From Phycisphaerae bacterium (lineage in GTDB: Bacteria > Planctomycetota > Phycisphaerae > Tepidisphaerales > Tepidisphaeraceae), in the NCBI GenBank assembly GCA_025936175.1, contig JAICTV010000012.1:1-48524 (forward strand): a stretch of 48,524 nt of DNA, written 5' to 3'. The position numbers and the translations under genes were made by a program. Under the pieces are notes generated by a model. The model searched no databases, was not told the origin of the DNA, and saw nothing but the letters and a program-made list of their open reading frames with translations. Positions 1 to 48,524 of the stretch are shown here, piece after piece. The stretch's first letter is position 1; each line of letters opens with the position of its first letter.

Positions 1-68
1 CCGCGCCGCTTGTGTGTGCGTGTGCGCGGAACTGCCTTGGCGGAAAACATCTATTACGGAGAGCGTTC

Positions 69-713
69 ATGAAGACGACGACGATGCAGACGAAGACGAC
101 AACAACAACCACCCGCCGCATGATCGCGCTGACGATCGCGCTGCTCATGTCGGGCCTCGCCGCGGGCGCGGGCTGCTCCTTCAACAGCAACTCCGGCCCC
201 AAGGCGGCCGAGGGCCTGGCGGCGGCCAAGTCGCATTTGTCCGATTCGCAGACGCAGGTCGATCGCACGCTTGTCGCGATGGACAACCTCGGCCGCACCG
301 GCAACCTCAAGCTCGAGTCCAACACCTTCAACCTCGAGCTCTCCAAGCTGCAGGATGCCGCCAAGAAGGCCGGCGAGCGCGCCCGCGCGATGAAGGACAA
401 CGCCGCCAACTACCAGACCGCCTGGAAGGAGGAGGTCGCCGACATCAAGGACCCCGCGCTGCGGGCCGGCTCCGCGCAGCGCAAGGCGGCGGTGCAGTCG
501 CACTACGATGCGGTGATCGACAAGGCGGCCGCCGTGCGCGAGGCGTACGCGCCGTTCGTGTCGGATCTGAAGGACATCCAGAAGTCGCTGTCGCTGGACC
601 AATCCTCCGCCGCGGTATCGGCGATCGACCCCGTCCGCGCCCGCGCCCACCAGAGCGCCGATGCGCTGAAGAAGGCGATCAGCAACCTGTCGGCCGAACT
701 GGACCAGATTTAG
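69..713 (+). CDS. Small secreted or lipoprotein-like helical protein (DUF2959-like)
   Basis: A 214-residue protein. The start at 69 is preferred over an upstream in-frame start because GGAG-type ribosome-binding sequence lies just before it and a signal sequence follows at once. The N-terminus is threonine-rich (runs of ACG/ACA codons), then RR and a hydrophobic stretch ending ...GLAAGAGC. Cys36 could be lipidated, but the -3 residue is Gly rather than the usual Leu, so lipidation is tentative. The rest is charged, alanine-rich and predicted helical (about residues 45-214), with the look of DUF2959-type periplasmic coiled-coil proteins. The function of that family is unknown. No operon partner is visible; a strong inverted repeat follows 26 bp after the stop and could end transcription. 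Confidence 0.7.
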   Translation: MKTTTMQTKTTTTTTRRMIALTIALLMSGLAAGAGCSFNSNSGPKAAEGLAAAKSHLSDSQTQVDRTLVAMDNLGRTGNLKLESNTFNLELSKLQDAAKKAGERARAMKDNAANYQTAWKEEVADIKDPALRAGSAQRKAAVQSHYDAVIDKAAAVREAYAPFVSDLKDIQKSLSLDQSSAAVSAIDPVRARAHQSADALKKAISNLSAELDQI

Positions 714-1040
714 GGGCCCGGGCTCCATTTCCGCATTCGGGGTCTGGCTCAATTTCCGCGTCTTTTTGCGGAAATTGTGCCTGACCCCTTCTCTTGCGCT
801 CTGCCAGTACCCTTCTCTTGTGTTGTGCCCCTTCGTCCTCGCATTCACGAAATGCATGACGCAGAGACCCAAAGGCGCGGAGGAGCAAAAGTCGCAGAGG
901 AGAAGACGAGCTTTGTCGACGAAGGGACACGAATCGTCTCTTCGCGCCTGAGCCTCAGAGTCGAAGGCACGATTGAGGATGCATCGACGCTGCTTCGTGC
1001 CCTTCGTGGACAGCGACTCTCGCTGTGCCGACGAGCGCCG
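714..1040. other. Intergenic stretch with no gene; repeat remnants
   Basis: No convincing gene is seen. The first part holds the palindrome at 739-788. From about 855 to 955 is a purine-rich stretch (cgcagagaccc, aaaggcgcggagg, then cgcgcctgagcctcagag) whose ends are weakly inverted. It resembles degenerate intergenic repeat sequence rather than coding DNA. Short reading frames across it lack ribosome-binding sites and recognisable protein character. Confidence 0.5.
739..788. repeat. REP-like 21-bp inverted repeat / possible terminator
   Basis: Arms 739-759 (ggggtctggctcaatttccg + c) and 768-788 match as an inverted repeat at 19 of 21 positions, around an 8-nt T-rich centre (gtcttttt). The inner 9 bp (aatttccgc / gcggaaatt) are perfect. 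It lies 26 bp after the lipoprotein stop codon, so it may terminate that transcript. The outer gtgcctgacccc sequence is like REP palindromes mobilised by RAYT transposases in other bacteria. That link is inference, since no RAYT gene is in the window. Confidence 0.6.
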
Positions 1041-1247
1041 CTATCGACCGTCGAGGGTCTCGTACAGCGTCTTGTGATCGGGATCGTGGTAGCGGCTGGG
1101 ATCGTGGGGATCCGTTTCGGTCCACAGGTACAGCAGCAGCGCGAGCACGAGCGCGGCCGCGAGGAGGATGAGCGACTTCCACGCCAGCGCCCTGGCCTCG
1201 CGGGCTCGCAACTCCCGCAGGCACCAGGCCTCGACCGACAGCGCCAC
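1041..1247 (-). CDS. Small single-pass membrane protein, unknown function
   Basis: A 68-residue protein from a GTG start. One clear membrane segment (SLILLAAALVLALLLYLW, about residues 25-42) follows a basic, Arg-rich helix. After it comes a short Asp/His-rich tail ending YETLDGR, so the tail is probably outside or periplasmic. The same frame stays open upstream without ATG or GTG, and the upstream residues (PLDYGRPGPPDDAPP) look protein-like. The true start may therefore be further up, for example a CTG at 1289. It lies downstream of the large surface-protein gene on the same strand, 148 bp away. I do not recognise a family. Confidence 0.5.
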   Translation of the reverse strand: MALSVEAWCLRELRAREARALAWKSLILLAAALVLALLLYLWTETDPHDPSRYHDPDHKTLYETLDGR

Positions 1248-1395
1248 CGGCGGCGCATCATCCGGCGGCCCCGGCCTTCCGTAATCCAGCGGCCGCGGCT
1301 CGGCCGCGGTTGGCCCTAAATAGTCCGGCGCGTGTGGAGTGCTGTTCGATTGAAGGTTGTTTTGGAATTTGGAGCTTGTGATTTGAAATCTCTCC

Positions 1396-4300
1396 TCACC
1401 CGGCTGACCGCCCGCGCCGTCGTCGCCGGCCGAGCGCTGCGGCCGCGGTGATCACACCTGCGATCGACGCCGGCTCCGGGATCGCGACGACGCCGGACCC
1501 CGCCCCCGCGCCCGCGCCGGTCGAGAAGGCCGGGCCCTGGGCGGGGAAATTGCTGTCGATGACGAAATAGTCATCGCCGTTGATCACGCCGTCGTAGTTG
1601 AAATCCCCGTTGAACCAGCCGGATAAACCCTGCGGAAACCCGCTGTCGATCTGGAAGTAATCGTCGCCGTTGATCACGCCGTCCAGGTTCGCGTCGCCGG
1701 CCCAGGTGTACATGACCAGCACGTCGCCGGCGACGACGGACTGGCCCGAAAAAGTGCCGCCCGCGTAGCCGGCGTCCTCGGCGCGGGCGACGGCGAGGGA
1801 GGTGAGGCTGTTGGGGGAGACGGCGGAGGACTGGCTCGTCACGATGCCGGTGCCGTCCTGCGTGCCGCCGTTGTAGCCGAAAGCGATTAAACCGGTGATC
1901 CCGGTGTAGGCGGCGCCGTTGAAGGTGCCGAGCGTTCCTGATTTGACGATCAGCTTGTTGTCCTTGAGATCGATGCGCCCGCCGCTGGTGGCGGCGACCG
2001 CGTCGGTGACGATCACGCGCGTGGTGTCGGCGGCGAGCGTGGCGGTCGAGGCGGCGCTGACGGACAGGCCCGCCAGATGCTCGGTGGTGTTGAAAGTCGC
2101 GTTGCCGCCGGACGCGTTGACCGAAAGGATTCGGGAGGAGGCGCTGCCGGCGTCGGAGTTCATCACGAGCGCGCCGGCGGAGACGGTGAGCGTCGCGCCG
2201 CTGCCGTGGGTTTGCGCGCCGGCGATCGTCAGCGTGCCGCCGCCCGTTTTGGTCGCGACCTTGTTGGTGTTGCTGCCGTCGCCGATCGACAGCGGGCCGC
2301 CCAGCACGAGATCCGTATCGGTCTGCAACGTCGTGTTGCGCAGCATCGAGAGCGTGCCGGCGAAGGTTTGGCTGTCCGTAACGGTCTGCCAGGCGCCGCC
2401 GTCGGCCAGGTCATAGACGATCGAGTGGGTCGGCAGGTTGGAGGTGGTGTTGGTCTTGAGCTTTACGTTGCCGATGTGCAGGTCGCCGAGCTGGGATGAT
2501 GTGTTGTGGAAGGCCAGGAAACCGTTGACGAGCTCGAACGTGCCGGTGCCGTCGCCGACGACGTTGATCGGCGTGAAAGTGGAAACGTTGATCGCGGTGT
2601 CGACGTTGGCGACCGAGCCGAAACGGAAGGTGCCGCCATTGGCCGCGACGATGAAGCTGGCGTTGCCCGCGCCGACGTCATTGACCCAGTCCGCGCTCCA
2701 GTTGACGACGGTGCCGGCGTTCTCCGCCCCGACGACCGGCGTGCCGATGTTCGTGTTCACCTGCTGTAGCGCGCCTTGGATCGAGAAGCTCACGCCGTTC
2801 TTGAAGTGGACGCCGGTCTCCATCAACTGCGAGAGCGTGCTCGTCGTGGTGATGCCCGTGTCGCCGGTGCGGATGTGGCCCGCCCCCGTGACGTTGCCGG
2901 TGACGTAGACGCCGGTGCCGGCGGACTGGATCAGCGCGGCGGTGCCGGTCAGGTTCAAGGGGCCGGTCGCGAGGTTGTAGTCGTCGGCGGAATTCACCAT
3001 CAGTGTCTGACTGCTGTTCACGAGCAGCGAGTTGAGTGTCAGCGTGTGCGCGGTGCCTCCCGCCGCGTCGACGCGATCGACGAAGATCGTGCCGCTGGCG
3101 GTGCTCACCGTGACGTTGCGGCCGTAACTCGTGTCGGCGTTGGAGAGCAGGTTCAAAGTGCCGCCGCTGAGCGTCAGCGAGCCGCTGCCGAGCGTGCTGC
3201 CGGTCTTGTTGGTCGGATTCGACGTGAGCCGCGCGTTGGCGGCGACGACGATCGGGCCGGTGAGGAGGTTGTTCCCCGGGTTGGTGAAGATCGCGGCGGC
3301 GCCCGCGCCGGCGGCGGTGTTGGTGATGTTGAGCGTGTTGGTCATCGTGATCGCGCCGGAGATGACGACGCTCTGCGAGGAGGAGGTGTTGGGCACCGTG
3401 AGCGCGATGGTGGATGTGCCGGTGGAACCGACGATGCTGCCGGCGAAGGTGGCGGGCGTGGAGGTGCTGGCGTCGGCCAGGGTGGCACCGTTGAGCGCGA
3501 TGATGTTGCTGATGGAGATCCCGTTGGGCGCGATGGTGCCGCCGGTGGCGTCGATGGCGTCGTTGCTGGTGCCGAAGGAGGCAGCATTGTTGACCTTCAC
3601 CACCCCACCCTCGATCGACCAGTCGCCTTGATAGTCGCTGGATTGAGCAAGGACGATGGTGCCGGCGCCGAGCGCGCGGATGGTCATCGGGGACAACGCC
3701 CCGCCGGTGAGGTCGTTGGGTCCGTTGCCGATTGTAAACACGTCGCTGGCGCTGGTGCCGGTGTTGAGCGTGACGCTGCCGATGCCGACCACGTTGATGG
3801 TGCCGTTGGCGGCGCTGATTCCGGTGCCGCGCAGGTTGGAGTTGGGGTTGAGCGTGATGTTGCTGGCTAGGTTGAAGCCGCCGATTTCGAGCGTGGCGGC
3901 GTTGACGGTGTAGGGGCCGGAGGTGATGGAGCTACCGGCCAGTCGCAGCACGCCGCCGTCGATCGTGGCCGTGCTGTTGAGCGAGCCGCCGCCGGCTGCG
4001 GTCAGTTGGCCTGATCCCGCTTTATGCAGCGCTTGCGTGGCGCCGCCGCTGATGGATGAAGTGATGGTGAGGGTCTGGCCGGAACTGACGTTGATCGTGC
4101 CGTTGTTGGTGATGACGGTTCGCGTCATCGCGAAGGTGCCGTCGGCGATGAACGTGGCGGCGACGCCGTTGAGGAAGAGGTTGTTGGCGGTGTTGCCGAG
4201 CTGGTTGTCGGCGCTGGCTTGCAGCGTGGAGGCGAGGAACCACTGTCCGGTGTAATCGCTGGCCTGGGTGAGGACGACCTTCCCGCTGCCGTTGACGTTG

Positions 4301-7300
4301 ATCTGCGACGACCCGCCGCCGCCGGTGAGGTCGTTGGCGGCATCGCCGAGGGTGAGCACGTCGGTGGAGCTGACGCCGGTGGCGATGACGGGCTGGACAT
4401 TGGTCGGAATGGAGATCGTGCCGATGTAGGAGGCGCTGGTCCCGGTGCCGCGCAACGTGGCGCCGCTGGCGGAGAGGGTAAGGGGCTTATCGACGGTGAC
4501 GTTCTGGATCTCGAGCGCGCCCGTGGCGGCGACGGTGGTCGTGCCGGTGCCGGCGGTGCCGAGGGCGATGGCGTTGTCGAGATGCAGCGTGCCGCTGGAG
4601 ATCGTGGTATTGCCGGTGCGCAAGCTCGCGGCCTCGAGGAAGATGATTCCGCTGCCGGTGGTGTTGAGTGATCCGCTGCCTGCACCCAGCGCCGAAGAGA
4701 CCGTGATGCCGATGGCGCCGTTGGCCGAGAGGGTCCCGCCGTTGGGCGTGATCGTGTGCACGAGCCCGAGGGTCGAGGTGGCTTCCAGCGTTCCTCCGTT
4801 GAGCGTCACGACGTTGGCGGCGTTGCCGAGCCGGCTGTCGGCAGTGAGGCGCAGCGTGCCGGAGTTGAGCGACCAGTTGCCGATGACATTGCTGCTTTGC
4901 GTAAGGACGATCGTGCCGGCGCCGGTCACGTTGATCTGCGAAGACGCGTTTCCCCCGGTGAGATCGTTGGCGGCGTTTCCGAGAGTGAAGACGTCCGTGG
5001 CGGTGGTGCCTGTGGCGAGGGCGATGACGGCGCCGGCGGCGATCGTCGCGGTGCCGTTGGCGGCCGCGGCTGCCCCCGTGCCGCGGAGCGTCGATCCGTT
5101 GTTCATCGTGATCGCGCGATCCAGCGTGATGTTCGTCAGCTCCAGCGTCGCGTTGTTGTTCAGAACGACTGCGCTGGTGCCGCTGCCCAAGGCCGATGCG
5201 TTGCCGACACGGAGCGTGTTGTCGGTGACGTTCCACCCGCCCGCGTAGGTGTTAGCAGTCTGGAAGATTGTCACGCCACCGCCGGTGCCGAGATTGCCGG
5301 TGACGTTGATCGTCGATCCGGTTCCGCCCGCGATACCGTTGGTGACCGTGCCGACGGTGAAGACGTCGCCCGGCGCGGGTGCCTGAATGTTGACGGTGGC
5401 GGCGTTGGCGATCGTCATGGAGCTGCCCCAGGTCGCGCCCGCGCCGGTGCCGCGGAAGACGCCTCCGCCGTTCAAGACGATCCCGCTGCCGATCGAGCTG
5501 TTGGCGACTTCCAGCGTGCCGGTGGAGTTGATGGTGATCGTGCCGCTCCCGAGCGCGTTGAACGTCCCGCCCGCGCTGACGACGCCGGCGTTGATCGTCG
5601 TCGCGCCGCTGCGCGTGCTGTTGGCGGCGAGAACCAGGGTCCCGAAGTCGCTCTTGGTGAGCGCGCCGCTGCCCGCTGCCAGCGCGGAGGTCAACGTCAG
5701 CGTCTTGCCGACCGCCACGGCGATCTTCCCGCCGTTGCTCGTGAAAGTGCGGGCGGAAGTGAAAGTATCGTTGGCGATGAAGGTCGCGCCGTTGGAGAGC
5801 GTGACGGCGTTGGCCGCGGCGCCCAGGCGATCGTCGGCGTCCACCTGGAGCGAGCTGTTGACGTCCACCGTCCAGGCGGCGGTGACGTCGCTCGGCTGGT
5901 TGAGCACGACCTTGCCGTTGGGATCGGAAATGACCGTGACCGCGGCGGTTCCTCCGCCGCCGGTCAAGTCGTTCGCGCCGTCGCCGACGCCGAGCAGGAT
6001 CGTCGCAGACGATCCGAGCGTGGCCGCTGCGTTGGAGCCGACGGTGATGACGCCGCTGGTTCCGGCGGTTCCGCTCGCCGCGACCGCGCCGCCGTTGTTC
6101 AGCGCGATCGGGCGGGCCAGCGATCCGCCCGCCAGCGACAGTTCCAGCGTACCCGCATTGACCACGACCGCCGACGTTCCTCCTCCCAGCGCCGCGACGT
6201 TGCCGATGCGCAGCGTCCCGCTGTTGATCTGCCACGATCCGGCGTAGTCGTTTGAGAATGAGAGAATGACCTTCCCGCTGCCGTTGATGAACGTCGTGCT
6301 CCCGCTGCCGCCGGTGTAGTCGTTGGCGGCGTTGCCGATGCTGAGGGTGTCGGTGGCGAGCGTGCCGGTGCTCAAGATCAGCGGACTGGTTGAGGCGGCG
6401 GCGGTAATAGTGCCTTGGTAAGCGGACGCGCCCAGGCCGCGAAGGGTGCCGTTGATGCTGAGAGTCAAGGGATTGGCGACGGTGACGCCATTCAGTTCCA
6501 CGACGCCCGCGAGGTTGGCGCTGATGGCGCCGGTTCCGGCCCCGGAGCCGTTGTTCAGCCGCAGTGTGCTGAGCTGGACGAGCGTCGTCCCCGTGCGCGT
6601 GCTCGCCGCGGAGAGGGCGACCGTTCCGCTGCCAACGGTGAGCGCGTTGGCGTTGGCGGTCAAAGCGGTGGTGAGGGTGAGCGTATTGCCGGCGTTGGCG
6701 ACGATGCGGCCGCCCGATGCGCCGAGCGTCACCGCGCGCGCCGAGGAAAAGGTGCTGGTGGCCTCGAGCGTCCCGCCGTTGATGGTGATCCCGTTCGCGG
6801 TGTTGCCGAGGCGCGCGTTGGTATCAACCATGAGCGAGCCGGCACTGATCGTCACCGTTCCGGTGAACGTGTTGGCGCCCCCGAGCGCGAGATCGCCGGT
6901 TCCGAGTTTCGTGAGTCCGGCGGTGCCGATCAGGGCAGAGTTGATCGTCGCGGGAATCGCGCCGCTGTTGCACGTGATGTTTCCGCCATTGCCGGCGGTG
7001 AGCGCCAAATTCCCGCCGGTGAGGGTGTACTGGTTATTGAAGATCAGCGAGTTGGCGAGTTCGCCGCTGGCGAGCGTGATGGTGCCGATTCCGTTGGGGA
7101 TGGTGGTGGGAAAGGTGATGTCGGCGGCGGCGTTGGGGACGCCGTCGGGGTTCCAGTTGTTGGCGGTGGACCAGAGCAGATCGCCGCCGCCGTCGTCCCA
7201 GCTGATCGCCGCCGCCCGCGCTGCGTGATCGGGCGCGGCGCCGAGCGCCGCCGCGGTCAACAGTGCCGCCGTCCGCCACGAACGCCGATGGCTCGCTCTC

Positions 7301-7305
7301 GACAT
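1396..7305 (-). CDS. Giant autotransporter-repeat surface protein with dockerin-like repeats and PEP-CTERM
   Basis: A 1969-residue secreted protein. The start at 7305 is chosen because GGAGG lies 7-8 bp upstream and a signal peptide begins there (MSRASHRRSWRTAALL..., cleavage near ARAAA). The opening ISWDDGGGDLLWSTANNW is typical of proteins built from passenger-associated beta-strand (PATR) repeats. Gly/Asn/Thr-rich repeats follow for over 1700 residues, including at least six copies of a module with the core GNAANDLTGG. The C-terminus has two calcium-loop dockerin-like repeats (GDANLDGVINGDDY and GDFNYDGVINGDDY). It ends in a PEP-CTERM signal (IPEPAS, short hydrophobic helix, RRRRR). In such proteins PEP-CTERM directs export and processing by an exosortase, which is not present here. 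It is probably a long beta-helical surface or matrix protein; its ligand is unknown. Confidence 0.9.
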   Translation of the reverse strand: MSRASHRRSWRTAALLTAAALGAAPDHAARAAAISWDDGGGDLLWSTANNWNPDGVPNAAADITFPTTIPNGIGTITLASGELANSLIFNNQYTLTGGNLALTAGNGGNITCNSGAIPATINSALIGTAGLTKLGTGDLALGGANTFTGTVTISAGSLMVDTNARLGNTANGITINGGTLEATSTFSSARAVTLGASGGRIVANAGNTLTLTTALTANANALTVGSGTVALSAASTRTGTTLVQLSTLRLNNGSGAGTGAISANLAGVVELNGVTVANPLTLSINGTLRGLGASAYQGTITAAASTSPLILSTGTLATDTLSIGNAANDYTGGSGSTTFINGSGKVILSFSNDYAGSWQINSGTLRIGNVAALGGGTSAVVVNAGTLELSLAGGSLARPIALNNGGAVAASGTAGTSGVITVGSNAAATLGSSATILLGVGDGANDLTGGGGTAAVTVISDPNGKVVLNQPSDVTAAWTVDVNSSLQVDADDRLGAAANAVTLSNGATFIANDTFTSARTFTSNGGKIAVAVGKTLTLTSALAAGSGALTKSDFGTLVLAANSTRSGATTINAGVVSAGGTFNALGSGTITINSTGTLEVANSSIGSGIVLNGGGVFRGTGAGATWGSSMTIANAATVNIQAPAPGDVFTVGTVTNGIAGGTGSTINVTGNLGTGGGVTIFQTANTYAGGWNVTDNTLRVGNASALGSGTSAVVLNNNATLELTNITLDRAITMNNGSTLRGTGAAAAANGTATIAAGAVIALATGTTATDVFTLGNAANDLTGGNASSQINVTGAGTIVLTQSSNVIGNWSLNSGTLRLTADSRLGNAANVVTLNGGTLEATSTLGLVHTITPNGGTLSANGAIGITVSSALGAGSGSLNTTGSGIIFLEAASLRTGNTTISSGTLHLDNAIALGTAGTGTTTVAATGALEIQNVTVDKPLTLSASGATLRGTGTSASYIGTISIPTNVQPVIATGVSSTDVLTLGDAANDLTGGGGSSQINVNGSGKVVLTQASDYTGQWFLASTLQASADNQLGNTANNLFLNGVAATFIADGTFAMTRTVITNNGTINVSSGQTLTITSSISGGATQALHKAGSGQLTAAGGGSLNSTATIDGGVLRLAGSSITSGPYTVNAATLEIGGFNLASNITLNPNSNLRGTGISAANGTINVVGIGSVTLNTGTSASDVFTIGNGPNDLTGGALSPMTIRALGAGTIVLAQSSDYQGDWSIEGGVVKVNNAASFGTSNDAIDATGGTIAPNGISISNIIALNGATLADASTSTPATFAGSIVGSTGTSTIALTVPNTSSSQSVVISGAITMTNTLNITNTAAGAGAAAIFTNPGNNLLTGPIVVAANARLTSNPTNKTGSTLGSGSLTLSGGTLNLLSNADTSYGRNVTVSTASGTIFVDRVDAAGGTAHTLTLNSLLVNSSQTLMVNSADDYNLATGPLNLTGTAALIQSAGTGVYVTGNVTGAGHIRTGDTGITTTSTLSQLMETGVHFKNGVSFSIQGALQQVNTNIGTPVVGAENAGTVVNWSADWVNDVGAGNASFIVAANGGTFRFGSVANVDTAINVSTFTPINVVGDGTGTFELVNGFLAFHNTSSQLGDLHIGNVKLKTNTTSNLPTHSIVYDLADGGAWQTVTDSQTFAGTLSMLRNTTLQTDTDLVLGGPLSIGDGSNTNKVATKTGGGTLTIAGAQTHGSGATLTVSAGALVMNSDAGSASSRILSVNASGGNATFNTTEHLAGLSVSAASTATLAADTTRVIVTDAVAATSGGRIDLKDNKLIVKSGTLGTFNGAAYTGITGLIAFGYNGGTQDGTGIVTSQSSAVSPNSLTSLAVARAEDAGYAGGTFSGQSVVAGDVLVMYTWAGDANLDGVINGDDYFQIDSGFPQGLSGWFNGDFNYDGVINGDDYFVIDSNFPAQGPAFSTGAGAGAGSGVVAIPEPASIAGVITAAAALGRRRRRGRSAG

Positions 7306-7423
7306 GACCACCCTCCAGGGACCTTCGCGCGGTCCCGTGCCGACCCGATCGATGCGCAAGATGTGACGGGCGCAAAGGCTAAGCCGCGGCGGTATGCGAA
7401 GCAACAAAAACTTGCGTCGGACC

Positions 7424-8887
7424 TTATGCGAGAATGTCGCGAACGACGTTGCCGCTGACGTCGGTCAGGCGGAAATCGCGGCCGGCATAGCGGTAAGTGA
7501 ACCGCTCGTGGTCGAAGCCGAGCAGGTGGAGGATCGTCGCGTGAAGGTCGTGGACGTGGACGGGATCTTCTGCGGCGCGGAAGCCGAAGTCGTCGGTCGC
7601 GCCGTGAACGTGACCGCCTTTGACCCCGCCGCCCGCGAGCCACATGGAAAATCCGTAGTGGTTGTGGTCGCGGCCATTGACGTGGCCGGCATTCGAGCCG
7701 GGTTGCGCCAGCTCGACCGTCGGCGTGCGACCGAACTCGCCGCCCCAGATCACCAGCGTGTCGTCCAGCATCCCGCGCTGCTTCAAATCCTTCAGCAGCG
7801 CGCCGATCGGTTGATCGCACTCGGTGGCGAGGCGGCGGTGGTTGACCTCGAGATCGTCGTGACTGTCCCACGGCTGGCCGGCGCCGTGCCAGACCTGCAC
7901 GAACCGCACGCCGCGCTCGAGCAGCCGGCGGGCGATCAGCATTTGTCTTCCTTGCACGTTGTCGCCGTACATCTGGCGGATGTTCAGAGGCTCGCGCGAG
8001 ACGTCGAACGCATCCGCCGCGTCCATCTGCATTCGATAGGCGAGCTCGAAGGACTGGATGCGCGCGTCCATCGTCGGATCACTTCCGCCGCGCCGCGCTT
8101 CCAATCCGCGATTGAGCTGCTGCAGCAGATCGAGCTGACGACGCTGCTCCTGCGGCGTCGCGCTCGATGACTTGATGTGCTCGATCAGCTCACTGAGCTG
8201 CGTGTGCTGCGTGTCGATGTACGTGCCCTGGTACGCGCCGGGCAGAAAACCCGCCTGCCAGTTCTGCGATTCCTGGATCGGGTATCCGCCCGGGCACATC
8301 ACGACGAAGCCGGGCAGGTTCTGGTTCTCGCTTCCTAAACCGTACGTCACCCACGATCCCATGCTCGGGCGGATCATGCGTGCTTCGCCGCAGTTCATCA
8401 GCAGCAGGGAGGGCTCATGATTCGGCACGTCGGCGTGCATCGAGCGGATGACGCACAGCTCGTCGGCGCTCTCGGCGACGTGCGGAAACAAATCGCTGAT
8501 CTCGATCCCGCTCTTCCCGCGCTTCTTGAACTTGAACGGCGACGCCATTGCCGCGCCGGTCTTTCGCTCGGTCGGCAGGTAATCGCCGGGCAGCGTCTTG
8601 CCGGCGTATTTGTCGAGCATCGGCTTGGGATCGAACGTGTCCACCTGCGACGGCCCGCCGTTCATGAACAGGTGGATGACGCGCTTGGCTTTGCCGGGAA
8701 ACTGCGGCGGTTTCGGCAGAAGCGGGTTGATCGGCGCGTTCGCCGACGCGAGCGGCGCGGCGAGTCCCGTCTGCGTCATCAACTGCGCCAGCGCCAGCGC
8801 GCCCATCCCCATCCCGCACTTGCAGAGCAGTTGCCGCCGCGAGAGCTGCGCGTCGTGAGGACGAGGGCGGTGATCGTAAAGGGACAT
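7424..8887 (-). CDS. DUF1501 family protein, Tat-exported
   Basis: A 487-residue member of the DUF1501 family, which is related to sulfatases/alkaline-phosphatase-fold enzymes and abundant in planctomycetes. A twin-arginine signal (SRRQLLCKCGMGMGALAL) near residues 16-33 predicts export in folded form. Family hallmarks include HLFMNGGPSQVDTFDPKP near residue 70 and WGGEFGRTP in the C-terminal third. It starts 9 bp after the stop of the PSCyt1/DUF1549/DUF1553 gene on the same strand, the standard pairing for these two families, so they almost certainly share a transcript. The biochemical activity of the pair is not established; a role in degrading complex carbohydrates or sulfated compounds is inferred from their genomic company. 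Confidence 0.93.
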   Translation of the reverse strand: MSLYDHRPRPHDAQLSRRQLLCKCGMGMGALALAQLMTQTGLAAPLASANAPINPLLPKPPQFPGKAKRVIHLFMNGGPSQVDTFDPKPMLDKYAGKTLPGDYLPTERKTGAAMASPFKFKKRGKSGIEISDLFPHVAESADELCVIRSMHADVPNHEPSLLLMNCGEARMIRPSMGSWVTYGLGSENQNLPGFVVMCPGGYPIQESQNWQAGFLPGAYQGTYIDTQHTQLSELIEHIKSSSATPQEQRRQLDLLQQLNRGLEARRGGSDPTMDARIQSFELAYRMQMDAADAFDVSREPLNIRQMYGDNVQGRQMLIARRLLERGVRFVQVWHGAGQPWDSHDDLEVNHRRLATECDQPIGALLKDLKQRGMLDDTLVIWGGEFGRTPTVELAQPGSNAGHVNGRDHNHYGFSMWLAGGGVKGGHVHGATDDFGFRAAEDPVHVHDLHATILHLLGFDHERFTYRYAGRDFRLTDVSGNVVRDILA

Positions 8888-8896
8888 GGCTTCTCC

Positions 8897-12400
<3,504 letters not shown>

Positions 12401-12447
12401 CCCTGAAGGGCGTGCCGATCCGCTCGCCTGTCATCTCATACCGCGTC

Positions 12448-13821
12448 TTATTTGACGCCGTTGTGACGCGGTTCAAACCGTTTTCGCGGGCGAGCCCAGC
12501 GATTCGCAAGTGCTTCCACGCTTCCCCGCCCGCAAGCGGACGCCGCAAGAATTGCCGCACCAAGGCTCGTCGGCTCCTCGCATTCCATCGCGACGAAGGG
12601 CACACCGAGCACGTCCGCCTTCATCTGCAGCCAGAAATCATTCTTCGCCGCGCCGCCCGCCGAGCGGATTTCGCTGGGGCGATCATTACCGCACAGTTGC
12701 TCGACCTGCCGATTCAACGCCTGCGCGACCGAGAACATGATCGCGCGCACGACCTGTCCCGACGTGTGCTCCGGCCGAACATTTCGAAACGACTTCTCGA
12801 TCGATCCGCGATCGTCGTATGGCTCGATAACCAGATCCGATGCCGACGCCGCTTCAGCGAGTTGGGTCAGCTTCTCGAAGCTCGGCCGATCCGGCAGCGA
12901 GTTGCGATACCACTCGAGCAGGTTCGCCGATGTGCTGGAGAAGCTCATCTGGAAGAACCGATGGGCGCGGAACGCGGGACCCTGAAAAATCTCGGGTCGG
13001 TCTTCGAATCGATCCGAGCACCGCACCGCCGCCAGCACGGTCCCGGTCGTCTCGCACACACGTGCCGATTCGGTCGTCCCGGTCCCGATCGCGCCGGCGT
13101 ACTGGTCGAGGGTCCCGACGACGAAGCGACATGACGAAGGCAGACCCATTTCCGCCGCTACTTCGTTTCGCAACGCCCCAAGCTCGGTGCCCGCGCGCGA
13201 GACGGGCGGCATCTGATCCATCCGCATCCCGATCCGCGCGAGCATCTCGTCCCACCAGCCAAACGCCTTGACGTCCATCGCGCCGCTGATCCCCGCGACG
13301 CCGCCTTCGGTTGCATGCCGGCCGGTCATCCACAGCGTGAACAGGTCGCTGAGGTAGCAAAGGCGTTTGGTTTGTTCCAGCATCCGCGCATTCGTCTGCT
13401 TCCATCGCAGCACCTTCGCCAGTGCCAGCCCGGGACTCAAGCGCGGCATCCCGGTGCGCTGCTGAAACTCCGGAAGTTGCGAGATCGATTCCATCTCGTC
13501 GCGAAGCTCCGCCGCCCGTTGGTCCGGCCAGAGGACGATCGGCATCAGCGCCTCGTCGTGTTCGTCCAGCAGAACAAAGCTGTTCGCCTGCGTCGCGAAC
13601 GAGACCGCCGCGACGTCATCGAACGCGCCAACTTTCTCGCGCAGCGCCCGCGCCGCTTCCAGCAGCGCCTGACGAAATGTCCGCGGATCCATCTCCCACC
13701 AGTCGGGCTTCGGATGCAGCACCTGCGGCGTGACGCGCTGCAGCGCCAGCATCTTCCCCGTCTCGTCAAACAGCGCCACCTTGTAGAGCGTTGTGCCGAG
13801 ATCGAAGGTGAGGAATTTCAT
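12448..13821 (-). CDS. FGGY-family carbohydrate kinase (xylulokinase-like)
   Basis: A 457-residue cytoplasmic sugar kinase. The N-terminal phosphate loop is FDLGTTLYKVALFD (residues 5-18). The second domain has VGTLDQYAGAIG, whose Asp is the expected catalytic base, then ETTGT and the late motif SAGGAAKNDFWLQMKADVLG. The sugar cannot be read from sequence; xylulokinase-like is the closest general description. The conserved protein starts at 13821, but this start has no ribosome-binding site because a family-B element ends 1 bp before it. The frame stays open through the element to an ATG at 13890, which overlaps the upstream stop as ATGA. A 23-residue element-encoded extension is therefore possible. 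It is in the leftward operon with the ceramidase-like gene. Confidence 0.88.
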   Translation of the reverse strand: MKFLTFDLGTTLYKVALFDETGKMLALQRVTPQVLHPKPDWWEMDPRTFRQALLEAARALREKVGAFDDVAAVSFATQANSFVLLDEHDEALMPIVLWPDQRAAELRDEMESISQLPEFQQRTGMPRLSPGLALAKVLRWKQTNARMLEQTKRLCYLSDLFTLWMTGRHATEGGVAGISGAMDVKAFGWWDEMLARIGMRMDQMPPVSRAGTELGALRNEVAAEMGLPSSCRFVVGTLDQYAGAIGTGTTESARVCETTGTVLAAVRCSDRFEDRPEIFQGPAFRAHRFFQMSFSSTSANLLEWYRNSLPDRPSFEKLTQLAEAASASDLVIEPYDDRGSIEKSFRNVRPEHTSGQVVRAIMFSVAQALNRQVEQLCGNDRPSEIRSAGGAAKNDFWLQMKADVLGVPFVAMECEEPTSLGAAILAASACGRGSVEALANRWARPRKRFEPRHNGVK

Positions 13822-13822
13822 T

Positions 13823-13883
13823 CGTGGCACGGGCGCCTCGCCCGTGATTGACAGGGAAACACGGACGAGCCGCCCGTGCCACG
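13823..13883. repeat. Family-B palindromic element abutting a start codon
   Basis: The left arm begins cgtggcacgggcgcctcgcc and the right arm is its near-perfect inverse (ending gcccgtgccacg), with a short AT-richer centre. It fills almost the whole gap between the ceramidase-like gene (stop at 13887) and the kinase start (13821). It leaves 1 bp before the kinase ATG and takes the place of a ribosome-binding site. Confidence 0.85.
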
Positions 13884-13886
13884 TGA

Positions 13887-15215
13887 TCATTGTGACGTCA
13901 GCAGTTCCAGCGTCGTTTTTACCAGCATTTCGCCGCTTTCGGGGCTTTTGAAGATCGCGTTCTGCGATTCGTAACCGCCTTCTTCCGCCGCCGCGCGGGT
14001 GACGAGATAGCCCTGAAGCTCGCCGTTGGCGTAGGAGATGATGAAGGTGTTCGGCCGCCGTCTTTTAACCTCCAGCGCGAACTCGATGAACATCTCGCCG
14101 GGCCAGGCGACGAAGGTCCACGGGCCGATCGTGATCGCCTGCACCTCGGCGGGCATGACCGCGTTTGCCGCCTGCGCGACGCGACCTTCCGCCGCCGCGC
14201 GGGCGAGCGTCAGCGTCTCCTGCGCGCCGAACCAGTCGACTTCCGCCGTTCGGATCGCCGTGCGCGGCGCGTTCTCGCGCTTGAGCTGCTCTAACCGCGC
14301 CACGGCGCGCCTTAGTCGCTCGCGCGCGTCGATCTCGTTCGGGAACGATCGCAGCGGCAGCGTCAGGTTCGCGTGCCGGCATTCGATTGATGCGACGTGG
14401 CGATATTCGATCGACGCGATTGCCTTCGTCGCCGCGCCGGCCAGGATCTTGCCGAGCCGCTCGGCTTCGTCGAACGTGTTCGCCTTGGTCACGTGCCGCG
14501 GGCTCTGATTTCCCGCCGGGCCGGTGTGATAGAGCACCACGCACTCTTCGCCGAGCACGTTCTTCTGAAGTTGAATCCGCGCCAGCCCGGGAAAATCGCC
14601 GCTGACCAACGTCGAGTCCTCGTGCAGCACCGTCGGGTGCATCGAGCAGGCCATCATCGCCGCGATCGGCTTGTGGCGTTCGAGATCGCGCACGACCATC
14701 ACCGGCACGTCGAGATCGCGCGGCCCGTTCGGATCGCGCCGGTTCGTGCCGACGCCGGTCGCGTCCGCGACGGCGAGCCCAACCTCCGCCGGCGTCATCC
14801 GCCCCGTCGCGCGCGTCGCCGCCTCGACAATTGCATCTTCTACGAACGCGATATAAGCGACATCCGCCTTCGGCACCGCCTGGTCATCTTGAGTCGCGAT
14901 CGGGTCGAGCATCTTCGGCCCCGAGTGCGTGTGCGTCGCCGAGACCAGGATGTTCTCCGCCGGCACACCGGTCTGATGCGCGATGCGCTTGCGCACGCGC
15001 ATCACCGACTGCCTCGACAGGTAAATGATGTCGTTCCCGATGATCAGAACTCGCGTCCCGCCGGATTCCAGGCAGAGTGCCGAGCTCAAGAGTGGGTCAT
15101 GAATCCCGGTGCTGTCGCGCCCGACGTGGGGGTATCCGGCCAGGAAAATGGACTGTTGAGGCGTGATTTCGACCGCCGCGGTTCCGGCAGAGATTTGCAT
15201 TTGTTTCCCAGCCAT
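13887..15215 (-). CDS. Neutral/alkaline ceramidase-like amidase, cytosolic
   Basis: A 442-residue protein related to the N-terminal catalytic domain of neutral ceramidases, zinc amidases. Supporting motifs are AVEITPQQSIFLAGY near the start, SATHTHSGP (the family's zinc-binding His region, about residue 90), CSMHPTVL (about 190) and YHTGPAGNQSPR. A Glu/Tyr-containing C-terminal region (ISYANGELQGYLV) matches the family's final metal site. No signal peptide is seen, so the substrate is likely intracellular. Many bacterial members are not ceramidases, and here the neighbours (sugar kinase, NagB-like enzyme, Gfo/Idh) suggest hydrolysis of an amide on a sugar-derived molecule; that is inference. 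The start could instead be the ATG at 15200. First gene of the leftward operon. Confidence 0.85.
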   Translation of the reverse strand: MAGKQMQISAGTAAVEITPQQSIFLAGYPHVGRDSTGIHDPLLSSALCLESGGTRVLIIGNDIIYLSRQSVMRVRKRIAHQTGVPAENILVSATHTHSGPKMLDPIATQDDQAVPKADVAYIAFVEDAIVEAATRATGRMTPAEVGLAVADATGVGTNRRDPNGPRDLDVPVMVVRDLERHKPIAAMMACSMHPTVLHEDSTLVSGDFPGLARIQLQKNVLGEECVVLYHTGPAGNQSPRHVTKANTFDEAERLGKILAGAATKAIASIEYRHVASIECRHANLTLPLRSFPNEIDARERLRRAVARLEQLKRENAPRTAIRTAEVDWFGAQETLTLARAAAEGRVAQAANAVMPAEVQAITIGPWTFVAWPGEMFIEFALEVKRRRPNTFIISYANGELQGYLVTRAAAEEGGYESQNAIFKSPESGEMLVKTTLELLTSQ

Positions 15216-15241
15216 CGCACACTACGATATCATTTCGCACA
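15215..15241. promoter_or_regulatory. Divergent control region with TCGCACA direct repeats
   Basis: Only about 40-55 bp separate the divergent ceramidase-like and deoR genes, so both promoters and any operator must lie here or inside the coding ends. TCGCACA occurs at 15215-15221 and again at 15235-15241, spaced 20 bp apart (two helical turns), with gatatc between them. Spaced direct repeats are a common DeoR operator form, and the position suits autoregulation. This is a prediction from spacing alone. Confidence 0.35.
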
Positions 15242-15255
15242 GAAGGCGACATCAA

Positions 15256-16068
15256 ATGAACAAAATTCAAACGTCCCGCCGCCGGTTGATCCTGCAGATG
15301 CTGCGGGAGCGGGGGGAATGCTCGGTCGACGACCTCGCCCGCGCCTGCAACGTCAGCGACATGACCATCCGCCGGATGCTCACGCGCCTGGCGGATGAAG
15401 GTCAAGTCGTCCGCACGCACGGCGGCGCGGCGCCGGCGAGCCGGGTGTCGTTCGAGTTCCAATTCCTCCGCAAATCCCAGATCGAGCCGGAGGCGAAGGA
15501 CCAGATCGGCGCCGAGGCGGCGAAGCTCGTCGGCGACGGGCAGTCGATCATGCTCGACTCCGGCAGCACCACGCTCGCCCTCGCACGCCAGCTCACCAAC
15601 CGCACCGCCCTGACGATCATCACCACCTCGCTCCCGATCGCCTCGACCATGCAGCAGGCGCCCGGCGTGGAGACGCTGCTGCTCGGCGGGTTCGTCCGCC
15701 GCGAGGCGCCGGACCTGGAAGGGCCGCTCACCGAGTCGAACCTCGACACGCTCCGCGCGGACATCGCCTTCGTCGGCGCCGACGGCATCGACGCCGACGG
15801 CAACGTCTACAACGCCTCGCTCTCGGTGGCGAAGATGCTTCAGAAGATGGTGAAGGCGGCGGGCAAGACCTACGTCGTCGCGGATCACACGAAGCTCGGC
15901 CGAAAGGCGCTGATCTCATTCGGCAACGCATCCCACTGGGCCGGGCTGATCACCGACGCCGGTGATGACAATGAGATCGTCAGCCAGCTCCGCTCGGCGG
16001 GCGTCAACATCATCTATGCCGGATCGGCCGAAGCCAGAGACGCGCGAGAGGCCGTGCATCATGGGTGA
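15256..16068 (+). CDS. DeoR-family transcriptional regulator
   Basis: A 270-residue repressor-type regulator. The start at 15256 has AAGG 8 bp upstream and gives the family's usual N-terminus. The winged helix-turn-helix is at about residues 22-55 (SVDDLARACNVSDMTIRRML ... VVRTHGGA). The effector domain follows, with MLDSGSTTLALARQL (sugar-phosphate-binding loop), ADIAFVGADGID and YVVADHTKLGRKAL, all standard for DeoR proteins that sense phosphorylated sugars. It overlaps the next gene by 8 bp, so the two are translationally coupled. Its inducer is probably the sugar phosphate made by the FGGY kinase or handled by the NagB-like enzyme. Confidence 0.93.
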   Translation: MNKIQTSRRRLILQMLRERGECSVDDLARACNVSDMTIRRMLTRLADEGQVVRTHGGAAPASRVSFEFQFLRKSQIEPEAKDQIGAEAAKLVGDGQSIMLDSGSTTLALARQLTNRTALTIITTSLPIASTMQQAPGVETLLLGGFVRREAPDLEGPLTESNLDTLRADIAFVGADGIDADGNVYNASLSVAKMLQKMVKAAGKTYVVADHTKLGRKALISFGNASHWAGLITDAGDDNEIVSQLRSAGVNIIYAGSAEARDAREAVHHG

Positions 16069-16993
16069 ATTCCGCTACGAGCCGTCACAATACGTGCCGT
16101 TCCGCGACGTCGAGGCGATCAAGCGCTGCCGCGCCATCAAGCGCGAGGACATCGACAAGCACCCCAATCCGCAGTTCAAGATCCGCGTCGTCAAAGACGC
16201 GGACGTCCCCTTCATTTTCCTCGCTGACATGGTTGGGCGGATCACGCGGGCGGCTGATGAGGGCCGGCCGCTCGTGATGATCCTGCCCAACCCTGTTCCC
16301 CTCTATCGCCAGGTCGCGCGCGTGCTCAACAACCTGCGGCAGGATTGCAGGCACCTGCACCTCTTCGCGATGGACGAATACGCGAATGAAAAAGGCGAGA
16401 TCGCGCCCGACACCTGGGAGTTCGGCTTCGGCCATGCAATGAAGAAGAACTTCGTGGCGTCTCTCGATCCGGAGCTGCGCATGCCGGAGAAACAAGTCCA
16501 TGTCTTCACCAACCAGAACATCAAAGATTACGGAAAGATGATCACGGACCTCGGCGGGGCGGACATCTGCTACAGCGGGCCGGGATGGACGGGGCACATC
16601 GCCTTCGTCGAGCCCGATGCGCCGGAGTTCGATGCGCCGCTGGACGAGTGGATGAAGATGGGCCCGCGCGTCTGCACGCTCTCGCCGTTCACGTTGGCGC
16701 AGAACTCGCTGCACGGCAGCTTCGGGATGAGCGGCGACCTCAGCGCGGTGCCGCCCAAATCCGCGACGATCGGCCCTGCACAGGTCGTCGAGGCGAAAAA
16801 CCGGCACGATACGCACGCGCTGGGCGTTCACCAAACGGCGACAAGCTGGCAGCGGCTGACGACGCGTCTTTGCCTGCACGGCCCGGTCACGCCGAAGATT
16901 CCCGGATCTTTGCTGCAAAAACTTCCGACCAATGTCTACGTCTCTGAAACAGCGGCAATGAACATTGAGCCGAACTGGGATAAAGGGTACTAA
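16061..16993 (+). CDS. NagB-like glucosamine-6-phosphate deaminase/isomerase with altered active site
   Basis: A 310-residue member of the NagB/6-phosphogluconolactonase fold. It keeps MDEY (residues 104-107; Asp105 corresponds to the Asp72 proton acceptor of Escherichia coli NagB). It also keeps GPGWTGHIAFVEP (173-185), with His179 and Glu184 in the places of His143 and Glu148. Where NagB has Asp141 (in GxDGHIAFNEP), this protein has Thr177. Asp141 works with His143 and Glu148 in opening the sugar ring, so the substrate or the mechanism may differ. The ATG overlaps the deoR stop. The next gene, an aminotransferase, follows after 18 bp. It is probably a sugar-phosphate isomerase or deaminase in this locus's catabolic pathway. 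Confidence 0.82.
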   Translation: MGEFRYEPSQYVPFRDVEAIKRCRAIKREDIDKHPNPQFKIRVVKDADVPFIFLADMVGRITRAADEGRPLVMILPNPVPLYRQVARVLNNLRQDCRHLHLFAMDEYANEKGEIAPDTWEFGFGHAMKKNFVASLDPELRMPEKQVHVFTNQNIKDYGKMITDLGGADICYSGPGWTGHIAFVEPDAPEFDAPLDEWMKMGPRVCTLSPFTLAQNSLHGSFGMSGDLSAVPPKSATIGPAQVVEAKNRHDTHALGVHQTATSWQRLTTRLCLHGPVTPKIPGSLLQKLPTNVYVSETAAMNIEPNWDKGY

Positions 16994-17011
16994 TTCGCTT
17001 CCCCCACAATC

Positions 17012-18406
17012 ATGACGACGCTCAACGCGCCAACTCCGCCGCCGACGACCAAGTACTGGGCCCACGTGGACCTCGCGAAGGTCCCGCACATGCGCGTCCC
17101 CGCCCCGGGCCCCAGGTCGCGCGAGCTGCACGCGCGCTGCACGAAGCACTTCAGGGGTTTGTCGGGCCAGGTGAAGCTTTTCCCGGTCGCGTTCGATTCC
17201 GGCCACGGCTGCGTGCTCGTTGACGCCGACGGCAACAAGTACATCGATTTTTCCTCCGGCATCTACGTCACGACGCTGGGCCACTGCCATCCGAAAGTCA
17301 GCGAAGCGGTCGCGAAGTACGCGCATCGCCTGATGAACGCGCACGATTTCACGACCGAGATCAAGACGCGCCTGTGCGAGAAGCTCGCCGAAGTCTTGCC
17401 CGGCGATCTGACGTCGTTTCAGTTCTACGACGCGGGGACGGCGGCGGTGGAAGCGGGCATGCGCGTGCTGCGTGCCGCCTCCGGAAAGAACGAGCTGATC
17501 TCCTGCTTCTACGACTTCCACGGCAAGACGTACGGCGCCGTGTCGCTGGCGGAGATCCGCTCGGCCGTCTACGGCCGCGTGCGCGCGCCGGGGATGCACA
17601 TGGTCCCGCGGCCCAATCCGTATCGGCCGCACTGGACGAAGTCCGACGGCGTGACCATCGACACCGACAAGTACCTCGAGTTCTACGCCGAGTACATCGA
17701 CCGCGCGACGGTGAACGACGTCGCCGGCTTCGTGCTCGAGCCGATCCAGGGCTGGGGCGGCAGCGTCATGCCGCCGGACGATTTCTTCCCCAAGCTCCGC
17801 GCGTTCTGCGACGAGCGGAAGATCCTGTTCATGGCCGACGAGGTGCTCACGAGCTGGGCGCGCACCGGCAAGTGGCTCGCCTGCGAGCACTGGAACGTCG
17901 TGCCCGACGTGGTCTCGATCGGCAAAGGTTTCGGCAACGGCTTTCCCGTCACCTGCGTCGCCGTGCGCGAACGCTGGAAGGAGAGCTTCGAAAAAATCTC
18001 CGCCAGCAGCAGCTACGGCGGCAACCCGATGGCGTGTGCCGCGGCGCTGGCGTCGACCGAAGTCATCGAGGAAGAAAACCTGCTCGAGCGCTCGACGCAC
18101 CTGGGCGAGCTCGCGCTCAAGCGCATGAAGCGGATGATGAACGAGCACAAGATCATCGGCGACGTCCGCGCCAAGGGCTGCCTGATGGGCATCGAGCTGG
18201 TCGCCGATCGCGCGACCAAAGAGCCGCTCAACCGCGCCGGCGAGCTGGTTTACCAGAAGGCCTTCCAGAAAGGCCTGGCGTGGATCCCCGCCGGCCACAT
18301 CCTGCGAATGAGCCCGCCGGTCGTGATGGAGGACGAGTGCCTGATGAAAGGCCTCGACATCATCGACGAGGCGATCGGGGAGACGGAAAAGGAGCTCGGC
18401 TTCTAA
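17012..18406 (+). CDS. Class-III PLP-dependent aminotransferase
   Basis: A 464-residue fold-type-I transaminase of the 4-aminobutyrate/ornithine type. Visible landmarks are DADGNKYIDFSSGIYVTTLG in the N-terminal part, the PLP phosphate-binding loop region FYDAGTAAVEAGMRV, the cofactor Asp in ILFMADEV and the Schiff-base lysine Lys305 in SIGKGFGNGFPV. The amine donor cannot be told from sequence. Its place between a NagB-like enzyme and a Gfo/Idh dehydrogenase suggests that it acts on an amino-sugar-derived compound. It is the second class-III aminotransferase in the window. The one at 25374 belongs to the hopanoid set, and the two are only distantly alike. Confidence 0.9.
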   Translation: MTTLNAPTPPPTTKYWAHVDLAKVPHMRVPAPGPRSRELHARCTKHFRGLSGQVKLFPVAFDSGHGCVLVDADGNKYIDFSSGIYVTTLGHCHPKVSEAVAKYAHRLMNAHDFTTEIKTRLCEKLAEVLPGDLTSFQFYDAGTAAVEAGMRVLRAASGKNELISCFYDFHGKTYGAVSLAEIRSAVYGRVRAPGMHMVPRPNPYRPHWTKSDGVTIDTDKYLEFYAEYIDRATVNDVAGFVLEPIQGWGGSVMPPDDFFPKLRAFCDERKILFMADEVLTSWARTGKWLACEHWNVVPDVVSIGKGFGNGFPVTCVAVRERWKESFEKISASSSYGGNPMACAAALASTEVIEEENLLERSTHLGELALKRMKRMMNEHKIIGDVRAKGCLMGIELVADRATKEPLNRAGELVYQKAFQKGLAWIPAGHILRMSPPVVMEDECLMKGLDIIDEAIGETEKELGF

Positions 18407-18409
18407 ACC

Positions 18410-18476
18410 GTAGCATGGGCGTCTCGCCCATGCGGTTTCGCCGCGGGAAAGGGCATGGCCGAGACGGCCATGCTAC
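18410..18476. repeat. Family-B palindromic element abutting a start codon
   Basis: The left arm is gtagcatgggcgtctcgccc (continuing atgc) and the right arm is its imperfect inverse ending ggccatgctac. It starts 4 bp after the aminotransferase stop and ends 2 bp before the ATG of the oxidoreductase at 18479. It therefore fills the whole intergenic gap and replaces any ribosome-binding site. Confidence 0.85.
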
Positions 18477-18478
18477 GA

Positions 18479-19624
18479 ATGAAAACGGTGCGCTTCGCGA
18501 TCATCGGCGGGGGGTTGATGGGTCGCGAGTTCGCGTCCGCCGTCGCGCGTTGGCCGACGCTGCTCGACGCGCCGGCAAAGATCCAAATCGTCGCCCTCGC
18601 CAGCCGCACGCCTGAATCCTTCGACTGGTTCACGTCGAATTTTCCGTCGATCAAGCAGACGACCACTGATTGGCGCGAGGTGCTGAAGAACGACGCCGTT
18701 GATGCCGTCTACATCGCCGTCCCGCACGACCTGCACGCCGAGACGTACGTCGCCGCGATCGAGGCGGGCAGGCACCTGATGGGCGAGAAGCCTTTCGGGA
18801 TTGACCAGCGCGCCAATAGCGCGATCCTCGCCGCGTGTCGCGAGCATCCCGACGTCTTCGTCCGCTGCTCGTCGGAGTTTCCGTTCTATCCCGGCGCGCA
18901 GAAGGTGTGTGACCTGATCGACGCCGGCGCGTTTGGAAAAATCATCGAAGTGAAGACCGGCTTCCTCCACTCCAGCGATCTCGACCCCAACAAGCCGATC
19001 AACTGGAAGCGGCAGATCGCGACCAACGGTGAGTACGGGTGCATGGGCGATCTGGGCATGCACGTCTGCCACGTGCCGTTCCGCGCGGGATGGATTCCGG
19101 GCAACGTCCGAGCGATCCTGTCGAACATCATGCCGCGCCGACCGGACGGCAAGGGCAACGTCGTGCCATGCGAGACGTGGGACAACGCGACGCTGCTCTC
19201 CGAGACGCGCGACGCGAGCGGCAACGTCTTCCCGTGGACGTTGAAAACGTTCCGCATCGCGCCCGGCGAGCGCAACACCTGGTACCTCGAAATCTACGGG
19301 ACGCAGGCATCCGCCCGCTGGTCCACGCGCGAGCCGAAGGTGCTCGAGATTTTGAAGTACACGCCCGGCGGCGATCAGATCTGGCAGCGCATCCAGGTGG
19401 GCTACGAGCCGCCGTTCAAGACGATCACCGGCGCGAACTTCGAGTTCGGCTTCCCCGACTGTTTCCTGCAGATGTGGGCGGCGTTCCTGCACGAGCTGGT
19501 GGACGGCAAGCCGCTCAAACATTTCGCCGGCTGCGTCACGCCGGAGGAGACGGCGATGAGTCATCGGCTGTTCACCGCGGCGCTTCAGTCGCAACGCGAC
19601 GGGGCCGTCGTGAGCATCCGGTAA
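18479..19624 (+). CDS. Gfo/Idh/MocA-family NAD(P)-dependent oxidoreductase
   Basis: A 381-residue dehydrogenase. The start at 18479 places the Rossmann motif right at the N-terminus (VRFAIIGGGLMGREFA). Family signatures follow: GRHLMGEKPFGID (the catalytic Lys is in EKPFG) near residue 105, and GCMGDLGMHVCH (active-site Asp/His) near residue 190. These enzymes oxidise or reduce hydroxyls on sugars, inositols and related polyols. The upstream frame is open back through the family-B element to the aminotransferase stop codon, with ATGs at 18455 and 18470, so an 8-residue extension (MAETAMLR) is possible but not conserved-looking. Its likely role is one redox step in the locus's sugar catabolism. 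Confidence 0.9.
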   Translation: MKTVRFAIIGGGLMGREFASAVARWPTLLDAPAKIQIVALASRTPESFDWFTSNFPSIKQTTTDWREVLKNDAVDAVYIAVPHDLHAETYVAAIEAGRHLMGEKPFGIDQRANSAILAACREHPDVFVRCSSEFPFYPGAQKVCDLIDAGAFGKIIEVKTGFLHSSDLDPNKPINWKRQIATNGEYGCMGDLGMHVCHVPFRAGWIPGNVRAILSNIMPRRPDGKGNVVPCETWDNATLLSETRDASGNVFPWTLKTFRIAPGERNTWYLEIYGTQASARWSTREPKVLEILKYTPGGDQIWQRIQVGYEPPFKTITGANFEFGFPDCFLQMWAAFLHELVDGKPLKHFAGCVTPEETAMSHRLFTAALQSQRDGAVVSIR

Positions 19625-19646
19625 CCCGTCCGACGCCGCCGCCAAA

Positions 19647-19725
19647 TGTCATCCCGAGGTACTCCGAGGGATCTCGGACGCCGCTCGTCACCGAGATCCC
19701 CCGCGGAGTACCGCTCGGGATGACA
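19647..19725. repeat. Family-A palindromic element
   Basis: A 79-bp inverted repeat starting tgtcatcccgaggtactccg and ending with its near-complement cggagtaccgctcgggatgaca. It occupies most of the gap between the oxidoreductase and dipeptidase genes. The same family occurs at 25239, 30423, 32377, 33716 and 48507. Confidence 0.9.
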
Positions 19726-19749
19726 TGATTGTCGCGCGTCACTTTCCAC

Positions 19750-20817
19750 ATGCCGCCGATCATCGACGCCCATCTCGATCTCGCCTGGAACGCGCTCTCC
19801 TGGAACCGCGACCTTCGGCTGCCGCTCGATCAGCTCAACGCCGCCGAGAAGCACATGACCGACACGCCCGCGCGCGGACGCGCCGCCGTGTCGCTCCCGG
19901 AGCTGCGGCGGGGGAAGATCGTCGCTTGCCTTGGCACGCTGCTCGCGCGCTGCAAGCCCAACGTTCGCCCGCCGGAAGGACATCGCCGGCGCGATCTCGA
20001 CGTCGCCTCGCCGGAGATCGCGCACGCCATCGCGATCGGCCAACTCGCCTATTACCGCGAGCTGGCGCGGCAGGGCGAGATCGAGCTTCTCAAGGATGCA
20101 CAAGCGTTCCGTCGCCACGTCGAAGCCGCGCGCGGCGCCGGGGTGATCGTCGCGATGGAAGGCGCCGATCCGATCGTCTCGCCCGACGCGGTTCCGCAGT
20201 GGTGGGAGGCCGGCCTGCGCTGCGTCGGCATGGCCCACTACGGGCAGGGCCGCTACGCGATGGGCACCGGCGAGGCGGGCGATCTCACGCCCGCCGGCGT
20301 CGAACTGCTCCGCGCGTTCGAGCGCGTCGGCATGATCGTCGATCTCACGCATTGCGCGGAGCCGGGCTTTTATTCGGTGCTCGATCGTTTCGGCGGACGC
20401 GTGCTGGCCAGTCACAACAACTGCCGCGCGCTCGTGCCCGGCGATCGGCAGTTTTCCGACGAGCAGATCAACCTCCTGCTTCAGCGCGACGCGGTGATCG
20501 GCATCGCCTTCGACGCGTGGATGCTGCACCCGAACTACCAGCGCGGCGTCACGCCGCGCGATTCAGTCACGCTCGCAGCCGTCGCCGATCACGTCGATCA
20601 CATCTGCCAGCTCGCCGGCAACTGCAAGCACGTCGGGATCGGCAGCGATATCGACGGCGGGTTCGGGACCGAGCAATGTCCCGCCGGCATCGATTCGGTC
20701 GCGGACCTGCAGAAGATGCAAGGTGTTCTGAAGTCGCGCGGGTACGGCGATGCCGACGTCGCCGCAATCTTCTACGGCAACTGGTTGAGGTTCTTTTCCG
20801 AAGCGCTGCCGAGTTGA
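19750..20817 (+). CDS. Membrane dipeptidase-like protein (peptidase family M19)
   Basis: A 355-residue zinc dipeptidase of the renal-dipeptidase family. The metal ligands expected in M19 are visible: IDAHLDL (His-x-Asp, residues 5-11), the bridging Glu in IVAMEGADPI (near residue 137), His in VDLTHCAE and in LASHNNCRAL, and the Asp in IGSDIDGGFG. The start is set at the ATG at 19750; a TTG at 19729 is a less likely alternative. No signal peptide is seen, so it is probably cytoplasmic. Typical substrates are dipeptides, including D-amino-acid-containing ones. It is the last gene of the rightward deoR run, and its end overlaps the end of hpnG on the other strand by 46 bp. Confidence 0.9.
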   Translation: MPPIIDAHLDLAWNALSWNRDLRLPLDQLNAAEKHMTDTPARGRAAVSLPELRRGKIVACLGTLLARCKPNVRPPEGHRRRDLDVASPEIAHAIAIGQLAYYRELARQGEIELLKDAQAFRRHVEAARGAGVIVAMEGADPIVSPDAVPQWWEAGLRCVGMAHYGQGRYAMGTGEAGDLTPAGVELLRAFERVGMIVDLTHCAEPGFYSVLDRFGGRVLASHNNCRALVPGDRQFSDEQINLLLQRDAVIGIAFDAWMLHPNYQRGVTPRDSVTLAAVADHVDHICQLAGNCKHVGIGSDIDGGFGTEQCPAGIDSVADLQKMQGVLKSRGYGDADVAAIFYGNWLRFFSEALPS

Positions 20818-21425
20818 TTCAGCGCGTCGCAAAGGTTGCGCAGCGCGAGCTTCGAGCGCGATCGAAGTCGCGTCAGCCCGGCGACGAGCGTCGGCCTGCG
20901 AAGCAGTTCCAGCGCCAGCGCCGTCGGTCGGACGTTCCCGGACGAATCGGTCAACCGAAACACCGCCGGATCGATCGCGTGATCGGCGGCGTCGCTGATG
21001 GCGCGGACGTGCAGGCAGGGGAGCTTGCGCTCGGCCGCCAGCGCGAAAACGGCGTCCGCTTCCATGTCCACGGCCGCCGCGCCGGTCGATCGGAACAACG
21101 CCGCCTTGTCCGCGGCCGTGCAGATCATCTCCTTTGCCGTATGAATCCGCCGGCGCGGCAGATTGCTCAGCACATCGAACGTCGATCGCTCATCGACGAT
21201 GACATCGCCGACCGCGAGCGACGGATCCAGCGCTCCAGCGAGCCCGGCAAGCACGATCGCACTAACACCGGCCAGGTCGATTCGCGGCAACAGCGATCCT
21301 CGTATTCCGATCACCTCGACGCGCTCACGGGTCCAACGCGATATCGCGCTCGCTTCATAGCGCAGTGCCGTCAGGATCAGTGGTATAGCTTCCACTTCGG
21401 CCCGATTGTACGAAATCGCCATCAT
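20772..21425 (-). CDS. hpnG: HpnG, adenosylhopane nucleosidase (hopanoid-associated phosphorylase)
   Basis: A 217-residue member of the nucleoside phosphorylase superfamily. The family motifs are [20 protein letters not shown] (the Gly-rich loop) and [13 protein letters not shown] (the Met-Glu sugar-binding motif). In bacteria making bacteriohopanepolyols, HpnG removes adenine from adenosylhopane, the product of HpnH. That fits the divergent hpnH gene 46-76 bp away. The start is either the ATG at 21425 or the GTG at 21395 ([15 protein letters not shown]), the latter closer to where family similarity begins. Convergent overlap with the dipeptidase gene. Placement next to hpnH makes the assignment firm even though sequence alone shows only the superfamily. 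Confidence 0.87.
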
Positions 21426-21471
21426 CGGCTATCATTCCGCCGCACTCGATCCGCGAAGGAGTATCCCCGCA

Positions 21472-22611
21472 ATGCCCGTCCCCGTAGCGCAGATGTGGAC
21501 CGTCGCGAGCTACGTCGTCAAACAAAAGCTCGCTCGACGCAAGCGCTATCCGCTCGTGCTCATGCTCGAGCCGCTCTTCCGCTGCAATCTCGCCTGCGCG
21601 GGCTGCGGGAAAATCCAGTACCCCGCGCACATCCTCAAGAAGCAGCTCACGCCGGAGCAATGCTTCAAAGCGGTCGACGAATGCGGCGCCCCGATGGTGA
21701 GCATCCCCGGCGGCGAGCCGCTGATGCACCCGCAGATCAAGGAGATCGTCGAAGGCCTGGTCGCGCGGAAGAAATACGTCTACCTCTGCACCAACGCGCT
21801 GCTGCTGAAGGAGAAGATCGACCTCTTCACGCCCAGCCGATATCTCACGTTCAGCGTGCACATGGACGGGCAGAAGGAGCACCACGATTTCGCCGTCTGC
21901 CGCGAGGGCGGATACGACATCGCGGTCGAGGGAGTGAAGGAAGCGGTGAGGCGCGGCTTCCGCGTGACCACGAACACGACACTCTTCGACGGCGCCGACG
22001 CCAAGAGCGTTCGCGCGTTCTTCGACGAGATGATGGCGCTGGGCGTCGAAGGGATGATGCTCTCGCCCGGCTACTCGTACAACAAGGCGCCGGATCAGCA
22101 GCATTTCCTCGGCAAATCAAAGACGCGCAAGCTGTTCAACAAGATCCTGGCCAACCGCAAAAAGAGCTGGCAGTTCAATCAGTCGCCGCTGTTCCTCGAA
22201 TACCTGATGGGCAAGCGGCACTACGCCTGCACGCCGTGGGGTATGCCGACGTTCAACATCTTCGGCTGGCAGAAGCCGTGCTACCTGCTCGCCGACGGCT
22301 ACGCCGACACGTTCGACGAGCTGATGCAATCGACGGCGTGGGAGAAGTACGGCACCGAGAGCGGCAATCCCAAGTGCGCCAACTGCATGGTGCACAGCGG
22401 CTACGAAGCCAGCGCGGTGGACGACACGTTCAGCTCGATCAAAGGTTTGTTCGCGACGATCCGCGCGACCATGTTCGCGGGCAATTATGCGGACCGCGCG
22501 GCGCTGGAGGCGCTGGAAGAGAAGAGCGTGCCGGCGAGTCATCTCGGGCTGGTGCAGGTGACGGTTTCACCGACCGCGGTGCAATCGCGGCAGGACGCGA
22601 CGCGCGTTTGA
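21472..22611 (+). CDS. hpnH: HpnH, adenosyl-hopene transferase (radical SAM)
   Basis: A 379-residue radical-SAM enzyme that joins the 5'-deoxyadenosyl group of SAM to diploptene, the first side-chain step of bacteriohopanepolyol synthesis. The [4Fe-4S] cluster cysteines are Cys38, Cys42 and Cys45 in the motif CNLACAGC, preceded by [13 protein letters not shown], which is characteristic of HpnH. The start at 21472 is set by AAGGAG 10 bp upstream and by the family-like N-terminus [10 protein letters not shown]-terminal Cys residues ([16 protein letters not shown]) match the family's tail. A small unknown gene follows 6 bp downstream on the same strand, and hpnG is divergent upstream. Confidence 0.96.
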
Positions 22612-22617
22612 TCCATC

Positions 22618-23037
22618 ATGCCACAGGAAAGCAAAGCTCACCCGTTTGACGCCGACGAAGTCGCGCTCGGCGTGGTGCACGAGAACCTCGAGGGATGGAT
22701 TCCGCCGCTGGCGAGCGACGAAGAGGTCCGCGTCGCGCTGGAGAAGGCGTTCGATTATCGCGGCGACGTGACGATCACGCTGAAGGACGGCGCGAAGGTT
22801 GAGGGATACGTCTTCGATCGCCGCGACGGCAAGACGCTCGATGACTCAATCGTCCGCCTGATCCCCAAAGATCGCGACGAGAAGCGCGCGATTCGCTACG
22901 CGCAGATCGCGCGGCTTGAATTCACCGGCCGGGACACCGCCGCCGGCAAAAGTTTTGAGACCTGGGTGAAGAAGTATCAAGCCAAGAAGGCGGCGGGGGA
23001 GACCAACATCCGCCTGGATCCCGAGAAGCTGGATTAG
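22618..23037 (+). CDS. Small acidic protein of unknown function, coupled to hpnH
   Basis: A 139-residue soluble protein that starts 6 bp after hpnH, so it is probably co-transcribed with it. The middle (about 50-105) reads as a run of short beta strands: GDVTITLKDGAKVEGYVFDRR, then DSIVRLIPKD, then YAQIARLEFTG. This pattern resembles a small Sm/SH3-like barrel. That is a guess from pattern, with no recognised family. The C-terminal tail is Lys-rich (SFETWVKKYQAKKAAGE). There is no signal peptide or membrane segment. Its position suggests a role near side-chain assembly of hopanoids, but nothing in the sequence shows an enzyme active site. Confidence 0.7.
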   Translation: MPQESKAHPFDADEVALGVVHENLEGWIPPLASDEEVRVALEKAFDYRGDVTITLKDGAKVEGYVFDRRDGKTLDDSIVRLIPKDRDEKRAIRYAQIARLEFTGRDTAAGKSFETWVKKYQAKKAAGETNIRLDPEKLD

Positions 23038-23048
23038 CGTTGTCTTTA

Positions 23049-23119
23049 CGTGGCACGGGCGCCTCGCCCGTGAATCGCGGCTATAGCCGCCAGCGCACGG
23101 GCGAGGCGCCCGTGCCACG
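23049..23119. repeat. Family-B palindromic element with perfect 24-bp arms
   Basis: Arms 23049-23072 and 23096-23119 are perfect 24-bp inverted repeats (cgtggcacgggcgcctcgcc + cgtg), enclosing a 23-bp centre with its own small palindrome (cggctatagccg). It fills the gap between two converging genes, 11 bp after one stop and 2 bp before the stop of shc. It could work as a two-way terminator. Confidence 0.92.
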
Positions 23120-23121
23120 AT

Positions 23122-25098
23122 CTACACCTGCGCCATCAGCCGCCGATAACGCGCCAGCGCCGTGATCGGGAAGTACAGCCGGTAGAGGTGATACTTAAGA
23201 TAGAACACCTTCGGGAATCCGGTGCCGGTATAGAAGTTCTCCGTCCAGTTGCCGTCGGCGTCCTGATTGGCGATGAGCCAATCGAGCGCGCGGACGACGG
23301 CGTCGTGCCGCGGGCCCTGCGATGCCATCAGCGCCATCGCGCCCCAGGCGGTTTGCGACGCGGTCGATTCGCCGGTGCCCTTGAGTAATGGGTCTTCGTA
23401 GCTGTCGGCGGTTTCCCCAAAGGAGCCATCGGGCTTCTGCACGGAGAGCAGCCAGTCGGTCGCGCGGCGGACGTAGTCGCGCGTCATGTCTTCGCCGACC
23501 GATCGCAAGCCAGTGAGCACCTGCCACGTGCCGTAGATGAAGTTGACGCCCCAGCGTCCCCACCACGCGCCGCTCGAATCCTGCTGCGATTGGATGTAGC
23601 CGATCGCGCGCCGCACGATCGGATCGGATGCGGCGAACCCGCAGTGGCCCAGACACTCGAGCACGCGGCCGGTGATGTCGGGACAGGAAGGGTCCTGCAT
23701 CGCGTTGTGATCGGCGAACGGGATTTTTTCCAGGATCGGACGGTCCCTGGTCTTGTCGAACGCCGCCCAGCCGCCGTCGTCGTTTTGCATCGCGAGGAGC
23801 CAGTCGACGCCGCGCTGCGTTGCCGCTGAAGCGGCAAGCCCGCCCAGTCTTTTCAGCGCCATCGTCACCATCGCGGTGTCGTCGACATCCGGGTAGTGCG
23901 GGTTCTCGAATTCGAAGAACCATCCGCCGACCGGAGCGTCCGGACAATTCTTCCTCCAGTCCGAGGCGAACTTGCACTCCTTCGACAAGAGCCATTGCGT
24001 CGCGCGCAGCGCCGAATCTTGATCGACGTCCATCCCCGATTCCGCCAGCGCGTGCAGCGCGATGCCGGTGTCCCACACAGGCGAAAGACACGGCTGAATC
24101 CGAATCTTGTCACCCTCGCGGATGAAGAAATCGTGTAGGTGCTTGTGAGCCGCGACGACGCGCGGGTGGTCGTCCGGATAACCGAGGATGCGGAAGACGA
24201 CCAGGATGTAAACCATCGGCGGGAAGATCGCGCCGAGTCCTTCCGAGCCGTCGAGATGCTCCAGCAGCCACTTCTCCGCCTCCTGCATCGCGCGCTGGCG
24301 GATCGAGTCGATCGGCGACTGCTCGTACCACTTGAGCAACTGATCGACGCGCAGGAAGAAGTGGTTCCAGTTCGTCGGGATTCCGCTCGGCGGCGTCGCG
24401 CTCAATCGATTCGCCGCGGCGCGATCGATGTAAAGCTCCGCGATTCCCTTCTCGGACGGAATCTTTCTCGTGTAGCGGAACGTCGTGACAATGCCGAGCG
24501 GCAGGATCATCGTCCGCGTCCACGCCGACACGTGATACAGGTTGAAGTAGAACCACTTCGGCAGGAAGACGATCTCCGGCGGGATGCTCGGACACGCCTC
24601 AAAACTGATCTGCCCGAGACAAGCGAAGAAGAACTTGCTGAACGTGTTGCACTTTTCCGCGCCGCCCATCGACAGGATCAGCTCGCGCGCCCTGATCATG
24701 TGCGGCGCGTGCGGCGGATGGCCCATCAGCTTCAGCGCGAAGTACGCCTTAACGGTGCCGGACAGATCCGCCTTCCCGCCCGGGTACATGTTCCATCCGC
24801 CGTTGGGCATCTGGAGCGAGCGAAGGTAGCTGGCGATCAGCGGCAGCTCGGGATCGGCATCGTGCTCGAGGATGAACTTGATCAGGATGTATTCGGATTC
24901 GAGGATGCTGTCGCCTTGCAGCTCGCCGACCCAGAAGCCCGATGCATCCTGCTTGCCTAAGAGGCAGTTGATCGCCTTATCGAGCGCGACATCCACTGGC
25001 GAAACGGCGACCTTCGCCGGCAGCTCTCGCATGACCGGACGGCGCAGCGTTGTGTTGCTAACAGTGGGCTCGGCCCCGCGTTCCGTCGACTCAACCAT
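23122..25098 (-). CDS. shc: Squalene-hopene cyclase
   Basis: A 658-residue cyclase that converts squalene to hopene/diplopterol in one proton-initiated step, the committed step to hopanoids; it is usually bound to the membrane surface. The catalytic DVDD acidic motif is at residues 404-407 (PDVDDTAMVTMALKR). Many QW-type repeats that brace the alpha-barrels are visible (for example DASGFWVGELQGD, MPNGGWNMYPGG, NDDGGWAAFDKT, PDGSFGETADSY, DADGNWTENFYTG). The length fits the family. The N-terminal 35 residues before VDVALDKAINCLL are poorly conserved in look, so a slightly later start is possible. It is transcribed leftward and divergently from the hpnO-like gene. Confidence 0.97.
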   Translation of the reverse strand: MVESTERGAEPTVSNTTLRRPVMRELPAKVAVSPVDVALDKAINCLLGKQDASGFWVGELQGDSILESEYILIKFILEHDADPELPLIASYLRSLQMPNGGWNMYPGGKADLSGTVKAYFALKLMGHPPHAPHMIRARELILSMGGAEKCNTFSKFFFACLGQISFEACPSIPPEIVFLPKWFYFNLYHVSAWTRTMILPLGIVTTFRYTRKIPSEKGIAELYIDRAAANRLSATPPSGIPTNWNHFFLRVDQLLKWYEQSPIDSIRQRAMQEAEKWLLEHLDGSEGLGAIFPPMVYILVVFRILGYPDDHPRVVAAHKHLHDFFIREGDKIRIQPCLSPVWDTGIALHALAESGMDVDQDSALRATQWLLSKECKFASDWRKNCPDAPVGGWFFEFENPHYPDVDDTAMVTMALKRLGGLAASAATQRGVDWLLAMQNDDGGWAAFDKTRDRPILEKIPFADHNAMQDPSCPDITGRVLECLGHCGFAASDPIVRRAIGYIQSQQDSSGAWWGRWGVNFIYGTWQVLTGLRSVGEDMTRDYVRRATDWLLSVQKPDGSFGETADSYEDPLLKGTGESTASQTAWGAMALMASQGPRHDAVVRALDWLIANQDADGNWTENFYTGTGFPKVFYLKYHLYRLYFPITALARYRRLMAQV

Positions 25099-25238
25099 TC
25101 GCGCGGCAAACTACCATGATGAGCAGAACCCGGCAAACGTGCCCGATTCTGCATCGCCCGCTATCATGTCCCGGCCCAGAGAACGTCGAGAGCCGCTGGT
25201 TGTCCCGGCGTGTCCAAAGAAGCGCGACGTGCGACGGC

Positions 25239-25306
25239 TGTCATCCTGAGGTCCTCCGAAGGATCTGGGTGCGGCAGGAAGATGCTTCGGAGTACCTCAG
25301 CATGAC
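25239..25306. repeat. Family-A palindromic element, degenerate right end
   Basis: Starts tgtcatcctgaggtcctccg and ends cggagtacctcagcatgacg. The final base departs from the family end (gatgaca). It lies in the 275-bp divergent region between shc and the hpnO-like gene, where promoters for both are expected. Confidence 0.8.
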
Positions 25307-25373
25307 GGGCTGGTCACAGCGGCGCTAAAAAGCGGCTCGACCCGCTCGCGGAGAAGTTGGGCAGGATTTACGG

Positions 25374-26759
25374 ATGCACAAAGACTTCAAAGGCTGGCTC
25401 AAACAACACGAAGGACGCGCGTACGAGCTTCACGAGAAGCACGTCAATCCGGTCTTCGTCAAAATGCTCCGGACGATCGGCTTCGACAAGGGCTACACCC
25501 GCGGCGAAGGGTGCTACCTCTGGGATTCGGCGGGCAACAAATATCTCGACCTGCTCACCGGCTGGGGCGTGTTCGCGCTCGGTCGCAATCACCCCAAGGT
25601 GAAAGCGATCATGAGCCAGCTCATCGACCAGGACATGCCCAACCTGGTCCGTATGGAGTGCAGCCTGCTCAGCGGCCTCGTCGCCGAACGACTAGTCACG
25701 CACGCGGGCGCGGGCCTTGAGCGCGTCTTCTTCTGCAACAGCGGCGCCGAGTGCGTCGAAGGCGCGATCAAGTTCGCGCGCTGCTCGACCGGCCGGCAGG
25801 AGATCGTCTATTGCGACCACGGCTTCCACGGTTTGACGACCGGATCATTGGCACTGAACGGCGCCGACTTCTTCCGCGAGCGCTTCGGCGATCTGATGCC
25901 CGGCACGCGGAAAGTCCCGTTCAACGATCTCGAAGCCCTCGAGCGCGAGCTGGCGAGCAAGAAAGCCGCCGCCTTCATCGTCGAGCCGGTGCAGGGCAAA
26001 TCGTGCGAGGTCGTGAAAGACGGCTACCTTGCCGAGGCGCAGCGCATCTGCAAAAAGCACGGCACGCTGCTCGTGCTCGACGAGATCCAGACGGGTCTCG
26101 GGCGCACCGGGCGATGGTTCTGCTTCCAGCATTGGCCCGACGTTCAGCCCGACATCGTCTGCTGCTCGAAAATCCTGTCCGGCGGATACGTTCCGGTCGG
26201 CGCGATCATCACCACCGCCAAAGTCATGGACTGCGTCTTCAACTCGATGGAGCGCTGCGTCGTCCACTCCAACACCTTCGGCCAGAATGATCTGGCGATG
26301 GCCGCGGCATTGGCGACGCTCTACGTGATCGAGGAAGACAAGCTCGTCGAGAACGCCGCGATCATGGGCGAGTACGCGATGACCCGCCTGCGCGAGATCG
26401 GCAAGGGCTGTCCCTTCGTCACCGACGTGCGCGGCAAAGGCCTGATGTTCGGCATCGACTTCGCGCGGCCCAGGGAATCGCTGAAGCTCAAGATGGCCTG
26501 GGACATGCTGCACAAGCTGAACTTCGGCGTGTTCGGGCAGATGATCATCATCCCGCTGCTGCAGAAGCACCGCATCCTCACGCAGGTGGCGGGCTATCAC
26601 ACGGAGGTCATCAAGTTCCTCCCGCCGATGACGGTGACGAAGCAGGACATGGACTGGTTCCTCGCCGCGATGCAGGATGTGCTCGATGAAACACAACGTT
26701 TCCCCGGCACGGCGTGGGATACCGTCCTGGGCTTGGCGAAGCGCGCGATGAAGGCATGA
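25374..26759 (+). CDS. hpnO: HpnO-like class-III aminotransferase
   Basis: A 461-residue PLP transaminase. Landmarks are YLWDSAGNKYLDLLTGWGVF, the cofactor loop FFCNSGAECVEGAIKFAR, the Asp motif LLVLDEIQTGLGRTG and the Schiff-base lysine Lys266 in CCSKILSGGYVPVGA. In hopanoid producers HpnO makes aminobacteriohopanetriol by transamination of the side chain. The assignment rests on fold plus position beside shc, hpnN, hpnH and hpnG. Other class-III transaminases cannot be excluded by sequence alone. It is followed after about 65 bp by hpnN on the same strand and is divergent from shc, with a family-A element between. Confidence 0.82.
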   Translation: MHKDFKGWLKQHEGRAYELHEKHVNPVFVKMLRTIGFDKGYTRGEGCYLWDSAGNKYLDLLTGWGVFALGRNHPKVKAIMSQLIDQDMPNLVRMECSLLSGLVAERLVTHAGAGLERVFFCNSGAECVEGAIKFARCSTGRQEIVYCDHGFHGLTTGSLALNGADFFRERFGDLMPGTRKVPFNDLEALERELASKKAAAFIVEPVQGKSCEVVKDGYLAEAQRICKKHGTLLVLDEIQTGLGRTGRWFCFQHWPDVQPDIVCCSKILSGGYVPVGAIITTAKVMDCVFNSMERCVVHSNTFGQNDLAMAAALATLYVIEEDKLVENAAIMGEYAMTRLREIGKGCPFVTDVRGKGLMFGIDFARPRESLKLKMAWDMLHKLNFGVFGQMIIIPLLQKHRILTQVAGYHTEVIKFLPPMTVTKQDMDWFLAAMQDVLDETQRFPGTAWDTVLGLAKRAMKA

Positions 26760-26823
26760 CGTTCCGCGCACCGGTCCCTCCCAACTTGCGTCTGCCATCC
26801 ACGGCGTGGAAATCGGTAACCTC

Positions 26824-29550
26824 ATGCGCCTCGTCCATCGCTCTCTCCTGATCTCGGTGCTGCACGTCGTGACGCACCCCAAGCGGGTGCTGACGATCGC
26901 GTTCCTGCTCGCCGCCGCCTGCGTCGCCCTGGCGATGTGGAAGCTCAACATCTCGACCGATCAGAACAAGCTGTTCGATCCGAACGTGTCGTTCTTCCAG
27001 GATTACCTGCGCTACGTCGAGAAGTTCCCCGAGAACGAGGCGATCTACGTCCTGATCGAGGCGAAAGACCGCGCGCATCCGCCGGCGGTCGAGCGCTGGA
27101 CGGCGCTGGCCGATGCCATCACCGCGCGCGTCGCCGCGCTGACCAAGTACGTCAAGTCCGTCGATAGCAAAGTGCCGGTGGACAAGCTCGGCGCACAGGG
27201 GCTGCTCTTCGACGATCCCACGCTGGTGAAGCAGAACTTCGAGGAGATCAAGCGCTTCATCCCGCTCGCCAAGCTCTGGGCGGAGAGACCGACGATCCTG
27301 ACGCGCATCCTTGGGGAAACGCCGCTCGAGCGTTTCATCGCCGCGCTCAACACGCAGCCGGCGGATGAGGAGACGGCCGGCTTTGTCGGTCCCGTCGCCG
27401 GGAGCTGGGTGACCACGCTGCGCAGCGGCGACGAGCCTCTCAAAGTCGGCAAACAGGTGCCGGATCTGGCGGCGCTGGGCGCGACCGATCCGTCGCGCCT
27501 GGGCTACTACTACGTCCCCAACGAGAGCGACCCGTCGCAGTTCGTCATGCTCGTTCGCGTCTACAACCGACAGGATTACACGTCGCTGACGGCGATCTCC
27601 GAGACGGTCGAGGCGATTCGCGCCGCCGTCCGCGAGGCGATGCCGCCGTTCGCCAATGAGTTCACCGCCGGCGTGACGGGCCGGCCGGCGCTGGATGCCG
27701 ACGAGATGCGCACCAGCGATCGCGACAGCCACAACGCCGAGGTGATCGCGATGATCGCCGTGCTCGCGGGGCTGATCGTGATGCTCCGCTCCGTCTGGCT
27801 CGCCATCGCCGGCGAGATCGCGCTGGTCTTCGGCATCGGCTGGACGTTCGGCTGGGCGACGCTGTCCGTCGGCGAGTTGAACCTCCTCTCGATCGTCTTC
27901 CTGCTCGCGCTGATCGGCATCGGGATGGATTATCTCGTGCAGATCCTGACGCGCTATCGGCAGGAGGTGCGCCGCCGGCGCACGCCACAGACGATCTGGG
28001 TCTCCGTCTTCCGCCACGTCGCCGCGCCGATCAACACGGCCTGCATGGGGGCGGCGGGGGCGTTCCTCGTCTCGGCGCTGACGCGCTTCCGCGGCGCCGC
28101 GCAGCTCGGCGTGATCGCGGGCGGCGGGCTGCTCCTCTGCCTCGCGGCGGGATACACCGTGCTTCCCGCGCTGCTCACGCTCTTCCCGCCGCGCTTCCGC
28201 GCCGATCACGATGACGACGTTCAGCGCGCGCTCGCGCGCCTGGGCCCGCCCGCGCGGGGGACGCGAAAAATCCTCTGGCTCCCGATCCTCTGGCTGTTCC
28301 TGCTGATCCTCGCCGCGCCGTTCGCACGCCGCACCGGTTTCAATCCCGGATTGATCGACCTGCAGGCGCCAAACCTCGAGTCGGTGAAGCTGGTGAACAA
28401 GCTCGAGACCTGGTCGTACACGATCCTCTCGAAGAACCTCGACGTCCTCCGCACCGCGCGCGACAAAGCACGCCAGTCGCCCCTGGTCGATCGCACCGAA
28501 AGCATCCTCATCGCCTGCGACAACCTCGACTGGCTCCGCGCGCACCAGAGTGAGCTTCCGGCGATCGCGTGGAGCGAGCCGAACGCCGTCGACGCCAACG
28601 ATCTCTCGAAAATCGCCAAAAAGGCGGATGCGCTGGCGAAGCGCTACGCCAATTTCAAGAGCGCAAGCACGCCCCTTGCCGTCTTCGCGAAATTGTTAGC
28701 CGATGCGAATGGCAACGACGCCACCCGCATCGCCGCGCGACTGTCCGACTGGCAAAAGCAGTTTATCGTCCAGCTCCAGAACGCCATCGCGCCGTTCCAT
28801 CCCGGCGATCTCGATCTCGCGGCGCTGCCGATGGAGCTGAAGCAGCACTACGTCGCGAGTGACGGCACTTTCGCGCTCTACGTCTACCCGCGCGAGGACC
28901 TGTGGAACCGCGCGCACCTCGCCGCCTTCGTCGGCGACATCGAAGCGCGCATGAACGACCTGCCGACGAACGAAGCCACCGTCACCGGCATCGTGCCGAA
29001 TATTTACTACTCCACCAACGCGATCGAAAAATCCTTCTACCGCGCCACCGCCTACGCGCTGGTACTGATCTTCATCCTCGTCGCGATCGACCTGCAGAGC
29101 ATTCGCCAGACGCTGATGGCCGTCAGCGTCCTGGCGCTCGGCCTGCCGATGCTCGTCGCCATCCTCGGCATCACCAACGTCGATTGGAACTTCGCCAACT
29201 TCTTCGGCCTGCCGATCCTCATCGGCGCCGGCCACGAGTACGGCGTGTTCATGGTCCACCGTTATCGCGAAGCGTGCAAAGACCCGCGCCGCGTCTGGCG
29301 GAGATGGGACGTCGCCGACAAGGCGCTGCTGCTGTGCGCCTACGTCACCTGCACGAGCTTCGGCTTCTTCTGGCTGATCGCCGAACACCGCGGCCTCAAG
29401 AGCCTGGGCATGGTGATGGCGGTCGGCACCGCCTGCATTTATCTTGCCACCATCACGGTCCTGCGGCCGCTGCTCATCTGGCGACTCAACCGCAGACCCA
29501 GGGCGAAAGACTGCATAGAAGAAAATGGAACTGTGGCAACTCCTCGGTGA
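26824..29550 (+). CDS. hpnN: HpnN, hopanoid-associated RND/MMPL transporter
   Basis: A 908-residue inner-membrane transporter. The layout is typical of the hopanoid RND family: TM1 near residues 20-40, a large periplasmic loop (about 45-300), five close TM helices (about 310-460), TM7 near 480 (ILWLPILWLFLLILAAPFA), a second periplasmic loop (about 505-730), then five TM helices to the C-terminus. In Rhodopseudomonas palustris HpnN moves hopanoids to the outer membrane. The start is set at the ATG at 26824; a GTG at 26806 would add six residues, and neither has a strong ribosome-binding site. The stop overlaps the next gene by 26 bp, indicating coupled translation. Confidence 0.92.
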   Translation: MRLVHRSLLISVLHVVTHPKRVLTIAFLLAAACVALAMWKLNISTDQNKLFDPNVSFFQDYLRYVEKFPENEAIYVLIEAKDRAHPPAVERWTALADAITARVAALTKYVKSVDSKVPVDKLGAQGLLFDDPTLVKQNFEEIKRFIPLAKLWAERPTILTRILGETPLERFIAALNTQPADEETAGFVGPVAGSWVTTLRSGDEPLKVGKQVPDLAALGATDPSRLGYYYVPNESDPSQFVMLVRVYNRQDYTSLTAISETVEAIRAAVREAMPPFANEFTAGVTGRPALDADEMRTSDRDSHNAEVIAMIAVLAGLIVMLRSVWLAIAGEIALVFGIGWTFGWATLSVGELNLLSIVFLLALIGIGMDYLVQILTRYRQEVRRRRTPQTIWVSVFRHVAAPINTACMGAAGAFLVSALTRFRGAAQLGVIAGGGLLLCLAAGYTVLPALLTLFPPRFRADHDDDVQRALARLGPPARGTRKILWLPILWLFLLILAAPFARRTGFNPGLIDLQAPNLESVKLVNKLETWSYTILSKNLDVLRTARDKARQSPLVDRTESILIACDNLDWLRAHQSELPAIAWSEPNAVDANDLSKIAKKADALAKRYANFKSASTPLAVFAKLLADANGNDATRIAARLSDWQKQFIVQLQNAIAPFHPGDLDLAALPMELKQHYVASDGTFALYVYPREDLWNRAHLAAFVGDIEARMNDLPTNEATVTGIVPNIYYSTNAIEKSFYRATAYALVLIFILVAIDLQSIRQTLMAVSVLALGLPMLVAILGITNVDWNFANFFGLPILIGAGHEYGVFMVHRYREACKDPRRVWRRWDVADKALLLCAYVTCTSFGFFWLIAEHRGLKSLGMVMAVGTACIYLATITVLRPLLIWRLNRRPRAKDCIEENGTVATPR

Positions 29551-32050
29551 TCTGCATCCCAAGCTCGTCCACTTCCCGCTCGTGCTTTTGCTCGTGGGAC
29601 TGCTCTTCGATCTGGGCGGCTTGATCGGCCGATCCGAGCGCAGCCACTGGGCCGCCAAGACGCTCACCATCGCCGGCACGGTGATGCTGCTGATCACCTT
29701 CATCTGCGGCATCTACGCCGAGATCTGGGCCGGCCGCGCGCTCGTCCCGCACCACCAGATCGAGCTGCACGAGCTGGCGGCGAACGTCGCGTCGTGGGGC
29801 TTCGTCATCCTCGCCGCCTGGCGATTGCTGATCACGACCGACGCCTCTTCCGTGGCGCGGGCCTCTGGCCCGAGCGCTCCAGCGGAGCGATGCTCCCACG
29901 AAGATGCGGCTCAAGCCGCGAGTGCTCGGGCCAGACGCGCAGGCCACAGGAGTCGCGCGCTCATCGCCTACGTCTGCATCGGTCTGTCCTGGTACGTCCT
30001 GCTCACCGTCACCGCGCATCTCGGCGGGCAGCTCATCACGGACTACGGCGCTTCGGTCACCGGTGCACGAGGCGCCAGCTCGCCTTCGCTGCACGACCTC
30101 AACACGCTTGCCACGCGGCAGACCGATCTGAACCTCCGCTACTCGGAGATGATGCATCACGTCTTCGGTTACCTGACGCTGGCGCTTTCCGGAGTCCTCC
30201 TCGCCGCCGCCGTCCTTCCGAAACGCGCGGAAAAACTCAAGTGGGTCGGCCCGACGCTGCTCCTGCTCGGCGGGAGCTTTCTCTTCTTCTTCGCCGACCT
30301 CGATCTCTACCGCCTGACGGACCTGCGCCAGCTCCGCGATCGAGAGGTGCAGCTCCACAAGACGATCGCGATCGTGCTGATTGCCGTCGGCGCGGCGGGC
30401 TTACGTGCGGCACGGCGACGAAGTGTCATGCTGCGGGACTCCGAAGCATCCGGCTCCGGTCGCGCAGATCCTTCGCGGATTACCGCTCAGGATGACACCG
30501 CTGACAGGGGGGCGACGATCTCGAAGTGGTCGCATCAACAGGCGAAGCTCGTCGCGATCATGGCCCTCATCGGCGGCGGGATGCTCTTTACGCACGTGCA
30601 CACCGTCGCCCCGTATGCCAACGTCGCCGCGGGAGTCTACATCGCGCACGTGGTGATGGGACTGGTCGCGCTGTCGATCGGCGCCTCGAGCCTGCTCGGC
30701 GAAGCGCTGCCGCGCTGGCGAAGCGCCTTCGCCGTCGTCTTCGCGCTCTGCATGCTCGCCGAGTCGGTCCTGCTCGTCACCTACAACGAAGGCCTGCCCT
30801 GGTACATCGGGTACGGCCGCTACAACCGCTGGGGCGCGACCGCCGGCGGCACCGTCGCGCCGTTCGGCGATTTCCGCGCCGAGCTCACCTTCGACAACGC
30901 CACGCAGCGCCTCGACGTCTACCTCCGCGATCGCTTCAAAGACGATGCGACCGATGTGAAAACTCCGCCGCGCGAAGTCCTGATCTCGCGCGGCTACGAA
31001 CAGATCGCCGTCCCGTTGACCTTGGCGCCGGGGTTGGGTCATTACCGTGGCGTCGCGCCGTTCCTGAAGGACACCCCGGCGTTTTCCGCGCGCATGCGCA
31101 TGCCCGGCCACGGCACCGGCTACTTCGATCCGTGGGTTACGCCGATCATCGCGGCAGTCCCGCCCAACGAACTCGCGCGCTTCGTCTGTCCGATGCACGA
31201 GGGCGTTCGTGCCGCGGAGCAGGGCCTGTGTCCGCTCTGCAAAATGCCGCTGGCGCCGATCGACGCTTCGCCGCGCACCACGCTGCACGATTCGGCGTAC
31301 ACGATGGATTTCTCAGCGCCGCCGGCGGGCGCGACGCGATCGGTGACCCTGAGGCTCACGCCGACGAAGGACGGGCAAATCGTCCGTGACCTGGCGCGCG
31401 TACACGAGTACCTGATGCACCTGATCGTCGTGTCCGACGACCTGAGCTTCTTCGATCACGTTCACCCGCAGCCGCAGGCGGACGGCTCCTTCGCGTTGCC
31501 GTACACGCTGCCGCGGGACGGAAAGTACCTGCTCTTCGCCGACGTGACCCCCGCCGGCGCCCGCAGCCAGGTGTTTCGGATTCCGATCGAGATCGGAAGC
31601 GTCGACCGGCGGGCGACGTCGATCGCGCTGACGAAGACGGCTGCATCCGCGACGCCGCTGGCGGCGGATCCCGCGTCGACCGTCGAGCTCCTGCCGACCC
31701 CCCGCGCCCTCGTCGCCGGCACGCACGCGCAGCTTCTCTTCCGCCTGTCGCGCAGCGCCCGGCCCGTCACCGACCTCTCCCTCTACATCGGCGCGATGGG
31801 CCACTGCGTGATCATCAGCCAGGACACGCAGACCTATCTCCACTGCCATCCGGAGCAGCTCCTCCCACCCGCGCCCGACGACCGCGGCGGCCCGGACGTC
31901 GCCTTCCACACCACGTTCCCGAGGGCGGGCCGCTACAAGGTCTGGGGCCAGTTCAAGCGCAGCGACCAGATCCTCGTCGCCGACTTCGTCATCGACGTCG
32001 CCGAGCCGCTCCTCCCGGCGAAGCTGATGAACTTCTTCATCGACGACTGA
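29525..32050 (+). CDS. DUF2231-type membrane protein fused to heavy-metal-binding domain, with two repeat-element insertions
   Basis: An 841-residue protein overlapping hpnN by 26 bp. The N-terminal half is a DUF2231-type membrane region (LHPKLVHFPLVLLLVGLLFD at residues 10-29, then several more TM helices, including WSHQQAKLVAIMAL... after residue 325). A cytochrome- or metal-like His pattern is present (HPKLVHFP, HHQIELHEL, MMHHVFGY). A heavy-metal-binding motif lies near residues 553-580 (FVCPMHEG ... GLCPLCKMPL). A beta-rich, His-containing C-terminal region follows (FDHVHPQP, MGHCVII, YLHCHPEQL) and is likely outside the membrane. Residues 110-141 and 300-325 come from inverted-repeat elements in frame. 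Possible roles are copper/metal handling or redox at the membrane; the tie to hopanoid export is inferred from overlap only. Confidence 0.88.
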   Translation: MELWQLLGDLHPKLVHFPLVLLLVGLLFDLGGLIGRSERSHWAAKTLTIAGTVMLLITFICGIYAEIWAGRALVPHHQIELHELAANVASWGFVILAAWRLLITTDASSVARASGPSAPAERCSHEDAAQAASARARRAGHRSRALIAYVCIGLSWYVLLTVTAHLGGQLITDYGASVTGARGASSPSLHDLNTLATRQTDLNLRYSEMMHHVFGYLTLALSGVLLAAAVLPKRAEKLKWVGPTLLLLGGSFLFFFADLDLYRLTDLRQLRDREVQLHKTIAIVLIAVGAAGLRAARRRSVMLRDSEASGSGRADPSRITAQDDTADRGATISKWSHQQAKLVAIMALIGGGMLFTHVHTVAPYANVAAGVYIAHVVMGLVALSIGASSLLGEALPRWRSAFAVVFALCMLAESVLLVTYNEGLPWYIGYGRYNRWGATAGGTVAPFGDFRAELTFDNATQRLDVYLRDRFKDDATDVKTPPREVLISRGYEQIAVPLTLAPGLGHYRGVAPFLKDTPAFSARMRMPGHGTGYFDPWVTPIIAAVPPNELARFVCPMHEGVRAAEQGLCPLCKMPLAPIDASPRTTLHDSAYTMDFSAPPAGATRSVTLRLTPTKDGQIVRDLARVHEYLMHLIVVSDDLSFFDHVHPQPQADGSFALPYTLPRDGKYLLFADVTPAGARSQVFRIPIEIGSVDRRATSIALTKTAASATPLAADPASTVELLPTPRALVAGTHAQLLFRLSRSARPVTDLSLYIGAMGHCVIISQDTQTYLHCHPEQLLPPAPDDRGGPDVAFHTTFPRAGRYKVWGQFKRSDQILVADFVIDVAEPLLPAKLMNFFIDD
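29852..29946. repeat. Family-B palindromic element inside a coding gene
   Basis: The left arm begins gtggcgcgggcctctggccc and the right arm is its imperfect inverse ending gcgcaggccac. An inner hairpin (gcggctcaagccgc) lies toward the right side. The 95-bp element lies between predicted TM helices of the DUF2231-type protein and encodes a Ser/Ala/Arg-rich stretch. Confidence 0.75.
30423..30497. repeat. Family-A palindromic element inside a coding gene
   Basis: Starts tgtcatgctgcgggactccg and ends gcggattaccgctcaggatg + aca. It is exactly 75 bp (25 codons), so the reading frame is kept. It lies in a loop of the DUF2231-type protein and encodes residues about 300-325 (VMLRDSEASGSG...). The arms have diverged more than in the intergenic copies. 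Confidence 0.78.
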
Positions 32051-32237
32051 CCCGCGCCGGCCCGCCCGTACGTTGCTCGCCCACCCGCGCGTTGCTCGCC
32101 CGCCCGCGCCAATTTGTCGCCAATTGCACGTTCGTGATCACATTCGTGCAATCGCGCGGGATCTACGGACGCACACGCTCTTTGACAACCGAATATCGCC
32201 ACGCTTTCGCCGCGCGCCCGCCCGCGCACGAAGTCCG

Positions 32238-32277
32238 TGCAACGCCATGCAACGCCATGCAACGTGGTGCAACGAAA
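32238..32277. repeat. Four tandem 10-bp units (tgcaacgnnn)
   Basis: tgcaacgcca, tgcaacgcca, tgcaacgtgg, tgcaacgaaa. The first two copies are identical and the last three bases vary. The 10-bp period matches one helical turn. Confidence 0.8.
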
Positions 32278-32376
32278 CATGCGATTGCGCAATACGAACC
32301 CACCGGCGCAGGGCGGCGCACGCATTTGCCTTTGCTGCCTCTCCCGTGCAGCAAGGTTTCTCATTTGCGCGGCGAT

Positions 32377-32451
32377 TGTCATCCCGAGGTACTCCGAGGG
32401 ATCTCGGACACCAGTGACGATCGAGATCCCTCGGAGTACCTCGGGATGACA
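32377..32451. repeat. Family-A palindromic element, perfect 30-bp arms
   Basis: Arms 32377-32406 (tgtcatcccgaggtactccg + agggatctcg) and 32422-32451 are perfect inverse complements over 30 bp, with a 15-bp centre. This is the best-preserved family-A copy in the window. Confidence 0.95.
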
Positions 32452-32689
32452 GGTCCTGATGCTTCGCGCAGGGCGTTAACCGATCGCACCCTGATGGCAC
32501 CGGCGCGCAATGTTGCCGGAGTACCGGGGAGAGGGAAGCGGAAAAACGAACCCAATCGAAGCCAACGCAAAACCGCGTTGGCGGGGTCAAAAATGCTGAA
32601 AGGAGGTGATTTGGACCCCACGCGGATTACAAAACGAAGCCAACGGCGCACGGCGGCGCGCGCATCCTGAGGAGAGCCGCCCTCGCGGT

Positions 32690-33661
32690 TCAGAACTGTC
32701 CGCGGATGACCAGCCCGACGTACGGCACATCCTGCAGCTCCGCCCGCGTGCTCAGGTCGCGCACGTCGAAGCCGTCGTAAAAATGCTGCTCGAACGCGTA
32801 GCCGACCGCCAGCGCCATGTCGAAGTACGCCCCCTTGAGCACGAAGTCCGGCTCGACGAAGCGGATGCCCGCCTCGGCGCGCGACATCTGATAGAACAGC
32901 CGCTGCGTCTGCGGCCGCTCATCCTGGCGGAAGGCGTTGAAGAAATTCGAGAAGCCGCTGTAGACGTGCCAGTGCTTGCTGATCGCGTAGTCGAGCGTGA
33001 CGTCCGCCGTGTACGGCACCTCGTAGCCCGCCTCGAGCTGCAGGTGTTCGAGGATCGTCCAATTGGCTTCGCTGCGCGGATAGCCGAAGGCGACGCGGCA
33101 GGTGTCGGTGTGATGGATGTACTGGAAGCCGGGCAGCGGCACGTCGGGGAGGAACGCGCCGGCGCCGTTCCAGTCGATGCTCACCACCAGGTCGTCGCTG
33201 TCGTTCAGTTTCTTCTCCGCGATCAGGTGGGCGATGCCGAAGACGCCCTCGGAGTCGGCGAAGGGATTGTTGCCGCTGAAGCCGGCGCCCAGGACGGCGG
33301 AAAGCTTGAAGTCGTCGCCGATCATCCCCAGCGGAATGCCCGCCGCCATGCTGATCTCGTCGAGGTGGTCCGGCAGCAGCGGCGAATCGGTGTCGAAGTT
33401 CATCGTCACCCAGCGGTAGCCCAGGTGCAGGGAGTCTTGTGAATTCGGATCGAGTCGGAATCGCCCGGTCGAGTCCCAGAAGAAGACCTGGGCCGTGTTG
33501 TTCGAGCCCTGCACGTCCGACTGCGCCTGATAGAACGGCCTGTCGAGCGTCAGGCCCCACGCCTTGTCGGCGAAGCCGCCGAGCATCAGGCGGCTGTCGG
33601 TCTGGGCGAAGCAGAGAGGTGCACAGAACGAGATGAGCAGGGCGAAGGCGAATGGTCGCAA
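32690..33661 (-). CDS. Outer-membrane beta-barrel protein, unknown function
   Basis: A 323-residue protein. The start is taken as the TTG at 33661 because AAAGGAG (33668-33674) lies 6 bp upstream and a signal peptide follows directly (LRPFAFALLISFCAPLCFAQ). Longer in-frame starts would translate the family-A element at 33716-33790 and are rejected. The mature part is rich in alternating aromatic/polar strands with Gly turns (FKLSAVLGAGFSG, WHVYSGFSNFFNAF) and ends in Phe (VGLVIRGQF), the usual beta-signal of barrels inserted by BamA. It lies downstream of hpnE on the same strand, 162 bp away. An outer-membrane role connected to hopanoids is possible but not shown. Confidence 0.8.
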   Translation of the reverse strand: MRPFAFALLISFCAPLCFAQTDSRLMLGGFADKAWGLTLDRPFYQAQSDVQGSNNTAQVFFWDSTGRFRLDPNSQDSLHLGYRWVTMNFDTDSPLLPDHLDEISMAAGIPLGMIGDDFKLSAVLGAGFSGNNPFADSEGVFGIAHLIAEKKLNDSDDLVVSIDWNGAGAFLPDVPLPGFQYIHHTDTCRVAFGYPRSEANWTILEHLQLEAGYEVPYTADVTLDYAISKHWHVYSGFSNFFNAFRQDERPQTQRLFYQMSRAEAGIRFVEPDFVLKGAYFDMALAVGYAFEQHFYDGFDVRDLSTRAELQDVPYVGLVIRGQF

Positions 33662-33715
33662 GCGAGGCTCCTTTGCGTCAGCGTCAGGGCAAGTGGCGCG
33701 GTTTACGTAGCAACC

Positions 33716-33790
33716 TGTCATCCCGAGATGTTCGGAGGGATCGCGGACGCCAGTGGTCACCGAGATCCCTGGGAATACCTCGGGATGACA
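33716..33790. repeat. Family-A palindromic element
   Basis: Starts tgtcatcccgagatgttcgg and ends gaatacctcgggatgaca. The arms are imperfect. It lies between hpnE and the outer-membrane protein gene, both read leftward, so it may affect how much of the transcript reaches the downstream gene. Confidence 0.88.
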
Positions 33791-33823
33791 GCACTCGCGC
33801 CCGCTACGCAACCGAGGGCTCGA

Positions 33824-35203
33824 CTAATCGTCAAGGCCGAGCATTCGGCCGGGCCATTGAACCGGCAAATCGTCGATGAGGAAAGTTTTGTCCGCGCCCG
33901 TGCCCGCGCCGGCGATCGCGCCGGCGGCGAGGTAGCCGCTGCGAACCGCGCCTTCCATCGTTGCCGGCCAGCCGGTCTGCGTGTAGTCGCCGGCGAGGTA
34001 CAGGTTTGAAACGCCTGACGGCGGGGGGGATTGATGAGGACGAGCACGATCGACACCGGGGCGCGGCGAGAACGTCGCGCGCTTCTCGATCACGATCAGA
34101 CCGCGCTCGAGCTTCGCATCGCGCGCCGCCGGAAGTGTCTGGCGGACCTGCCGCTCGAACAGCGCGAGCATCTGGTCCTTTGGTCGATCGACCCAATCGC
34201 GCGCGGCGCTGATCACGCCGTGAAGCGACGTGCCGCTCTCGTCCTTGCGGAAGACCCACTGCAGCGGCCCGTCGATCAGCGCGGCGTGCGGTTCGATCAT
34301 CACCGGGCGGTCGAACCAGAGATGTACGCCGAGGATCGGGACGCTCTCGATCTTGTCGAGATTCGCGAAGCGATCGTCGCGCGCGAGCAAATCATCGGGG
34401 ATGAATTTGCGGACGGCGTGGTGATTGGTCGCCAGAACGACCGCGTCGGCGGCAAGCGTTTCGCCGGTGGCGAGCCGCACGCCGGTGACGCGATCGCGAT
34501 CGAACTTCAGCGACGCGACGCGCGTCGAGAGTCGGACGTCGCGACACGGAATGCGGCGATACAGCTCCGCGAGCGTGCAGTTCGGCGTGCCGATCACGTA
34601 GCCGGCGGAATTGGAGAGGAGGGAATCTTGAAAGACTTGGATCGCATACTCGGCGGACGCCGCGCGCGTCTCTTCGTTGAGTGCGCCGATCAGGATCGTG
34701 TCGTAGAGTTTTCGCACCAGCGGTGGCGACTGCTGCTGCTCGTCGAGCCACTGGCCGAACGGAACGCCGGTCAGGCGCTTTCGCCCCCGCCGGCCGAGCG
34801 AAATCATTTCCAGCATCGCGCGCGACAACTCGACGCGCTCGCTCCAGGTCAGCGCATCGAACTTGAGCAGCGCCGGTCCGAGATGCAGTGGGGCGGGCAA
34901 GCCCAAGACGCCGAAGAGATCGAATCGGCGGCCGGTCGAATCGCGGAAGTGAATCGCGCGATCGAAGCGGATGCGGTCGAGCGAGCCGACGCGCCGGTAG
35001 AAGTCGATCAGGTTCGTGCAGCAGCCCAGCAGCACGTGCTGGCAGTTGTCCAGCTCTTCGCCGGTTTGCGGATCTTCAAAGGAACCGGCGCGACCGCCGA
35101 GGGTTCTTCGCGCTTCGAGAAGGGTGACGTCAAGGCCGGCGGATTCGAGCGCGACGGCCGCCGCCATCCCGGCCAGCCCGCCGCCGATCACGATCGTCTT
35201 CAT
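33824..35203 (-). CDS. hpnE: HpnE, hydroxysqualene dehydroxylase (FAD-dependent)
   Basis: A 459-residue flavoprotein that reduces hydroxysqualene to squalene, the last step of the HpnCDE route. The ADP-binding motif is at the very N-terminus (VIGGGLAGMAAAVALESAGL), followed by LEARRTLGGRAGSF. A C-terminal FAD-binding stretch reads NLYLAGDYTQTGWPATMEGA. The start at 35203 overlaps the hpnD stop as ATGA, so the longer upstream frame is rejected. The related phytoene desaturase family would look similar, but the hpnC-hpnD-hpnE order settles the call. Confidence 0.95.
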   Translation of the reverse strand: MKTIVIGGGLAGMAAAVALESAGLDVTLLEARRTLGGRAGSFEDPQTGEELDNCQHVLLGCCTNLIDFYRRVGSLDRIRFDRAIHFRDSTGRRFDLFGVLGLPAPLHLGPALLKFDALTWSERVELSRAMLEMISLGRRGRKRLTGVPFGQWLDEQQQSPPLVRKLYDTILIGALNEETRAASAEYAIQVFQDSLLSNSAGYVIGTPNCTLAELYRRIPCRDVRLSTRVASLKFDRDRVTGVRLATGETLAADAVVLATNHHAVRKFIPDDLLARDDRFANLDKIESVPILGVHLWFDRPVMIEPHAALIDGPLQWVFRKDESGTSLHGVISAARDWVDRPKDQMLALFERQVRQTLPAARDAKLERGLIVIEKRATFSPRPGVDRARPHQSPPPSGVSNLYLAGDYTQTGWPATMEGAVRSGYLAAGAIAGAGTGADKTFLIDDLPVQWPGRMLGLDD

Positions 35204-36153
35204 GACACCGCGGCCGCCGCGGTTTCGCTGCCTTCGACGGCGGCGGCGCGGCTCGCGCGACACGCGTGCCAGCCGATCCGCAGCTTCGCCCACACCGACA
35301 GCGAAACCCGCCGGTGCAGCACCAGCTCCGGCGCGGACGCCACCTTGTGGAGGAGCCGATGATAAATCTCCGTCATCGCCGTCAACGTCGGCCTGCTGTC
35401 GGCGGCGACGCGCGCTTCGAGCCCGCTCGACTTGGCATAGAACGCCTCGGCGCGCTCGATCTGGAATCGCATCAGGCGGTTAAACGCGTCTCCGCCGCGA
35501 CCGTAGCGGAGGTCGTCCGGATCGACGCCCATCGCCTTGAGATCCTCCTGCGGCAGATAGACGCGTCCGCGCTGCGCGTCCTCGCGCAGGTCGCGAAGGA
35601 TGTTCGTGAGCTGCAATGCCACGCCGCGCGCGACGGCGAGTTTTTCCGTCTCTTCCCCGCCCTCGAAGCCCCAGATGTGAATGCTCGCCAGCCCGACCAC
35701 GCCGGCGACTTGATAGCAGTATTCGTGGAGCTGCCCGAAGGTCTCAAAAGCCGCCGGCGTGAGGTCGCGCTGCTGACCGGCGATGACCGCGTCGAAAAGG
35801 TGCGCCGGCAGCTTGTGCCCCCGGGCCATCTCGGAGAACGCCGGCCAGATGTCGCCCGTGACATCATCGGCGGCGTGATCTTCGCCGCCGACCGCTTCGT
35901 GGGTGAGCTTGCGCCAGTCTTCCAGTTCGAGCGTGCGCTGCGCGACCGATCGTCCGTCCTCGCGGTCGGCGATGTCGTCCACCAGCCGCATGTACGCGTA
36001 AAGCGCGAACATCGCCGAGCGCTTGGGCTCGGGAAGGAGGCGCAGCCCGTAATAAAAATTCTTCGCCGCCGATCGCGTGATCTGCCGGCAGAAGCGCTGC
36101 GAGTCGATGAGACGCTGCTGATCGACGGAGGACGAGGCGGCGATGAGGGTCAC
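35200..36153 (-). CDS. hpnD: HpnD, presqualene diphosphate synthase
   Basis: A 317-residue member of the squalene/phytoene synthase family. It condenses two farnesyl diphosphates to presqualene diphosphate. The first Asp-rich motif is DDIAD (residues 59-63), and the second is DLRED (188-192) followed by AQRGRVYLP. The start is a GTG overlapping the hpnC stop by 4 bp (GTGA), so translation is coupled. The protein has a normal family length, with an Ala-rich tail after residue 300. Confidence 0.95.
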   Translation of the reverse strand: MTLIAASSSVDQQRLIDSQRFCRQITRSAAKNFYYGLRLLPEPKRSAMFALYAYMRLVDDIADREDGRSVAQRTLELEDWRKLTHEAVGGEDHAADDVTGDIWPAFSEMARGHKLPAHLFDAVIAGQQRDLTPAAFETFGQLHEYCYQVAGVVGLASIHIWGFEGGEETEKLAVARGVALQLTNILRDLREDAQRGRVYLPQEDLKAMGVDPDDLRYGRGGDAFNRLMRFQIERAEAFYAKSSGLEARVAADSRPTLTAMTEIYHRLLHKVASAPELVLHRRVSLSVWAKLRIGWHACRASRAAAVEGSETAAAAVS

Positions 36154-37217
36154 AGTGCCGTCCTCCGCGCGCCCGCGAGTTTTCCGAGCAATCCGTTCGC
36201 CGCCGCCCGCGCCGCCAGCTTGCCCTTCTGGATCGAAGACAACGTCGGCCGGCGGGAAAGGGTGTCAAAGTCCTGGCGGCGAATCGCCTCCAGCACCGCG
36301 CGCCCGCCCATCCCGAAGAGCGCGATGTGCCGCCGCACGGTCGGGTCGAGCATCGGCAGAAGCTTGTCGCCCTCGTCGAACATCTTTTCGGTGCGATCGA
36401 CTTCGAACTTGATCAGCGCGCGGTAGTTGTCGTCGAGCCGCGAATCTCGCAGTTGTTGTTCGGTGACGCCGAAGCGAGCCATCGAATCCTTCGGCAGGTA
36501 GATGCGATCGAGATCAGCCAGGTCCCGGCGGACGTCCTGCCAGAAGTTCGCCAGTTGCAATGCGGTGCAGGTTTGATCGGAGCAGTGCTGCCGCTGTGTG
36601 TCGCGATAGCCGCAGACATAGAGCACGAGCCGGCCGACGGGGTTGGCGCTGCGGGTGCAGTAGTCGCAGAGCTGCTCGAAGGTGTCGTAGCGCTTGATGC
36701 GCTGGTCCTGCTCGAAGGCGGCGATGAGGTCGAGGAACGGATCGATGGGGATCTGGTGCTTGTCGATCGTCTGCTTCAGCGCGACGAAGACGGCGGCGGA
36801 GGCGGAGCCGGCGTAGCAGTCGCGCAGCTCCGCGCGGAAACGATCGAGCGCCTGGAGCGCTTCGTCGCCGCCGGGGATCTCATCGCCCAGGTCATCGGCG
36901 ATCCGGCAGAAGGCGTAGATGTTGCAGAAATCCTGCCGCAGCTCGGCGGGGAGAAGGAGGGAGACGACGGAGAAATTCTCGTAGTGCGACTCGGCGAGCT
37001 CCCGGGTGAATTGCAGGGCGTCGGCGGCCGAGGGCGCGGGCGTGAAGGCGAAACGCGCCGCCGCGGACGCACCCGAAGCGCCCGACGCGCCGCCGGCCGA
37101 TTCTGCCGATTCGAGGTTGTGCGGGAGCTCGCTCGAAGCCACGTCAAAGTTCACGCTGGCGAGCTCGGAGATCGGAGAGGACTCCTTCCCCGGGTGGCGC
37201 GCACGCGCGTCGGGCAC
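36150..37217 (-). CDS. hpnC: HpnC, hydroxysqualene synthase
   Basis: A squalene/phytoene synthase paralogue that turns presqualene diphosphate into hydroxysqualene. Asp motifs are ADDLGDE (about residues 107-113) and DVRRDLADLDRIYLP (228-242). The first 60 residues are low-complexity (GGASGASGASAAA) and not conserved-looking. The GTG at 37217 would lie almost on top of the predicted -10 element (37219-37224). If that promoter is real, the true start is lower, for example the GTG at 37154. First gene of the leftward hpnC-hpnD-hpnE operon. Confidence 0.93.
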   Translation of the reverse strand: MPDARARHPGKESSPISELASVNFDVASSELPHNLESAESAGGASGASGASAAARFAFTPAPSAADALQFTRELAESHYENFSVVSLLLPAELRQDFCNIYAFCRIADDLGDEIPGGDEALQALDRFRAELRDCYAGSASAAVFVALKQTIDKHQIPIDPFLDLIAAFEQDQRIKRYDTFEQLCDYCTRSANPVGRLVLYVCGYRDTQRQHCSDQTCTALQLANFWQDVRRDLADLDRIYLPKDSMARFGVTEQQLRDSRLDDNYRALIKFEVDRTEKMFDEGDKLLPMLDPTVRRHIALFGMGGRAVLEAIRRQDFDTLSRRPTLSSIQKGKLAARAAANGLLGKLAGARRTAL

Positions 37218-37218
37218 A

Positions 37219-37246
37219 GTTATAGTAAAGTCCGCTGCGGCCGCAA
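37219..37246 (-). promoter_or_regulatory. Candidate promoter of the hpnCDE operon
   Basis: On the minus strand, TTGCGG (37246-37241) and TATAAC (37224-37219) are separated by 16 bp, a fair match to a housekeeping sigma-factor promoter. It lies directly upstream of hpnC in an otherwise GC-rich stretch. It predicts transcription starting near 37212. Confidence 0.4.
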
Positions 37247-37302
37247 CTTTTGCGGCATCAGGCGCAATTGCCGCTGGCGCGATCGGCCTCGTCAGATTCT
37301 CA

Positions 37303-37527
37303 TCAGAATCCCGCCGCCGGCGGAAGGGGGTAGTCGTCGGGATAGTGCGGATGTCCTGCTTCCGCCGGCAGGGGCGCAGCCGGCGCGCTTTTGCCCAGCG
37401 CGTAGCGCATCGCCCACTCGTGGGCCTCTTCGTCGCTCATGGCGCCGAAGAGGGTCAGCTCCTGCAGGCGGCGCGCGTAGAGCTCACGTCCGATCATGTC
37501 CAGCTCCGAGAGGTCGGCCTTGGGCAT
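37303..37527 (-). CDS. Small hypothetical protein
   Basis: A 74-residue soluble protein (MPKADLSELDMIGRELYARR...). The N-terminal 45 residues look like two amphipathic helices (ELDMIGRELYARRLQELTLF, then SDEEAHEWAMRYALG). The tail is Pro/His/Tyr-rich. The start at 37527 is chosen because the upstream part of the frame does not look like protein. No ribosome-binding site is evident. It is upstream of hpnC on the same strand, about 85 bp away, and divergent from the PilZ-like gene. No family recognised. Confidence 0.55.
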   Translation of the reverse strand: MPKADLSELDMIGRELYARRLQELTLFGAMSDEEAHEWAMRYALGKSAPAAPLPAEAGHPHYPDDYPLPPAAGF

Positions 37528-37680
37528 AGTCGGGAGATTGTGGGACGTAAAGCGGTGATTGTCACCGCGGAAAATCGGCAAATTCGTCGGACTCAGCCGC
37601 GTGTCCGATAGCGCACGCACAGGACAAAGCCTTAACCCGCGGCGTCAGACGACCGATCTGCCCTTTAGAGGAATCACACG

Positions 37681-38151
37681 ATGGAAACGATGGACGCGGT
37701 CCGCGGCGACGTGCAACACGCCTTGATTGCCACGAACGATCCCGAGCTCGATTCGGTCATTCGCTTTCTCTGCAACGAAGATCAGGATGCTCAGGGCGTG
37801 AGCCAGCGGCGGTACACCCGCTGCGCGTATCAGGTGGACGCGACGTTGATCATCATCGATCCGATGGGCCACGAGCATCGTCATCCGATCTTCACGCGCG
37901 ACGCGAACGCGTGGGGCGTCGGCTTCGTCACCCGCGCGCCGCTCACCGTCGGAACAAACGCCAGGATGCAGATCGCCGGCGCCGATCGGCAGCAGATGCT
38001 CGCCAAGGGTTCGATCGTTCGCTGCCGGCACGTGACGGGCGCGTGGTGGGAAGCCGGCATCATGTTCGAGCAGGAGCAGCCAATGCTCTCGCCCGCAGCG
38101 ATCGACGGCGCGATCGAAACCGCGCGCCCGCCGGGTCTCTGCGTCGGCTGA
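37681..38151 (+). CDS. PilZ-domain-like protein
   Basis: A 156-residue soluble protein with a PilZ-like layout. QRRYTRCAYQ (about residue 42) supplies the RxxxR motif, and DANAWGVGF (about 78-86) sits where PilZ has (D/N)xSxxG, here with Asn in place of Ser. The tail WWEAGIMFEQEQ matches the final PilZ strand. PilZ domains usually bind cyclic di-GMP; the substitution leaves binding uncertain. Its start has AGAGGA about 9 bp upstream. It precedes an outer-membrane porin, a lipoprotein and a FecR-domain gene, and could regulate export or envelope functions. Confidence 0.72.
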   Translation: METMDAVRGDVQHALIATNDPELDSVIRFLCNEDQDAQGVSQRRYTRCAYQVDATLIIIDPMGHEHRHPIFTRDANAWGVGFVTRAPLTVGTNARMQIAGADRQQMLAKGSIVRCRHVTGAWWEAGIMFEQEQPMLSPAAIDGAIETARPPGLCVG

Positions 38152-38242
38152 GCCGTTCCCTGTTACGCGACAGCGAAATAGTTGCATTGATCTGAGAGCC
38201 GCCTCACGATTGCCGCACTCCTTACCGGGTGAGGTGATCAGC

Positions 38243-39730
38243 GTGAGGTTTTCGGGAAGGGCGCGAATCTGCGCCTTGTCGGCGGCGGGGATGGTGTCGG
38301 TATTGGCGGCGACGCCGCAGACGGCGCGCGGGCAGCAGGCCGCCAACGCCAACCTCGAACGCTTCAACCGCCAGCTCGAGCAGCTCCAGCGCAACACGCT
38401 GCTCCAGGTCGATCAATCCCTCAGCCTCGACCAGCGCACCTTCTTCGACTACGGCGCGTACTCCACCTTCGGCTATCTCAGCGTCGACGACAACGTCAAC
38501 AACAACCACGGCCTGCGGCAGTACGACCTCGTCGGCTACGCCCGCGCCAACTTCGACGGCGCTCACGAGCTGTTTCTCCGCGGCTTTCTCACTTATCGCG
38601 ATTTCAACCCTGGCGATGAGTTCGAGGTCAACGACAACGGCCTGCAGGACCCGGAGTTCGACCGCTGGTACTACCGCTTCGACCTCTCGCGCTCCGAGGC
38701 CGCGTACCACGGCAGAAAGCTCGACTACAACTGGATCTTCGAAGGCGGCCGCGACCTGGTTTACTGGGGCAACGGACTTGTACTGAGCACGGATCTGGAA
38801 GGCGTGCAGTCCACCTTCTCATGGGCAGGCAACGACATCACCGCGATCGCCGGCGTCACGCCCGTGCGGACGACCGACTTCGATTCATCGCGCCCCAGTT
38901 TCGATCACAACACCCGCCGGGGGTTTTACGGCGTCCAGGCGACGCGCGACATCGCCGGGCATCACCCCTTCGTTTACGGTCTGCTCCAGCGCGACTACAA
39001 CGAGCACGATGAGCTGACGCGCGGCGTGCTGACGACCAAGTTCGACTACAACAGCTATTACCTCGGCGGCGGCGCGTACGGGCCGATCACCGATCGGCTG
39101 CTCTACTCGGTCGAAGCGACGTACGAAGGCGGCACGAACCTGTCGAACAGCTTCAACGGCGCCTCCGCGCCGCCGACGCCACTGCCCGGCGGGCAGACGC
39201 GCGATCAGATCCAGGCCTGGGCCGCCGACGCGCGGCTCGATTACATTTTGCCCGACGTCCGCCACACCCGCTTCAGCGGCGAAGTGATCCTCGCCTCCGG
39301 CGACGACGACCGGTTCAACAGCTCCTCCAACACCTTCGGGGGGAACAAGGCGGGCACGAACGATCGCGCGTTCAACTCGCTCGGCCTGCTGAACACCAGC
39401 CTCGCCTTCGCCCCCAGCGTCAGCAACCTGTGCGCCTTCCGCGTCGGCGCGACGCAGTTCCCCTTCCCCGACGGCGGCGCGCTTCGCCGCCTGCAGGTCG
39501 GAACGGACCTCTTCATCTTCAACAAGATGGAGAGTGACGCGCCGATCGACGAGCCCAGCACGCGCGGCGTGCGCTACCTCGGCTGGGAGCCTGACTTCTT
39601 CATCAACTGGCAAGTCACCAGCGACGTGACGCTGGTCTTCCGCTACGGCGTGTTCTTCCCGAACAATGACGCGTTCGAGGACGACGATGTCCGGCAATAC
39701 ATCTACGGGGGTATGACCTATGCGTTCTAG
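38243..39730 (+). CDS. Outer-membrane porin-like protein (alginate-export type)
   Basis: A 495-residue beta-barrel protein. The GTG at 38243 is chosen because gaggtgat, a strong ribosome-binding match, is 6 bp upstream and a signal peptide follows (RICALSAAGMVSVLAATPQTARG). After a short helical stretch (NLERFNRQLEQLQRN), strand after strand has alternating aromatic residues (YDLVGYARANFDG, WYYRFDLSRSEAAY, YNWIFEGGRDLVYWG). It ends GGMTYAF with a terminal Phe. The look is that of the alginate-export/AlgE-like porins, but the exported substrate is unknown. It overlaps the next lipoprotein gene by 11 bp. Confidence 0.78.
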   Translation: MRFSGRARICALSAAGMVSVLAATPQTARGQQAANANLERFNRQLEQLQRNTLLQVDQSLSLDQRTFFDYGAYSTFGYLSVDDNVNNNHGLRQYDLVGYARANFDGAHELFLRGFLTYRDFNPGDEFEVNDNGLQDPEFDRWYYRFDLSRSEAAYHGRKLDYNWIFEGGRDLVYWGNGLVLSTDLEGVQSTFSWAGNDITAIAGVTPVRTTDFDSSRPSFDHNTRRGFYGVQATRDIAGHHPFVYGLLQRDYNEHDELTRGVLTTKFDYNSYYLGGGAYGPITDRLLYSVEATYEGGTNLSNSFNGASAPPTPLPGGQTRDQIQAWAADARLDYILPDVRHTRFSGEVILASGDDDRFNSSSNTFGGNKAGTNDRAFNSLGLLNTSLAFAPSVSNLCAFRVGATQFPFPDGGALRRLQVGTDLFIFNKMESDAPIDEPSTRGVRYLGWEPDFFINWQVTSDVTLVFRYGVFFPNNDAFEDDDVRQYIYGGMTYAF

Positions 39731-40247
39731 CGCGCTGCTGGCGATCTTGAGCATCCTGCTGGCGGGATGTGCCGCGCACCCGAGCACCGGAAAACTGGTG
39801 CCCAAGGAACTGGCCGGCTCGGATCCCGAGGCGCAATTGAACTTCTGGAGCTCGCTGCCCGGCGAGCACGTCGCCAGCAACGATCAGGCGTTCCGCGCGC
39901 TGCTGCTCTACGTGGACGGCAAGGACGACGCTCCCGATTACGCGGCGCGCGTGGCGACGATGAAGTCGCGGAAGCTGCTGCCCGACGACTTCAATGAGCC
40001 CGGCGACACCGCCGCGCACAAAGGCGCCCTCGCCGTCGCCATCATGAAAATTCTGCAGGAGAAGGGGGGCGTGACCATCCGCCTGTTCGGGAACTCCCCG
40101 CGTTATTCCACGCGGGAATTGATGTTTTTGAACATCTATCCGCCCAGTACGCCCAATCAGGTCATTAGCGGAAACCAACTGGTGGGTATCATTGGCCAGG
40201 TGGAAGACTTCCAGCGCGGCAGCGCGCTAACAGCTCCGGCCCGATAG
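39720..40247 (+). CDS. Lipoprotein, unknown function
   Basis: A 175-residue lipoprotein. The signal MRSSALLAILSILLAGCAAHP contains a good lipobox (LAGC, Cys17). The mature part is mixed alpha/beta with no family I recognise (NFWSSLPGEHVASNDQAF, then GVTIRLFGNSPRYSTREL). The 11-bp overlap with the porin gene and an 18-bp gap to the FecR-domain gene suggest one transcript and perhaps one envelope assembly. Confidence 0.8.
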   Translation: MRSSALLAILSILLAGCAAHPSTGKLVPKELAGSDPEAQLNFWSSLPGEHVASNDQAFRALLLYVDGKDDAPDYAARVATMKSRKLLPDDFNEPGDTAAHKGALAVAIMKILQEKGGVTIRLFGNSPRYSTRELMFLNIYPPSTPNQVISGNQLVGIIGQVEDFQRGSALTAPAR

Positions 40248-40264
40248 ACGCCGGAAGAGGCCAA

Positions 40265-41569
40265 ATGAAAATCGTCGCGTCCATCTTCGCAGTTGGATTG
40301 CTGTTCCCGGTGATCTCATCATTCGCGCAGACGCAACCCGCGTCCGGCGTGGAGCATCTGAAGGCGAAAGTGACCGCGGTAAAGGGCCTCGCGCGCATGA
40401 AGCCGGACGACGACAAGCCCATGCGACCGGTGACCGTGGGGATGGAACTGCCGGAAAATGCGACGGTGCTGACCGGTCCCAATTCGATGGTGCAATTCGC
40501 TTATCCGCCGGACCAGGTTGTCACCATCGATCACACCAGCCAGGTCAAGATCGTTCAGGCGGTCATCGAGAATGGCAAGCTGAATACGCTGATGGGAATG
40601 TCGTACGGCGCGACGCGCTACCAGGTGGAAGCGGCGGGACGCGAGCACGAGGCGGTCATCGCGAGCCCCAGTCAGACGTTGTCCGTCCGCGGCACCGACT
40701 TCTTGAGCGTCGACCGCCCCGGCATCGCCACCTACGCCGTCAGCAATTGGGGCCGCGTACAGCGAAACAACGGACGAAAGAAGACCTTCTTCGGCAGCAA
40801 AGGTGGCGGGAGGGCGGAGATCAAGTCGAACACCGACAGCGCCGCGCAGACGGCGCTGAATCAGACGGTGGTCGATCCGAGCATCGCGCTGGCGCGCTCG
40901 CAGGCGGAGAACGCGATCGTCGAATCGCTCCTCTCGCGCGGCGCCAACGTCTCGTTCGATTTCAACAAGGGCATCCGAATCGTCCGCGGCGGAACGGTGC
41001 CGCTGAGCGACAAGGAGCTCACGCCGTTCCTCCCCGGTCAGCTCAACTTCGTGCTGCGCTGGACGAGCAACTCCAACGTGAACCTCGGCGTGACCGAGCC
41101 GGGCAACGGACCCGGCAACAAGACGCTGTATCCGCTCGGCGGGTTCAACAAGCTGCCGGACGGCGGCGAGATCTTCTTCGATCACCAGGGCGGCCCGCAC
41201 GGGGGGTTCGAGATCGCCTCGTGGCCGAAGAATTCTTTCCCCGACGGCCGCTTCCTCGTGCAGGCTCAGCTCATCTCCGGCCCCGATGCGCCGGCGACGC
41301 TCGATGTCTTCCAGGACGGCGTCCGCCAGACGATCCGCACGGGCAACGGCGAAGTGACGACGGCGAATTTCACGGTCGTCAAAGTGAATCCCGAGATCGC
41401 CAACGCGTTCGCGATCGGATCGGTGCTCGTGCAGCCGACGCCGGCGAAGATCGCGACGGGGAATGCCAAGATCGCCACGACACCGACCAAGGCCGCCGTG
41501 GTGATGGGTCCGCAGCCGGCGGTGAAGACGGTTTCGAGCAAAACGACAAAGACGGTTAAGCGGCGTTAA
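40265..41569 (+). CDS. FecR-domain exported protein
   Basis: A 434-residue exported protein. Signal peptide MKIVASIFAVGLLFPVISSFAQ. A FecR-type beta domain covers about residues 30-170 (GMELPENATVLTGPNSMVQF, VSVRGTDFLSV-like strand). The rest is beta-rich, with ILRW/FEIASW-type segments, and the last 60 residues are Thr/Lys/Ala-rich. FecR domains outside iron sensing often act as periplasmic ligand- or peptidoglycan-associated modules. No sigma factor gene is adjacent, so a FecI/FecR signalling pair is not indicated. It is the third gene of the porin-lipoprotein-FecR run. AGAGG precedes the start. Confidence 0.83.
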   Translation: MKIVASIFAVGLLFPVISSFAQTQPASGVEHLKAKVTAVKGLARMKPDDDKPMRPVTVGMELPENATVLTGPNSMVQFAYPPDQVVTIDHTSQVKIVQAVIENGKLNTLMGMSYGATRYQVEAAGREHEAVIASPSQTLSVRGTDFLSVDRPGIATYAVSNWGRVQRNNGRKKTFFGSKGGGRAEIKSNTDSAAQTALNQTVVDPSIALARSQAENAIVESLLSRGANVSFDFNKGIRIVRGGTVPLSDKELTPFLPGQLNFVLRWTSNSNVNLGVTEPGNGPGNKTLYPLGGFNKLPDGGEIFFDHQGGPHGGFEIASWPKNSFPDGRFLVQAQLISGPDAPATLDVFQDGVRQTIRTGNGEVTTANFTVVKVNPEIANAFAIGSVLVQPTPAKIATGNAKIATTPTKAAVVMGPQPAVKTVSSKTTKTVKRR

Positions 41570-41733
41570 AGTTTGCGCAGTGTGTGATCATCGCAACATG
41601 CTGAGAAATCGGCCCTAAATTCCTTGCATTACGTGAGGTCGGCTATTACGGTCGTTCGGCTTCCGCGCGGGTCATTCATCTCGTTTTCATCGCGCTCGCG
41701 CACTATGGGTGTTCTCGTCCGGAGGGATATTTC

Positions 41734-44700
41734 ATGTCAGGTAAGAAGTCTCGGCGCGCGGTCCGCCGCGCTCAGCGCAACATTTTCGAGCTCCAGGACC
41801 TCGAAGTCCGCCGCTTCCTCACGCTGACCACCCACGCGGTGGACGGCACCAACACGCTTCAGCTCATCGGCACTTCCGCCAGCGAGAGCGTCACCGTCAA
41901 CAAGCCCAGCACCTCGCTCGTCGTCACCGACGTGACCAACGGCGTGACGACCACCTTCACCTTCCCCGTCGGCTCCGGCTCCGGACAGGCGAACAAGATC
42001 AACATCCAGATGAGCGGCGGGAACGACACGGTGCTGATCACGTCGAGCGTGAAGAACGGCACCGCCGGCATCCCGGTCACCGTCGCCGGCAACGACGGCA
42101 ACGACAATATCACCACCGGCCCGGGCAACGACGTGCTTTCCGGCGGCAACGGCAACGACACGATGGACGGCGGCGTCGGCAACGACCTGATCACCGGCGG
42201 CTCCAACACCGACACCGCCAACTACTCCAACCGCACCGGTGCCCTCCGCATCACGCTCGACTCCGCCGCCAACGACGGCCAGGTCGGCATCGGCGAAGCC
42301 GACAACGTGCAGACCGAAGAAGTCATCGGCGGCGCCGGCAACGACACCATCACCGGTTCGAGCCTGCAGGATTTCCTCGCCGGCGGCGGCGGGGCGGACT
42401 CGCTCTCCGGCGGATCGGGCAACGATGAGCTCATCGGCTCCTCCGGCTCGGACAAGATGTTCGGCCAGAACGGAGACGATTACCTTCACGCCCAGAACAA
42501 CGACCAGGACACGGTCAACGGCGGGACCAACACCGACGGCACGAGCGACCTCGACGCTGCGGAAGTGGACGGCATCGACGTCCCCGGCCCCGTCGCTAAG
42601 ACGCCCGCTCCGCCGCCCGCCAATGCCGGTGACCTCGATACGACCTACGGCCAGTTTCAGGGCAAGGCGGCCTCCGGCGACAATTGGAATTCTCTGGGCG
42701 CCTCCGCCGTCGACGCGCAGGGCCGAGTCTACTTCGTCGGCGGCGAATCCGCTGCTGACAACGACGTGGTCGGCCAGGACATGGTGGTTACCCGGTTCGA
42801 CGCCGACGGAAACCTCGACACCAGCTTCGGCAACAACGGGGAAACGCTCATCGACTTCACCAGTTTCAACGGCACCGGTGGCGGGTACAACGACGACGAC
42901 TCCGCCAACGGGATTGCGATCGACGGGGACGGAAACATCATCGTCGTCGGCACCACGACGCCGACCTTCGCGGGCTTCGGCCAGTTTGCGGTCGCGCGCC
43001 TCCTGCCAAGCGGTCAGCTCGATACCAGCTTCAACGACGGTGGCCTGCAGACGGTCGCCGTCGAAGGCGCCGTCGGCGTGGGTTACGGCAGCGGCAACGC
43101 GATCGATGCGGTCGTCCAGCTCGACGGGAAGATCGTCATCGCGGGTTCCGATAGCGCTTTCAGCGGCGGCGTCGATGTGGTCGTCGCGCGCCTGCTCTCC
43201 GATGGGCGGATCGACAACAGCGACAACGACCCGACCGGCTCGTTCAACGGAACAGGCCAGAACTTCAACCGCCGGCCGGGCGCCGACGTTTTCGCCAAGG
43301 CGGTCGCGCTGCAAACCTTCGCCGGCGGCGTGCAGCGGGTCGTCGTCGCCAGCGACATCTCTGAAGACGCCGCCTCGCCGTGGAACGTCGGCCTGACCTT
43401 CTTCGACGCCGACGGCTCGACCAGCGCGGTGAACGATGGCACGGGCTCGACGGACACCGACTTCGGCGGGTTCGAGTTCGTCCACGACGTGACGGTGAAC
43501 AACTTGAACCAGATCGTCGTCGTCGGCGAGATCCAGGGGAACTTCACGATCGGCAGCGCGGCCCCCGTGCAGGACAACACGACCGATGGTCTGCTGGCCG
43601 TCTGGTCGGATCCGGATTCGGCGCCGTCGTTCGTCGATCAGCCGCCGCTCTCGGGCGAGTTCGGCACGCTGACGTACAACGCCGTCAGCATCGACAGCGC
43701 GAACCGCATCCTCGTCGCCGGTTATGACGACGGCGATTTTGCGGTCGCGCGGTACACGCCGTCGCTGAACCTCGACACCAGCTTCGGCGGCGGGATCGTC
43801 ACGACCGACTTCTTCGAATCCAACGACAGCGCGCTGAGCATCCGCGAGCTGCCGGATCACAGCATCCTCGTGGGCGGGCAGCGATCGACCGGCGAAGCCG
43901 GTCCCGAGCTGCTCGCCGCCAAATACATCGGCCAGTTGCAGGGCGACGAAGCCCAGATCACCGGCATCGAGACGTTCGTCACGTACGGCGACAACCAGCA
44001 GGTGCCGCCCCCGCCGCCGCTCGATAAATGGTTCCCGTTCATGTCCGCCGGCGCGCAGATGTACGCGCGATCGCAGCCGGACGAGAACGGCATCGCCCGC
44101 ATCACGCTCGGCGACGGGAACGACAACGTTCAGATCTACCTCGTCACCGCCGGCGACGGTCAGCAGGATGTGGCGGTCAACGTCAACGGCTTGGTGCTCT
44201 ACTACGACGTCGCGACCACCAACCGCATCGTCATCCACGGCAACCACGGCAACGATCAGATGATCGCCGCCGCCAGTGTCCCCACGCAGCTCGTCCTCGA
44301 CGGCGCCTGGGACAATGACCTGCTCGTGGGCGGGGCGGGCAATGACGTGATCCAGGGCGGCGGCGGGAACGACACGTGCCTCGGTCAAGGCGGCAACGAC
44401 GCTATCGACGGCGGAAACTTGAACGATTCTCTCTCCGGCGGCGAGGGGAACGACGTGCTGATCGGCGGCATCGGCAGCGACAAGCTGGACGGCGGCAACG
44501 GCGAGGACATCCTCGTCGCCGGCGCCACCGCCTGGAACGAAAACGCCACCGCGCTCGGCGCGCTTGCGCTGGAGTGGGGCAACCCCGCGCACACCAACGC
44601 GCAGCGGATCAACTTCATCCGCAACGGCGGGGGGCTGAACGGGTCGTTCGTCCTCCGCACCGGAACCGGCGCGACCGTCTTCGACGACGCCGCTTCCGAT

Positions 44701-44808
44701 TCGCTTACCGGCGGCGCGGGACGCGACTGGTTCTTCTACAAGGCGACGAATCCCAACAAGGACTCGATCCTCGACAGCTTTACCGGCGAAGAGGTGAACA
44801 CGCTCTGA
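41734..44808 (+). CDS. RTX calcium-binding / delta-60 repeat surface protein
   Basis: A 1024-residue secreted protein. GGAGGG lies 7 bp before the ATG. Instead of a plain signal peptide it has the basic leader RRAVRRAQRNIFELQDLEVRRFLTL, the planctomycete type close to the LEPRRLL pattern. RTX nonapeptide blocks lie at about 118-160 (GNDVLSGGNGNDTMDGG), 199-250, and again at about 865-930. Between, about 299-760, are delta-60 repeats (DLDTTYGQF, ARLLPSGQLDTSFNDGG, LDTSFGGG) that form a beta-propeller-like unit. It probably folds on calcium outside the cell, and its role may be adhesion or matrix formation. A terminator follows at 44835. Confidence 0.92.
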   Translation: MSGKKSRRAVRRAQRNIFELQDLEVRRFLTLTTHAVDGTNTLQLIGTSASESVTVNKPSTSLVVTDVTNGVTTTFTFPVGSGSGQANKINIQMSGGNDTVLITSSVKNGTAGIPVTVAGNDGNDNITTGPGNDVLSGGNGNDTMDGGVGNDLITGGSNTDTANYSNRTGALRITLDSAANDGQVGIGEADNVQTEEVIGGAGNDTITGSSLQDFLAGGGGADSLSGGSGNDELIGSSGSDKMFGQNGDDYLHAQNNDQDTVNGGTNTDGTSDLDAAEVDGIDVPGPVAKTPAPPPANAGDLDTTYGQFQGKAASGDNWNSLGASAVDAQGRVYFVGGESAADNDVVGQDMVVTRFDADGNLDTSFGNNGETLIDFTSFNGTGGGYNDDDSANGIAIDGDGNIIVVGTTTPTFAGFGQFAVARLLPSGQLDTSFNDGGLQTVAVEGAVGVGYGSGNAIDAVVQLDGKIVIAGSDSAFSGGVDVVVARLLSDGRIDNSDNDPTGSFNGTGQNFNRRPGADVFAKAVALQTFAGGVQRVVVASDISEDAASPWNVGLTFFDADGSTSAVNDGTGSTDTDFGGFEFVHDVTVNNLNQIVVVGEIQGNFTIGSAAPVQDNTTDGLLAVWSDPDSAPSFVDQPPLSGEFGTLTYNAVSIDSANRILVAGYDDGDFAVARYTPSLNLDTSFGGGIVTTDFFESNDSALSIRELPDHSILVGGQRSTGEAGPELLAAKYIGQLQGDEAQITGIETFVTYGDNQQVPPPPPLDKWFPFMSAGAQMYARSQPDENGIARITLGDGNDNVQIYLVTAGDGQQDVAVNVNGLVLYYDVATTNRIVIHGNHGNDQMIAAASVPTQLVLDGAWDNDLLVGGAGNDVIQGGGGNDTCLGQGGNDAIDGGNLNDSLSGGEGNDVLIGGIGSDKLDGGNGEDILVAGATAWNENATALGALALEWGNPAHTNAQRINFIRNGGGLNGSFVLRTGTGATVFDDAASDSLTGGAGRDWFFYKATNPNKDSILDSFTGEEVNTL

Positions 44809-44834
44809 TGCGCCGGATTTGTTCTCGGTTCAAC

Positions 44835-44870
44835 GAAGGAGGCCGCCTCGCCGGCGCCTCCTTCTTTTTT
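44835..44870 (+). terminator. Rho-independent terminator after the RTX gene
   Basis: Stem gaaggaggc (44835-44843) pairs with gcctccttc (44856-44864) around a GC-rich loop, followed at once by six T residues (44865-44870). It starts 26 bp after the RTX protein stop and isolates the cyclase gene downstream. Confidence 0.92.
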
Positions 44871-44906
44871 CGCGCCGGCCGCTTCACGGTGTAGATTGGT
44901 GTCCCG

Positions 44907-47711
44907 ATGCTCCGGCTCGAACGTCGCCTGCTCATCGACTGCCTCGGCATCGGCATCGCGCTGACGCTGCTGGTCATCGCCGCCGACGCGAGCGGCCTGC
45001 TCTCGCCGCTGGAGAACTTCCTCTACGACCTGCGCGTGCGCGCGTGCCAGTTCTTCGCCGCTACGCCGAGCGACAAGCTCGTTCACCTCGACATCGACGA
45101 TCGCTCGCTGGAGACGATCGGCGGCTGGCCGTGGCCGCGCGGCAAGTGGGCGCGCATTCTCGACGAGATCCGCCTGGCTGCGCCGAAGGCGGTGGAGATG
45201 GACGTCGTCTTCTCCGAGCCGCAGCCGGTGCAGTATCGCGAGGCGTCGCCGGGAAAGTTCGAGAAGGTCGATCACGACGCGCAGCTCGCCGAGGCGGTGG
45301 GGCGGTGCGGGAACGTGATCGTCCCGCTGTCGCTCGATCCGACGGCGAAGCCGTCGGCGGCATACCGCGCCATGGTCGAGCTGTATCGGGGCGACGTGGA
45401 GATGAGCGAGGCGGAGCTGGAGCAGCGCCTCGACACGCGTGGCTTCAAATTACGCGAGGCGCAACTCGCCGAGCAGGCGTTTCAGGCGCGGCGCGACGCG
45501 ATCTACCAGCGCGTGGCGGAGGAGGTGCGCGCGGGCGACGCGGATCTTCAGGAGATGCGCAAGCGCATCCTGCCGAAGACGGATCCGACCTTCGTCTCGC
45601 CGCTGGTGCGGCAGCTCCGCGAGCAGTTCGATCGATACCTGGCGGTGACGGAGTTCTCGCGGTTCTCCTATCCGGTTCCCCCCGGCGCGGGGCAGATCGC
45701 GCTCGCGCAGCTTAAGCTCGTTCCGCTGCGGCCGTTCAGCGAAAACGCTTCCGGCGGGGCGTTCGTCGATTATCCGGCGTTCGACGGGCCGGTCGTGCGG
45801 ACGGTGCCGCTGTTCCTCCGCGCCGGGGAGCAGGTCTACGCGCAGATGGGGCTGCGGCTGGCGTGTGAGATGCTCGGGGCGGACCTGTCGAAGTCGCGCG
45901 TCGAGCGCGATCGGCTCATCGTCCCGCGCGCCAAGGGTACGGCGCTCATCATCCCGATCGCGCCGCCCAAGCGCAGCACCAGCGGCGAGCGCATCGGATC
46001 GCTCATCGACATCCCGTGGCTCGGCGGGCGCGACTGGGAGACGATGTACGATCCGGCCCATAAGCGGATCGCCAAGCATCTGCCGATCACGTTCGTCTGG
46101 GAGGCGTGCGAGACCGCCGACAAGATCCGCAGGAACTGCGAGCAGATCGACACTGCGCTGCGCGACATCAACGTGATGGACCCGGCGAAGTTCGAGAAGT
46201 GGAGCGCGGCGAGTCGGGCCGCGGCGGAAGATTACGAGGCGCGCGTGCCGGAAATCGAGCAAGCGCTGAAGGACTCGCGCGACATGCTCGCGCTGCTCGC
46301 CGACGCCAAGCCGAACGAGCTGGACGAGCGCAGCTCCAACTTTCTCAAGGCGGTCCGCACGCTGCCGAGCCTGCGCGAGCAGACGCTCAAGCATGTGAAC
46401 GATCTGAAGAAGCAGCGCGCCGACCTGTCGGCGGCGGTGAAGGACAAGGCGGTGCTGATCGGCTGGATCGCGACGGCGGCGGTCGCCGATTTCGTCCCCA
46501 CGCCGCTGCACGACAAATGCCCCGGCGTCGTCGTGCACGGGGCGATCTTCAACGGGATCATGACCGGCGAGTTGTGGAAGCGATTGCCGTGGTCCACCGC
46601 GGCGGCGGTGGCGCTGATCTTCGGCGTGTCCATCGCCTTCACGACCGCCCGTTTCCCGCCGCTGCCGGCGCTGCTGGTCGCGATGGCGCTCGCATGCGCC
46701 TTCGCGTTGATCAACGGCGTGCTGCTGTTCGATTATTTCAACCGCATCCTTCCCGCCGCCGCGCCGCTGGTGACGATCGGCGTCGTGTGGTCGGGCTGCA
46801 CGATGACGCGCGTTATCGTCGAGACCTCCGAGCGCAACCGCATCACGCGGCGCTTCCGCAACTATGTTGATCCCAAGCTCGTCAACTACGTTCTGGAGCA
46901 CCCGGAAGTCAGCTTCGACGGCGAGAAGCGCGAGATGACGGTGGTCTTCACGGATCTCGCCGGCTTCACGTCGCTGTCGGAAAAGCTCGGGGAGCGGATC
47001 GTGCCGCTGTTGAACGAACTGCTCGGCGAACTCGTTCCCGTCATCCGGGAACATCATCAGGGCCTGGTGAACAAATTCCTGGGCGACGGGATCATGTTCT
47101 TCTTCAACGCGCCCAAGCAGGATCCGAAGCACGCCGCCGACGCCGTCGCCACCGTGCTCGACATGCACGCCAAGGTCGCGGAGTTCAACGTCCGGCTCGC
47201 CGAGCGCGACCTGCCGCCGATCTCGATGCGCGCCGGCATCTGCACGGGCGAGATGATCGTCGGCGACGCCGGCGGCGCGGGGGCGGCGGATTACACGGTG
47301 CTCGGCGATTCGGTCAACCTCGCCTCGCGCCTCGAGGCCGCCAACAAGTACACCGGCACGCGCACGATGATGACCCGGCGCACGGTCGAGTTGCTCGACG
47401 GCCGGTTCCTCGTCCGCCCGGTCGGCAGGATCAAGGTCGTCGGCAAGGACGAGGCGGTGGAAGTCTTCGAGCCGCTCGCGACGGCCGGCGACGCGACCGA
47501 TCTCGATCGCGCGATCGCTCAGCTTTCGGGGGAGATGGTCGAGAAGTACGCGCGGCGGCGGTTCGAAGAGTGCGCCGCCTTGGCGGCGCGTCTCGACGCG
47601 CTCGCCGGCGCGGGAAAGCTGGCTGCGATGTATCAGTCGCTCTGCGACCGTCAGATGCGATCGGCGCCGGCGGAAGATTTCGACGGGCGGATCGTGCTGA
47701 CGGAGAAGTGA
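44907..47711 (+). CDS. CHASE2-domain class-III adenylate/guanylate cyclase
   Basis: A 934-residue membrane sensor enzyme. TM1 is at about residues 10-30. An extracytoplasmic CHASE2 domain runs to about 545 (VHLDIDDRSLETIGGWPWPR ... AVLIGWIATAAVADFVPTP), interrupted by a helical, Glu/Arg-rich stretch near 420-500. Three TM helices lie at about 560-640. The cyclase domain is at about 670-835: metal Asp683 (VFTDLAGFTSLSEKL), Lys723 and Asp727 (NKFLGDGIMFFF), then DYTVLGDSVNLASRLE with Asn804 and Arg808 for transition-state binding. All residues needed for activity appear present. Product (cAMP or cGMP) is not certain. A C-terminal helical tail follows. The glycosyltransferase gene starts 4 bp later. 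Confidence 0.95.
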   Translation: MLRLERRLLIDCLGIGIALTLLVIAADASGLLSPLENFLYDLRVRACQFFAATPSDKLVHLDIDDRSLETIGGWPWPRGKWARILDEIRLAAPKAVEMDVVFSEPQPVQYREASPGKFEKVDHDAQLAEAVGRCGNVIVPLSLDPTAKPSAAYRAMVELYRGDVEMSEAELEQRLDTRGFKLREAQLAEQAFQARRDAIYQRVAEEVRAGDADLQEMRKRILPKTDPTFVSPLVRQLREQFDRYLAVTEFSRFSYPVPPGAGQIALAQLKLVPLRPFSENASGGAFVDYPAFDGPVVRTVPLFLRAGEQVYAQMGLRLACEMLGADLSKSRVERDRLIVPRAKGTALIIPIAPPKRSTSGERIGSLIDIPWLGGRDWETMYDPAHKRIAKHLPITFVWEACETADKIRRNCEQIDTALRDINVMDPAKFEKWSAASRAAAEDYEARVPEIEQALKDSRDMLALLADAKPNELDERSSNFLKAVRTLPSLREQTLKHVNDLKKQRADLSAAVKDKAVLIGWIATAAVADFVPTPLHDKCPGVVVHGAIFNGIMTGELWKRLPWSTAAAVALIFGVSIAFTTARFPPLPALLVAMALACAFALINGVLLFDYFNRILPAAAPLVTIGVVWSGCTMTRVIVETSERNRITRRFRNYVDPKLVNYVLEHPEVSFDGEKREMTVVFTDLAGFTSLSEKLGERIVPLLNELLGELVPVIREHHQGLVNKFLGDGIMFFFNAPKQDPKHAADAVATVLDMHAKVAEFNVRLAERDLPPISMRAGICTGEMIVGDAGGAGAADYTVLGDSVNLASRLEAANKYTGTRTMMTRRTVELLDGRFLVRPVGRIKVVGKDEAVEVFEPLATAGDATDLDRAIAQLSGEMVEKYARRRFEECAALAARLDALAGAGKLAAMYQSLCDRQMRSAPAEDFDGRIVLTEK

Positions 47712-47715
47712 TCGC

Positions 47716-48480
47716 GTGCCGACGCCTGCGCCGACAGTTTCGATCGTCATGCCGGCGTATAACCGCGAGCGCTTCATCCCCGCCGCGATCGGGAGCGTCC
47801 TCCGCCAGACGTATGGCGACTTCGAGCTGATCGTCTGGGACGACGGTTCGACCGACGGCACGATCGAGGCGGCCCGGAGTGCGGCCGGAGACGATCCGCG
47901 CGTTCGCATCTTCGCCGGCGAGCACGCCGGCATCTCCGGCGCGATCAACTCGGGCGCGAAGCTGGCGGCGGGAAAATACTTCGGCACGGTGGACAGCGAC
48001 GACGCGCTGATGCCGACGGCGCTGGCGGAGGCCACGCGCTATCTGGACGAACACCCTGACGTCGCGATGGTCTACACCGACTACCTCGCGATGGACGAAG
48101 GGGGCAACGTCAAAGGCGCGGGCAATCGCACGAAGATCCCGTACTCCAAAGACCGCCTGCTGATCGACTTCATGACGTTTCACTTCCGCCTCATGCGGCG
48201 CGAGTGGTTCGAGCGGCTCGGCGGGTTCGACGCGGCGATGGACGCCGCCGAGGATTATGACTTCTGCCTGCGGCTGTCGGAGCAGGCGGAGATCCGCCAC
48301 CTCGCGCAGCCGCTCTACCTCTATCGCGTCCACGCCAACAGCGTCTCCACCTCGAACCGCCTTCATCAGATCATGCTCGCGAAAGACGCGATCGCGCGGG
48401 CGCTGGAGCGGCGGGGGATGTCGCGCGAGTTTGAAGTGGACGTCGAGCTGGTCGGGAAATTCCGCCTGAGGAAAAGGTGA
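47716..48480 (+). CDS. Family-2 glycosyltransferase
   Basis: A 254-residue GT2 (GT-A fold) enzyme from a GTG start 4 bp after the cyclase stop. Motifs are VSIVMPAYNRERFI at the N-terminus, VWDDGSTDGT (nucleotide-binding Asp), the metal-binding DSDDAL at about 95-100, and AAEDYDFCLRLSE (the ED catalytic-base region). YRVHANSVS near the end is common in this family. No membrane helix, so it is a cytoplasmic or peripheral sugar transferase for cell-surface polysaccharide or glycolipid. Close coupling to the cyclase suggests a joint transcript. Confidence 0.92.
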   Translation: MPTPAPTVSIVMPAYNRERFIPAAIGSVLRQTYGDFELIVWDDGSTDGTIEAARSAAGDDPRVRIFAGEHAGISGAINSGAKLAAGKYFGTVDSDDALMPTALAEATRYLDEHPDVAMVYTDYLAMDEGGNVKGAGNRTKIPYSKDRLLIDFMTFHFRLMRREWFERLGGFDAAMDAAEDYDFCLRLSEQAEIRHLAQPLYLYRVHANSVSTSNRLHQIMLAKDAIARALERRGMSREFEVDVELVGKFRLRKR

Positions 48481-48506
48481 AAGGGAAATGATGTTGCTCT
48501 GACCGA

Positions 48507-48524
48507 TTTCATCCCGAGGTACTC
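48507..48524. repeat. Family-A element, cut by the window edge
   Basis: tttcatcccgaggtactc matches the first 18 bases of the family-A left arm except for two near the end of the element (ttt for tgt at the start). The rest lies beyond the window. Confidence 0.6.

Follow-up and report, generated by a model that had tools for sequence, protein, structure and literature searches.

A REPIN between a ceramidase and a carbohydrate kinase gene of a planctomycete, and a candidate re-initiation start upstream of it

The hairpin that fills the junction between a ceramidase gene and a sugar kinase gene in the window (i.e., the whole stretch analysed, 48,524 nucleotides of a Phycisphaerae bacterium contig) is a REPIN: it pairs two GTRG-headed REP units, and the family to which it belongs is numerous in the same genome. 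We are highly confident of the insertion and of its type; it is a known kind of insertion that involves no new ribosome-binding device, and is ordinary in itself. The best explanation of the junction as a whole, which we hold with modest confidence, is that a REPIN was inserted and that translation of the kinase re-initiates at an ATG on its far side, at position 13890.

Layout of the ceramidase-kinase junction

All the features of the junction are read on the minus strand. The upstream gene, a member of the neutral/alkaline ceramidase family (PF04734; 15215-13887), ends in TGA at 13889-13887, which is followed by TCAC, the 59-bp hairpin element (13882-13824; 61 nt if the flanking C and G are included), the dinucleotide GA, and the ATG of the kinase at 13821-13819. 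Thus, the stop codon lies 4 nt ahead of the element, the kinase ATG 2 nt past it, and the spacing between the stop and this ATG is 65 nt. In the sense orientation the junction reads ...GTCACA ATGA TCAC [GTGGCACGGGCGGCTCGTCCGTG-TTTCCCTGTCAAT-CACGGGCGAGGCGCCCGTGCCAC] G A ATG AAA TTC. The downstream gene (13821-12448) encodes an intact FGGY carbohydrate kinase (PF00370 and PF02782) of 457 amino acids when read from 13821, beginning with MKFLTFDLGTT. A second ATG, at 13890-13888, forms a 4-nt overlap, ATGA, with the ceramidase stop; it is situated 69 nt, or 23 codons, ahead of the ATG at 13821 in the same frame, which stays open through the element. Since the FGGY_N domain starts at residue 27 of this extended reading frame, and the aligned kinases of relatives have their starts a few residues ahead of that conserved core, 13821 was accepted as the conserved start. 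An earlier note on this DNA had placed the element against 13821, the ATGA at 13890, and an open frame of 23 extra residues between them, and all of these positions proved correct. It had further held that no Shine-Dalgarno (SD) sequence was possible, which applies to the normal window before 13821 but not to the 3' arm of the element, where a GAGG (13839-13836), sequestered in the stem, is located 14 nt before 13821 and five nt before an in-frame GTG (13830-13828).

Identity of the element

The REPIN (13882-13824, minus strand) comprises two inverted, GTGG-headed REP units, both 23 nt long and separated by a 13-nt spacer. The 5' unit, GTGGCACGGGCGGCTCGTCCGTG (13882-13860, minus strand), differs from the consensus at two positions, while the 3' unit, read on the plus strand as GTGGCACGGGCGCCTCGCCCGTG (13824-13846), is identical to it. 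In the consensus half, GTGG is followed by CACGGGCG-NNN-CGCCCGTG, a palindrome with an 8-bp stem and a 3-nt loop, and the two halves are inverted; copies elsewhere carry either GTAG or GTGG as their head. The genome assembly (5.5 Mb in 384 contigs) contains 22 exact doublets, the reversed control pattern having given none, and its unit matches at no more than one mismatch number 75/69 (about 144), mostly at gene boundaries and often as inverted pairs. The element alone folds at -50.5 kcal/mol, and a 141-nt RNA spanning the junction at -62.1 kcal/mol (z = -5.95 against shuffles); this z score and the 22-to-0 count of doublets together argue that the hairpin is not a product of chance. Matches to the REP unit were found in 19 of the 61 genomes searched, including its own, with over 400 in some, and they are many in several genomes of the same family.

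An AATGA near both ends of the element was considered as a target-site duplication and rejected, as the mean longest flank repeat genome-wide was 1.58, against 1.75 in shuffled pairs. Single-strand transposition by Y1 enzymes is not expected to leave such a duplication, and flanks without one are in keeping with a REP or REPIN. A search for a closely related strain with an empty site found none, the nearest kinase orthologue being 53% identical, and no relative of the kinase was confirmed in the GTDB contig collection.

Three Y1 transposases of the genome match the NCBI model of REP-associated tyrosine transposases (RAYT), below its curated cutoff. One of them lies within a complete 700-bp transposon (L094:4727-5426, on contig C191), arranged as GTAG-REP, RAYT and REP-CTAC; its NF047646 score of 75.4 is just below the cutoff of 80, while Pfam Y1_Tnp was matched above cutoff. 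Its GTAG...CTAC REP ends flank the RAYT gene and share the stem type of the family, as a GTAGCATGGGCG variant that is not an exact copy of the kinase element. This transposon sits in frame within an open reading frame for a DinG-like helicase (L094:2926-6210; 1094 amino acids) that has no internal stop. A RAYT transposase probably mobilised the REPIN at the kinase junction.

The closest known elements are the GTAG-tagged REP families, which include GTAG-20 of Opitutus terrae, with a mostly GTGG head; they form inverted dimers, and copies touch or overlap genes, many at the N-termini of open reading frames, where the real start may follow the repeat (PMC3733652). Our element, whose stem is CACGGGCG/CGCCCGTG, resembles them in head and layout: a GTRG tetranucleotide with a palindrome of 6-9 bp behind it, inverted dimers, and a location adjacent to or overlapping genes. 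It departs from them in the frequency of very tight junction placement in its genome (PMC3733652). It is also similar to the REPIN/RAYT systems in having two inverted REPs with a short spacer and a RAYT gene in the genome, although here the spacers vary, a complete REP-RAYT-REP unit resides inside a helicase gene, and the system is known from sequence alone (PMC3116915).

Placement of copies in the genome

Genes were called with a home-made codon-usage predictor trained on 52 stretches of the genome, and placement was scored for 53 element copies, both flanks being resolved in 36. For 21 of these, the residual gap is no longer than 27 nt, although gaps of up to 30 nt make up just 2.2% of intergenic insertion points. 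In eight genes the initial ATG is 1-5 nt away from a copy, namely the kinase, a Gfo/Idh/MocA oxidoreductase (window 18479), and genes at L055, L066, L071, L080, L082 and L083. The 7 nt or so that flank the copies are rich in AT (0.62); the same preference is seen in copies inside genes (0.54, against 0.35 in coding DNA), which suggests that target preference, besides survival, may favour gene ends. The abundance of copies beside stop and start codons would then follow from AT-rich flanks and dense gene packing. That all such repeats target junctions was rejected, since only 4 of 16 copies of a different, longer element in a relative (G021) lie in gaps below 50 nt.

Several individual copies deserve description. 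A second REPIN of the window (18409-18477) begins 3 nt past an upstream stop and ends 2 nt before the ATG of the Gfo/Idh/MocA oxidoreductase, an arrangement like that of the kinase. L083 (2536-2603) provides a second case of an ATGA start whose frame runs across the REPIN: with GGAGG upstream, it leads into the gene of a pectate-lyase-like protein, and the ATG belonging to that gene follows the REPIN at a distance of 1 nt. Copies also occur in frame within genes: a REPIN-type repeat at window 11766-11866 in an open reading frame of 1167 amino acids (8897-12400), and, by Pfam assignment, REPINs in a UvrA gene (L078:2477-2546) and in a gene for the large chain of carbamoyl-phosphate synthase (L075:117-177). 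A separate family of palindromic repeats (TGTCATCCCGAGGTACTCCGAGGGATCTCG...) is found at window 32377-32452, 33715-33791, 19647-19722 and 25280-25309.

Many stop codons of the genome are 1-17 nt from a copy, a proximity that bears on what the insertion does. REPs situated no more than 15 nt from a stop codon have been described in E. coli as stalling ribosomes and reducing translational output (Liang 2015, as cited in PMC12306157). By the same token, the main effect here might be lowered expression: ribosomes terminating on the ceramidase would stall at the hairpin, which lies 4 nt beyond the stop, and the kinase would lose its coupling and be made poorly. An effect of the REPIN on termination of the ceramidase itself is possible by analogy. 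We regard lowered expression as the main effect as rather unlikely; it is compatible with a start at either 13890 or 13821, but the reading frame of the kinase is intact and conserved, so that the protein is presumably still being produced and maintained by selection.

The ribosome-binding site and the relatives

The earlier note had proposed that the element replaces the ribosome-binding site of the kinase gene. Eight conserved ceramidase-kinase pairs were retrieved from relatives, and none of the eight carries the element. In five of them the kinase start is nevertheless located within -4 to +6 nt of the ceramidase stop (L028, -4, also as ATGA; L026, -1; L029, +1; L031, +4; L023, +6), and it is farther away in L022, L024 and L025. 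The tight arrangement is therefore found where the element is absent, an outcome that the earlier note had itself named as refuting its proposal. Furthermore, a clear SD sequence before the kinase was looked for in the four same-family relatives (L022-L025), all free of the element, and none was seen; in the class-level relatives L026, L029 and L031, GGAG or GGGAG occurs inside the end of the ceramidase gene. In the genome itself, only about 31% of the genes with an ATG start have an SD core, compared to 10% in shuffles. As SD absence is normal in this genome, there is no sign that an SD was lost at the junction, and these results taken together lend no support to replacement of a ribosome-binding site by the element. 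A 16S gene, sought in the assembly for a check of the anti-SD, was not found.

Choice of the kinase start

The cost of opening the RNA from -20 to +15 around each candidate start was computed and compared with 92 control genes. Opening at 13821 costs 35 kcal/mol, which exceeds 90 of the controls and is reached by the other two, whereas opening at 13890 costs 21 kcal/mol, which about 20% of the controls reach; for a ribosome terminating at the ceramidase TGA, the additional opening cost for 13890 is almost nil. The spacing of the two candidates also differs. Coupled pairs overlap or are separated by up to about 10 nt, as is true of ATG 13890 but not of 13821, and the -4 overlap is the commonest single tandem spacing in the genome (12 pairs). 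In E. coli and Haloferax volcanii, re-initiation is nearly lost at a spacing of about 20-38 nt (PMC10666635), although coupling across longer gaps has been reported in other work as cited there. Given its distance of 65 nt from the stop, 13821 should be uncoupled, while 13890 keeps the -4 overlap. No SD was found before ATG 13890.

In an AlphaFold model of the extended kinase, residues 1-15 had pLDDT values below 50 and the first strand began at residue 25, and the 23-residue extension is thus predicted to be a disordered tail. The openness of the frame is itself weak evidence, since 69% of element frames are open and about a quarter of insertions would join the genes in this way by chance. 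Two routes had been suggested in the earlier note, re-initiation at 13890 or recruitment of ribosomes to 13821 by the hairpin. The overlap with an open frame, the low opening cost, the coupling range and the predicted tail make the former the better supported, though unproven, while the opening cost of 35 kcal/mol makes recruitment by the hairpin unlikely.

The conserved ATG at 13821 could also be used without any recruitment, through SD-independent initiation beside the hairpin, possibly on a near-leaderless mRNA generated by cleavage of the hairpin, the open frame from 13890 being coincidental. It is the conserved start, and its start-codon accessibility (0.44) equals that of the controls (0.44). 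At L066 and L071, for instance, where an ATG is 1-5 nt from a REPIN, no start is possible upstream, which argues that initiation beside a REPIN probably occurs; Planctomycetes, moreover, are among the phyla with few SD genes and with a leaderless/RPS1 signal (PMC5397173). A wider set of about 15 similar tandem junctions mostly offers no in-frame start upstream of the element, so that the genes there must start inside or just after it, even where opening takes as much as 45 kcal/mol, and the kinase could do likewise. Against this stand the opening cost at 13821 and its 65-nt distance from the stop, beyond the range over which re-initiation operated in the experiments of PMC10666635. We consider sole use of 13821 a tentative alternative, of appreciable but lesser probability.

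It is also conceivable that the element brings its own start, with the GAGG at 13839-13836 and the in-frame GTG at 13830 being exposed on opening of the hairpin and yielding a product that begins VPR-MKF.... The GAGG is five nt ahead of the GTG, and the same arm provides an in-frame GTG or ATG at L080, L082 and window 18410. Nonetheless, the SD and the GTG are both buried in the stem, with an opening cost of 37 kcal/mol, and the distances from starts to elements show no preference for the required frame. For the latter reason, element-supplied GTG or ATG codons were rejected as a general mode of starting, and for the kinase we judge a start at 13830 very improbable. ATG 13890 remains the likelier start in our judgement, as an inference about evenly balanced between acceptance and doubt.

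Proposed course of events

In relatives without the element, the ceramidase and kinase genes are adjacent and mostly tightly spaced. We envisage that a REPIN entered such a junction and survived because neither reading frame was broken. The conserved ATG would have been left 65 nt past the stop, behind a hairpin of about -50 kcal/mol, and coupling would have been kept through re-initiation at the ATGA of 13890. The re-initiating ribosome would then read through the hairpin and produce a kinase with a disordered N-terminal tail of 23 residues (MITWHGRLVRVSLSITGEAPVPR), and some initiation may take place at 13821 as well. Such an event would resemble known termination-reinitiation at ATGA in the overlap of stop and start and the open downstream frame, but would differ from it in that the first 23 codons are mostly those of a mobile element rather than native, and the coupling here is putative (PMC6728339, PMC10666635). 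A broader view, that the REPINs of this lineage act as movable modules that supply either in-frame N-terminal tails after a coupled ATGA start (as in the kinase and the pectate-lyase-like protein of L083) or GTG/ATG starts from the 3' arm, appears improbable to us.

Overall, the junction is ordinary REPIN biology together with one testable question of translation. In this REPIN-rich planctomycete, hairpins repeatedly fill gene junctions up to the start codon, which offers a natural test both of how SD-poor bacteria initiate translation next to a strong hairpin and of the possibility that repeats become translated N-terminal tails.

Follow-up and report, generated by a model that had tools for sequence, protein, structure and literature searches.

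ORF 29525-32050 (+) of a Phycisphaerae bacterium probably encodes an inner-membrane protein that captures or buffers a metal, most likely copper, and hands it to export systems, its place behind an hpnN-like gene being the product of a local rearrangement. The ORF lies in the window, the whole 48,524-nucleotide stretch of contig JAICTV010000012.1 that was analysed. The encoded protein combines known parts and an unnamed module in a new arrangement, and it is most likely not a new partner in hopanoid transport.

25374-26759: class-III aminotransferase gene, before hpnN.
26806-29550, + strand: HpnN-like MMPL/RND transporter gene, immediately upstream of the ORF under study.
29525-32050, + strand: the ORF under study, 841 amino acids, with ten predicted membrane helices, a heavy metal binding domain (HMBD) and a tandem metal module predicted to be periplasmic.
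29525-29550, + strand: 26 bp shared with the hpnN-like gene at its 3' end, in its variable tail.
29552-29848, + strand: DUF2231 (Pfam), residues 10-108, the first part of the membrane domain.
29845-29962, + strand: 118-bp palindromic repeat element B, lying in frame in a loop between helices 3 and 4 that is predicted to be cytoplasmic; relatives lack it.
30424-30504, + strand: 81-bp palindromic repeat element A, lying in frame in a loop between helices 7 and 8 that is predicted to be cytoplasmic; relatives lack it.
30851-31126, + strand: extra beta domain predicted at residues 443-534; missing from the relative L033.
31181-31258, + strand: HMBD (Pfam), residues 553-578.
31292-32011, + strand: residues 590-829, a module of tandem beta-sandwiches that holds H632-x12-H645-x-H647-P and H760-x12-H773-x-H775-P.

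Architecture of the protein

The ORF comprises 841 codons and begins with an ATG that is a plausible start. In the relative L032, the ORF itself begins at an ATG aligned with this position, and L064 and L033 also have an ATG there; for these two, the start was set at the aligned ATG, their longest ORFs beginning further upstream. An AGAAGAA stretch lies immediately 5' of the start in the window. The overlap with hpnN described in an earlier note on this DNA is confirmed, positions 29525-29550 being shared with ORF 26806-29550 in a different reading frame. This 26-bp overlap is a fact of the sequence, and translation of the ORF may be coupled to that of the hpnN-like gene.

The same note described a membrane protein with DUF2231, a heavy-metal-binding motif and many histidines, and this description holds. 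Histidine accounts for 30 of the 841 residues, and both domains score above their Pfam cut-offs: DUF2231 (PF09990) reaches 32.1 bits against 26.4, and HMBD (PF19335), which contains the CPMH...CPLC motif, reaches 26.0 bits against 23.6. Repeat element B separates the remainder of DUF2231 from the matched part. In relatives the match is nearly full-length, scoring 67.5 bits in L064 and 61.2 bits in L032, both of which are free of the inserts and also carry an HMBD above the cut-off. DUF2231 reportedly appears in a paper on cysteines in DUF proteins.

Hydropathy indicates about ten helices in residues 12-420. Lysine and arginine together number 22 in the loops opposite the N-terminal side and 8 in the loops on the N-terminal side, with 15 of the 22 sitting in the two insert-bearing loops. 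This lean of positive charge suggests that both the N-terminus and the C-terminal half face the periplasm, along with the conserved histidines at the helix ends. The histidines in question, H11, H82, H211, H278, H357, H359 and H375, are invariant among the four sequences compared, and all fall on the predicted periplasmic side. They could instead bind b-type haem or copper in a membrane electron carrier, in which case the protein would act in metal-dependent redox chemistry and not as a carrier or buffer. The presence of DsbD-like and redoxin genes near L032 is consistent with such a role, but searches yielded neither a haem-protein family nor a solved relative, and the invariance is drawn from only four sequences, making an electron carrier unlikely.

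In the tandem module, H632, H645, H647, H760, H773 and H775 are invariant across 19 aligned sequences, and the same columns are recovered in 15 sequences. Aligning one repeat to the other with hhalign gives a probability of 99.2. Structure prediction for the module alone gives a pLDDT of 81.4 and a pTM of 0.80; the model of the full-length protein is poor (pLDDT 65.8, pTM 0.43).

Searches by sequence among solved structures return no convincing match to the protein. The best match of the module there, PmoD, has an E-value of 0.87 and was taken as chance. Fold searches with the full model and with the module yield generic Ig-like folds of many functions. Those of the module include Zcp with cobalt (9mhn; Foldseek E 2.8e-4, TM 0.26), and a limited literature search on the Zcp match gave nothing relevant. 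The window protein has no match to the Pfam family YtkA (PF13115) at E 0.01. The likeness to YtkA consists of sub-threshold matches in several relatives, at 22.8 and 24.9 bits against a cut-off of 25.9, and no tested member reaches that cut-off.

Palindromic inserts

Palindromic DNA repeats in prokaryotes are reportedly the subject of a published paper (PMC3733652). The reading frame of ORF 29525-32050 stays open through both repeat elements, which recur elsewhere in the genome: at E 0.001, element B has 32 matches and element A has 51, with both-strand matches at one place counted separately. Among 56 copies placed with a simple gene finder of our own in 40 stretches and the window, 41 are intergenic, 7 lie at gene edges and 8 fall inside genes, including the two in this ORF. 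As described in passages of PMC10969869, Rickettsia palindromic elements are likewise genome-wide palindromic repeats that occur in frame within a protein. Elements A and B differ from them in organism and sequence, and in that most of the placed copies are intergenic.

Further repeats are present within the window. A 76-bp palindromic repeat, apparently akin to element A, occurs at 19647-19722, 32377-32452 and 33716-33791. Another copy of element B, with 70% identity, lies at 11761-11876 inside ORF 8897-12400 (-).

Module relatives and metal-export genes

Stand-alone modules in Bacillus, Paenibacillus, Moorena and planctomycetes share the tandem H-x12-HxHP architecture with the window protein at 22-34% alignment identity; they differ from it in lacking the membrane part, and many also lack an HMBD. 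CusA/CzcA-like genes accompany the module at 11 of 18 planctomycete loci, as judged from the stretch fetched for each. The 18 were hand-picked, mostly as better matches rather than at random, and several are related to one another. The 11 are L083-L091, L097 and L099. The gene is absent from L082, L092-L096 and L098; L092 spans just 5.5 kb, and L082 is a second module of the window genome itself. The name CusA/CzcA rests on TIGR00914 scores above the cut-off for L087 and L039 and on similarity to L087 for the rest. As a control, 52 stretches (12 hpnN loci and 40 other stretches of the window genome) were searched and contained no CusA/CzcA-like gene; they total 0.29 Mb, against 0.31 Mb for the 18 module loci. 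Two of three Moorena loci also carry such a gene, the third being cut at a contig end.

In an Anaerolineae genome, a copper P-type ATPase carrying two HMA domains is fused to the tandem histidine module in a single ORF (L043, 1979-5608). The module occupies residues 958-1208, after the ATPase part and in the same frame, and the ATPase scores 636.7 bits against TIGR01511 (copper-translocating P-type ATPase), for which the cut-off is 397. In Paenibacillus (L034), Pfam identifies a small HMA protein encoded directly downstream of the module gene. An HMA protein just downstream in L038 was assigned by its CxxC motif only. The stretches of the Bacillus-type loci L035-L037, L042, L044 and L045 contain neither CusA nor an HMA motif.

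HMBD proteins are also encoded at the relatives' loci with CusA and P-type ATPases. The window protein has the CPMH...CPxCxM motif in common with PF19335 proteins from metal efflux systems and from P-type ATPases, and a Cu P1B ATPase described in PMC11213822 has a heavy metal binding domain. It differs from these proteins in having its HMBD between a ten-helix membrane part and the tandem histidine module, with no adaptor or ATPase domain.

The genes that combine the membrane part with the module have no copper gene next door. Their neighbours are hpnN, an RNase E/G gene, a PhyH gene with a DsbD-like gene, or a winged-helix gene with IspH, and the window contains no CusA match. Copper is suggested by the neighbours of the module's relatives. 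In the proposed mechanism, the ten predicted helices would bear conserved histidines at their periplasmic ends, and the large C-terminal part would lie in the periplasm and bind metal through the HMBD and the two beta-sandwich H-x12-HxHP repeats. The protein would then most likely capture or buffer periplasmic copper and deliver it to export systems, a hand-over suggested because relatives of the module adjoin CusA/CzcA pumps or are fused to a copper ATPase. Of the metal or redox component that, in the earlier note, could work with hopanoid transport, the metal side is supported by the HMBD, the histidine module, the CusA/CzcA neighbours and the CopA-type fusion; the hopanoid side is not supported, as the pair with hpnN is not conserved.

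The HpnN-like neighbour

The transporter encoded upstream matches Pfam MMPL, with a weak match to ACR_tran, and is of the wider RND kind. Against TIGR03480 (HpnN) it scores 371 bits, below the cut-off of 751.85, although this is still its best NCBIfam match. The name HpnN is reasonable because the gene stands among shc, hpnC, hpnE and hpnH genes, and HpnN-like is used here rather than a trusted HpnN; the earlier identification as hpnN is backed by genomic place and not by the family cut-off. The flanks in the window include a hopene cyclase gene, and HpnE, HpnC and HpnH there score above their NCBIfam cut-offs. An HpnD-like protein (240.5 of 278.6 bits) and an HpnG-like protein in the flanks fall below theirs. 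The class-III aminotransferase stands in place of hpnO, a naming that is our own, with no NCBIfam model at cut-off. Between ORF 29525-32050 and hpnE lies a 373-aa ORF (32690-33811, -) that matches nothing in Pfam or NCBIfam at E 0.01.

Conservation of the pair with hpnN was assessed in 26 genomes of the order, 12 of which, the window genome included, have an hpnN-like gene. In the surroundings of hpnN fetched from the other 11, none has a relative of ORF 29525-32050 downstream, although in one of them (G465) only about 820 bp remain between hpnN and the contig end. A conserved pair is also absent from the genomes searched in the class (397), the phylum (392) and another phylum (288), where a miss is possible in the class and phylum searches because scoring was limited to the two or three best candidates in each genome, and from 15 named loci. 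Likewise, hpnN occurs in none of 80 loci flanking DUF2231, HMBD or module matches, with flanks mostly of 1.5 kb per side. No relative of the protein was found in viral contigs, and passages on hpnN and hpnO in one published paper do not name it. The aminotransferase gene, by comparison, precedes hpnN in 7 of the 10 order genomes in which that side is readable (L100-L103, L106, L108 and L110, but not L104, L105 or L107). It forms a conserved neighbour pair with hpnN, unlike ORF 29525-32050.

Within the order, the membrane part and the module occur together in the window genome and in G474, with two remnants in G460. Nine of the 11 other hpnN genomes lack a membrane-plus-module gene, and three of the nine have module matches only. 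In G474, contig C88 holds the closest intact relative (58%), which follows an RNase E/G gene, and hpnN is on C43. In G460, an N-terminal remnant of the first 70 residues lies behind a similar RNase E/G gene, and a C-terminal remnant of the last 40 residues follows about 3.3 kb beyond it. Opposite-strand genes for an NrfD and an Fe-S protein are located between the two remnants (L046 10001-13594, on contig C66). Outside the order, L032, on a Verrucomicrobia contig, has 50% identity over all of the query, and L033, on another, has 28% identity and no HMBD; neither is beside hpnN. The relative in G748 is on a different contig from the HpnN-like and cyclase matches.

These distributions bear on the possibility that the protein is a hopanoid-associated metal or redox protein acting with HpnN, either in hopanoid transport or in protecting the membrane. 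Besides the 26-bp overlap, this proposal draws on the RND pumps that accompany related modules, the HpnN-like protein being of that wider kind, and on the carriers themselves. All five (G000, G474, the remnant-bearing G460 and the L032 and L033 genomes) have genes for a hopene cyclase and an HpnN-like protein, the latter at only 25-33% identity in the last two genomes. Hopene cyclase is encoded in 10 of the 26 genomes of the order. With kinship ignored, the chance that all three order carriers fall among the cyclase genomes is 0.046, and the chance that they all fall among the 12 hpnN genomes is 0.085. The shared cyclase is a weak trace of a hopanoid link. Against it stand the missing gene behind hpnN in all 11 other hpnN genomes, the nine of these without any membrane-plus-module gene, and the separate contigs in G474 and G748, and linkage to hpn genes in other producers was not found among those 11 genomes. 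A role alongside HpnN is accordingly improbable. The pair that the earlier note proposed to look for in other planctomycetes was found in no other genome searched, the outcome that the note had named as refuting, and the suggestion of a so far undescribed hopanoid-associated protein is not supported; what survives of that association is the cyclase in the five carriers. It is similarly improbable that some hopanoid makers keep a dedicated periplasmic copper protein, here co-translated with HpnN, that ties metal state to hopanoid export, a role like the one that related modules play for CusA-type RND pumps.

A local rearrangement in this lineage, with no conserved functional pair, would account for the position behind hpnN. 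The conserved sequence of hpnN stops near residue 897 of 914 and the tails vary among relatives, as expected if the genes were joined at a dispensable tail. An assembly artefact that misjoined two contig pieces at about 29525 is very doubtful, since, although the draft genome comprises 384 contigs, with 86% completeness and 4% contamination, the ORF holds two repeat families present at many places in the same genome and its GC and GC3 (0.673 and 0.863) are similar to those of hpnN (0.653 and 0.885).

The analysis removes a tempting but unsupported partner in hopanoid transport, and the in-frame palindromic inserts provide a second, independent subject. An unnamed tandem histidine module recurs beside copper or heavy-metal export genes in several phyla, spanning planctomycetes, Cyanobacteria, Bacillus and Paenibacillus relatives, and Anaerolineae, which makes it a candidate periplasmic copper carrier.
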